A stretch of DNA of 38,539 nt from a virus. This document shows, piece after piece, positions 1-38,539 of this stretch. The position numbers and the translations under genes are program-made. The notes beneath the pieces are model-generated. The model was not told the origin of the DNA. It saw nothing but the letters and a program-made list of their open reading frames with translations, and did no database searches. The stretch lies in the IMG/VR virus record IMGVR_UViG_3300025843_000003, positions 1-38,539 of that record; one strand, written 5' to 3'. The number at the start of each line of letters is the position of its first letter. Positions within the stretch are counted from its first letter, which is position 1.

Positions 1-101
1 GCGCGCGCTGGTGCCGGCCGCGCGCGCTGGTGCCGGCCGCGCGCGCTGGTGCCGGCCGCGCGCGCTGGTGCCGGCCGCGCGCGCTGGTGCCGGCCGCGCG
101 C
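1..101. repeat. 19-bp GC-only tandem repeat, left end
   Basis: Five perfect copies of gcgcgcgctggtgccggcc (1-95) plus 6 bp of a sixth copy, then unique sequence. The same array closes the window at the right end. The unit has no stop codon in any of the six frames, so reading frames run through it. The unit contains GCGCGC and GCCGGC and would be hard to sequence and assemble. It may be a real expanded repeat or an assembly-break artefact at a shorter repeat. Confidence 0.95.
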
Positions 102-126
102 TCCCCCTTTCCTCACAGAAAAACCC

Positions 127-155
127 TTGCGGCAAGCTGAGGTCGGGCGTAGAAT
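127..155 (+). promoter_or_regulatory. Sigma70-like promoter for the C4-like RNA
   Basis: TTGCGG (127-132), a 17-bp spacer and TAGAAT (150-155). The predicted start is near 162. The -10 lies in the 9-mer gcgtagaat, which recurs at 1108-1116 and 13838-13846, each time just upstream of an untranslated leader. Confidence 0.6.
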
Positions 156-161
156 GAATCC

Positions 162-279
162 ATTGCCACAATGCAATATCGGCTTGGTCGCCGATTCTCA
201 GAAAAGCCATTTATGCAACCTGGCGGTTTCTGACCGCTCGGCCAACCCTGCAAGGGGAGGTTGCATAGATGGCTTTTTT
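162..279 (+). ncRNA. C4-like antisense RNA upstream of the Rha/antirepressor gene
   Basis: The segment has a near-perfect 18-bp stem, 204-221 paired with 258-275, whose only imperfection is a U-G wobble. It encloses two small hairpins, GCGGT/ACCGC (223-227, 233-237) and CCC/GGG (246-248, 254-256), giving a three-way junction. A run of six T (274-279) follows directly, so the 3' end looks like an intrinsic terminator. With the promoter at 127-155 this predicts an RNA of about 118 nt. C4 RNA of phages P1 and P7 is a short multi-hairpin RNA that silences the downstream antirepressor by pairing to its leader. This element sits in that position before rha. Assignment to the family is by architecture and context, not by a covariance search. 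A reading frame crosses the stem, but its peptide is explained by the RNA. Confidence 0.6.
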
Positions 280-317
280 GTGGCCAAGTGTCCCGTCTGC
301 ACTTTCAGGCGGAAATG

Positions 318-345
318 AAAAAGCCCGGTAACGAGCCGGGCCTTT
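318..345 (+). terminator. Hairpin in the rha leader
   Basis: AAAAA, then GCCCGG (323-328), a 7-nt loop, CCGGGC (336-341) and cTTT, ending one base before the AGGAG ribosome site at 346-350. It can act as a weak terminator or attenuator, or occlude the ribosome site. Similar A-run/hairpin/ribosome-site units precede many genes of the leftward operon. Confidence 0.55.
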
Positions 346-356
346 AGGAGTGAAAA

Positions 357-1079
357 ATGAACGAGTTGATTGTATCTCATGGCGCACCAGTTGCTACCAT
401 GACCAGCCGCGAGATTGCGGAGCTGACGAATAAGCAGCACCAGCATGTGCTTTTTGACATCCGTAAGATGCTGGCGGAGCTTAAAGAAGATGAGTCGTCT
501 TTCCGACGCATCTATTTTGATGGCCTGAACCGCCAGCAAACCGAGTACCACCTCGACCGCGAGCTGACTGAAACCCTTTTGACCGGCTACAGCGCCATCC
601 TGCGCCGCAAGGTCATTGCCCGCTGGCGCGAACTGGAGGCCAGGGCAGCAGCGCCATTGCTGCCTAATTTCGCCGACCCTGTAGCCGCCGCCCGAGCATG
701 GGCCGATGCAATCGAAACTCAGCAGGTGCTGACCATCGAGCGCGACGCAGCCATTGCCACCAAGGCCCAAATAGGAAACCGGCGCGAAGCCACGGCAATG
801 GCCACGGCCAGCTCGGCGAAAAAGGAAAGCGCGAAGCTGAAGGAGCAGCTTGGGTTCGGCGCCCGCTATGCAACGATCATTGCAGTCGAGCGCGTGGATG
901 GCCGCAACTTTGGGACGGCGGAATGGCGCCCGCTGAAAGCATGGTGCAAGGCCAACAATGAACAACCGAAGACCGTGCCATGCCCGCGATATGGGACGGC
1001 ACAGGCGTGGCCTGCTGGCGCGTGGCTGGCTGTCTATGGCGTGACGCTGAGCGATATCTTTGCCGAGGTGGCAGCGTGA
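357..1079 (+). CDS. rha: Rha-family phage regulatory protein / antirepressor
   Basis: 240 aa. Residues about 12-95 match the pRha domain: a TSREIAELT start, then HQHVLFDIRKML, a conserved F/Y-rich strand and LTGYSAILRRKVIARWRELE. A helical linker (about 100-150) leads to a C-terminal domain of the antirepressor/KilA-C kind ending WPAGAWLAVYGVTLSDIF. Such proteins are regulatory in temperate phages, and antirepressors counteract phage repressors. The start ATG has AGGAG 7 bp upstream. The C4-like RNA directly upstream is the expected negative regulator of this class of gene. The family call is solid. The target is unknown, because no CI-type repressor is visible here. Confidence 0.85.
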   Translation: MNELIVSHGAPVATMTSREIAELTNKQHQHVLFDIRKMLAELKEDESSFRRIYFDGLNRQQTEYHLDRELTETLLTGYSAILRRKVIARWRELEARAAAPLLPNFADPVAAARAWADAIETQQVLTIERDAAIATKAQIGNRREATAMATASSAKKESAKLKEQLGFGARYATIIAVERVDGRNFGTAEWRPLKAWCKANNEQPKTVPCPRYGTAQAWPAGAWLAVYGVTLSDIFAEVAA

Positions 1080-1110
1080 AAAAAAATCGCACGACCTCAA
1101 AATCTGAGCG

Positions 1111-1207
1111 TAGAATCAGGGCTGTCTCGCAAGAGATAAACGAGATTGGCGTCTCGAATGGAGCAGCACATAGCTGCTTGGCACACAATGTTGTCTGCAG
1201 CTTTTTT
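1111..1207 (+). ncRNA. Second structured regulatory RNA (P4 CI / P1 C4-like), with its -10 element
   Basis: The -10 TAGAAT (1111-1116) lies within gcgtagaat; no good -35 is seen. The following bases form a TCTC-gcaa-GAGA hairpin (1125-1136), a CGAGA/TCTCG hairpin (1141-1156), then two mutually exclusive folds that share one GCTGC arm. These are GCAGC-acata-GCTGC (1163-1177) and AGCTGC...GCAGCT (1172-1202) followed by six T. The latter is an intrinsic terminator and the former an anti-terminator. The expected RNA is about 85 nt, similar in size to P4 CI and P1 C4 RNAs. It precedes the replication initiator, so control of replication-gene transcription by termination is the likely role (inference). 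Confidence 0.45.
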
Positions 1208-1354
1208 GCGTCTAGCGCCCCCTTTTTGGTGGCCCGGACGAAGGGTGATTTGTTTCACCGCCGGTGCTCCATCGGTACGCCAACTTCGTTTCGGGCTGCC
1301 GCCCCTATTGGCGTAGGGGAAGGCAGTAACAAAACCGTTACTGGAGCGCATTTC

Positions 1355-1435
1355 ATGGCTACCTCTCCCGACGCATCATCGCGTCAAAACCCCCGCGTTT
1401 TCGCGTCCTCCTTTGAAAGGGTGACGCCATGCTGA
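1355..1435 (+). CDS. Possible 26-aa leader peptide translationally coupled to the initiator
   Basis: A small frame starting MATSPDASSRQNP has GGAG 8 bp upstream (1343-1346). Its TGA (1433-1435) overlaps the ATG of the next gene (1429) in the string ATGCTGA, a typical coupling arrangement. It has no recognisable domain. It could instead be non-translated leader between the structured RNA and the initiator gene. The rest of 1208-1354 shows no gene. Confidence 0.35.
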   Translation: MATSPDASSRQNPRVFASSFERVTPC

Positions 1436-2232
1436 TCACCAGGGGCGTCAAGCCCGAGCGCGACTTCGCCATCATCAGTAACACCTTGCTGCGCGACACA
1501 TCGCTGTCGTTCCGCGCAAGGGGCATCCTGTGCTGCATTTTGAGCCATGCAGAGGGCTACCGCATTTCGTCCGACCGCCTGGTTGATATGGGCCTGGAAG
1601 GCCGCGACGCTATCCGCAGCTCACTGGCTGAGCTGGAGTCTGTCGGCTACCTCAAGCGCACAAAGACCCAAGACGCAAAGGGTCAGTGGTCAACCAACGC
1701 CATCATCAGTGATACGCCTGATTTTGGCGGACCCGCTGAACCGACGACTGGAAAACCGACGCCTGAAAAACCGGCGTCGGATAACCGGGCGTCGGTTTTT
1801 CAGGCGCTTAAAGAAGACAAAGAAGAAGATAAGAAGAAGAAGAAGGAAGCAGTTCCAAAAATCAGCTTCGATGGTCTGAAATTTCAAGACCTGTCAGTCG
1901 GTCAAATTGAAGTCTGGTCAGCCGCATACCCCGCCATCAGCGTGACGGCCGAAATCCTCAAGGCTGCGGTGTGGCTCGACGCCAACCCAGCTAACCAGAA
2001 GTCGGACTACAAGCGATTCCTGAACAACTGGCTTTGCCGGGCGCAGGACAAGGCGCCCGCCAGGGCTGCCCAGCAGCAGGCACCGCGCCAAGCTGCACCG
2101 CGCTACGCCAGCACCGCACAGACCACGGCTGACCGCCGCGCAGCCACCCTCGCCGGATTGACCGGCCAAGACAACAACACCCAAGGACAAGACCATGCTC
2201 GCACCATCGACGCTCAATCGCGCTTCATCTGA
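1429..2232 (+). CDS. Phage replication initiator, lambda-O-like, with winged helix-turn-helix N terminus
   Basis: 267 aa. Residues 1-80 form a winged-helix DNA-binding domain of the kind seen in phage replication proteins (LSFRARGILCCILSH, then YRISSDRLVDMG and IRSSLAELESVGYLKR). The middle (about 100-145) is low complexity: four 5-residue blocks encoded by the iterons at 1745-1804, then a Lys/Glu run. The C terminus (about 150-215) is a compact domain with a FLNNWLCRAQ motif, followed by an Ala/Gln-rich tail. Position ahead of a P-like gene and an in-gene origin match lambdoid O. It overlaps the next gene by 38 bp. Expected role: bind the iterons and load the replisome. Confidence 0.7.
   Translation: MLITRGVKPERDFAIISNTLLRDTSLSFRARGILCCILSHAEGYRISSDRLVDMGLEGRDAIRSSLAELESVGYLKRTKTQDAKGQWSTNAIISDTPDFGGPAEPTTGKPTPEKPASDNRASVFQALKEDKEEDKKKKKEAVPKISFDGLKFQDLSVGQIEVWSAAYPAISVTAEILKAAVWLDANPANQKSDYKRFLNNWLCRAQDKAPARAAQQQAPRQAAPRYASTAQTTADRRAATLAGLTGQDNNTQGQDHARTIDAQSRFI
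1745..1862 (+). repeat. Iterons plus purine-rich tract: candidate replication origin inside the O-like gene
   Basis: Four 15-bp blocks abut: 1745-1759, 1760-1774, 1775-1789 (direct) and 1790-1804 (inverted). Copies 2 and 4 form a 14-bp perfect inverted repeat (CGCCTGAAAAACCG / CGGTTTTTCAGGCG). Copy 3 is degenerate. The 15-bp period preserves the reading frame. Directly downstream is a one-sided A/G tract (about 1806-1850) encoding the Lys/Glu run. Lambda ori has the same plan: four O-binding iterons within gene O followed by an A-rich unwinding region. The function is inferred from this match. Confidence 0.6.
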
Positions 2233-2947
2233 CATCGCTGCGCCGCTGGCCGAGTCGTGGGTTGAACGGGTTTTCATCCGCCTGTCGGCGCAGTTGGGCG
2301 CCAAGATGGCAGACCTCTATAACGGCATTTCCCCGAGCGCCGTCAAAAAAGAGTGGGGCGAGGGCTTGTCTGGTTTCGAGCCAGACGAAATCGTGCGCGG
2401 CCTGAAGACGTGCCAGACGCGGATTTTCGCCCCGACGCTGGGTGAGTTCCTGCGCCTGTGCCGCCCCGCGCTCGACCCAGAGCTGGCTTGGCTTGAGGCT
2501 GCAGAGGGCGTCAGGGCGCGCAATGCTGGCCAGGTCGGCCAATGGTCACACCCTGCCGTGTACCGCGCTGCCGTGGTGATGACCTTTGAGTTGTCATCGA
2601 GCAGCTTCAAGCAGTGCCAAAAAACATGGGCCTGGCGCCTGGAGCGCGAGTTTGCTGCTGGATGGGGCGAATCCGTGCCGCCGCCAGCCCTACGCATCGA
2701 GTGTGAGTCCGCCAAGCGCGCCGCGCCGAGTGCCGAGCAGCGCCAGAAAATCGCCGACCTGCTGGCTGGCCGCGTGGCCAAGCTGGTGCCAGTCGCGCCA
2801 CCGGCCAACCGCCCGCTGACAGGGCAAGAGCTGAGTGCGGCCGAAGCCGCATCTGTAGCACCGGCACCGGCCGCTGCATACATCGACCCGGCCGCCGCCC
2901 TGCGCACCGCCGAGTGGGCCGCCGCTGGCCGGGGAGTCGCAGCATGA
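2195..2947 (+). CDS. Probable replication protein P-like helicase loader
   Basis: 250 aa. The N-terminal half has WVERVFIRLSAQLGAKMADLYNG and a GEFLRLCRP segment. These resemble replication P-type proteins found after winged-helix initiators in beta-proteobacterial prophages. The C terminus is Ala/Pro-rich. It starts within the end of the initiator gene (38-bp overlap) and ends in an ATGA overlap with the next gene, so it is part of one polycistronic early unit. Assignment rests mainly on position and weak motif resemblance. Another replication-accessory role is possible. Confidence 0.5.
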   Translation: MLAPSTLNRASSDIAAPLAESWVERVFIRLSAQLGAKMADLYNGISPSAVKKEWGEGLSGFEPDEIVRGLKTCQTRIFAPTLGEFLRLCRPALDPELAWLEAAEGVRARNAGQVGQWSHPAVYRAAVVMTFELSSSSFKQCQKTWAWRLEREFAAGWGESVPPPALRIECESAKRAAPSAEQRQKIADLLAGRVAKLVPVAPPANRPLTGQELSAAEAASVAPAPAAAYIDPAAALRTAEWAAAGRGVAA

Positions 2948-3522
2948 TGACGCTCGACGAAATAATGGACAACTGCCGCATCGAGGACGCCGACAGCGGT
3001 TCGCCGCATTGGATTTGGCGCGGCGGAATGACGGGAAAAACCCCGCGCATTTGGGCGCCGGATTACACAAGAACCCAGCAAGCCATCAAGGCCGGGAGTA
3101 TTCGCCGTGCAGATGGCCCGCTGATGGCTTCGCAGCCAGGGCGCCGGGCAGCCTATCACCTGTCAACCGGAAAGGTGCTGCCGTCAGGCTGGCGTGTGTT
3201 TGCGACGTGCGAGGAATACGGCTGCGTTATCCACTTCGGCGCCGGGCCAGCGCAAGAGACTGGTCGGCAGATTAGCAAGATGGGTTGGCACAAAGATTCG
3301 ATCAGGCACAAGCTGGCCAGCCGGGCCACGGGGCGCAAGCGATCAAAGCTGACGATGGGCATGATTCATGAAATCCAGCAATCCAATGAGCCGGGAGTGG
3401 TGCTGGCCAAGCGAATGGGTATCGGTCAAACGCTGGTAAGCAAAGTGCGAATCCACGGCTTGCCATCGCACCAGCCAATCGGCGGCTTTTTTTCCGGACT
3501 AGGCGCGAGGGCTGCAGCATGA
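2944..3522 (+). CDS. Unknown phage protein with a C-terminal helix-turn-helix
   Basis: 192 aa from the ATG that overlaps the previous stop (ATGATGA). The first half has WIWRGG, a GRRAAYHL strand and a CEEYGC element, an outline loosely like phage HNH proteins, but the catalytic histidines of HNH nucleases are not evident. Residues from about 140 (SKLTMGMIHEIQQS...VLAKRMGIGQTLVSKVR) form a clear helix-turn-helix of the kind found in homing and HNH-associated DNA binders. I would call it a DNA-binding protein of unknown role, possibly a decayed HNH enzyme. Confidence 0.6.
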   Translation: MMTLDEIMDNCRIEDADSGSPHWIWRGGMTGKTPRIWAPDYTRTQQAIKAGSIRRADGPLMASQPGRRAAYHLSTGKVLPSGWRVFATCEEYGCVIHFGAGPAQETGRQISKMGWHKDSIRHKLASRATGRKRSKLTMGMIHEIQQSNEPGVVLAKRMGIGQTLVSKVRIHGLPSHQPIGGFFSGLGARAAA

Positions 3523-3851
3523 TGGCGCCCAAGAAAATCGGGCGCGGCATCTACGCCGCATTGGAAGCCATCGAGCGCATCGGTGGCGCGGGCCAGGCCG
3601 TCGCGGTAACGAAGGAAGTCGGCTCCAAGTCGAAAAATATGAACTGCACGCTAAACAGGGCGGTGAATCGCGGTCTGCTGCGCGTGGATCGTGACATCTA
3701 CCCGCGCCAGTTCAGCGCCGTGCCGGGCTGGCGTGACCGCGTGATCCCGCCCGAACACTGCGACGAGCCGTATCTGGACCAGGCGAGCGCATCTGCGGAG
3801 CTCAACAACATCTGGGATTGGGTTCTGCCGGGGCTGGAGGTTGCTGCATGA
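3519..3851 (+). CDS. Small phage protein, possible winged-helix
   Basis: 110 aa, ATG overlapping the upstream stop (ATGATG). Residues 1-70 (IYAALEAIERIGGAGQAVAVTKEV, then NMNCTLNRAVNRGLLRVDRDIYP) read as helices followed by a wing, as in small winged-helix DNA-binding proteins. The tail is acidic and aromatic. It lies in the chain of start-stop-coupled early genes between the replication genes and the resolvase. No named family is recognised. Confidence 0.6.
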   Translation: MMAPKKIGRGIYAALEAIERIGGAGQAVAVTKEVGSKSKNMNCTLNRAVNRGLLRVDRDIYPRQFSAVPGWRDRVIPPEHCDEPYLDQASASAELNNIWDWVLPGLEVAA

Positions 3852-4201
3852 GCACCCGCATCGAGTCGCGCCGTTATTTTGACGAGAGTCGCGAGGACTG
3901 CGAGAGCCGAATCCTCGACCACGTTTACACCTTGACCGGCCCATGCTGCGCGGGCTGCGACTGGTGGCAGCCGGTAAACACCGTTATCGGGGAATGCACG
4001 CGCTCCGCGCCAGTGTCAGGCATCGAGCGGGGCGATGCGCTGGGGGTCACGCTACCCGTTTGCCGCCTGCGCGCTGGCCACATCCTGACGTGGCGCGAGC
4101 ACCGCTGCGGCGAATTCAAGGACGAGTTTGATTGGTCCACGCTGCCTGTGCTGTACCTACGCCGGATCGGGCGCAATGAGCGCGGCGAGGTGGCCGCGTG
4201 A
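3848..4201 (+). CDS. Cysteine-rich small phage protein, possible zinc binding
   Basis: 117 aa. The start is set by the ATGA overlap at 3848. Cysteines cluster as CCAGC near residue 34, with further Cys in the middle (ECTR, PVCR) and a C-terminal HRCGEF, which could coordinate one or two metal ions. The last residues run into the next gene by a GTGA overlap, so expression is coupled. Function unknown. Confidence 0.6.
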   Translation: MSTRIESRRYFDESREDCESRILDHVYTLTGPCCAGCDWWQPVNTVIGECTRSAPVSGIERGDALGVTLPVCRLRAGHILTWREHRCGEFKDEFDWSTLPVLYLRRIGRNERGEVAA

Positions 4202-4422
4202 CCGACTGCCTCATCACCCTACACGCCGTGATGCGCGACCCCGCCGAGCTGGCCGCCGCCCAGGCCGACATCGACGCGCAATGGCGCGCTGCGCTGGCCC
4301 GCAAGCCCCGTGCCGCCCGCGAGCGCATGGTGGCGACCGGCGAGGCTGCCCGCCGCCACGCCTGCCACCGCATTCAAAAAATTATCATCATCACCGAGAA
4401 AAACTGGAGCGAAAAATGCTGA
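4198..4422 (+). CDS. Small Ala/Arg-rich phage protein
   Basis: 74 aa, GTG start overlapping the previous stop (GTGA). It is highly helical and basic, with an ELAAAQADIDAQWRAALARKPRAARERM stretch. The stop overlaps the ATG of the RuvC-like gene (ATGCTGA, 4416-4422), which suggests it feeds ribosomes to the resolvase. Function unknown. Confidence 0.55.
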   Translation: MTDCLITLHAVMRDPAELAAAQADIDAQWRAALARKPRAARERMVATGEAARRHACHRIQKIIIITEKNWSEKC

Positions 4423-4856
4423 TCCTTGGAATTGACCCCGGCGCGTCATCCGGCGTCGCAACCTACATCGATGGAAAGCTGCTGCGGCTCGACACGTTCG
4501 ATCCGCACCGCCTGCCCGAGGTGATTCGTCTGTCCAGCGCCAAGCGCGTGATTTTTGAGGACTCACGCCTGCAGTCGCACCTTTTCAGCGGGCACAAGCC
4601 CGGCGCCCGCCCGCTGACCGCAGCGCAAAAGCTGAAAATCGCCCGCAATGTCGGCCAGGTCGATGCCTGGTGCGCGCTGATTACCGCCGTCTGCGCTGAT
4701 CTGGGCATTCCTGCTCACGGAGTCAGCCCACGGGCGAAGGGCGCCAAGCTCAATGCGGCCGAGTTTGCAGCGATGACCGGCTGGACTGGTCCAAGCAATG
4801 AGCACACCCGCGACGCTGGCGCCGTGGCTTGGCCGTACCGCAGGGCTGCAGCATGA
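4416..4856 (+). CDS. RuvC-like Holliday-junction resolvase (RNase H fold)
   Basis: 146 aa from the ATG at 4416, preceded by CTGGAGCG. It opens with MLILGIDPGASSG, the first RuvC strand carrying the catalytic Asp7 and glycine loop. A second acidic strand VIFEDSRL gives Glu48, and the C-terminal NEHTRDAGAVAW supplies the last acidic residue (Asp133). This D-E-D pattern fits phage RuvC/RusA-replacing resolvases, which process recombination or replication junctions before packaging. It sits in the early operon upstream of ninB, consistent with a recombination role. Confidence 0.75.
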   Translation: MLILGIDPGASSGVATYIDGKLLRLDTFDPHRLPEVIRLSSAKRVIFEDSRLQSHLFSGHKPGARPLTAAQKLKIARNVGQVDAWCALITAVCADLGIPAHGVSPRAKGAKLNAAEFAAMTGWTGPSNEHTRDAGAVAWPYRRAAA

Positions 4857-5059
4857 CGCACAGGATTAGCTCAGATGGCGCCGCCGCCGTGGATACTAGC
4901 TATTTCTGGCGACCGATGGCGACCTGCCCATCCGGCGTCAAGGTGCAATTGCTGGGTGAAGGCGGGGTGGCCGTCTATGGCGAGCGCCGCGCCGCAGATG
5001 GTGACTTTTGGCGGGGCTGGGCACCGCTGCCCAAGGTGCGAAAAGTTGACTATTTTTGA
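4853..5059 (+). CDS. Small conserved-type phage protein
   Basis: 68 aa from the ATG overlapping the upstream stop (ATGA). The core WRPMATCPSGVKVQLLGEGGVAVYGER and a later FWRGWAPLPK match the short phage proteins that carry a WRP(M/I)...P.G..V.L......G...WAPLP pattern. Function is unknown. A strong promoter for the next gene lies inside its 3' end. Confidence 0.6.
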   Translation: MTHRISSDGAAAVDTSYFWRPMATCPSGVKVQLLGEGGVAVYGERRAADGDFWRGWAPLPKVRKVDYF

Positions 5060-5074
5060 GGAATTTGCTATGAT
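5046..5074 (+). promoter_or_regulatory. Near-consensus sigma70 promoter for the pentapeptide gene
   Basis: TTGACT (5046-5051), exactly 17 bp, then TATGAT (5069-5074): five of six matches in each hexamer. The start is expected near 5081, giving a leader of about 20 nt with GGAG at 5091-5094 before ATG 5102. This is one of the best promoters in the window and makes the pentapeptide gene independently expressed. Confidence 0.75.
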
Positions 5075-5101
5075 TTAATCTCAAACAACAGGAGAAGTTA
5101 A

Positions 5102-6025
5102 ATGGAAAAATTTCAAATCAAAAATCGCTACACGGGCGCCGTCCTGTTCGCGCACGAGCCGCTGGCCGATCAAGTAAGTGGAATGGCTGCACGCCACGCG
5201 CTGGAGGCCGCCGTGAAGACCGGCGCGAACCTGCGCGGCGCGAACCTGCGCGACGCGAACCTGCGCGGCGCGAACCTGCGCGGCGCGAACCTGCGCGGCG
5301 CGGACCTGCGCGGCGCGGACCTGCGCGGCGCGGACCTGCGCGACGCGGACCTGACCGGCGCGAACCTGACCGGCGCGAACCTGACCGGCGCGGACCTGCG
5401 CGGCGCGGACCTGCGCGACGCGAACCTGTGCGACGCGAACCTGCGCGGCGCGAACCTGTGCGACGCGAACCTGCGCGGCGCGAACCTGCGCGGCGCGAAC
5501 CTGCGCGACGCGTACCTGTGCGGCGCGGACCTGCGCGGCGCGGACCTGCGCGACGCGTACCTGTGCGACGCGAACCTGTGCGACGCGAACCTGTGCGACG
5601 CGAACCTGCGCGGCGCGAACCTGCGCGGCGCGAACCTGCGCGACGCGTACCTGTGCGGCGCGGACCTGACCGGCGCGGACCTGACCGGCGCGAACCTGAC
5701 CGGCGCGTACCTGCGCGGCGCGAACCTGTGCGGCGCGAACCTGTGCGACGCGAACCTGCGCGGCGCGTACCTGGGTGAAAAAATCAAAATGGTCGGCGAC
5801 CGGCCCATGTTGCAGATCAGCCCCATCGGCTCGCGCTCCGACACGCTACACATCTACCTGACGGATGCGGGCATGCACATCCGCGCAGGCTGCTTCTTCG
5901 GCCCCCGCGAAAAGTTTGTCGAGGCACTGACCAAAGAGCATGGCGAGAACATCCACGGCGTCGAGTACCGGGCTGCGCTGGCGCTTGCTGATGCTCACGC
6001 GGAACTGTGGACGCCCAAGCAATGA
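5102..6025 (+). CDS. Pentapeptide-repeat protein with unique C-terminal domain
   Basis: 307 aa. After a 40-residue N-terminal part come about 36 pentapeptides of the pattern A(N/D/Y)L(R/T/C)(G/D), which would fold as a right-handed quadrilateral beta-helix. The last ~85 residues are a non-repeat domain (IKMVGDRPMLQISPIG...FFGPREKFVEALTKEHGENIHGVEYRAALALAD) that looks like the real functional module. Known pentapeptide proteins such as Qnr and MfpA mimic DNA and bind gyrase, but nothing here proves that role. It has its own strong promoter, so high or early expression is expected, and its stop overlaps the next start (ATGA). Confidence 0.85.
   Translation: MEKFQIKNRYTGAVLFAHEPLADQVSGMAARHALEAAVKTGANLRGANLRDANLRGANLRGANLRGADLRGADLRGADLRDADLTGANLTGANLTGADLRGADLRDANLCDANLRGANLCDANLRGANLRGANLRDAYLCGADLRGADLRDAYLCDANLCDANLCDANLRGANLRGANLRDAYLCGADLTGADLTGANLTGAYLRGANLCGANLCDANLRGAYLGEKIKMVGDRPMLQISPIGSRSDTLHIYLTDAGMHIRAGCFFGPREKFVEALTKEHGENIHGVEYRAALALADAHAELWTPKQ
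5224..5768 (+). repeat. 15-bp DNA repeat array encoding the pentapeptides
   Basis: About 36 units of gcg-Nac-ctg-NNc-gNc. By eye the Ala codon is always gcg, Leu always ctg, and variable codons differ only at their first or second base (aac/gac/tac; cgc/acc/tgc; ggc/gac). No synonymous change is apparent inside the array, so it is very homogeneous and prone to copy-number change. Confidence 0.9.
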
Positions 6026-6309
6026 GAGGCGGCCCCCGCAAAGGCTTCGGTGGCCCGCAGCCAAACTCGGGTCGCCATGCGCTGACCGTGCCAACAAAGC
6101 CGGTTCAAGTGCGGCTGACGGTGCCGCAGTGGCTGGAATTCAAACGGCTGGGCGGCTCCGCCTGGCTGCAGGGCACCATGAATCTGCTGCTGGCCGACAA
6201 GCCCGGCGCGCTGGTGCTGCTGCTGATTGATGCGCTGGCGAAAAAGCACGGGCGCGAGTGGCTGGTAGAGCTGGCCGGGAAAATCAACGAGAGGGCGAAA
6301 AATGCCTAA
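6022..6309 (+). CDS. Small phage protein of unknown function
   Basis: 95 aa. ATG 6022 overlaps the pentapeptide gene stop. It starts MRGGPRKGFGGPQPNSGRHA and continues TVPTKPVQVRLTVPQWLEFKRLGGSAWLQGTMN, a pattern common in small phage proteins resembling short ribbon-helix-helix regulators (a Pro/Arg-rich N-terminal arm, one beta strand, then helices). Its 3' end overlaps ninB by 8 bp. A DNA-binding role is plausible but unproven. Confidence 0.6.
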   Translation: MRGGPRKGFGGPQPNSGRHALTVPTKPVQVRLTVPQWLEFKRLGGSAWLQGTMNLLLADKPGALVLLLIDALAKKHGREWLVELAGKINERAKNA

Positions 6310-6706
6310 AAAGCGCACCTACCGCCTGGTCCACGCCGAAGCGCGCCGACGCGCAATTGCAGACTGCCAGAGCGCGCCAGACGGCTTTATCGTGACTGTG
6401 GCAGAGCCTACCCGCACCTTGGAACAGAACGCGGCTCAGTGGCCGATTCTGGAGTGTTTCGCGCAGCAGTTGGAGTGGCCCATCAATGGCGTGATGCAGA
6501 AGCTGACCGCCGACGACTGGAAAAACATCTTGACAGCGGCGTTTAAGCAAGAGGCGGCCCGCGTGGCGCCGGGGCTGGATGGTGGCATGGTGTTATTGGG
6601 CCAGCGCACGAGTAAATTCGGAAAACGCGAGTTTGGCGACTGGCTGGAGTTTTTGAATGCGACGGCGGCGCATCGGGGTGTCGTGATTTATGGGTCGATG
6701 GGGTGA
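6302..6706 (+). CDS. ninB: NinB-family recombination mediator
   Basis: 134 aa, about the usual NinB size. Diagnostic parts are RTLEQNAAQWPILE (about 40-53), DDWKNILTAAFKQE, GMVLLGQRTSKFGKREFGDWLEFLNATAAHRGV. NinB (lambda Orf) binds single-stranded DNA/SSB and assists Red-type recombination. Here it fits with the Bet and exonuclease genes on the other strand. In lambdoid phages it belongs to the nin region between P and Q, the same position as here. The stop overlaps the next start (GTGA). Confidence 0.85.
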   Translation: MPKKRTYRLVHAEARRRAIADCQSAPDGFIVTVAEPTRTLEQNAAQWPILECFAQQLEWPINGVMQKLTADDWKNILTAAFKQEAARVAPGLDGGMVLLGQRTSKFGKREFGDWLEFLNATAAHRGVVIYGSMG

Positions 6707-6957
6707 TGCGCTGCGCCGCCTGCCATCGCCGACTGCTGGATGCTGCCTACACTGCGCCCGCAGGCTGGAGCCTTGGCCCCAAATGCCTCGAAAAAGAGCG
6801 CGCCGCTGGCCGTCTGCCACGCCCGTCACATTTTCTTGGAGGGCCGAAGCCGAAAAAGGAAAAGTCGCGCAAGCCAGTAAAGCGCATCAAACGCACGGCG
6901 CACGTGCAGGATGATTTATTTTGTGGTGAGGTTGAAAATGGCGGGGAGTTGGATTAG
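6703..6957 (+). CDS. Small basic protein with N-terminal zinc-knuckle-like cysteines
   Basis: 84 aa starting at GTG 6703 (GTGA overlap) or ATG 6706. CAAC near the N terminus plus a later KCLEKE cysteine may bind metal. The C-terminal half is Lys/Arg-rich (PKPKKEKSRKPVKRIKR) and likely contacts nucleic acid. It occupies the slot where lambdoid phages carry nin genes or a late regulator. No Q signature is visible. A promoter lies within its last codons. Confidence 0.55.
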   Translation: MMRCAACHRRLLDAAYTAPAGWSLGPKCLEKERAAGRLPRPSHFLGGPKPKKEKSRKPVKRIKRTAHVQDDLFCGEVENGGELD

Positions 6958-6960
6958 AAT
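6932..6960 (+). promoter_or_regulatory. Promoter driving the non-coding region
   Basis: TTGAAA (6932-6937), a 17-bp spacer and TAGAAT (6955-6960), with start expected near 6967. No good coding frame follows until 7616, so its first product is an RNA of up to several hundred nucleotides. Position between the nin-like genes and the late genes recalls lambda pR', which makes a terminated leader RNA until Q acts (inference). Confidence 0.6.
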
Positions 6961-6966
6961 TTATTC

Positions 6967-7382
6967 CGTAGCAAGTAAGGTAAACCGAAAGGATGCAAGA
7001 AAGCTTGACACTCCGGAAAGACGGGGACTATCAAGTAAGCGGCTTGGCAATACGAACGGTTCATGCAGCGCGAGGCACAGACGTTTTACCCTAAGCTGCT
7101 TTCTTAATGGGAGATAGAAATGCTTTTGTTTATTTTCGGTCTTTGCCTTGCGGTGACGCAAGACAAAGTAAGGGTAAATGGTTTTGATCCGCCGGGCGAA
7201 AATTCAACGGCGGAGATGAAGGAGAGTGAGCTGGAAGCAAGGCCTAAGGGGGGTCTTTAGCTTGGAGGTCTATTTATTTCCTGTGGATTAGATTTGCACC
7301 CTTAAGGTGCTGCCATCAAGTAAGCGGTAACAAGCCCCGGTCTTGGAGGGGCTTTCCGGTAACGCTCAAATACCAAGTTTTA
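6967..7382 (+). ncRNA. Candidate large structured non-coding RNA
   Basis: No coding frame here has a good ribosome site or family match, yet strong RNA structure is visible. CTCCG/CGGGG forms a hairpin near 7012-7028. An 8-bp outer stem joins TTTACCCT (7085-7092) to AGGGTAAA (7171-7178). It encloses an 11-bp hairpin with one mismatch and a GTGA tetraloop (7141-7168). CCGCC/GGCGG occurs near 7190-7215, and a GCACC-cttaa-GGTGC hairpin near 7296-7310. The 13-mer ATCAAGTAAGCGG occurs exactly twice (7030-7042, 7315-7327). With tRNA-shaped elements directly downstream, this resembles the setting of large ornate phage RNAs such as GOLLD or ROOL. Family membership is untested. Confidence 0.45.
7332..7355 (+). 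terminator. Terminator-like hairpin within the non-coding region
   Basis: AAGCCCC (7332-7338) pairs with GGGGCTT (7348-7354) across a 9-nt loop. Only a short T run follows, so termination would be weak or conditional. It could separate the structured RNA from the tRNA-like elements. Confidence 0.5.
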
Positions 7383-7476
7383 GGGCGCCCATGAGGTGTC
7401 TCTAACCATGACGCGCAAGCTGTCGAGAGATTAATTCATGGTTGGGGAGTCGGTTTGATTCCGGCATTGCCCATCA
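7383..7476 (+). tRNA. Degenerate tRNA-shaped element with enlarged anticodon loop
   Basis: The T arm is good: GTCGG (7449-7453), loop TTTGATT, CCGGC (7461-7465). It is preceded by a 5-nt variable loop and an anticodon-position stem AACCATGA/TCATGGTT (7404-7411, 7436-7443). The 3' side ATTGCCC then A-TCA stands where an acceptor strand plus CCA would be, but only about 5 of 7 acceptor pairs form with GGGCGCC (7383-7389). The D arm is truncated. Instead of a 7-nt anticodon loop there are about 30 nt between the 5-bp stem halves. It is probably not a working tRNA, but its plan mirrors the next element. Confidence 0.3.
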
Positions 7477-7482
7477 AGTTTT

Positions 7483-7592
7483 TGCAGTGTAGCTCAGTCG
7501 GAAGAGTAGGCGGTGAAAGAAAAAGATGCAGGCAGGAAATGGCCTTCATCTCCACTGCTGGCGCGCTGGTTCGACACCAGCCATTGCAACCA
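7483..7592 (+). tRNA. tRNA-shaped gene with about 34-nt insertion in the anticodon loop
   Basis: The cloverleaf is otherwise regular: acceptor TGCAGTG/CATTGCA with 7 of 7 pairs (one G-U), T8-A9, D stem GCTC/GAGT with loop AGTCGGAA, one-base linker, and anticodon stem GGCGG/CTGCT extended by 2 bp. There follow a 5-nt variable loop, T arm GCTGG-TTCGACA-CCAGC, discriminator A and encoded CCA (7590-7592). Between the 5-bp anticodon stem halves lie 41 nt (7514-7554) instead of 7, including an internal GATG/CATC hairpin. No anticodon can be read. Bacterial tRNA introns are normally group I introns, which are much longer. Possibilities are a tRNA-like mimic, a decayed tRNA or an unusual intron. Confidence 0.55.
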
Positions 7593-7615
7593 AGTTTCAA
7601 CAACAGGAGCGTGAA

Positions 7616-7813
7616 ATGGGAAAAATGGGAAAATTGGTAGAATTTACAATTATTTCGGTCGGTTTTGTTTTATTGCTCGGTGCGGTTGGTGGATGGGTTT
7701 TCAACATCGTGAGAATTGTCCAAGTCATTGATTTGCCGATTACGGGAATGTTCATCCTTCGCTGCGTCGGCGTTCTTTTTGCCCCACTTGGGGCTATCCT
7801 GGGCTTCATGTAG
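7616..7813 (+). CDS. Small two-segment membrane protein
   Basis: 65 aa from ATG 7616, with AGGAG at 7605-7609. Two hydrophobic stretches are visible: residues about 8-30 (FTIISVGFVLLLGAVGGWVFNIV) and about 42-64 (ITGMFILRCVGVLFAPLGAILGF). They are joined by a short polar turn. Small phage proteins of this ...GMFI.R..G..FAPLGAILGF type are common but of unknown role. Superinfection exclusion or modulation of the envelope are options. It ends just before a strong terminator. Confidence 0.65.
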   Translation: MGKMGKLVEFTIISVGFVLLLGAVGGWVFNIVRIVQVIDLPITGMFILRCVGVLFAPLGAILGFM

Positions 7814-7839
7814 CAAGTAGCAAGTAGCTGCAACCAATC

Positions 7840-7874
7840 AATCCCGCCAGTGTGATGCTAGGCGGGATTTTTTT
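7840..7874 (+). terminator. Strong rho-independent terminator
   Basis: AATCCCGCC (7840-7848) and GGCGGGATT (7861-7869) form a perfect 9-bp stem with a 12-nt loop, followed by a T run to 7874. It closes the transcript containing the structured RNA, tRNA-like elements and membrane protein, and isolates the H-NS gene. Confidence 0.9.
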
Positions 7875-7875
7875 A

Positions 7876-7905
7876 TTCAAAATAAACAAGAATTTGATTT
7901 ATAAT
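7876..7905 (+). promoter_or_regulatory. Promoter of the phage H-NS gene
   Basis: TTCAAA (7876-7881), an 18-bp spacer and a perfect TATAAT (7900-7905) in an AT-rich patch just after the terminator. The start is expected near 7912, leaving a leader of about 19 nt with GGAGAG before ATG 7931. The AT-rich curved-type sequence is also what H-NS binds, so autoregulation is plausible. Confidence 0.6.
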
Positions 7906-7930
7906 TGGAGTTTTAAACTGGAGAGTGAAA

Positions 7931-8329
7931 ATGAGTGAAATGCAAGTTGAAATGAATTTGAACGACGCGCTGGAGGCGAATAAAATCGAGCAGGCCGCGT
8001 TGCTGGAAAAAATCAAGGCTCGTGACGCTGAGCAGCGCACCGCTGCCCTGGCGCCCGTGCTGGCTGCCATCAAGCAGCACGGCTTCAGCGCCGTCGAGCT
8101 GCGCTTCAAAACCTTGAGCCCTGAGCGCAACGTGAAGGGGGCGACGGACCTCCGCAGCAAGGTGGCACCAAAGTACCGTGACCCGGAAACCAGCACCACC
8201 TGGACGGGGCGCGGGAAAACTCCGGCATGGATGGCGGCGCACATTGCTGCTGGCCGCGACAAGAGCGAATTCTTGATTGAGCTGCCGATCCTGGATGGCG
8301 CCGACAAAAGCGCCACAACGCCCGGCTAA
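7931..8329 (+). CDS. Phage-encoded H-NS-family nucleoid protein
   Basis: 132 aa. Residues 81-116 read KYRDPETSTTWTGRGKTPAWM then a D-K-S-E-F-L-I end. This is the H-NS C-terminal DNA-binding core (TW.GRG..PAW loop that inserts in the minor groove) in its beta-proteobacterial form. Residues 5-50 are a helical oligomerisation region. I chose ATG 7931 because GGAGAG (7920-7925) lies 5 bp upstream. An earlier GTG at 7925 would overlap that site. Phage H-NS proteins may displace host silencing or compact and silence DNA. Own promoter and upstream terminator make it an isolated module before the late genes. Confidence 0.85.
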   Translation: MSEMQVEMNLNDALEANKIEQAALLEKIKARDAEQRTAALAPVLAAIKQHGFSAVELRFKTLSPERNVKGATDLRSKVAPKYRDPETSTTWTGRGKTPAWMAAHIAAGRDKSEFLIELPILDGADKSATTPG

Positions 8330-8367
8330 TGTCGCAGTTGTCGAAGTCAAGCCACGGAAGGTCAAAA

Positions 8368-8739
8368 ATGCCAAAAACTGAAGACTGCGAATTGCTTGAG
8401 CTGGCCGCGAAGGCTTTTTGGGCTGGCGATGAAGTGTCGGTGCGATACAGCGAGGAAGACGGTGGCCTGGTTTACATTTGCGCCGACAATCAGGATCATG
8501 ACGGTCTGGATTGTGAGCTGGTTTGGAACCCACTCACCGACGATGGTGACCGCTACAGACTCATTCAAGCGCTGGGACTGGCCGTTGATTTTTCAGAATG
8601 CACTGTCTGGAAGCGGTTGAGTGACGGCTCACTGGTGCAGTTCTGCTGGGGCGAGATACCTGATTACCCTCAAGAAGTGGTGGATGATGAGGCTCACGCT
8701 GTTGTGCGCGCTGCTGCTGAAATCGGGAGGGCAATGTGA
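8368..8739 (+). CDS. Small phage protein of the ELLELAAKA / WNPLTDDGDRYRL type
   Basis: 123 aa from ATG 8368 (GGAAGG upstream). A 13-residue longer form from ATG 8329 would overlap the H-NS stop. It contains the widespread phage pattern: N-terminal ELLELAAKA, a central W-N-P-L-T-D-D-G-D-R-Y segment and a short hydrophobic C-terminal helix. Such proteins fold as small alpha-beta sandwiches and are strewn through phage accessory regions. Their function is unknown. The start choice rests on family length and ribosome-site spacing. Confidence 0.65.
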   Translation: MPKTEDCELLELAAKAFWAGDEVSVRYSEEDGGLVYICADNQDHDGLDCELVWNPLTDDGDRYRLIQALGLAVDFSECTVWKRLSDGSLVQFCWGEIPDYPQEVVDDEAHAVVRAAAEIGRAM

Positions 8740-8906
8740 CCCCATTCATCATCATCCCGCCGACAGGCTGGGCAAAGCTGGCGCAGGAATATCACCTGCA
8801 CCACTTTGCATGCCCGACCTGCATTGCCGCCAGCAAGGGCGAGGGGTACGGGGCACGCTGCACCGCTGGCGCGTCACTCTGGACCGCGTACCAAGAGGCA
8901 CGCTGA
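8736..8906 (+). CDS. 56-aa zinc-finger-like small protein
   Basis: GTG start in a GTGA overlap with the preceding stop. The translation begins MTPFIIIPPTGWAKLAQE and has CPTC plus a third Cys (ARCTAG), and it ends with LWTAYQEAR. The CxxC suggests a metal site. The tail (TAGASLWTAYQEA) is recurrent in small phage proteins found next to terminase genes. The coupled start and tidy length support a real gene. Function unknown. Confidence 0.55.
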   Translation: MTPFIIIPPTGWAKLAQEYHLHHFACPTCIAASKGEGYGARCTAGASLWTAYQEAR

Positions 8907-8923
8907 CGCCAACGACAATGACC

Positions 8924-8946
8924 AAGGCCCGCCTCGTGCGGGCTTT
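8924..8946 (+). terminator. Intrinsic terminator ahead of the terminase genes
   Basis: GCCCGC (8927-8932), 5-nt loop, GCGGGC (8938-8943), with flanking A/T pairs (AAG/TTT) extending the stem to about 9 bp. It separates the accessory genes from the packaging genes, so late transcription through it probably needs antitermination or the promoter that follows. Confidence 0.75.
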
Positions 8947-8971
8947 GTCGCGTCTGGGTCTGCAGTAAAAT
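8944..8971 (+). promoter_or_regulatory. Weak candidate promoter for the late operon
   Basis: TTTGTC (8944-8949), a 16-bp spacer and TAAAAT (8966-8971), only 6 bp upstream of the terS ATG. A start there would make an almost leaderless message, so this is a weak call. Confidence 0.25.
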
Positions 8972-8977
8972 CGCGCA

Positions 8978-9415
8978 ATGACCCTCACACCAAAACAAGA
9001 GGCTTTTGCTCACGCCGTCGCAAGTGGTAAAACGCAGGCAGACGCCTACCGCCATGCCTTCAGTGCTACAAAAATGAAAGCAGAGACAGTTATTCAGTCG
9101 GCATCCCGTTTGATGGCTGACCGCAAGGTTGCCGCAAGGGTTGCGGAGCTGCGAAAGCCGGTCGCTGACGCCACACAAATGACGCTGGCAGGACACCTGC
9201 AGCGCTTGGCCGACTTGAGTGCGTCGGCAGAGAAAGAGGGAAAATATTCAGCTGCCGTATCTGCTGAAATAGCAAGAGGCAAAGCGTCCGGCCTGTATGT
9301 CGAAAGCGTGGAGCTGACCGGCAAGGACGGCGGCCCGCTGGAAACCAAAACCACAATCGACCCGTCCAAGCTGTCTAGCGCGGCACTCAAGGAGATTCTG
9401 AATGCCCGTGCTTGA
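8978..9415 (+). CDS. terS: Terminase small subunit
   Basis: 145 aa. The N terminus LTPKQEAFAHAVASGKTQADAYRHAF followed by VIQSASRLMADRKVAARVAELR is the classic terminase small-subunit DNA-binding fold (Terminase_2-like). It recognises the packaging site and recruits the large subunit. It overlaps terL by 14 bp. No separate pac site was identified. P22-type phages often have pac inside this gene. Confidence 0.85.
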   Translation: MTLTPKQEAFAHAVASGKTQADAYRHAFSATKMKAETVIQSASRLMADRKVAARVAELRKPVADATQMTLAGHLQRLADLSASAEKEGKYSAAVSAEIARGKASGLYVESVELTGKDGGPLETKTTIDPSKLSSAALKEILNARA

Positions 9416-10868
9416 GCTGACCGATGCCGACCTGCTGGCCGTGGAGCGCGAGCTGTGCGGGCGCAGCCTGGCCGAGTTCGCCCGTCGCGCCTGGCACGTC
9501 CTAGAGCCGGGGGCAGAACTTAAATGGGGCTGGGCGCTCGACGCGATTTGCCTCCACCTTGAGGCCGTTACCGATGGCCGCATCACGCGGCTGCTGATGA
9601 ATGTTCCGCCCGGCTCGATGAAGTCGCTTTTGACCGGCGTCATCTGGCCTGCATGGGAGTGGGGGCCAAAAGCCAAGCCTGAAAATCGCTTCATCGGCAC
9701 GGCGCACGAAGAAACGCTGGCGATTCGGGACTCACGCAAGTGCCGCGACCTCATCAAGTCCGAGTGGTATCAAAAGCTCTGGCCACTGGCGCTGGCGTCC
9801 GATCTGGATGGTAAGCGCGAGTTCGGCAACACGCACAAGGGCGTTCGGCAGGCGCGCAGCTTCACCAGCATGACCGGCGTGCGCGGTGACCGGGTGATTT
9901 TGGATGACCCGTCAAGCGCGGATGCTGCAAACAGTGAAGCCAAGCTGGAGGCCACGCGAATTGCGTTCACCGAAACCTTGCCCACGCGCATCAACAACTA
10001 CGAAAAATCGGCCATCGTCGTCGTGATGCAGCGGCTCAGCGAAAAGGACGTGTCTGGTGTCATCCTGAGCATGGGACTGCCCTATGTCCACCTGTGCATC
10101 CCCATGCGGTTTGAGTCGGCACGGCGCTGCACCACGGCTATCGGCTGGACGGACCCGCGCACGGTGGACGGTGAGCTGATGTTCCCCGAGCGCTTCGGTG
10201 AAGACCAGGTGCGCGAGCTGGAGAAGACGCTTGGCAGCTACGGCACGGCGGGCCAACTGCAGCAGCGCCCAGCCCCACGCGGCGGCGGCATCATCAAGAC
10301 GCCGTGGTTCCGGTATTGGACGGTGTTGCCGAAGCTGGACTTCCGCTTCATCACCGCCGACACGGCGCAAAAGACCGGGCGGGAAAACGATTACAGCGTG
10401 CTGCAGTGCTGGGGGCGTTCTACTGTCGGTGAGGCCGTGCTGATTGACCAACTGCGCGGCAAGTGGGAGGCGCCCGAGCTGCTGGTGCATGCGCGGGGGT
10501 TTTGGTTCAAGCAACTCGCCGCGCACGGGCCCGTGCTGCGCTCGATGATGGTAGAGGATAAGGTGTCGGGCACGGGGCTGATTCAAACGCTCCGCCGTGA
10601 GGGCGTCCCCATTCTGCCGATACAGCGCAGCCTCGACAAGACCAGCCGGGCGCACGATGCCGCGCCGTTCATCGAGTCGGGCAACGTACTGCTACCGCAG
10701 GACGCGCCATGGCTGTCGGACTTTTTGTCCGAGTCGGAATCGTTCCCTGGCGGCGCACATGATGACCAGCTTGATCCAATGTTTGATGCTGTGGCTTATG
10801 TCCAGCGCGCCCCGGCTCAATCTAAAGTGCAAGCAAGCGCACCAATCCCCATCAAACATCGCTGGTGA
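9402..10868 (+). CDS. terL: Terminase large subunit (packaging ATPase and nuclease)
   Basis: 488 aa, typical length. The modified Walker A is PPGSMKS (69-75) and Walker B is RVILDDP (164-170). The nuclease acidic residues are ITAD (Asp320), VEDKVSG (384-390) and HDDQLD (453-458). It powers DNA translocation into the prohead and makes the headful cut. A Met in the P-loop where many proteins have Gly (PPGSGKS) is common in this phage terminase group. Confidence 0.95.
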   Translation: MPVLELTDADLLAVERELCGRSLAEFARRAWHVLEPGAELKWGWALDAICLHLEAVTDGRITRLLMNVPPGSMKSLLTGVIWPAWEWGPKAKPENRFIGTAHEETLAIRDSRKCRDLIKSEWYQKLWPLALASDLDGKREFGNTHKGVRQARSFTSMTGVRGDRVILDDPSSADAANSEAKLEATRIAFTETLPTRINNYEKSAIVVVMQRLSEKDVSGVILSMGLPYVHLCIPMRFESARRCTTAIGWTDPRTVDGELMFPERFGEDQVRELEKTLGSYGTAGQLQQRPAPRGGGIIKTPWFRYWTVLPKLDFRFITADTAQKTGRENDYSVLQCWGRSTVGEAVLIDQLRGKWEAPELLVHARGFWFKQLAAHGPVLRSMMVEDKVSGTGLIQTLRREGVPILPIQRSLDKTSRAHDAAPFIESGNVLLPQDAPWLSDFLSESESFPGGAHDDQLDPMFDAVAYVQRAPAQSKVQASAPIPIKHRW

Positions 10869-10891
10869 GATAATCAGCAAAAGGATACGTA

Positions 10892-12955
10892 ATGACTTCA
10901 AAATCAGAGAAGCTTCACCTCATTCACCAAGATGCAATCGCAGAGTTTGAGCGCATTCAAACGGCCATGCGTGATGAGCGACTGCAATGCCTGCAAGACC
11001 GGCGATTTGCCACTATTGCCGGGGCGCAATGGGAGGGGCCGCTAGGCTCTCAGTTTGAAAACAAACCACGGATGGAGTTCAACAAAATCCACATGGCGGT
11101 TATGCGAATTGAATCTGAATATCGGAATAATCGCATATCGGTATCGTTTGCAAGCAAAGACGGTGAAGGGGCGGAGGATTTGGCTGACTCATGCGCCAGT
11201 CTGTACCGCGCTGATGAGCAGGACAGCACGGCAAATGAGGCTTACGATAATGCGTTTCAGGAGGCACTGCTAGGCGGCTTTGGCGCGTTCCGGCTCTGCA
11301 CCGAATATGAGGATGAGGAAGACGAGGACGACGAGCGTCAGCGCATTCGCATTGAGCCAATCTTTGACGCTGACAATTCGGTATTCTTTGACTTGAATGC
11401 AAAGCGCCAGGACAAGGCAGACGCAAAAACCTGCTACGTGCTTACCGCAATGCCGCGTGATGCGTATATGGATGAGTATGGCGACGATCCTGCAAGCTGG
11501 CCCAAGCAAATCCACCAGCGGCAATTTGACTGGCTGACGCCTGATGTTGTGTATGTGGCCGAGTATTACAAGGTGGAAGAAAAGTCCGAGACTTTCCACA
11601 TTTTCCGTGGCCTGGATGGCTCTGAGAAGAAAATCAAAGGCGCTGAGCTTGAGGATATGGCCGAAGAACTGGATGCTACTGGCTTCACTGAATCGCGTCA
11701 AAAGACCGTCAAACGCAAGGCTGTTCACAAATACATTCTCAATGGCGCGAAGGTACTGAAAGACTGCGGAATTATTGCTGGACGGTATATCCCTGTCGTC
11801 CCCGTGTTCGGCAAGCGGTGGTATATCGACAATGTTGAGCGTTGCATGGGCCATGTGAGATTGGCAAAAGATGCCCAGCGGCTCAAGAATATGCAGCTGT
11901 CCAAGCTGGCAGAAATCAGCGCATTGTCCAGCATCGAGAAGCCTATTTTCAGCCCCGAACAGGTTGCAGGCCATCAGGTTGAATGGTCAGAAGACCACAT
12001 CAAAAATTACCCATACATGCTGGTGAATCAGGTGACTGATGTAAATGGCAACATGGCGCCAGTTGGGCCTGCTGCATACACCAGAAGCCCGCAAATCCCG
12101 CCCGCAATGGCTGCATTGCTGCAACTGACTGAACAGGATATGGCCGAGGTGCTCGGCAATCAGCAGCAAGCCGACAAGATGGTCAGCAACATATCAGGAA
12201 AGGCCGTGGAGATGATCCAGACCCGACTTGATACGCAGACCTTCATTTACATGAGTAACTTCGCCAAGGCCATTAAACGGGCTGGTGAAATCTGGCTGAG
12301 CATGGCAAAAGAGGTTTACGTGGAGGATGGCCGCAAAATGAAGGGCGTCACCGATGGGGATCAGGTCGAGTCCATCGAGCTGCGCCGCCCGGTAATGGGT
12401 GAGGATGGCGAAATCGAATATGAAAACGATATGAGCCAGGCGGAATTTGATGTTGCGGTTGATGTTGGGCCATCGTCCGACACTAAACGCGCCTCCGTTG
12501 TCCGTGCGCTTACCGGCATGATGGGCATGACGCAAGACCCGGAATTGACGGCCGTCCTCGCCAATGCTGCAATCATGAATATGGAAGGTGAGGGGCTGAA
12601 AGATATTCGTGCCTGGAGTCGCAAGAAAATGCTGATGATGGGTGCTGCTACTCCCACTGATGAAGAAGCAAAAGAAATGCAGGCCCAGGCTCAAAATGTC
12701 CAGCCTGACCCGCAAGCGCAATATCTGCAATCGGCCGCAGAAGAAGCTGACGCAAAAGCAATGCAGGCAAAAGCAAATGCTATTTTGACTATTGCGAAAA
12801 GTAAGGAAACTGAGGTTAAAATAGCTGAAATGTTGTCGAATATGTCAATCGCAGAACGCGATAATGTCATCCGTACCGCACAGGCTTTACGCGAGATGCA
12901 ACAGCCTGCCGCAGTGCAACCGGAAACCGTCCAGCCGGATAATATGGGCGAGTGA
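10892..12955 (+). CDS. Portal protein, P22 gp1-like
   Basis: 687 aa, close to the 725 of P22 gp1. The N terminus has a helical start, then GAQWEGP and RMEFNKIHMAVMRIESEYRNNR, characteristic of P22-type portals. It continues with an acidic Glu/Asp patch (about 144-150) and IPVVPVFGKRWYIDN...VRLAKDAQRLKNMQLSK. The C-terminal Gln/Ala-rich coiled tail matches the long barrel helix of P22 portals. Twelve copies form the DNA channel at one vertex. AAGGA precedes the ATG. Confidence 0.92.
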   Translation: MTSKSEKLHLIHQDAIAEFERIQTAMRDERLQCLQDRRFATIAGAQWEGPLGSQFENKPRMEFNKIHMAVMRIESEYRNNRISVSFASKDGEGAEDLADSCASLYRADEQDSTANEAYDNAFQEALLGGFGAFRLCTEYEDEEDEDDERQRIRIEPIFDADNSVFFDLNAKRQDKADAKTCYVLTAMPRDAYMDEYGDDPASWPKQIHQRQFDWLTPDVVYVAEYYKVEEKSETFHIFRGLDGSEKKIKGAELEDMAEELDATGFTESRQKTVKRKAVHKYILNGAKVLKDCGIIAGRYIPVVPVFGKRWYIDNVERCMGHVRLAKDAQRLKNMQLSKLAEISALSSIEKPIFSPEQVAGHQVEWSEDHIKNYPYMLVNQVTDVNGNMAPVGPAAYTRSPQIPPAMAALLQLTEQDMAEVLGNQQQADKMVSNISGKAVEMIQTRLDTQTFIYMSNFAKAIKRAGEIWLSMAKEVYVEDGRKMKGVTDGDQVESIELRRPVMGEDGEIEYENDMSQAEFDVAVDVGPSSDTKRASVVRALTGMMGMTQDPELTAVLANAAIMNMEGEGLKDIRAWSRKKMLMMGAATPTDEEAKEMQAQAQNVQPDPQAQYLQSAAEEADAKAMQAKANAILTIAKSKETEVKIAEMLSNMSIAERDNVIRTAQALREMQQPAAVQPETVQPDNMGE

Positions 12956-12965
12956 GAAAGAGATT

Positions 12966-13835
12966 ATGACGATTGAAAATGAAGATCAAGAATTGAATGT
13001 CCCTCCTGTTGAGACTGAGCAGGAGCAGGAACAAGAACAAACCCCTCCGGCTGATGCGCCCGGAGAGGGTGAAGGTGATGATGAAAATGAGGTTGTCATT
13101 ACTTTTGGCGATGAACCAGCGCCGCCACCATCGGAAGAACCGGCACAATCCACGCCCGCCTGGGTGAAAGAGCTGCGCAAAAGCCAGCGCGATTTGCAGC
13201 GTGAAAACCGTGAGCTGAGATCGAAGCTGCAAGCCCCGGCACCTGCTGATAATGCACCTACGCTTGGCGCAAAGCCCACGCTTGAGGCGATGGAATGGGA
13301 CACGGACAAATATGATGTGGCCCTGGAAAAGTGGTACACAGACAAGGGCAAGGTGGAGGCCCATGCAGCCACCCAAAAGCAAGAGCAGTCGAAGCAGCAA
13401 GAGGCTTGGCAGGCAAAGCTGACCAGCTACCAGACCAACAAAGCAGCACTCAAGGCCCCCGATTTTGAAGAAGCCGAACATGCTGCAACTGAGATTTTCT
13501 CGGTTACTCAGCAAGGCGTATTGCTTCAAGGTGCTGAGAATTCGGCGCAGCTTGTTTATGCTCTGGGCAAAAATCCAGCGAAGGCAAAAGAACTCGCCGC
13601 CATCACCGACCCCGTGCGTTTTGCATGGAAAGCAGCTCAACTTGAAAAGGAAATGAAAATGACCACGACCCCGCGCAAGACTCCGCCGCCACCAGACCGG
13701 CCCCTCAAGGGTAGCGGCCCTGTTGGTGGAAGCTCTGATGCAACCCTGGAGCGCCTGCGGGCTGATGCAGAGCGCACTGGCGATTTGAGCAAGGTTGTTG
13801 CCTACAAGCGCGACATGAAAAGCAGGCAAAAATAA
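12966..13835 (+). CDS. Scaffolding protein, P22 gp8-like
   Basis: 289 aa, between portal and coat as in P22. The N terminus is acidic and Gln-rich (DQELNVPPVETEQEQEQEQ). A middle helix region (VKELRKSQRDLQRENRELRSKL) is coiled coil. The C terminus is basic with helices (TLERLRADAERTGDLSKVVAYKRDMKSRQK), as in the P22 scaffold, whose C-terminal helix-loop-helix binds coat. It directs prohead assembly and leaves the capsid. P22 scaffold also autoregulates its synthesis. Confidence 0.85.
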   Translation: MTIENEDQELNVPPVETEQEQEQEQTPPADAPGEGEGDDENEVVITFGDEPAPPPSEEPAQSTPAWVKELRKSQRDLQRENRELRSKLQAPAPADNAPTLGAKPTLEAMEWDTDKYDVALEKWYTDKGKVEAHAATQKQEQSKQQEAWQAKLTSYQTNKAALKAPDFEEAEHAATEIFSVTQQGVLLQGAENSAQLVYALGKNPAKAKELAAITDPVRFAWKAAQLEKEMKMTTTPRKTPPPPDRPLKGSGPVGGSSDATLERLRADAERTGDLSKVVAYKRDMKSRQK

Positions 13836-13837
13836 TA

Positions 13838-13961
13838 GCGTAGAATGCGCACCAAAGGAATCGCCCGCCTCAATGGGTAGTTAACGGCCACCGTCCAGCC
13901 TTGATGGATGAGTAAGAAGCAAGTGTTCAAACTCATTCATATTTAGGAGGCCAACGGTGGC
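13838..13961 (+). promoter_or_regulatory. Coat-gene leader with start codon locked in an 8-bp stem
   Basis: A third copy of gcgtagaat (13838-13846) opens a 121-bp untranslated gap, without a convincing -35. In the leader, GCCACCGT (13887-13894) is perfectly complementary to ACGGTGGC (13954-13961), which contains the GTG start codon (13957-13959). AGGAGG (13945-13950) lies in the loop next to the stem. Opening of this stem would be needed for coat translation. Confidence 0.45.
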
Positions 13962-15225
13962 TAATCAATTTTCAAAAGAAGAACGTGTAGCATTTGAGAT
14001 GCTGCTCGAAGGTTTTTACGACCAGCTCGTCCTGAGCCGCAACGTTTCGATTTACAGCACTGACCAAGTGACGATGGAGCGCACGGCCGATGTGATCTGG
14101 CGTCCTCAGCCGTACATCGTGTCGTCGTTCGATGGCACGGATCAAACCAACAATTTCAAGGATCAGACCCAGCTTGCGGTTCCTGCAACCATCGGCTTCA
14201 GCAAATCCGTGCCTTGGGTGCTGACTGCAAAAGAGCTGCGTGATGCACTGCAAGAGCAGCGCCTGGGCGCATCGGCAAAGACCCGTCTTGCATCGGATAT
14301 CAATCTCGCAATCAGCAATGTGGCTGGCCTGCAAGGTACGCTGGTAATCAAGCGCACCACTGCAGCCAGCGGCTTTGATGATGTTGCGCTGTGCGATTCG
14401 ATCATGAACGAACAGGGCGTCCAATATGGCGACCGTTATCTCGGTTTGTCCAGCCGCGACTACAACGGCATGGCATCGAATCTGCAGGTCGCCAGCCGTT
14501 CGTTTGATGGTCAAAAATCCGTTACGGCATACGAAAAGGCGTATGTCGGTCAGGTGTCCGGTTTCGAGACTTACAAGCTCGATTACGCCCGTCGCCTGAC
14601 TGCTGCTCTTGGCAGTGCCATCACGATGGACACGCGGTCCACTGCGAACAATTTCTACATCCCCCGCGCATTCACGACTGCAACCACGGGTGAAGTCGGT
14701 AATGTGGACAATCGTTACCAGACCGTGACCGTTAACAGCACGACCAACGTTGTTGCTGGTGATGCATTTACCATCGCAGGCGCCAATGCCGCGCATCACA
14801 TCACCAAGGCAGACACGGGCCAGCTCAAAACCTTCCGGGTTATCTCGGTTGGTTCCGGCACGACGATGGTGATTTCTCCGCCGATTATAAGCAATCAGGG
14901 CGGTAACGTTTCTGAAGCGCAATACCAGAATGTCGTGGTGGTTCCTGCTGCTGCTGCTGCTGTTGTGTGGCTGAATACCGTTGCAGCAAATGCAAATCCG
15001 TTCTGGCACAAAGACGCGCTTGAGCTGATCCCAGGCCGTTACGCTGTACCAACTGATGCAGGTACCGCTGTGATGCGGGCGACGACCGACCAAGGCATCG
15101 AGCTGGTCATGCAAAAGTTCTACGACATCAACACCATGAAAACCAAGTATCGTCTTGATACTCTGTTCGGCGTTGTCAACAAGCAACCCGAGATGACGGG
15201 TATTATCCTGTTCAATCAGACCTGA
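13957..15225 (+). CDS. Major capsid (coat) protein, P22 gp5-like
   Basis: 422 aa, versus 430 in P22. It shows the P22-coat pattern of the HK97 fold: an N-terminal FEMLLEGFYDQLVLSRN helix, VIWRPQPYIVSSFDG, IGFSKSVPWVLTAKELRD, an inserted domain around 220-330, and the C-terminal RYDINTMKTKYRLDTLFGV-like segment with MKTKYRLD. A run of Ala codons (gctgct..., about 14946) lies near residue 330. GTG start with AGGAGG 7 bp upstream. The leader can sequester this start. Confidence 0.93.
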   Translation: MANQFSKEERVAFEMLLEGFYDQLVLSRNVSIYSTDQVTMERTADVIWRPQPYIVSSFDGTDQTNNFKDQTQLAVPATIGFSKSVPWVLTAKELRDALQEQRLGASAKTRLASDINLAISNVAGLQGTLVIKRTTAASGFDDVALCDSIMNEQGVQYGDRYLGLSSRDYNGMASNLQVASRSFDGQKSVTAYEKAYVGQVSGFETYKLDYARRLTAALGSAITMDTRSTANNFYIPRAFTTATTGEVGNVDNRYQTVTVNSTTNVVAGDAFTIAGANAAHHITKADTGQLKTFRVISVGSGTTMVISPPIISNQGGNVSEAQYQNVVVVPAAAAAVVWLNTVAANANPFWHKDALELIPGRYAVPTDAGTAVMRATTDQGIELVMQKFYDINTMKTKYRLDTLFGVVNKQPEMTGIILFNQT

Positions 15226-15230
15226 TTATG

Positions 15231-15248
15231 TTGGGGCTTCGGCCCCGA
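15231..15248 (+). terminator. UUCG-capped hairpin after the coat gene
   Basis: GGGGC-TTCG-GCCCC (15233-15246), a stable tetraloop hairpin 7 bp after the coat stop, without a proper T run. It may act as a partial terminator or protect the 3' end of the abundant coat message. Confidence 0.6.
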
Positions 15249-15276
15249 TTATCAAACCAATTTTCAAGGATTCAAA

Positions 15277-15876
15277 ATGTCAAATATCAATATCGGCGCA
15301 CTCGGCACGGCCACTTTCACCGTAGCTGCTGGCGCATCTGTCGTCGTTTTCAGCCGTGGCACTGCCCAGGTCTACCAAGTCGTCGGAACCCCAAATCACC
15401 CTGGAACGCTGAATCTGATCGGCAACGTCACCAATACCCAAACCGTTTTTGGCCCGTTTGCCAGCGGCGCTACGCTGCAAATCGAGGCGAGCTCTACGGG
15501 TGCGGCTTATGATGTGGGTGTGGCCCCGTTCATCGGGACGGTTTCCGGTTCGTTTCAGGGTACTCCTGGAGTGCTGAATGCTACCGGCGCATTGACTGCC
15601 GCAATGATGACGGCAATGATTATCACGTCCACCACGGCGGCGGCGGTGGCTGGTACTGTGCCGACTGGCACTGTTATGGACGCGGCATCGAATCTGCAAG
15701 TTGGCGACAGTTTTGAGTTTATTGTGATCAATACGGGTGCAACCAACACATTCACCGTAACCGCGGCTGCGGCACATACGCTTGTGGGGAATGCTGTTGT
15801 CGCATTGTCGGCATCCGGTCATTTCAAGACTGTGAAAACGGCGGCGGCAACTTATGTCACTTACCGCATTGCATAA
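15277..15876 (+). CDS. Probable capsid decoration or head-associated protein
   Basis: 199 aa, low-complexity Ala/Thr/Gly/Val-rich beta protein (AGASVVVFSRGTAQVYQV...VGDSFEFIVINTGATNTFTVTAAAAHTLVGN). Two similar parts suggest a duplicated beta domain. The second resembles the repeated phage module with V-G-D-x-F-x-F-x-V-x-N. It sits directly after coat, where decoration proteins usually lie, and has its own ribosome site (AAGGA). Role inferred from location and composition. Confidence 0.6.
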   Translation: MSNINIGALGTATFTVAAGASVVVFSRGTAQVYQVVGTPNHPGTLNLIGNVTNTQTVFGPFASGATLQIEASSTGAAYDVGVAPFIGTVSGSFQGTPGVLNATGALTAAMMTAMIITSTTAAAVAGTVPTGTVMDAASNLQVGDSFEFIVINTGATNTFTVTAAAAHTLVGNAVVALSASGHFKTVKTAAATYVTYRIA

Positions 15877-15887
15877 TCAAGCGCAAA

Positions 15888-16058
15888 ATGCCTCTCAAAA
15901 AGGGCTATAGCAAAGCCACAATCTCGGCCAACATTGGCCGGGAAATGAAGGCAGGAAAGCCGCAGCCGCAAGCTGTGGCGATCTCTCTTGATGTTGCTCG
16001 CAAGTCAGCGGCAAAGGCCGGAAAGCCTACGAAAGCACCCCCGAAGAAAGGCAAGTGA
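15888..16058 (+). CDS. 56-aa basic small protein of the MPLKKG(Y/K)SK type
   Basis: Reads MPLKKGYSKATISANIGREM then KAGKPQPQAVAISLDVARKS and a Lys/Pro-rich tail. This short family (N-terminal PLKKG.SK..I..NI..E...GKP..QAVAI) recurs among phage head genes, near portal or capsid, with unknown function. It is highly basic and probably nucleic-acid or capsid associated. The stop TGA overlaps the start of the next gene. Confidence 0.75.
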   Translation: MPLKKGYSKATISANIGREMKAGKPQPQAVAISLDVARKSAAKAGKPTKAPPKKGK

Positions 16059-16357
16059 TGGAATTCCCAAACTTTGTTTACAGAGTACCTGGCCCATACC
16101 AGCGAGGCGGCGGCACCTACAGTTATCTACAAGTCGTGGATGATGCCGATCTGTCTGCCGCCCTGGTTGCGGGCTGGAGTGCAACGCTGGGGGATGCTAT
16201 TTCTCCAGTGCAAGCAGAGCCTGTTATCTCTACTGATGTGGAGCCAACCCGCGCAGAAATTGAAGCAAAGGCGACTGAGCTGGGGATTGAATTCGATGGA
16301 CGATCAACAGATAAAACGCTGCTGTTGAAAATTGAGGCGGCTTTGGCTGGTGCTTGA
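16058..16357 (+). CDS. Small protein with a C-terminal HeH/LEM-like helical motif
   Basis: 99 aa from ATG 16058 in the TGATG overlap; GTG 16055 is an alternative. The first part (FPNFVYRVPGPYQRGGGTYSYLQVVDDADLSAALVAGWSAT) is a common phage head-gene module. The C terminus TRAEIEAKATELGIEFDGRSTDKTLLLKIEAAL matches the helix-extension-helix type fold often found in phage structural operons. Likely a small virion or assembly factor. Confidence 0.6.
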   Translation: MEFPNFVYRVPGPYQRGGGTYSYLQVVDDADLSAALVAGWSATLGDAISPVQAEPVISTDVEPTRAEIEAKATELGIEFDGRSTDKTLLLKIEAALAGA

Positions 16358-16842
16358 TGGGCTGGACAAAGCGCGAATTTATCACGCAAGCACTTGAGGA
16401 AATAGGGCTTGCGTCTTACGTCTTTGATCTGACGCCGGAACAATTGCAATCTGCTTTGCGTCGTCTTGATGCCATGATTTCGGGATGGTCGGCAAGTGGG
16501 ATTCGGATTAGCTATCCACTCCCCATAAATCCTAGTGCAAGTGATATTGACATGGATTCCGGCGCTCCTGATTTTTGCAACGAAGCCATTTATTTAAATC
16601 TGGCGGTTCGGCTTTGCCCATCATACGGCAAGGTTGCATCTCCAGAGGCGCGTAAGCTGGCTGATTTGTCATATGGCAACATGATTAATCAATTTGCGTT
16701 GCCTACGCTTGAACGTCAACTCCCTGGCACCATGCCACGCGGCGCAGGAACAAAACCCTGGCGCAATTTCAACAATCCGTTTGTCAATCGGCCAATTGAC
16801 CAATTGCAGGCAGGCTCAGATGGCAATATCGACCTGGAATAA
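16357..16842 (+). CDS. Head completion / tail accessory factor, P22 gp4-like
   Basis: 162 aa (P22 gp4: 166). The N terminus WTKREFITQALEEIGLASYVFDLTPEQLQSALRRLDAMISGW and the LNLAVRLCPSYGKVASPEARKLADLSYGNM segment are diagnostic for gp4 proteins, which bind the portal after packaging and nucleate tail assembly. P22 gp4 also has peptidoglycan-degrading activity. I see no clear catalytic motif here. ATG 16357 overlaps the upstream stop. Confidence 0.85.
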   Translation: MGWTKREFITQALEEIGLASYVFDLTPEQLQSALRRLDAMISGWSASGIRISYPLPINPSASDIDMDSGAPDFCNEAIYLNLAVRLCPSYGKVASPEARKLADLSYGNMINQFALPTLERQLPGTMPRGAGTKPWRNFNNPFVNRPIDQLQAGSDGNIDLE

Positions 16843-16845
16843 TCT

Positions 16846-17319
16846 ATGTCCACTATCAATCAATTAAACGCTGTTGATACACCTTCCGGTTCCGACCTGC
16901 TGGTTATTTATTCGCAGCAAAATGGCGATTCTCGGAAAATCTCGCTATCGAATTTCTTGGTGTGGATTCAGGACAATATCGTTCTGTCCAGCTCAAGCGC
17001 ATTTCCGGAGTACATCACGCAATATTCTGCGCCATCGGCTACAGGCTTTACTGTCACGCTGACCGATACGCAAACGAATGGATGGCTGATCCTGACGCCT
17101 ACCGCTGGATTCGCTGCTGGGACTATCAAACTTCCTCTTGCGTCAAACACGCTGGACAAGCAGGAGGCAATCGTTAACTGCACACAAGCAGTAACCACTC
17201 TGACGATTGATGGAAATGGCGCAACTGCAGTCACTGGTGCGCCGACTACACTAGCGGCAAATGCAAATTTCAGGCTCAAATACGACAAGGCCACAAGTTC
17301 GTGGTATCGCATTGGTTAA
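16846..17319 (+). CDS. Virion-associated protein of unknown function
   Basis: 157 aa. The N-terminal INQLNAVDTPSGSDLLVIYSQQNGDSRKISLSNFLVWIQ module is found in tail fibres and appendage proteins of many phages. The remainder is beta-rich (GFTVTLTDTQTNGWLILTPTAG...) and ends with WYRIG. P22 has no equivalent here, so this looks like an extra beta-structured virion part such as a head fibre or adhesin. No catalytic motif seen. Confidence 0.65.
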   Translation: MSTINQLNAVDTPSGSDLLVIYSQQNGDSRKISLSNFLVWIQDNIVLSSSSAFPEYITQYSAPSATGFTVTLTDTQTNGWLILTPTAGFAAGTIKLPLASNTLDKQEAIVNCTQAVTTLTIDGNGATAVTGAPTTLAANANFRLKYDKATSSWYRIG

Positions 17320-17331
17320 AGGACAAAGATA

Positions 17332-17634
17332 ATGACAATCAAATCCCCGTTCATGCCGTCGCGTGGTGGCAATCAAGTCGTAACGCCTGCCGCTACTTCG
17401 GCATCTGCAACACTTGCCAGTGTAAATAAATCCGTGCGCTTTGTCAATTCTGGTGCCGCAATTTGTCATGTGCGTATCGGAGTTGATGGGAAAGACGCCA
17501 CAACCGCAGACACGCCAATCCTTCCAAATACTGCTTTGATCCTGCAGAAGGCAATGGATGATGATGTGGTGGCATATATCAGCGCAACTGGTACGACGCT
17601 GCACATTCAGCCTGGCGAAGGTGGCTACGTCTAA
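17332..17634 (+). CDS. Small beta-rich virion-region protein
   Basis: 100 aa: MTIKSPFMPSRGGNQVVTPAATSA, then SVRFVNSGAAICHVRIG and a C-terminal DDDVVAYISATGTTLHIQPGEGGY. It looks like a single beta-sandwich of the kind used for capsid-surface or tail-adaptor proteins. It shares style with the 111-aa product at 20340. Function unknown. Confidence 0.6.
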   Translation: MTIKSPFMPSRGGNQVVTPAATSASATLASVNKSVRFVNSGAAICHVRIGVDGKDATTADTPILPNTALILQKAMDDDVVAYISATGTTLHIQPGEGGYV

Positions 17635-17636
17635 TC

Positions 17637-19037
17637 ATGCAAATCCCTGTCCTCAATGGTATTTATACAAACGAGGCATCGGATTTTCGCACTTCATACC
17701 CGCGTAATCTGGTTCCGATACCAAAGCAGAATGGGATCAGCCAGGGATATTTGCGCCCTGCTGATGGCGTAACGTTATTCGGGGCTGGCCCAGGCGTAGA
17801 TCGTGGCGGCATCGAGTGGCAAGGCGTTTGCTATCGGGTAATGGGCACAAAGCTAGTTCGTATTTCAAATGCTGGCGTTGCCGTGGAGCTTGGAGATGTT
17901 GGAGGCTCTGGAGCTGTTGCACTTGACTACAGCTTTGACCGGCTTGCGATTGCCTCAAATGGGAAATTGTTTTATTGGAATAACATCACACTGACGCAAG
18001 TAACCGATTCTGATCTGGGTACAGTGCTTGATTTCAGGTGGATTGATGGCTATTTCATGACCACGGATGGCACCAGCTTGGTAGTGACCGAGCTAAACGA
18101 CCCGACAAGTGTAAACCCGCTGAAATATGGGTCGTCTGAGGCTGACCCCGATAGCGTGGTTGCACTTCTCAAGCTGAGAAATGAAATCTATGCACTCAAC
18201 AAAAACACAATCGAAGTGTTTCAAAACGTGGGTGGATCATTATTCCCATTTCAGCGAGTTTCAGGCGCTCAAATGCAAAGGGGTTGCCTTGGCACTCGTG
18301 CCTGCGCTATTTTCCTAGAAAATATCGCCTTCCTTGGCTCTGGCCGAAATGAAGCGCCTGCTATCTGGATGGGAAATAACGGACAAACTGCGAAAATCAG
18401 CACACGGGAAATTGAGCAGGTTCTGACGGAATATACATCCGTGCAGCTTTCTGCTGCAATCATGGAAACTCGGATTGCCGATGGACACCAGTTCCTTTAC
18501 CTGCATTTACCCGATAAAACGCTGGTCTATGACGGCGCAGGAACTCAGGTAATGGGTGAACCTGTCTGGTTTATCCTGACCAGTGATGCAGCAACACCAG
18601 GACAATATCGCGCTAGAAATTTCGTTTGGTGCTACGGCAAGTGGCTATGCGGCGATCCTGTCGCGGCTCGGCATGGCTACCTTGTGCATGATGTGTCATC
18701 ACAATATGGCGAATTGAACTCTTGGGAGTTCGGCACGGCCATTGCCTACAATGAAGGCAGGGGCGCAATATTCCATGAAGTCGAATTGGTTTGCCTCACT
18801 GGCCGCGTAGCCTTGGGCGCAAGCCCGGTAATCAGTACATCATATTCTGTCGATGGCGAGACATGGAGCCAGGACAAGACAAGGCCCGCAGGACGCGCTG
18901 GGGAGCGCGTTAAGCGTATCTCATGGCTGCAGCAGGGATTCATGAGGCATTGGCGCATACAGCGATTCAAGGGCACTAGCGACGCCCATTTGAGTGTTGC
19001 GCGGCTTGAGGTGAGATTGGAGGGGATGAATGTCTAA
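17637..19037 (+). CDS. Packaged-DNA stabilisation protein, P22 gp10-like
   Basis: 466 aa (P22 gp10: 472). Starts IPVLNGIYTNEASDFRTSYPRNLVPIPKQNGISQGYLRPADG, typical of gp10, with later conserved pieces such as GGIEWQGVCYRVMGTKLVRI, NEIYALNKNTIEVFQNVGG, and FPFQRVSGAQMQRGC. gp10 forms a hexamer under gp4 that seals the portal and receives the tail needle and tailspikes. It overlaps the next gene by 8 bp. Confidence 0.9.
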   Translation: MQIPVLNGIYTNEASDFRTSYPRNLVPIPKQNGISQGYLRPADGVTLFGAGPGVDRGGIEWQGVCYRVMGTKLVRISNAGVAVELGDVGGSGAVALDYSFDRLAIASNGKLFYWNNITLTQVTDSDLGTVLDFRWIDGYFMTTDGTSLVVTELNDPTSVNPLKYGSSEADPDSVVALLKLRNEIYALNKNTIEVFQNVGGSLFPFQRVSGAQMQRGCLGTRACAIFLENIAFLGSGRNEAPAIWMGNNGQTAKISTREIEQVLTEYTSVQLSAAIMETRIADGHQFLYLHLPDKTLVYDGAGTQVMGEPVWFILTSDAATPGQYRARNFVWCYGKWLCGDPVAARHGYLVHDVSSQYGELNSWEFGTAIAYNEGRGAIFHEVELVCLTGRVALGASPVISTSYSVDGETWSQDKTRPAGRAGERVKRISWLQQGFMRHWRIQRFKGTSDAHLSVARLEVRLEGMNV

Positions 19038-20331
19038 TCCGCCACTCAACACGACGCGCCAGCAACTCGCGCAAATGGCACCGAATCCGAGGTTATTGAA
19101 AGCCTTGGAGGATATGCTTGTTCAGGTGAACAATGTAATCCCATCCAGCACTGATACGGTGGCATTTGATGCAAGCCTTGGCGTGTCTCAATCAACGCAA
19201 GCATTGTCAGCTATTGAGCGTATTGCATCGGCACTTGAAATGCTGGCTACAGCTCCGCCCATTCGGCACCAACAAATCCCCGATGATTTGGTGCCAATCA
19301 AACAAGAGATTCCAGCCCCGCAAGATAATTTATCTCCACCACAACAAGAAAACAGTTCTCCGTCTGTCGATAAAATCGACTTCGCCACACTTGCGCCAAA
19401 GCCTGCGTTTGTGCCTGGGCGGCTTTTTTACGACAAGGAAAGTAGGGCACTTGCTTACTACAGCGAGACTCCCGGCGTTACGTTTGACATTTGCAAAGAG
19501 TCAATAATTACTGTAATAAATGCTTCTGGCTCTAGCCTAGTTCCTGGGGAGCTTGTTTATATCAATGGGGCATCGGGTGATTGGCCTACTGTTAACCGTG
19601 CAAAAGCCGACGCCGAATTAACCTCACAGACCACTATTGGCATGGTTACTTCGCCGATGACTATCGGACAAATTGGCGAGGTTTGCACATCCGGTATTGT
19701 TCATGATCTTGATACATCGGCCTATGCGCCGGGAACGACTCTTTATTTATCAGCGACAGTAGCGGGCGGGCTTACATCGGTTGCACCACTCCAGCCTAAT
19801 TATGTTGTTGAGGTTGCCAATGTTGTTAAGCAGAATGCAACTGTTGGTAATGTGTATGTGCGTGTTGATAAGAAGCCTTGGTTTCCTTCAATTGAGATAC
19901 GAGATACAGCCGCGTCTGTAGTGCTTCCAACAGCGCCAACAGTCTTCAAACCGCCCACCATCGTTCGGCAAGATGGCTTTATTTATGACTCTGGAACGGG
20001 TATATTGACATTCACGCGATCAGCTTCTTATTCTGCTGTTCTGTTATTCAATGCACAGCCAAGCGCAGCAAATAAAAACATTTATTTCTATTCCGAAGAA
20101 GACAACGGGGTAGGATTCGTAATCAATAGATATTCGGCAAGAGCTTTAAATCTTCCAAATTCAACAGAGACTCAGGTTATTATCGCCACTGCTAGGTATT
20201 TTGCAGTTGGCGATAAGATTAGATTCAATATCTGGGGCGATGCAACAGTGACCCTAAAAACAACTGATCTACCCGGAACAACTCCAGGCACTGTAACGCT
20301 TCCCGCCTTCCGTTTTGTTATTGCTGGATAA
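19030..20331 (+). CDS. Structural protein in the P22 tail-needle (gp26) position
   Basis: 433 aa. The N terminus (MSNPPLNTTRQQLAQMAPNPRLLKALEDMLVQVNN, then a helical stretch to about 75) is followed by a Pro/Gln linker and long beta-rich regions (VINASGSSLVPGELVYINGASGDWPTVNRAKAD...IGMVTSPMTIGQIGEVCTSGIV). The C-terminal domain (about 320-433) looks like a receptor-type knob. The slot between gp10 and gp14 is that of P22 tail needle gp26. No sequence match to gp26 is claimed. It may be a needle with knob or an additional fibre. Confidence 0.65.
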   Translation: MSNPPLNTTRQQLAQMAPNPRLLKALEDMLVQVNNVIPSSTDTVAFDASLGVSQSTQALSAIERIASALEMLATAPPIRHQQIPDDLVPIKQEIPAPQDNLSPPQQENSSPSVDKIDFATLAPKPAFVPGRLFYDKESRALAYYSETPGVTFDICKESIITVINASGSSLVPGELVYINGASGDWPTVNRAKADAELTSQTTIGMVTSPMTIGQIGEVCTSGIVHDLDTSAYAPGTTLYLSATVAGGLTSVAPLQPNYVVEVANVVKQNATVGNVYVRVDKKPWFPSIEIRDTAASVVLPTAPTVFKPPTIVRQDGFIYDSGTGILTFTRSASYSAVLLFNAQPSAANKNIYFYSEEDNGVGFVINRYSARALNLPNSTETQVIIATARYFAVGDKIRFNIWGDATVTLKTTDLPGTTPGTVTLPAFRFVIAG

Positions 20332-20339
20332 AGGAATAT

Positions 20340-20675
20340 ATGACTATAACTGTTAAAAACATAATCCCGCGTAAACAGGCGGAAAATGTACAAACTACGC
20401 AATACACTGCTGTTAATTGCAAGTGCATCATTGACAAATTCACGGCGACGAATACCAGCGCCGCGAATGTCACAATCAGCGTCAATCTCGTGGCAAGTGC
20501 TGGGGCTGTTGGTGTTGCAAATCTTGTAACGCAATTGCGATCTATCGTACCGGGCGAGACTTGGACGGCCCCGGAACTTATTGGGCAGGTTCTTGAAAAT
20601 GGCGGTTTTATCTCAACTCTCGCTAGTGCCGCTACATCACTGACGATTAGTGCAAGTGGCCGTGAAGTGACGTAA
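20340..20675 (+). CDS. Small beta-rich virion-region protein
   Basis: 111 aa, AAGGA just upstream. It reads as one beta-sandwich: KCIIDKFTATNTSAANVTISVNLV, then TQLRSIVPGETWTAPELIGQVLENGGFISTLAS and a final SLTISASGREVT. Found beside tail genes in several podoviruses. Possibly a tail or head adhesin. No catalytic motif. Confidence 0.6.
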   Translation: MTITVKNIIPRKQAENVQTTQYTAVNCKCIIDKFTATNTSAANVTISVNLVASAGAVGVANLVTQLRSIVPGETWTAPELIGQVLENGGFISTLASAATSLTISASGREVT

Positions 20676-20686
20676 AATAATGTCAA

Positions 20687-21144
20687 ATGACACAAATCAC
20701 AATTACCACGGGAATCACTGACGAGCATTTGCAGCTCGTCTATGCTGATTCCCGCATACAGCGCATCGGGCACGACCACAGGCCCGCAGCGCCCGTAATT
20801 CACCCGCTGGCTCAGTATCTATCGGCTTGGGTTGATGGCGCGTTTGTAGGTGCCTTCCTGTCAATCCGTGCGCTATCTACAGAGATAGAAATTCATGCGT
20901 TGCTGCTGAGTCAGGCCATCCACGAATCACGCAAGCTTGGGCGGCTGGTGCTGGCCTGGGCATTTGAGCAGCCAGGCATTTTGAGAGTAACGGGGCTGGT
21001 CATTGATGGCCTGGATTCGGCGCTGAATTATTGCCGAAAAGTTGGCATGACTTACGAAGGGCGAAAGCGCCATGTTTGCCTGATTAACGGCAAGCCCACC
21101 GATATACACATTACGGGGATGACCCTGCAAGATTGGAATAGATC

Positions 21145-21148
<4 letters not shown>
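20687..21148 (+). CDS. P22 gp14-like protein with GNAT-type fold
   Basis: 153 aa. It contains EIEIHALLLSQAIHESRKLGRLVLAWAF and VTGLVIDGLDSALNYCRKVGMTYEGRKRH, the pattern of acetyltransferase-fold proteins (DUF2824-like) that occupy the gp14 position upstream of gp7 in P22-like phages. gp14 affects virion DNA delivery in P22. The enzyme function is unproven. The ribosome site is poor, so it may depend on reinitiation. The stop overlaps the gp7-like start by ATGA. Confidence 0.75.
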
Positions 21149-21930
<782 letters not shown>

Positions 21931-21940
21931 GGAATAAAAA

Positions 21941-23224
21941 ATGGTAGCACCTATCGACTACATGAGCATGATGCAACAGCCTGATATTGGGCAAAGCATC
22001 ATGCAGGGCTTGCAAATCGGCGGCGCTTATCGTCAGCAACAACAGGAGCAGCAGGCGCTGGTACAGGCGAAGGCACTGAAAGAACAATACGCTGCTGATC
22101 TGGGCGCGATGTTTAAAAACCCAACAGCACAAGCTGCCGCGCAGATGGTTGCTAAATATCCAGGCCAGCGCGAGGCATTTGCTGAATCTTGGAAAATGCT
22201 TTCTGAGGATCAGAAAAATACTGAATTCAGCGCAGGGACTCAGGCATTTAATGCTATCCAATCTGGCAATGTTGACGTTGCCAAAAAGATGATGGATGAA
22301 CGCATTGCAGCCACGAAAAATTCAGGCCGCGATACATCAAAGCTAACCCAGATGCGTACTGCGCTGGACTCTGATCCAAAAATGGTTCAAGGGCAGCTTG
22401 GTCTAATTCTGTCGTCAACTGATCCTGAGCGCTGGGACAAAATGACAAAGACCATGCAAGGAACGCAAAAGGCCGGACAAGAAGCGCAAGCCTTCCCGCT
22501 TGAGCAGCAAAAGCGACAGGCCGACATAAGAAATATTGATAGTCAAATCGTTAACCGTGCGGCTGTGCTTGGCCTTGACCAAGATAAACTCGCTTCAGAA
22601 ATGGGGATTAAACTTTCGGAGTTGAAAGCCAAAGGCGTAGAAATGGGTGAGAGTGGCAGAAAGCTTATGAATGATTCGGTGGCGTCTTCGATTACAGGGG
22701 AGGCCAGCGCTAACGCAATGGAAACCTTGGCAACGAAATTCACTCAAGAAGGCGGTGGTTCAGGAACTATGTCCGGGTTTGGTGAGTGGTTTAAAAAATC
22801 TACCGGCAACCAAAATGCCATGACTGAACTCAGGAATAATTACGCCAAAATCCGAAACTCGGCCGCCATGAAACTATTGCCCCCTGGGCCAGCGTCAGAC
22901 AAAGATGTTCAAATGGCTCGGGAAGGTATGCCGCCTGAAACTGCTGACGTTGCTCATATTTCCTCATTCTTGCGTGGGACTGCAAAAATTGAGCGAATGA
23001 ATGCCCAGCTTGATGATGCAAAATCTCAGTGGGTTGGCTCAGTTGGTTCCTTGGGGCGTCCACGAACCGATATTAATATTGGAGGCGTAACCATCCCGGC
23101 TGGTACCACGTTCCCAGAATTCCAGCGCCAATTTGCTGAGTCCCGCGCCAAGGGGTTAGCGATTGGAGCTGCTACAGCGCCAGGCGGTGCGGTGCAGTCT
23201 CTGTTCCAGAAATACTCAAAATAA
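21941..23224 (+). CDS. DNA ejection protein, P22 gp20-like
   Basis: 427 aa (P22 gp20: 471), between gp7- and gp16-like genes. The N terminus has IDYMSMMQQPDIGQSIMQGLQIGGAYRQQQQEQQ, then helical repeats such as NTEFSAGTQAFNAIQSGNVDVAKKMMDERIAA. The C-terminal part ends with AVQSLFQKYSK. It is almost wholly helical, as expected of an ejected conduit protein. Confidence 0.82.
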   Translation: MVAPIDYMSMMQQPDIGQSIMQGLQIGGAYRQQQQEQQALVQAKALKEQYAADLGAMFKNPTAQAAAQMVAKYPGQREAFAESWKMLSEDQKNTEFSAGTQAFNAIQSGNVDVAKKMMDERIAATKNSGRDTSKLTQMRTALDSDPKMVQGQLGLILSSTDPERWDKMTKTMQGTQKAGQEAQAFPLEQQKRQADIRNIDSQIVNRAAVLGLDQDKLASEMGIKLSELKAKGVEMGESGRKLMNDSVASSITGEASANAMETLATKFTQEGGGSGTMSGFGEWFKKSTGNQNAMTELRNNYAKIRNSAAMKLLPPGPASDKDVQMAREGMPPETADVAHISSFLRGTAKIERMNAQLDDAKSQWVGSVGSLGRPRTDINIGGVTIPAGTTFPEFQRQFAESRAKGLAIGAATAPGGAVQSLFQKYSK

Positions 23225-23232
23225 GGCAGCAA

Positions 23233-25806
23233 ATGGCCCGTGAAATCCCGACAAAATACGACGATCCTTTTTGGACTGGACTTGCTGCGAATACTGAGAA
23301 AAAGCTAGATTTGCCGTCTGGGCTGCTGGTATCTGTGCTGACCAATGGCGAGAAAACGAACGCTGACCGGGTAAGCCCTGCTGGAGCCAAAACGCCATTC
23401 CAAATCATCCCGCAGACGCGCTCGGGGGCAATGAAGAATTACGGAATTGACCCGTATCTAAGCCCAGAGAATGCGGCTGAAGTTGCCGGGTTGTTGCTTA
23501 AGGATTCGCTAAAGCGCAACCGGGGCGATGTGGAGCAGGCTGTGGGCGAGTATCACGGCGGCTTAGATCGCAAGGCATGGGGGCCGGTGAATGAGGCTTA
23601 CCGCAAACGAGTAATGGGCGGAATGGGCGCAGAGCCTACAGGCCAGCCACAAAGCACTTACGAGCGCCTCAAACAAGCCAATGAAGCCAGGACTTCGGGC
23701 GGCTCTGTATCGTCTGTCTATTCAGCTTATACATCCGGGAAAATGACGCCGGAGGATTCCGCGACTTTCGAGGATGCCGTTAAAAATGGACAGATCATGC
23801 TGCCACGCGGATCTGCACTCAAGTCAGCACCGGCACCCAAACAGGGTGGGAATATGGCCCCGCAGTCTGTGGCTGACGCATACGCAAGCGGCACGATGGA
23901 GCCGCAAGACAGGGCGCAGCTTGAGGGCTGGATCAAAGATGGCACAGTGACATTGCCGCCATCGAGCGTAAGCAAGATACCCACAGAACCGGGCGCAAAT
24001 CTCGTACCAACCGGGCCAGGGCCAGAGCCGACATTGGGAGAAAGAGCAATCGGCACGGGTGAGGCCGCACTGTCAGCAATTACCGGCATGACTGGCGGCG
24101 CTTTGGGCATGGCTGGCGGGTTGCCTGTTGGTCTTATAAAGGCTGCTGCAAAAGGCCAGCTAGGCACCCCGGAAGGCGCTAATCTTGTCGAACAAACAAT
24201 GGCAGAGGGCGCTGGAGCTTTGACTTATCAGCCCCGAACCCCGCAAGGCCAACAGCAGGTGCAGGCCGTAGGCAACGCATTGGCGCAAGCTCTGCCCGTT
24301 ATGCCGCTTACCGGAGAATTGCAGCTCCTAGGCCGTGCTGGGGCTACCGCTGGGCCATCCATCGGCGCGGCGCGTCAAATCGGCACACAAGCTGCGAAGG
24401 CGGGCGGGCAAGCTGTGGCGGCTGGTGCAAAGCAGGCAGGGCAGGCAATCGCGGCATTGCCTGGGCGCGCTGCCGAAGCTGTGGGCCTGCGTGAGCCTGC
24501 CGCAGCACCACGGCAGGCCGGTGGTAGTGGTGGCGCTGCTGGTGCAAGCCTGGAGACTGTGCGCGATTTGCAGGCGGCGGGGTTGCCTGTTCCTGTAGAG
24601 CTTACGCGTGGTGCGGCGCGGCGTGACGCAGGGCAGTTGGCTTTTGAAAAAGAGCAAATGAAGTCTGCTGAATTCGGCGAGCCACTACGCGCAAGAGCCG
24701 AAGCGAATAGCGACCAGATCATGAGCAATTTTGATGCATTTGTCGATGAAGTCGGCCCAACGGCATTTGAACCGTCTGATGTTGGCCGATCTGTCACGAA
24801 TGCGCTTGCCGCGAATGCAGCAAAAGACAAGGCAGCAATTCGCGTTGCGTTCAAAAATGCCGACAAAGCAGGCGAAACGGCGGCACCAGTCAATCTCGAT
24901 ACGCTGGTGGCACATCTTGAGCAGTCAGCCCCGGAAGCTGCAACGGCACCACTGTTGACGACTGCAATAGCACTCGCTAAAAAGCTGAAAATAGCGGAAG
25001 AAGTGAATGGGCAACTTGTCCCGCTGCCGAACGTCCCCATTAAAACTGCCGAACTATTCCGGCAAGCGATTAACCGGAACACGGGATTTGAGCCGACGAA
25101 TATTCGTCAATCGTCCATCATCAAACAACTTATTGACGAATCGACGGCAGGCCAGGGTGGGGATATTTATCGAGGCGCTCGGCGTCTGCGTGAAAATTTC
25201 GCAAAGCGTTATGAGAATCGGGCCATCATTGCAGACCTGATTAACAACCGAAAAGGCATGAGTGATCCACGCGTGGCAATCGACAAGGTGTTCAATCGAA
25301 CTGTGCTGAACGGTTCGCCGGAAGAATTGCTATTTCTTCGCAGGTCTTTGAAATCTAGCGGCCCCGATGGAGTGCAGGCGTGGAAAGATTTGCAAGGTGC
25401 CGCCATCAAGCACATCAAAGAATCATCTACAGCACTCTCCAAGGATAGTCTTGGCCGTGACATGGTTTCTGTTGCGAAGCTCAATCAGGCGGTAACGGCG
25501 TTAGAAAAAAATGGCAGGCTTGAAATCCTGTTTGGCAAAAAAGGCGCTGAACTCATGCGTACACTGAACGAGGTGGCAGGCTACGTGAACACTGTACCGC
25601 CTGGGACGCTTATCAACACAAGCGGTACGGCTGCAACCCTGATGGCTGCAATTGCGGAGGCTGGTCTTACTGGTGCGACAACAGGCATTCCATTGCCTAT
25701 AATCAGTGGACTTCGCCAAATATCGGCAAGCATCAAAAATGTCAAGTTGAGAAGGCGCATTCAGGATACGCTAAAAGCTCCAGAAAACCTACAAGGAAAT
25801 CCGTAA
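23233..25806 (+). CDS. DNA ejection protein, P22 gp16-like, with N-terminal lytic transglycosylase domain
   Basis: 857 aa, longer than P22 gp16 (609). Residues 25-120 look like a lytic transglycosylase: GLLVSVLTNGEKTNADRVSPAGAKTPFQIIPQTR, with Glu40 as candidate catalytic acid and the SPAGAKTPFQIIP motif. This is followed by a VEQAVGEYHGG helix. Two copies of a short VYSAYTSGKMTPED / VADAYASGTMEPQD repeat (about 155-230) follow. A Gly/Ala hydrophobic stretch near 275-310 and a helical C-terminal half complete it. It would open peptidoglycan and insert into the inner membrane during injection. It is the only peptidoglycan-cleaving domain I recognise in the genome. Confidence 0.85.
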   Translation: MAREIPTKYDDPFWTGLAANTEKKLDLPSGLLVSVLTNGEKTNADRVSPAGAKTPFQIIPQTRSGAMKNYGIDPYLSPENAAEVAGLLLKDSLKRNRGDVEQAVGEYHGGLDRKAWGPVNEAYRKRVMGGMGAEPTGQPQSTYERLKQANEARTSGGSVSSVYSAYTSGKMTPEDSATFEDAVKNGQIMLPRGSALKSAPAPKQGGNMAPQSVADAYASGTMEPQDRAQLEGWIKDGTVTLPPSSVSKIPTEPGANLVPTGPGPEPTLGERAIGTGEAALSAITGMTGGALGMAGGLPVGLIKAAAKGQLGTPEGANLVEQTMAEGAGALTYQPRTPQGQQQVQAVGNALAQALPVMPLTGELQLLGRAGATAGPSIGAARQIGTQAAKAGGQAVAAGAKQAGQAIAALPGRAAEAVGLREPAAAPRQAGGSGGAAGASLETVRDLQAAGLPVPVELTRGAARRDAGQLAFEKEQMKSAEFGEPLRARAEANSDQIMSNFDAFVDEVGPTAFEPSDVGRSVTNALAANAAKDKAAIRVAFKNADKAGETAAPVNLDTLVAHLEQSAPEAATAPLLTTAIALAKKLKIAEEVNGQLVPLPNVPIKTAELFRQAINRNTGFEPTNIRQSSIIKQLIDESTAGQGGDIYRGARRLRENFAKRYENRAIIADLINNRKGMSDPRVAIDKVFNRTVLNGSPEELLFLRRSLKSSGPDGVQAWKDLQGAAIKHIKESSTALSKDSLGRDMVSVAKLNQAVTALEKNGRLEILFGKKGAELMRTLNEVAGYVNTVPPGTLINTSGTAATLMAAIAEAGLTGATTGIPLPIISGLRQISASIKNVKLRRRIQDTLKAPENLQGNP

Positions 25807-25808
25807 TC

Positions 25809-27797
25809 ATGACTGCAACTTTTGTACCTATCCCTTTTCCTGTATTCTCCGATGCGGCCGGAAGGCCGTTAGAGTCAGGGAATATCTACATTGGCAAGCC
25901 GAACCTTGATCCTCAAACATTCCCGATGCAAATCTACTGGGATGAGGCGCTCACAATCCCAGCGGCTCAGCCAGTTCGGACTATTGGGGGTTATTCGGTC
26001 AGGAATGGCTCTCCCGCCAAGATTTTTGTCAATGGCGATTACAGTATTCGCGTAACTGACAAAAATGGGGTGTCAATTTACCTTGCGCCAATCACGGCTA
26101 GTCAACTTGGCAGTAATCAGATTACATTTACTCCATCCGGTACGGGTTCCGTTTCAACGACTACACAAAGCAAGCTCCAAGAATCGGTAAGCGTTAAAGA
26201 CTTTGGCGCAGTTGGTGATGCCGTTACGAGCGATCAAGCCGCCATTACGGCCGCTGTCAATTCCGCATACACTCGCGGCGCTGAGCTTTTTTGGCCTATC
26301 GGGAATTATCTGACCACTGCAAGTTTCAGCAATTTCCATTCAATCCGGCATTCCGGCCCAGGCGTGGTAATTCGTGGATCAGGTACTTTTTACGCATCCC
26401 CGCGTGAGGCGCAGGAGAACATTATTTATGCGGCATCGACTGGAGTGCTTGGCAATGACGGGCTTTCCTCGTCAACTCCGACTACGCTTCAAGGTGCATT
26501 TAACATCCTGATGACTCATGATTACCTAGAAGGTAATTGGCGCATTAAATTAGCTGCCGGTAATTACACTGGCGGCGCAAGGATTGGCCGAGCAAATGAG
26601 TCGGAGGTCAACCCCAACTCCGATTCGTACAAAAATAATAATATTGAATCAAAAAATTTCATTATTATCGAAGGGCCGGATGTTGGTTATATCCCGTCTT
26701 CAAATCCGTTTCCTACGCCAACCGCCTTGTTTGATGGGGTATCTGCTGCAGCAATTGGCATTGAGGCATACAACGTAAAATTGCTAATCAAGAACCTGAA
26801 ATTCTCAAACTACAACGGCTCGACAAGCTCCGGCGGCGTTATTGGCGATGGTTGTGAAATTAGAACCGAGAATGTGCATACCAGTGGATGCTATTATGGG
26901 TTGTCAAATTTCCGAGGACTGCTGGAGATTCGTGGTGGCTGGCTGTATGGAAGCGCAACAAAGCAATACACCGGCATCCGATCAATGTTTTTGAATAAAC
27001 ATGAAGTCGGATCACAGATTGCTGGAGGTATCGGACAGGGGCCGAAAATTACTTTCTGTAATTTTGGATTGTTTGTGCAAGAGGGCGGAACAGGTCACTC
27101 TGATTATGTCCAGTACGAAGATTGTGGCGATGCAATCCGAGTAACTGTGAATTCTCGCGTAAACTATAGTGGAAGCGATTTTAAACGCTGCGAACGTGCT
27201 GTTCGGGTTGATTTTAATTCGGTTATTTACGAATCTGGAGCCAATTACAACCTTGGAACTGCTGACGCATGTCTTGAGCTGGTGGCAATTCAAAACGGTG
27301 GCGTTGACGAAACGCGTGACAGCTACGCCAACACCGCCGTTTCTACCGACTATTTGAACACCTCAACAACGATAACCGGCACGCTTGTATCGACGCCAAT
27401 CCTGGTCAAAACTTTAGCGCGCGGGCGGTTTGCGCCAAGCCTGCAAAGCATCCGAAAGCCGCAAGGGATTCGCATTTCTGGGTTTGGCTCACTTACCGGA
27501 ACCGCTGGGGCCAAGCAAATAAAAATTCGGCTTGGAGGTGTGCTGGCTGGCTCTGTCAGCGTCACCGCTGCGACAGTCGGCAGTTTTCGGTTTGATTCTG
27601 ATGTTCTGTTTTTTGCTCCAGCAGTTCAGCGCGGTGGGATTACCGTGTCGCCACACCAATCGGTCATCTATTCGAATTATGTAGCAACAACAGTTGATAT
27701 GATGGCTGCAGATCAAGCCATCCAGTTTGAAGTTCAATTGGTAAATGCTGCCGACTCGATCACTATTGATAGTTGTGTTTTTGAAATTATTGGATAA
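25809..27797 (+). CDS. Tailspike with P22-type head-binding domain
   Basis: 662 aa (P22 gp9: 667). Residues 1-105 match the P22 tailspike head-binding domain (VFSDAAGRPLESGNIYIGKPNLDPQTFPMQIYWDEAL). A short linker leads to SVKDFGAVGDAVTSDQAAI (about 126-146), the hallmark start of a pectate-lyase-like beta-helix, continuing to about 520. The C terminus is a different beta domain. The beta-helix should bind or cleave a host surface glycan. Specificity cannot be read from sequence. Confidence 0.93.
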   Translation: MTATFVPIPFPVFSDAAGRPLESGNIYIGKPNLDPQTFPMQIYWDEALTIPAAQPVRTIGGYSVRNGSPAKIFVNGDYSIRVTDKNGVSIYLAPITASQLGSNQITFTPSGTGSVSTTTQSKLQESVSVKDFGAVGDAVTSDQAAITAAVNSAYTRGAELFWPIGNYLTTASFSNFHSIRHSGPGVVIRGSGTFYASPREAQENIIYAASTGVLGNDGLSSSTPTTLQGAFNILMTHDYLEGNWRIKLAAGNYTGGARIGRANESEVNPNSDSYKNNNIESKNFIIIEGPDVGYIPSSNPFPTPTALFDGVSAAAIGIEAYNVKLLIKNLKFSNYNGSTSSGGVIGDGCEIRTENVHTSGCYYGLSNFRGLLEIRGGWLYGSATKQYTGIRSMFLNKHEVGSQIAGGIGQGPKITFCNFGLFVQEGGTGHSDYVQYEDCGDAIRVTVNSRVNYSGSDFKRCERAVRVDFNSVIYESGANYNLGTADACLELVAIQNGGVDETRDSYANTAVSTDYLNTSTTITGTLVSTPILVKTLARGRFAPSLQSIRKPQGIRISGFGSLTGTAGAKQIKIRLGGVLAGSVSVTAATVGSFRFDSDVLFFAPAVQRGGITVSPHQSVIYSNYVATTVDMMAADQAIQFEVQLVNAADSITIDSCVFEIIG

Positions 27798-27801
27798 ATA
27801 A

Positions 27802-28233
27802 ATGGCTGAACCCACGTCAACCACCATCGCGGCAGCAACAATCGCCGCTGCTGCAACCACCATCCCCGTACTGACGATTCTCGGCGTCCCGCTTGGCGTC
27901 CCGCCCGAAACCCTTATTGCTGGATTTTTTGGCGGCCTTGTAGGCGTTATTCTCCTTAACACCGTGCCATCATCTGATGTGGGTATGTGGCCCGCACTCT
28001 GGACGACGGCGCGGCGCATGGCGGTAACATTCGCCAGCAGCCTGACCGCCGGGTATGTTGCGCCGATGTTCTCCGGCATCATCGCTGCAGTCCCTGGCGT
28101 GACGCCCTACGGCGCGCTGCTGGGGTCTGCGTTCCTTGTTGGAGCCGGGGCGCAGCGCATCATGGCCAAGGCCGTCCAAAAATTAGCACCACCGGCAGAC
28201 GCCCCAGAGATAAAGGCTTCATGCAATGACTGA
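27802..28233 (+). CDS. Putative holin
   Basis: 143 aa with hydrophobic segments at about 7-30 (TIAAATIAAAATTIPVLTILGV), 38-54 (LIAGFFGGLVGVILLN) and 76-105. A charged C terminus follows. It resembles the proteobacterial phage holins of the GFFGGLVGV / LVGAGAQ type. It follows the tailspike and precedes another small membrane protein, a usual lysis-cassette position. No endolysin is found alongside. Confidence 0.65.
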   Translation: MAEPTSTTIAAATIAAAATTIPVLTILGVPLGVPPETLIAGFFGGLVGVILLNTVPSSDVGMWPALWTTARRMAVTFASSLTAGYVAPMFSGIIAAVPGVTPYGALLGSAFLVGAGAQRIMAKAVQKLAPPADAPEIKASCND

Positions 28234-28561
28234 TATGACCCCCCTCCTTCATGCCACTTCTGGGCTGATTGTGCTTGCTGAGGCGCATCGCCGGTTTGAC
28301 GCGGCCCGGCTGACCTGCGCCAGCCTGTCACGCCGCCAGCGGGCATTGCAGGCGCTACACGTCGTAGCCTGGCTGCTGCTGGCCTTCCCTGCCGTGGTTG
28401 CGGTCTTTGCGCCACTTATTTCTGTTGCTGGCCCGCCGATTTGCTGGCGCGGCCTGTCAATCGACATGGTGACGCCACCCAGCACTGTTGATGTGCTTGT
28501 GCTGGGTGGATTTGCCGTCATGGTCGTGCGCGACTGGCTGGATTCGCCATGTACCCGATAG
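28226..28561 (+). CDS. Small membrane protein, holin/antiholin candidate
   Basis: 111 aa, overlapping the putative holin by 8 bp. Basic N-terminal part (AEAHRRFDAARLTCASLSRRQRAL), then two hydrophobic stretches: WLLLAFPAVVAVFAPLISVAG (about 48-68) and VDVLVLGGFAVMVVRDWL. It could be an antiholin, second holin or spanin-like factor. No lipobox or coiled-coil periplasmic domain supports Rz. Confidence 0.5.
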   Translation: MTDMTPLLHATSGLIVLAEAHRRFDAARLTCASLSRRQRALQALHVVAWLLLAFPAVVAVFAPLISVAGPPICWRGLSIDMVTPPSTVDVLVLGGFAVMVVRDWLDSPCTR

Positions 28562-28611
28562 CCTGGGCGCTCTGGTGGGCGTGGCTGCGCGGCAAGCTTC
28601 CTCCGCTCTGA
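28549..28611 (+). CDS. Possible 20-aa hydrophobic peptide ending the late operon
   Basis: MYPIAWALWWAWLRGKLPPL, overlapping the previous stop by 13 bp and ending just before the terminator. Four Trp residues in a short amphipathic helix resemble membrane-active peptides. There is no independent ribosome site beyond coupling, so this is tentative. Confidence 0.25.
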   Translation: MYPIAWALWWAWLRGKLPPL

Positions 28612-28624
28612 TGCCGTGAAACGC

Positions 28625-28656
28625 AAAAAAGCCCGCCACCTTTCGGCGCGGGCTTT
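28625..28656. terminator. Bidirectional terminator between convergent operons
   Basis: GCCCGC (28631-28636) and GCGGGC (28648-28653) with flanking AAA/TTT. Six A on the left give a strong T run for leftward transcripts, and TTT follows on the right. It ends both the late operon and the leftward operon. Confidence 0.9.
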
Positions 28657-28672
28657 GGTTGAAGCTCGGTTG

Positions 28673-29236
28673 CTACTTTTGCGCCAACTTGGCAATTTCC
28701 GCATCAATCGCCGCATCCAGTGACTCATAGCTTTTCAGCATCCGCCCGCCGAAGCCATCCTTTTCTGTAATGGTGGAACTTCCGCTGTAAATTTCACGCA
28801 GCCACACATAACGCGCTGCGTTCTTTGCCATGGCGTCGCGCTCTGCGGTCATTACAGCCAGTTCGGCGCGCAGCTTGTCGCTTTGAGTCTCCTGCGCTGC
28901 AATGATGCCGTCCTTGCGGCGCATGGTGTTCACCTGCCATGCACTTTCCAGTCGTGCGATTTCCGCATCCTTCGCGGCCAGAGCGGCCAGAGCGTCGGAC
29001 TGACGGACAACGGCAAAGCCCCTGCCTTCAGCGCAGGTTTCCCAACCTTTGCGATCCGGCAAGGTTGCTCCGGCCTGAATCCATGCTGCCACCGGCATGG
29101 CCGCGTCCCCGACTGGCGCGGGCGGCACCACTTCAATCGGCGGCGCTTTCATGCCAGTGAGCGTGGCAATGAAGTCAATCGACGCCTGGAGTACAGCGTC
29201 TTTTTGCTGCGCGGCAAGGGTTTTATTTTGGTTCAT
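28673..29236 (-). CDS. Unknown coiled-coil phage protein
   Basis: 187 aa. Central helix KDAEIARLESAWQV...QETQSDKLRAELAVMTAERDAMAKNAARYVWLREIY. The final ...RYVWLREIY...LDAAIDAEIAKL segment recurs in many small proteobacterial phage proteins of unknown function. It is the last gene of the leftward operon, preceded by a GC hairpin (29249-29265). Confidence 0.65.
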   Translation of the reverse strand: MNQNKTLAAQQKDAVLQASIDFIATLTGMKAPPIEVVPPAPVGDAAMPVAAWIQAGATLPDRKGWETCAEGRGFAVVRQSDALAALAAKDAEIARLESAWQVNTMRRKDGIIAAQETQSDKLRAELAVMTAERDAMAKNAARYVWLREIYSGSSTITEKDGFGGRMLKSYESLDAAIDAEIAKLAQK

Positions 29237-29248
29237 GGTTTTCTTTCT

Positions 29249-29265
29249 GCCCGCGCGCGGCGGGC
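29249..29265 (-). promoter_or_regulatory. GC-rich leader hairpin, copy 1
   Basis: GCCCGC-gcgcg-GCGGGC, 11 bp upstream of the start region of the 28673-29236 gene. The same 17-bp palindromic unit occurs at 29842-29858 before another leftward gene. No T run follows, so it is more likely a leader stabiliser or translational element than a terminator. Confidence 0.6.
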
Positions 29266-29275
29266 GTGGTTTAAA

Positions 29276-29485
29276 TCAGGTGTTACAGGCCGGGCACGGG
29301 ATGCCGCGCTTTGCCTCGGTGACGGTGCTGAAATTGATCCAGCCGGTTTCGGCCCCGCATTTGATGCAAGTCATTCGGCACTGGTTGTCATCTGGCGGGC
29401 CGCTGCCGCGTGCGTCGCTGACGTGCATCAGCACCCGGTGCAGCGCCCTTTTCTTTGTCTCTGGGAAAAGGTCGGGGGTTTTCAT
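29276..29485 (-). CDS. Small zinc-ribbon protein
   Basis: 69 aa from the ATG that overlaps the upstream stop (ATGA at 29482-29485). It ends TCIKCGAETGWINFSTVTEAKRGIPCPACNT: two CxxC pairs about 25 residues apart, a zinc-ribbon arrangement common in phage DNA-associated small proteins. The N-terminal half MKTPDLFPETKKRALHRVLMHV is helical. Function unknown. Confidence 0.65.
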   Translation of the reverse strand: MKTPDLFPETKKRALHRVLMHVSDARGSGPPDDNQCRMTCIKCGAETGWINFSTVTEAKRGIPCPACNT

Positions 29486-29826
29486 GCCGCCCTGCGACTT
29501 GTGCATTTCAACCATTTACCAAATCCGCCGCTCACATCCGAGTTCAGGTAGTCCCGGTAGCGTTGCTGGCCGCGTGTCAGCTTGGGGCGCTTCGGGCTGT
29601 GCTGTTCAATGTGGGCAATACCCTGCGGTGTGACGTGGAAAATGTCGTCGCCACCGGAAATTGCAGAGCCAGCGCGGCGCGTCATCAGACCATCCTTGAC
29701 CAGCGCCATGCAGTTGTCGTAGTCGTTTGAGCCGGGGCCTGTGCAGAAGTGATTCCGTTGTCGGCTCCCTTCTCCGTATTGATTTGCTCCGATTGAGTGC
29801 TGGAGGATTTGGAGTTTGCTGTCCAT
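29482..29826 (-). CDS. Small phage protein, winged-helix-like
   Basis: 114 aa, start at MDSKLQILQHSIGANQYG with AAGGA upstream. Then NHFCTGPGSNDYDNCMALVKDGLMTRR and DDIFHVTPQGIAHIEQHSP, which matches the winged-helix type of small phage proteins. The DYDNCMALVKDGLM helix and FHVTPQG wing resemble regulators of transcription, but no partner is known. Confidence 0.65.
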   Translation of the reverse strand: MDSKLQILQHSIGANQYGEGSRQRNHFCTGPGSNDYDNCMALVKDGLMTRRAGSAISGGDDIFHVTPQGIAHIEQHSPKRPKLTRGQQRYRDYLNSDVSGGFGKWLKCTSRRAA

Positions 29827-29841
29827 GATTTTTCCTTGAGT

Positions 29842-29858
29842 GCCCGCGCGCGGCGGGC
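29842..29858 (-). promoter_or_regulatory. GC-rich leader hairpin, copy 2
   Basis: Same 17-bp unit as 29249-29265, located between the methyltransferase gene and the start of 29482-29826, 10-11 bp before the ribosome site. Confidence 0.6.
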
Positions 29859-29864
29859 GGTTGG

Positions 29865-31106
29865 TTATGCGGATTTCTTGCCAAGTTCGGCGGCCATGCG
29901 GCGACCAATCCAGGCGGCGCAAGGCACAGCCCAGGAGTTGCCCAGCATCTTGTAGCGCGGTCCATCGGCAATCGCCGTCTGGCACTGCTCAAGCGACATC
30001 ACGCCGCCCCGCGCCAGATACTTGATGTAGTCGTGGTCCAGCTTTTCCGGGTTGATCTTCTTGCGCCTGCCGGGGATCAGCGAGTAGTCATCGGGAAATC
30101 CCTGTAGGCGCTCACACTCGCGCGGGGTAAGTCGGCGGATGCTCATGGCTGTCAGCAGCGCCGGGGGTGGACTATTCGCGTCCAGGCAGGCCGTGCGCTC
30201 GTAGAAAATCTTGCCCGCGTTATTGCTGGTGGTGTTGTGCAGCTTGCTGGCACAAAAGGCGTAGGGTGCCTCATGGTTGCAGTTGAGCGTCGGAGCGATT
30301 TCGGCACCGATTTCGGCACCGCCTTGACCCGTGGCGACGCATAAAGTTCGCACCGCGACTACCGGGTCTTGACCTCTGGTGTCTCCTGCGCGCTCGACTC
30401 CCCTGCCACTTGCAGTAAGGCTTGGAGCAAGGTCGTGGGCAGTGCCTTTCCCCACTTCTCTGCGCGGCGCAGAATCCCGGCGCAGGCCGTCGAACTCAAA
30501 AAGTACCGCTGCGGGATCGAAGCCGTTTCGAGCACTTCCGACAACAAACACACGGCGGCGTCGTTGGGCCAGTCCGAAATATTGGGCATCCAGGATGCGC
30601 CACGCTGCTGTTCGGCTGGGGCCAGAAACACAACCCGCATCCGGCCAGCCGTCGGGCGCATTAAGTGGCTCATCACCCCCACATAATTGTGCGAGGAAGC
30701 AGCCGAAGGCGTTATCTCGGACGCTGAGGAGTCCGGGGACGTTTTCATATAGACACACGACAGCAGGTCGTCCGTGGGAAATGCGAATTCTGTCTGCATG
30801 GTCGATAAGTTCCGTGTAAATAAGGGTGAGGTTGCCCCGGTCATCATCCAGACTGGCGCGAGTTCCGGCAACAGAAAACGCCTGGCATGGCGGGCCGCCG
30901 ACAATCGCGTCTGCGTCGATGAATATCTGTTCCGGCCAGTTTTTATACTGGGTCATATCGCCCAGATTTGGGACGCTGGGGTAATGGTGTGCGAGAACGG
31001 AAGATGGGGTGGCATCTATCTCGCTAAATGCAATCGCCTCCCATCCGAGGGGATTGAATGCGACGGACGCCGCATCAATCCCGGAGCACAGTGAAATGAA
31101 TTTCAT
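29865..31106 (-). CDS. C5-cytosine DNA methyltransferase (orphan)
   Basis: 413 aa from ATG 31106 (AAGGA upstream; a longer frame upstream is not needed). Motif I is FISLCSGIDAASVAF (3-17). Motif IV GGPPCQAFS (70-78) holds the catalytic Cys74. Motif VI is ENV (121-123), VIII is QRRRRVFVVG (181-190) and X is GNSWAVP (about 389-395). The target-recognition region is roughly 200-330. No restriction nuclease gene is adjacent, so protection of phage DNA from host restriction is the usual role. The recognition sequence cannot be deduced. Confidence 0.93.
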   Translation of the reverse strand: MKFISLCSGIDAASVAFNPLGWEAIAFSEIDATPSSVLAHHYPSVPNLGDMTQYKNWPEQIFIDADAIVGGPPCQAFSVAGTRASLDDDRGNLTLIYTELIDHADRIRISHGRPAVVCLYENVPGLLSVRDNAFGCFLAQLCGGDEPLNAPDGWPDAGCVSGPSRTAAWRILDAQYFGLAQRRRRVFVVGSARNGFDPAAVLFEFDGLRRDSAPRREVGKGTAHDLAPSLTASGRGVERAGDTRGQDPVVAVRTLCVATGQGGAEIGAEIAPTLNCNHEAPYAFCASKLHNTTSNNAGKIFYERTACLDANSPPPALLTAMSIRRLTPRECERLQGFPDDYSLIPGRRKKINPEKLDHDYIKYLARGGVMSLEQCQTAIADGPRYKMLGNSWAVPCAAWIGRRMAAELGKKSA

Positions 31107-31121
31107 ACAATCCTTGGAAAC

Positions 31122-31144
31122 AAAAAAGCCGCTGTGATGCGGCT
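31122..31144 (-). terminator. Leftward intrinsic terminator before the methyltransferase
   Basis: AGCCGC/GCGGCT stem (31127-31132, 31139-31144) followed leftward by a T run. It lies about 15 bp upstream of the methyltransferase ATG. Confidence 0.8.
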
Positions 31145-31173
31145 GTGAATTGGTTCGGCGCGGGCCGAGTGCG

Positions 31174-31791
31174 TCAGGCTTGCGGCAGCGCTCCCTCAAG
31201 GATTTCGTGCTGCTCGCCTTCTGCAACCGTGACCGGGGCCAGCACCAGGCGGCCGGACAGCAAGGCCTCCTTGACGGCGTTGAACTCCCAGGCGTAGCAC
31301 TGGCTTTCCACGTAAACGCGCATGCCGTCGCGGTAGTCGTGCTTTTTGCGCTTGATGAAGGCTTCGGCCGCGTCATTTGTGAAGTGCGAATTGACGTACT
31401 CCCATTCCTCTTTCCAGCCGGTGACAGTGTGGCCGGGTAGTTCGGCCAGCACGCCCAACTGTTCAGAGATGTCCAGACTCAGAAAATCCAGATCGTGGGC
31501 GGCCTGTGCCAGCGCGTTGATGTCTTCCTGCGAACTCTCATCGCAGGCGTCCCAGTATTCTTTCGGGCTGTACCAGATTGAGTCATCGCAATGGACCAGC
31601 GTGGAGTCGCTGTCGCAGTAATCGAGGTCAATGCCCGAAATGATCCGCCTGGCTTGCACGATAAACAGGGCGTCGGCCGTGCCATGCTCGCCTACGCCCT
31701 CGCCCACGCAGTCATGGCGCAGGCGGGTGATGAAGTCGGCAAAGGTTTCGGCGTCCAGCGGCGCGCCGGTTGCGAGTGATTTTTTGATCAT
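31174..31791 (-). CDS. Unknown phage protein
   Basis: 205 aa. N-terminal FADFITRLRHDCVGEGVGEHGTADALFIVQAR, then Asp-rich middle (SGIDLDYCDSDSTLVHCDD), and a C-terminal FIKRKKHDYRDGMRVYVESQCYAWEFNAVKEALLSGRLV segment. The latter resembles uncharacterised proteins seen in Burkholderiales phages. Its acidic, soluble nature could suit a DNA mimic or inhibitor, but that is speculative. Preceded by AAGGG; leftward terminators flank it. Confidence 0.65.
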   Translation of the reverse strand: MIKKSLATGAPLDAETFADFITRLRHDCVGEGVGEHGTADALFIVQARRIISGIDLDYCDSDSTLVHCDDSIWYSPKEYWDACDESSQEDINALAQAAHDLDFLSLDISEQLGVLAELPGHTVTGWKEEWEYVNSHFTNDAAEAFIKRKKHDYRDGMRVYVESQCYAWEFNAVKEALLSGRLVLAPVTVAEGEQHEILEGALPQA

Positions 31792-31808
31792 GATTTTCCC
31801 TTGGAAAT

Positions 31809-31831
31809 AAAAAGCCGTTTGTCAGGCGGCT
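31809..31831 (-). terminator. Leftward intrinsic terminator
   Basis: AGCCG (31813-31817) pairs with CGGCT (31827-31831), followed leftward by TTTTTATTTCC just before the ribosome site of 31174-31791. Sequence and position parallel the terminator at 31122-31144. Confidence 0.7.
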
Positions 31832-31877
31832 GTAAAAAGTGATCGGCGCGGCAGGGACGCCAGCGCGATTAGGATTC

Positions 31878-32450
31878 TCATGCCATCACCGTCACCTTCT
31901 TGAATTCGATAACCCAGACCCAGGGGTTTTTCTCCCATGAGCCGGAACCGTTGATTGACTCCCAAACCTGGGCGTAATGGTATGAATGTTTTCCAGCCAA
32001 GTAAGCGCGAAGACTTCCAATTGGGCAATTCCCATCACACCCTTCTGCCCGCGCATCCGCCTCGCTGATGTCCTGCAGGCGCTCCACGCGAATGCTGACG
32101 ATCTCCAGCGTGGTGCGGCTGAAAGCGCGTGGCATGTGGATGCTGGGACGCTTCCTTCCCGTGATCTTGTCGCCATCGGCCCAGTAATGGATCGAGCGAA
32201 GTTCCTTCAGGCTTGATGGCGATTCGCTGTCGAAACAGGCGTGGGTTGACCATGACTCGCGCACCCAGAGCCGGTCACCTGGCTGGCCGTAGGGGCAGTT
32301 CGCGTATTTGCCTGCATTTACCTCGCCAGCCAATTCGTTGGTGGATAGTTCGCACCCGATATTGCGATCTTTTCCGGGCTTCACGATGTGCCGCGTCTGG
32401 GTCTTGCTGCCGTCGCGCAGCGCCCGGACCATCGGCGCACTGAAAATCAT
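31878..32450 (-). CDS. ASCH-like phage protein (YGQPGDRLWVRE family)
   Basis: 190 aa from ATG 32450. Conserved pattern: IFSAPMVRALRDGSKTQTRHIVKP, CPYGQPGDRLWVRESW, RPSIHMPRAFSRTTLEIVSIRVERLQDISEADARAEGC and VWESINGSGSWEKNPWVWVIEF. These are widespread phage/prophage proteins with an ASCH-like RNA-binding fold; precise role unknown. The usual family start (M..KERPI.FSAPM) lies 8 codons upstream, where this genome has ATA (32474-32472) with GGAAG at normal distance. The real start may be non-AUG, or the sequence may hold an error. Confidence 0.75.
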   Translation of the reverse strand: MIFSAPMVRALRDGSKTQTRHIVKPGKDRNIGCELSTNELAGEVNAGKYANCPYGQPGDRLWVRESWSTHACFDSESPSSLKELRSIHYWADGDKITGRKRPSIHMPRAFSRTTLEIVSIRVERLQDISEADARAEGCDGNCPIGSLRAYLAGKHSYHYAQVWESINGSGSWEKNPWVWVIEFKKVTVMA

Positions 32451-32495
32451 CGGGCGTTCTTTTTTCGTGTTTATGATGTTGCTTCCGTTTTGAGA

Positions 32496-32807
32496 TCAAG
32501 CCGATACAGGGCGGGCGCGCTGCTTGCGCGGCACGGCAACCAGGCCAGCCGGTTTTTTCTTTTTCATCGAGTACCGGGCGGCCGCAATGCCTGCTGCGAC
32601 ACCCGGCAGGCCACCCAACAGGAAGGCACCGACCTCCCACAAGTTCGACTGGGCAAAGAACTGGTGCGCCAGGGCGTTGACCCCGGCCAAAATTACCACG
32701 CAGAAAATTGCGTGGACGACGCTCTGGCGGCAGGCCGCGAAGCCGAGCAGCGCCAGGGGGGTGAATCCGGCGCCGAGCGCCACGAGAAGGTGAAGGGGGT
32801 CAATCAT
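32496..32807 (-). CDS. Small membrane protein
   Basis: 103 aa with three hydrophobic stretches: about 4-22 (PLHLLVALGAGFTPLALLG), 31-46 (VHAIFCVVILAGVNAL) and 59-76 (GAFLLGGLPGVAAGIAAA). A very basic C terminus (MKKKKPAGLVAVPRKQRAR) probably faces the cytoplasm. CGGAAG precedes the ATG. Superinfection or membrane control roles are possible; no family recognised. Confidence 0.55.
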   Translation of the reverse strand: MIDPLHLLVALGAGFTPLALLGFAACRQSVVHAIFCVVILAGVNALAHQFFAQSNLWEVGAFLLGGLPGVAAGIAAARYSMKKKKPAGLVAVPRKQRARPVSA

Positions 32808-32830
32808 GTTGTTGCTTCCGGTTTGACGTT

Positions 32831-32851
32831 AAAAAAGCGCCGGGTGGCGCT
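32831..32851 (-). terminator. Leftward intrinsic terminator
   Basis: AGCGCC/GGCGCT stem (32836-32841, 32846-32851), leftward T run from the A tract at 32831-32836. It separates the exonuclease from the downstream membrane-protein gene. Confidence 0.8.
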
Positions 32852-32884
32852 GCTGGTGTGCGCCCATGATGGGCGCGGGTTTGT

Positions 32885-34621
32885 TTACGCGACCAGGCGC
32901 TGCCGTGCCATGACTTTTTCGATGTGCGCCACCAGTGCTGCGCCGACGAGCTGAAAGTCGTGCTCGTGGTACAGCACGGCAGCGCGCTCCTTTGCTGCGG
33001 GCTCAAAGCCAAGTTGGCGCAGAAAGTCGGCAGTCACCGCGAAACCCAGGCGCTCCGAGATGGCGCCCAGGCGCAGGGCAGGGGTGTAGTGAGGTGTTGG
33101 CTTGAAGGCGTCAACCAGGCGCGACGCAGGCAGCGGGACCAACTGGACCGGCTGAATCTGAATGATGGGAGACAGAACAATTTCCGGTTCAGCCGGGGCC
33201 GCCAGCAGCGCGTCATCGGCAACCCGCTGGCGCTTGGCCTTTTCCTCGTCCGCCAGCCTTTCACGCTCAAGCCGGGCAACTTCTTCTTTGCGGATGCGCT
33301 CGCGGTCGGCCTCGATACGCACTTCTTCGGCACGCTGGTGCTCAGAAATTCGACTCTTGACCAGCGCCCGCAGGTCGTCCGGCTCCTTGAGCACGATCTG
33401 GGCAGCATCTGCAAACAAGAAAGCGTGCGCGCTGGCCAGTTCGCGCAGTGTGGTCAGGTTCGCATGGATGCGGTCAGCCGTGGCGCTGGCGCCGATCTTG
33501 GAGCTTGCCAGCAGGGTATCGACGGCATCGTTCAGGCTGGCCAGCGTGCGCTTGCCCTTGACCGCGCCCGCGAAGTCGGCATTGACGACTGGCATGTAGG
33601 CCTTACCCAGACGGGCGTTCAGCGAATCAACGTGCGCAGCCAGCGCGGCGCGGCCCCGGCTCACAATGTCAAGCCGGATGGCGTCTTTTTGAGCCGCCAC
33701 CAGCTTTTCACTTGCCAGCCGCGTGGTGCGCGCCAGGGTTCGCAGATCAGCAACCATGCGGCGCATTTCCTCGACGCTGCAGAGCTGGGCGAGTGAGCTG
33801 GTTTCCGCCGCCTCAAGCGCGTCCTCTGCCTTTTTCAGCGCCTTGCACGCGCTTTCGGTGTCTGCGAACTCCTGATCCGTCGCAGGCTTTACAGGCATGC
33901 GCTTGATGAAGGCGCGCAGCAGGGCGCCGAACTCGGTCAGGTTTGACGCAACCACCAGCTCGCCCTGGACCTGCACCACAACAGCAGGCAGGGACTCGAC
34001 AGCCGCAGCGACTGCCGCCGCAACTGGCGCCACCGGCACATAGGCGGCCAGGTCTTCGGAGAACTGCGTCCAGCCTGCAATGATGCTGGCGCGCAGCTTG
34101 GCGTCCGATGCATACCAGCAATGGCGCCTTTCAATCAGCTCGTCGCCTTCCCACTTGGATGCCATAAACAGCACGCGCCCGGCGCCCGACACCATCAGCT
34201 GCTGCTCCATTTGCACTTGATACTGCAGGGGGAGGCCGTAGCCGTTCCCCTCATCCTTCATGCAAGCGCGAAGCTCGTCGTTCAGGGTCTTGTGCTCGAA
34301 GGCGGTATCTTCGAGCATTGTCAGGCCGTCAAAGCTAGCGGAAAACTTGCCCAGCGACCCGACCACGGGGTAAAGCTCGTCGCCGATGATGGCCTCGGCC
34401 AGGGGGCGGGCCAGCGCCTCGAAGCGGTGACCATCATCAAAGCGGCGCTGGGTGCCAGCATTGACTTCTGGCGCCAGCCCGGTGTGCAGCTCGTGCAGCA
34501 GTTGGGTGCGGGTCTTGTACTGGCTGCAACCCATCATTGCAGGCGCATCGCTGGCATTGAAGTGTTGGGCGCGATAGGCCAGCCACTCGGGCGAGCCTTG
34601 AACGAGGTTGTGAGTTTTCAT
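32885..34621 (-). CDS. YqaJ/lambda-exonuclease-family nuclease with extra C-terminal domain
   Basis: 578 aa, much longer than lambda Exo (226). N-terminal nuclease (1-200) starts QGSPEWLAYRAQHFNASDAPAMMG. The catalytic block is SFDGL with Asp98 and FEHKT with Glu109/Lys111, followed by YQVQMEQQL (134-142). The C-terminal two thirds is helical (residues about 240-470), then a long charged coiled coil EEVRIEADRERIRKEEVARLERERLADEE and a small terminal domain. It degrades duplex DNA 5'-3' to give ssDNA for the Bet annealase. Start overlaps bet by ATGA. Confidence 0.85.
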   Translation of the reverse strand: MKTHNLVQGSPEWLAYRAQHFNASDAPAMMGCSQYKTRTQLLHELHTGLAPEVNAGTQRRFDDGHRFEALARPLAEAIIGDELYPVVGSLGKFSASFDGLTMLEDTAFEHKTLNDELRACMKDEGNGYGLPLQYQVQMEQQLMVSGAGRVLFMASKWEGDELIERRHCWYASDAKLRASIIAGWTQFSEDLAAYVPVAPVAAAVAAAVESLPAVVVQVQGELVVASNLTEFGALLRAFIKRMPVKPATDQEFADTESACKALKKAEDALEAAETSSLAQLCSVEEMRRMVADLRTLARTTRLASEKLVAAQKDAIRLDIVSRGRAALAAHVDSLNARLGKAYMPVVNADFAGAVKGKRTLASLNDAVDTLLASSKIGASATADRIHANLTTLRELASAHAFLFADAAQIVLKEPDDLRALVKSRISEHQRAEEVRIEADRERIRKEEVARLERERLADEEKAKRQRVADDALLAAPAEPEIVLSPIIQIQPVQLVPLPASRLVDAFKPTPHYTPALRLGAISERLGFAVTADFLRQLGFEPAAKERAAVLYHEHDFQLVGAALVAHIEKVMARQRLVA

Positions 34622-35373
34622 GCTGCGACTTCCATTTCGATGACGTTGCTAACGGTGGCGCGAAGCGTGGCGATCTGCTTATCGCTCAGACTGGCTTTTG
34701 TGGAGACGGTGGCAATGATCTGGTCTGCCGTTTTCTTTCCAGACTCAATCAGGCCGCGCCAGGCTTGCAGATTCCTGGAAAATGCCTCATCCGAATAAGC
34801 GGGCAGGGATGTCGTGGCTGGCTTGATCTCGCCGGTTGCCGGGTCGATGATTTTGGCGGGCTGAATGCTCTCAACGATGCGCTCGGCCTCGTCGCTGTCG
34901 TAAATGCCGCCGAAGCCGAAGGCAATGCGGGCGCATTGGATCATTGCCTTGTGGCGCAGCATCCGGTAGGGGTGAGACTTCCAAGGGCCAGTGCTTTTAT
35001 CGCATTCAACCATCCACTCTGTAATCTTGATTGGGTGGCCCCGGTCCTTGCGGTGAATTACGCAAGTGCAAGAGTCGGCATCCTGCACAAAGTCCATGCC
35101 GTCAAACTGCTGATTGCTGTTTATGATGCGGGCCCAGCCATCAACACCGACAACCGGAACAATCCCGCCTTTAGCATCCGGGAATGCGTGAATTTCTTTC
35201 GTCCAGGGGTTCAGGCCGTACTGGTTTGCCACAATCAGCAGCGCGCTCAGTTGAGCGTCGGAAACTTCACCCTTGAAGGCGGTGGCCTTGAGGACGCTGT
35301 AAAGTTCCTCGCTTTGCGGCAGGTTAAAACGAACTGCAAGTTCGTTTATCTGGGTGGTAATCATGTTGCTCAC
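34618..35373 (-). CDS. bet: Bet/RecT-family ssDNA annealase
   Basis: 251 aa from GTG 35373, chosen because AAGGAG lies 6 bp upstream. A longer TTG start at 35400 falls inside the terminator stem. It contains LSALLIVANQYGLNPWTKEIHAFPDAKGGIVPVVGVDGWARIIN, then IKITEWMVECDKSTGPWKSHPYRMLRHKAMIQCARIAFGFGGIYDSDEAER, the full Bet pattern. It anneals complementary strands produced by the exonuclease. With NinB and the RuvC-like enzyme it forms a complete phage recombination set. Confidence 0.93.
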   Translation of the reverse strand: MSNMITTQINELAVRFNLPQSEELYSVLKATAFKGEVSDAQLSALLIVANQYGLNPWTKEIHAFPDAKGGIVPVVGVDGWARIINSNQQFDGMDFVQDADSCTCVIHRKDRGHPIKITEWMVECDKSTGPWKSHPYRMLRHKAMIQCARIAFGFGGIYDSDEAERIVESIQPAKIIDPATGEIKPATTSLPAYSDEAFSRNLQAWRGLIESGKKTADQIIATVSTKASLSDKQIATLRATVSNVIEMEVAA

Positions 35374-35398
35374 TTCATTCTCCTTCGTGGTTGTCGTC

Positions 35399-35437
35399 AA
35401 AAAATCAAATCAACCGGCGCTTGTCGGCTGATTTGAT
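35399..35437 (-). terminator. Leftward terminator at the bet leader
   Basis: ATCAAATCA (35404-35412) and TGATTTGAT (35429-35437) form a 9-bp stem. An inner CCG/CGG (35414-35416, 35425-35427) extends it, followed leftward by six T. Directly upstream of the AAGGAG of bet. Confidence 0.85.
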
Positions 35438-35449
35438 GTCTCGGGGCGC

Positions 35450-35473
35450 AAAAAAGCCGCATCGAGTGCGGCT
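35450..35473 (-). terminator. Second tandem leftward terminator upstream of bet
   Basis: AGCCGC/GCGGCT (35455-35460, 35468-35473) and a T run of six, in tandem with the stem at 35399-35437. Nearly the same sequence as the terminator at 31122-31144. Confidence 0.85.
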
Positions 35474-35490
35474 GGCGGGGCGGGCGGGCG

Positions 35491-35721
35491 TCATGATTTG
35501 CGCCCCAGCGTGCCGCAGGTGAGCTGGCCGTCAGCGGTCCACAGTGCGACGGCCAGCGGGCCAGCGGTCAACATGCAAAGCTGCTGCCCGGCGCGCTTCT
35601 GAGCTTCACTGCCCGGCGCGGCGGTTTGCACCGCCTGCCTCAGCGCCGCTTCTTTGTCGTTGGCGGCTTGCGCGGCGGGCAGCAGGGCCAGCGCCAGGAG
35701 CAGGGCGCTGGCGAGTTTCAC
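35491..35721 (-). CDS. Small exported protein with signal peptide
   Basis: 76 aa, GTG start (GTGA overlap with the upstream stop). MKLASALLLALALLPAAQAAN is a textbook Sec signal with AQA cleavage near residue 19. The mature 56 residues carry two Cys (QLCMLTAG, LTCGT) that could form a disulfide in the periplasm. No lipobox. Lysis inhibition or superinfection exclusion at the envelope are possible roles, unproven. Confidence 0.7.
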   Translation of the reverse strand: MKLASALLLALALLPAAQAANDKEAALRQAVQTAAPGSEAQKRAGQQLCMLTAGPLAVALWTADGQLTCGTLGRKS

Positions 35722-35927
35722 TTCGCACCCTTTTCGACGGCTTCACGCTGCAAAACGGCGCTGCCAACATCGTCACAGTCTTTGATGCACTGCTTGATCT
35801 GCTGACGCATACCTTCCCCCATCTCATCACCGAAGTGGCAGTTCAGTTTTTTAAGCAAAAAACCTGCTCCGATGCAAATTCCCTCAAGTCGCTCAAGGCG
35901 CTTGGCCGATGATTTGTTTTTACTCAC
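35718..35927 (-). CDS. Small helical phage protein
   Basis: 69 aa, GTG start in a GTGA overlap. SKNKSSAKRLERLEGICIGAGFLLKKLNC then MGEGMRQQIKQCIKDCDDV: basic, helical, with four Cys. Translationally coupled to both neighbours. No family recognised. Confidence 0.55.
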   Translation of the reverse strand: MSKNKSSAKRLERLEGICIGAGFLLKKLNCHFGDEMGEGMRQQIKQCIKDCDDVGSAVLQREAVEKGAK

Positions 35928-36319
35928 GTCTGCAACTCCTTCAGCGCATCCTCTTCGATCAGCGCAACGAGCCCGGGGCTCAGCAGCGCATCCAGCACAT
36001 CCGCACCATTCAGGTACGCGGCGCGCAGCTCAGCCTTGGCTGGCCAGGCCGGGCAGGATTTGGTTTCCGCTTCGCCCAGGTCGATGTCCAGGTGGCACAC
36101 CAGCTTCACGCCCGGCCCGGCTCCGTACCAGTGTTCGGTTTGGCCTTGTGGGCAGCGCGGCGCGGCGAACTCAGCCGGGACATGGCCCCGGCAGTCGGCA
36201 TGGCTCTTTTCAAAGACCTTGCCGCACTGGTTGCAAAACTTCACGACGGGGTGAAGGGTTATGACGGCGGCAATTGCCGGGTGCGCCACGCGGGCGGCAG
36301 GTTTGATACTCGTGTTCAT
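35924..36319 (-). CDS. Zinc-finger-like phage protein
   Basis: 131 aa, TGGAGAA before ATG. N-terminal VKFCNQCGKVFEKSHADCRGH: CxxC plus a later C and H, a plausible single zinc site. The C-terminal half is acidic-helical (AELRAAYLNGADVLDALLSPGLVALIEEDALKELQT). Function unknown. Confidence 0.6.
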   Translation of the reverse strand: MNTSIKPAARVAHPAIAAVITLHPVVKFCNQCGKVFEKSHADCRGHVPAEFAAPRCPQGQTEHWYGAGPGVKLVCHLDIDLGEAETKSCPAWPAKAELRAAYLNGADVLDALLSPGLVALIEEDALKELQT

Positions 36320-36335
36320 GGTGTTCTCCAGTCGT

Positions 36336-36512
36336 TCAGAAAAATTTACCGATGGCGATGGCCGAAGCCAGCACCGTGAAGGCGAGAAGGCCAGCTTGGA
36401 TAAGGCTGGCGATGTAGCCAGTTCGGTCGGGGGCGGAATCCATGCCGTGTGTTCGATTGGCGCAGCAGGTGCAGTTCCTGCCCTGGTTGCAGTCGTGTGT
36501 GCAGTTATTCAT
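36336..36512 (-). CDS. 58-aa Cys-rich protein with a membrane segment
   Basis: Reads MNNCTHDCNQGRNCTCCANR then a TGYIASLIQAGLLAFTVLASAIAIGKFF membrane helix. The C..DCNQGR.C.C start is shared by small phage proteins whose Cys-rich head faces one side of the inner membrane. It lies 16 bp before the next gene and 9 bp after the previous one, within the coupled leftward operon. Function unknown. Confidence 0.65.
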   Translation of the reverse strand: MNNCTHDCNQGRNCTCCANRTHGMDSAPDRTGYIASLIQAGLLAFTVLASAIAIGKFF

Positions 36513-36521
36513 TGGTTGCTT

Positions 36522-36758
36522 TCAACTCTCGACCTTCGGAAGACTCCACTTTCCCGCCGAACTCACAGCCCCGATTCGCTTTAGGACCGAGCTGATCGCC
36601 GATGATGCCGGGACAGCCCAGGCCGTGCCGTACTCGGACATGCACCATTGCTTGTTGATTTTCCGAGCAATATCAGTCGGGCCAATTGGCTTTTTTACTC
36701 TTTTGAGAACAGCCAAGACGGCAGCGTCTCGCTGTTCTTTTGTCGTTTCAGATTTCAT
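36522..36758 (-). CDS. Small winged-helix DNA-binding protein
   Basis: 78 aa, AAGGA upstream. VLAVLKRVKKPIGPTDIARKIN and SAISSVLKRIGAVSSAGKW give helix-turn-helix plus wing. It is the first recognisable gene of the leftward operon, preceded by a terminator hairpin and a ~430-bp leader. It could be the operon's own regulator or an early antiterminator. Neither is shown. Confidence 0.6.
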   Translation of the reverse strand: MKSETTKEQRDAAVLAVLKRVKKPIGPTDIARKINKQWCMSEYGTAWAVPASSAISSVLKRIGAVSSAGKWSLPKVES

Positions 36759-36774
36759 ATTTTTCCTTCTGGTT

Positions 36775-36811
36775 AAAAAACCGCATCACCCTGCTGCAGG
36801 GTGATCTGGTT
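36775..36811 (-). terminator. Leftward terminator in the leader of the leftward operon
   Basis: ATCACCCT-gctgc-AGGGTGAT (36785-36792, 36798-36805) with outer AACC/GGTT, followed leftward by six T, right before the first operon gene. Transcription of the operon must pass it. Confidence 0.85.
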
Positions 36812-36945
36812 TACCCTCGTTGCGGAGGGCGGCGCCGGTCTTTCCCGGCTGTCATACCCTAGCGGCACTTCGGCGGCCTCAGGACCATGCGATCTGCACG
36901 GCGGCACCCAGCGCATTACGCATCGGCCAATTTCTTCTATATGAG

Positions 36946-37118
36946 CCGAGAGTGATGACAGGGGCGGGCTGGAGCTGATCCCAGCTTGCCGACAACTTCG
37001 TACTCACATCAGGCTCCGGTCGGCGATTGCTCGCACGTGGGGCAGGCTGGGGTCGGCGGTAGATAACCTTGCACATCAGCACTGTGCGTTCCGCCTTTGT
37101 CATCACTCTCGGATTTTT
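36946..37118 (+). ncRNA. Candidate structured RNA between the leftward operon and the operators
   Basis: A 15-bp perfect inverted repeat, CCGAGAGTGATGACA (36946-36960) and its complement (37098-37112), encloses about 137 bp containing smaller hairpins such as GCTGG/CCAGC. On the + strand TTTTT (37114-37118) follows the right arm. A weak promoter, TTACGC (36916-36921), 16 bp, TATATG (36938-36943), would start the RNA at the left arm. A 75-codon frame on the - strand covers this segment but has no family match. In a phage with no CI gene, an RNA at this place is a candidate immunity or antisense regulator. The function is unknown. Confidence 0.35.
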
Positions 37119-37122
37119 AAGG

Positions 37123-37145
37123 GACCGTGCCAGAAGCTGGCGGTC
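37123..37145 (-). promoter_or_regulatory. boxB-like hairpin in the leftward leader
   Basis: On the leftward RNA: GACC-GCCAG-CTT-CTGGC-ac-GGTC, a short stem with a tight loop about 45 nt after the predicted start of the leftward transcript. Position recalls nut sites. No boxA was found. Confidence 0.3.
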
Positions 37146-37193
37146 GGGCTGAGATCAGACCTTGCCGCTTGCGTTTGCTTGCGGCATGACTGA

Positions 37194-37222
37194 ATTATGC
37201 AAGAAAGTTTGCATGAAAACAA
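37194..37222 (-). promoter_or_regulatory. Leftward early promoter (PL-like)
   Basis: On the - strand TTGTTT (37222-37217), 17 bp, CATAAT (37199-37194). Start near 37187. Operator 37198-37213 occupies the spacer and operator 37230-37245 lies just upstream of the -35. Confidence 0.65.
37198..37213. promoter_or_regulatory. Operator O1
   Basis: TGCAAGAAAGTTTGCA: near-palindrome of the TGCAAR-N4-TTTGCA type, inside the leftward promoter. Confidence 0.75.
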
Positions 37223-37229
37223 TGGGCAA

Positions 37230-37245
37230 TGCAAAAAAGTTTGCA
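37230..37245. promoter_or_regulatory. Operator O2
   Basis: TGCAAAAAAGTTTGCA, same palindrome with perfect 6-bp half sites; 32 bp from O1 (about three helical turns), which would place both dimers on one face of the DNA. Confidence 0.75.
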
Positions 37246-37290
37246 TATTTTTTGTAAAGCTGAAACTTTAGGGTTCTTGTGATGCCCGGC

Positions 37291-37319
37291 TTGCATGCGT
37301 GCCAAGTTGCCCATACAAT
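37291..37319 (+). promoter_or_regulatory. Rightward early promoter (PR-like) for cro
   Basis: TTGCAT (37291-37296), 17 bp, TACAAT (37314-37319). Start near 37326 inside O3; AGGAGG (37337-37342) then precedes ATG 37347. Confidence 0.7.
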
Positions 37320-37334
37320 GCAAACAACTTTGCA
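37319..37334. promoter_or_regulatory. Operator O3
   Basis: TGCAAACAACTTTGCA, third copy of the palindrome, covering the last -10 base and the start site of the rightward promoter. Binding would shut off cro and the rightward operon. Confidence 0.75.
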
Positions 37335-37346
37335 CCAGGAGGCAGC

Positions 37347-37634
37347 ATGAAAGAAAAGACGGGCATCGAGAAAGCACTCGACAGATTCAATGGAAGCGCC
37401 GTCAAGCTGGCGAAGGCCGTTGACGGCTTTGCCACTCGACAGAACATCGAGTGCTGGAGCGCAACAGGGACAGTCCCGCCGGAAAAGTGCGTTGCAATCC
37501 ACCGCGCAACAGGCGTCAGCTTGGGCGAGTTGAACACGCGCATGGACTGGAATGCCATTTACCGGGCACTGAGATCGGAGCGATACGCCAAGAGCAGAGC
37601 GCCGAAAACGATTCCTCGACAGGTGCCAGCATGA
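37347..37634 (+). CDS. cro: Cro/YdaS-family DNA-binding protein
   Basis: 95 aa. IEKALDRFNGSAVKLAKAVDGFATRQNIECWSATGTVPPEKCVAIHRATGVSLGEL matches the YdaS/Cro-like helix-turn-helix family (ALD.F.GS..KLA...G..RQ.I..W...G.VP...C..I..ATGV...EL). Excellent AGGAGG site. It lies directly downstream of a promoter overlapped by O3 and next to O1/O2, so it is the natural ligand of these operators. No divergent CI gene is present opposite it. The C-terminal tail is basic. Confidence 0.85.
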   Translation: MKEKTGIEKALDRFNGSAVKLAKAVDGFATRQNIECWSATGTVPPEKCVAIHRATGVSLGELNTRMDWNAIYRALRSERYAKSRAPKTIPRQVPA

Positions 37635-37849
37635 GCCGCGCCGCGTGCCCGGCCTGCGGCCACTGCGCCGCCAGCCCTGCGACGGGGCAGGGGGTTGCCA
37701 TCGGCGACTACGTTGACATGACTCCGCGCACCACAGAGCCCACAGGCGCGACTCCAGCGCCCGCGAGCGATTACCCCCTGCGCTTGGGTTTGTTCGGCAT
37801 CCTGGACCGCGCTGGTGCGGCCGTCGTTCGATTTGTGGGGCAGCCATGA
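37631..37849 (+). CDS. Small zinc-finger-like protein
   Basis: 72 aa, ATG overlapping the cro stop (ATGA). CPACGHC at residues 6-12 is a compact metal-binding knuckle, then a Pro/Thr-rich linker and a hydrophobic LRLGLFGILDRAGAAVVRFVG end. Early rightward gene of unknown function. Confidence 0.55.
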   Translation: MSRAACPACGHCAASPATGQGVAIGDYVDMTPRTTEPTGATPAPASDYPLRLGLFGILDRAGAAVVRFVGQP

Positions 37850-38055
37850 CCGTCATCACCGGATGGCGCAACCGCAAGCCAGCACCCAGCAAAGCATTCT
37901 CCGCTGACCCGGCGTTCAGCGGCACAAACCTCAAAAACGCACAGCGCTCGACCGAAGCGAATGACCGCAAGGGGATTCTGAGCAGCGACTCGATCAGCAC
38001 CGAGACGATCAGCCCGACTGACAAGCGCGCCCGCTTGTCCAAGGCCAGTATTTAA
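37846..38055 (+). CDS. Small early phage protein
   Basis: 69 aa, ATGA-coupled to the previous gene. Basic and Ser/Thr-rich, probably largely disordered (VITGWRNRKPAPSKAFSADPAF...SISTETISPTDKRARLSKASI). No domain recognised. Coupling and position in the early rightward operon are the evidence that it is a gene. Confidence 0.5.
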   Translation: MTVITGWRNRKPAPSKAFSADPAFSGTNLKNAQRSTEANDRKGILSSDSISTETISPTDKRARLSKASI

Positions 38056-38061
38056 AGCAAA

Positions 38062-38115
38062 GCGGCCATGCCTTTTCGGCCGCACAAAAAGAAAAGGCCA
38101 CCGGGAAGGGTGGCC
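38062..38115. terminator. Two hairpins after the early genes
   Basis: GCGGCC/GGCCGC (38062-38067, 38078-38083) and GGCCACC/GGTGGCC (38096-38102, 38109-38115). An A-rich tract lies between them, so the second hairpin is T-tailed only for leftward RNA. For the rightward transcript they are leader hairpins before the 38152 gene. Confidence 0.6.
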
Positions 38116-38151
38116 AATTCAATTTTCAAACACGGAGACAACGAGCGAATT

Positions 38152-38397
38152 ATGCACCACAAATCTGAAACCTTCATCCGCAAGTTGGTCAGCGCATCGC
38201 CTGAGCTGATTTGCGCCCTGGCGGTTGACGCCGCAGAGCGCGGCGAGTCCCACGCCCAGGCGAACTTCTACCCTGAAGGCGAATTCGAGTACCTGTTTTT
38301 TCAGGTGTCCTACCTTGACCGCATCGATGAGCTCAAGGCCGAGGCCCAGGCCGCATACGTGATCGAGCGCGCCAAGGGTGGCGGGGTGGCGAAGTGA
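38152..38397 (+). CDS. Small early phage protein
   Basis: 81 aa from ATG 38152. A start at 38068 would place the first hairpin in the coding region and is less likely. The ribosome site is poor (GGAG 15 bp away). Composition: SETFIRKLVSASPELICALAVDAAERGESHAQANF then FEYLFFQVSYLDRIDELKAEAQAAY, helical, mildly acidic. It may resemble small phage proteins with an F(E/D)YL.F...Y..RI pattern. Function unknown. Confidence 0.55.
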   Translation: MHHKSETFIRKLVSASPELICALAVDAAERGESHAQANFYPEGEFEYLFFQVSYLDRIDELKAEAQAAYVIERAKGGGVAK

Positions 38398-38539
38398 TCT
38401 ACCAGATCCACCGCCGCGCGCGCTGGTGCCGGCCGCGCGCGCTGGTGCCGGCCGCGCGCGCTGGTGCCGGCCGCGCGCGCTGGTGCCGGCCGCGCGCGCT
38501 GGTGCCGGCCGCGCGCGCTGGTGCCGGCCGCGCGCGCTG
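38394..38539 (+). CDS. Partial frame running into the terminal repeat
   Basis: GTG at 38394 overlaps the previous stop (GTGA) and opens MIYQIHRRA, then runs in frame through the 19-bp repeats to the window end. If the repeat between the two ends were one copy (or 1 mod 3), the frame would continue into the C4-like RNA region and stop at 318. It is either a real small gene disrupted by repeat expansion or chance readthrough of a stop-free repeat. Confidence 0.3.
   Translation, partial: MIYQIHRRARWCRPRALVPAARAGAGRARWCRPRALVPAARAGAGRAR
38416..38539. repeat. 19-bp GC-only tandem repeat, right end
   Basis: Six full copies (38416-38529) plus 10 bp. Same unit and phase-independent with the left-end array. 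The ends do not form one exact overlap, because the left array has only 5.3 copies before unique sequence. Confidence 0.95.

Follow-up and report, generated by a model that had tools for sequence, protein, structure and literature searches.

A tRNA-like module with an enlarged anticodon-position arm in a noncoding array of a P22-like phage

Introduction

Phages encode ordinary tRNAs with a complete cloverleaf, D arm, T arm, acceptor and CCA end, and it has been proposed that changes in the anticodon loop allow such tRNAs to evade tRNA-targeting host defences (PMC10264068). The tRNA shape also occurs outside translation. Work cited in PMC12282133 describes bacterial Y RNAs as mimics of tRNA; that paper likewise reports them from phages and suggests a Y-RNA identity for an RNA of one phage. 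HDV-like theta ribozymes are structured RNAs that adjoin phage tRNAs, possibly for processing (PMC10879173). In tmRNA, a tRNA-like domain is retained and the anticodon arm is replaced by something else.

Here we analyse a 38,539-base stretch of DNA (the window), IMG/VR virus record IMGVR_UViG_3300025843_000003, in which two consecutive tRNA-shaped modules lie downstream of a conserved RNA hairpin. The second module (module 2) resembles ordinary phage tRNAs in every part of its cloverleaf except one: a 41-nt loop with its own hairpin occupies the anticodon position, and the molecule therefore cannot decode as it stands. It is much shorter than tmRNA, and neither ARAGORN nor Rfam matches a tmRNA in the window, where a tmRNA profile and a tag reading frame are likewise absent. 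Unlike bacterial Y RNAs, the locus has no YrlA match in Rfam and no gene for a TROVE or DUF2828 protein. In contrast to theta ribozymes, the upstream element, UGACA-GARAGA, is a simple 5-bp hairpin for which Rfam lists no family at the places checked.

Results

The window encodes a set of P22-like proteins, comprising an anti-repressor, replication proteins, NinB, terminase, portal, major head protein and RecE/RecT-like proteins. Since the same 19-bp tandem repeat (GCGCGCGCTGGTGCCGGCC) is found at both ends (1-101 and 38413-38539), the genome is probably near complete; the end repeats could reflect a near-complete genome joined at the repeat or an assembly artefact. Among named genomes, the nearest terminases (80-82% identity) are those of Massilia and Pseudorhodoferax, from which we infer that the host is probably a member of the Burkholderiales. 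Both modules are located in a largely noncoding gap (6958-7615) that is flanked by the NinB region on one side and by small ORFs preceding the terminase genes on the other, so that a noncoding array of RNA modules of roughly 0.65 kb precedes the packaging genes of this P22-like phage. Elsewhere in the window, Rfam identifies a C4 antisense RNA (1222-1306) beside the anti-repressor gene, and a pentapeptide-like repeat protein is encoded at 5102-6025, where a 15-bp DNA repeat occurs about 37 times.

Module 2 (7483-7592, plus strand) was characterized by folding, ARAGORN, a covariance model and randomised windows. Its acceptor stem (7483-7489/7582-7588) forms 7/7 pairs, one of them G-U, and the D arm (GCTC/GAGT) forms 4/4 pairs and has the GG in its loop. 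The T arm (7565-7581) has 5/5 pairs and the canonical loop TTCGACA, the variable loop is GGCGC (7560-7564), and the 3' end consists of a discriminator A followed by CCA (7590-7592). Module 2 thus combines the 7-bp acceptor, D arm, T arm and CCA by which we define a cloverleaf shell, and lacks the 7-nt anticodon loop with U33 and purine 37 of a functional tRNA. Instead, a 5-bp stem (7509-7513/7555-7559) encloses 41 nt (7514-7554), compared with 7 nt in a normal anticodon loop. In the unconstrained fold this stem extends to 7 bp (7509-7515/7553-7559) and the insert folds onto it, giving an enlarged anticodon-position arm (7509-7559, plus strand) with an inner hairpin at 7524-7533/7542-7551, as calculated by RNAfold for this single sequence. 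The perfect shell, the extended anticodon-position hairpin and the 5-nt variable loop are the defining features of the enlarged-arm class considered below.

The cloverleaf of module 2 is the minimum-energy fold obtained without constraints (RNAfold), and its whole-module energy (z -1.6) is modest rather than exceptional. Against a covariance model trained on 26 ordinary class I tRNAs, module 2 scores 42.6 bits (E 2.5e-14) with zero non-standard pairs in the filtered search; an unfiltered search split the shell into hits of 17.1 and 11.9 bits, presumably owing to a limit on hit length. The fold and this score bear out the initial annotation, which had described an acceptor, D arm, variable loop, T arm and CCA with 41 nt for the anticodon loop, and the inner hairpin that it placed within these 41 nt reappears in the unconstrained fold. 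Shells with both D arm and CCA were found in 0/150 randomised windows, and across 786 kb of related phage loci the sole CCA-bearing shell belongs to an ordinary tRNA. Standard searches pass over the module: Rfam does not report the shell even at E 10, and ARAGORN returns nothing by default. The 3' part of the insert (7543-7560) is also complementary to 7205-7222 (83% over 18 nt, with 11 bp perfect), which is a possible alternative pairing; when it is folded within 650 nt of context, 11 bp between its insert and 7212-7222 compete with the module 2 fold.

Once introns are allowed, ARAGORN reports module 2 as tRNA-Glu(ctc) with a 34-nt 'intron', as would be expected of a functional tRNA whose anticodon-loop intron is removed by splicing. 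For each shell, we asked whether a 5-bp anticodon stem with U33 and a purine at 37 remains once a single continuous stretch is taken out. No such removal exists for module 2, and the ARAGORN solution carries C37. Other phage contigs do contain tRNAs with an intron-like insert, and 15 of 21 of their shells (kind Y below) pass the same test, where 0.3 would be expected. Their insert lies mostly after position 27-29, and the restored anticodons are sensible, for example GTT, TTT, GAT and TCC. By comparison, none of nine kind X shells passes; six of 19 kind Z shells do, although the long stems of this kind make passing easy. The insert of module 2 also lacks the CAGCAA motif of the intron-like family, and Rfam matches no group I or group II intron in the window. 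With no single cut that would recover a canonical anticodon arm, module 2 is unlikely to contain a simple intron, an explanation rejected on this test; overall we consider a spliced tRNA improbable, and the 'intron-like insertion' offered in the initial annotation fits this locus poorly.

Module 1 (7383-7476, plus strand) is a more degenerate neighbour of module 2. It has a T arm (7449-7465) whose loop, TTTGATT, has lost C56, a 5-nt variable loop (GGGGA) and a long hairpin (7404-7443) whose stem (7404-7411/7436-7443) comprises 8 bp, or 12 bp when the neighbouring CTCT/GGGG pairs are added, around a 24-nt loop. The acceptor is reduced to its half, GGGC/GCCC, a 3-bp GAG/CTC hairpin takes the place of a real D arm, and the 3' end is TCA instead of CCA. 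Accordingly, module 1 falls outside our definition of a cloverleaf shell and reaches only 10.9 bits with the tRNA covariance model; its folding energy (z -2.0) is modest. Thus, the T arm, long hairpin and 5-nt variable loop first noted for this module are present, but its identity as a tRNA is weak, and the proposal that both modules depart from a tRNA in the same way holds for the long anticodon-position hairpin. A common boundary heptamer, CAAGTTT (7374, 7475 and 7591), marks the end of each module and of the stretch that precedes them, which hints at a tandem array. A further module may lie at 7313-7378 (plus strand), where a 7-bp hairpin (7332-7354) precedes the CAAGTTT boundary at 7374.

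To look for this architecture elsewhere, we used the pattern TAGCTCAGTNGGNAGAG-N50-78-GGTTCGA, which exceeds the length of class I and class II tRNAs. At least 120 IMG/VR stretches match, and most of the matches listed have 7/7 acceptor and 5/5 T-arm pairs; this and the other IMG/VR counts are lower bounds from strict patterns without de-replication. A similar pattern applied to 393 genomes from the bacterial family to which the Massilia relative belongs gave two matches, both ordinary tRNAs followed by a stray GGTTCGA, so that this search found no enlarged shell among them, while a companion pattern for ordinary tRNAs matched in 40/40 bacterial genomes tried. Sorted by eye, the phage shells fall into several kinds. 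Those most like the window's (kind Z; L202, L175, L181, L135, L123, L146 and others) have an extended hairpin on the anticodon stem and a 5-nt variable loop, and several, those named among them, score 58-72 bits with the tRNA model. Kind X is one sequence family (L153, L191, L204 and others). Kind Y has a 39-51-nt insert, a hairpin followed by the CAGCAA motif, in the 5' strand of the anticodon stem; such intron-like tRNA genes were seen in IMG/VR phage contigs L197, L111, L125, L160, L185, L142, L114, L136, L154 and others. Two further variants were noted: in L115 and L171 the enlarged anticodon loop seems to hold a miniature element of acceptor and T arm, which in L115 ends in ACCA, and a tRNA shell without any anticodon arm lies near ordinary tRNA genes in one genome from the bacterial host family (L246, around 1501-1527, minus strand).

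The kinds also differ in the genes that accompany them. DUF2828, a Ro60-like protein family with a vWA domain, is encoded in 21 of 24 kind Y records against 0/18 of kind Z and 0/7 of kind X, and in L223 two kind Y shells lie just upstream of the DUF2828 gene (L223:5655-7567). A related set of shells thus travels with a Ro60-like gene, which, together with the description of Y RNAs as tRNA mimics and their report from phages (PMC12282133), would favour a Y-RNA-like partner of a Ro60-type protein in the window too, as suggested for other phages. However, DUF2828 (PF11443) and TROVE (PF05731) are both absent from the window, whose contig looks near complete, and TROVE was found in 0/50 records tested; the missing YrlA or Y RNA match in Rfam is a soft negative, as Rfam missed the tRNA shell too. 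Unless a host Ro60 is used, this explanation is largely refuted, and we regard it as very unlikely. Because module 2 fails the excision test and DUF2828 is missing, the window's modules are neither intron tRNAs of kind Y nor DUF2828 partners.

Homologues of module 1 or module 2 were found neither in phage records nor by acceptor and D-arm pattern searches in IMG/VR. BLAST of the modules against the 393 bacterial genomes yielded nothing but short matches, some of them within coding genes. The insert aligns over 35 nt with the conserved start of a gene that appears to resemble pntB (L243, L254, L255); this match was dismissed as chance, its E-value equalling that of an obvious coding coincidence (L242). 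The modules are absent from the loci of terminase relatives, namely 80 viral loci and two prophages, in Massilia (L224) and Pseudorhodoferax (L225). It is common for temperate phages to contain a 3' tRNA fragment, and module 2, with its T arm, acceptor and CCA intact, could on that ground be what is left of an attachment site, in which the phage keeps the 3' half of a host tRNA for integration. Yet the 5' half is likewise intact, the 3' half retrieves from the 393 genomes no host tRNA beyond ordinary tRNA similarity, and an integrase was not identified among the proteins scanned, which leaves this origin scarcely credible.

The main rival is decay: an ordinary phage tRNA would have suffered a random insertion in its anticodon loop and not yet have eroded, module 1 being an older ruin. 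The eroded appearance of module 1 and the missing homologues agree with this, as does the lineage-specific occurrence, the only terminase-relative loci with a tRNA at the corresponding place being L033 and L034, where it is an ordinary tRNA-Gly. Against it, all modelled pairs of module 2 are intact, the CCA and canonical T loop are present, the insert itself folds onto the anticodon stem and the same plan recurs across many phages. We judge decay unlikely, if the weightiest of the rivals.

Upstream of the modules lies a conserved phage RNA hairpin, UGACA-CUCCG-GAAAGA-CGGGG (7006-7026, plus strand), and a second copy, UGACA-GCCGG-GAAAGA-CCGGC, is found at 36834-36854 on the minus strand; both have UGACA, a 5-bp stem and a GARAGA loop. 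The exact core GACACYCCGGARAGACGGGG occurs in at least 120 IMG/VR stretches and, together with the window, has 116 distinct flanks among the matches listed. In a relaxed search of all fetched loci (additional hairpin loci carry labels L263-L382), 101 of 107 keep at least 4/5 stem pairs. As the loci were mostly picked by one stem sequence, the informative ones are the stem variants: CCCCG/CGGGG, GCCGG/CCGGC, CCGTG/CACGG, ATCTG/CAGAT, GCTTG/CAAGC and CGCGG/CCGCG. Judged by this covariation, the element UGACA-N5-GARAGA-N5' is an RNA hairpin. A promoter at its TTGACA was considered and rejected, as the promoter scan does not list it and covariation marks an RNA hairpin.

Elsewhere, the hairpin is often a neighbour of tRNAs or unusual tRNA shells. 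Within 250 nt on its downstream side, 12 tRNAs or tRNA shells begin, compared with 0.55 expected, and it stands directly 5' of kind X shells (L216, L173), kind Y shells (L162, L174, L217) and ordinary tRNAs (L148, L150). A helix of at least 11 Watson-Crick pairs follows it immediately in 21 of 110 cases versus 2 of 100 controls. In the window, an 11-bp hairpin with nine Watson-Crick pairs (7037-7101, plus strand) is predicted to start shortly after the first copy, an arrangement frequent in other phages, and a structured noncoding module closed by a 23-pair helix (36946-37112, minus strand) is predicted just upstream of the second. At hairpin loci L292, L309, L284, L311 and L335, modules closed by 14-22-bp helices lie downstream, and in L292 and L309 the closing helix continues a tRNA-like acceptor stem outward. 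Since a nearby copy is missing from most kind Z shells of other phages, the link between the conserved hairpin and the window's modules is only suggestive.

Discussion

On the basis of fold, model score and recurrence, module 2 may best be read as a noncoding tRNA mimic that has no anticodon, in preference to a spliced tRNA, with a probability of roughly 0.48. This reading is favoured because the shell is perfect, the anticodon is lost and the departure is widespread in phages and found in none of the 393 bacterial genomes. The suggestion of selected tRNA mimics made at the outset is thus favoured for module 2, with selection itself only presumed; the tRNA features of module 1 are weak.

The array would be co-transcribed with the neighbouring genes, and tRNA-processing enzymes would recognise the shell of module 2 and cut it to length, releasing a stable RNA. 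The shell might then display its hairpin; alternatively, it might act as a decoy that occupies host tRNA-binding factors such as processing enzymes, the CCA enzyme or tRNA-targeting toxins. More tentatively, the window could be one array of an unrecognised phage class of tRNA-scaffolded noncoding RNAs, in which other hairpins replace the anticodon arm, a new conserved hairpin for processing, UGACA-N5-GARAGA-N5', punctuates the arrays, and the RNAs are used against or alongside the host tRNA machinery; we consider such a class conceivable rather than probable. An open-access literature search found no description of the enlarged-anticodon shell class or of the UGACA-GARAGA hairpin.

Because such shells occur in many other phages, the tRNA shape may serve phages outside translation. 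Default tRNA finders, here ARAGORN, skip these genes, and a set of phage RNAs may thus be overlooked; the upstream hairpin, with its covarying stem and no Rfam match, offers a simple handle to find more of them. If the RNA is made, the tRNA shell would provide a ready-made scaffold or decoy during infection, and this would bear on the question of why phages carry tRNA genes.
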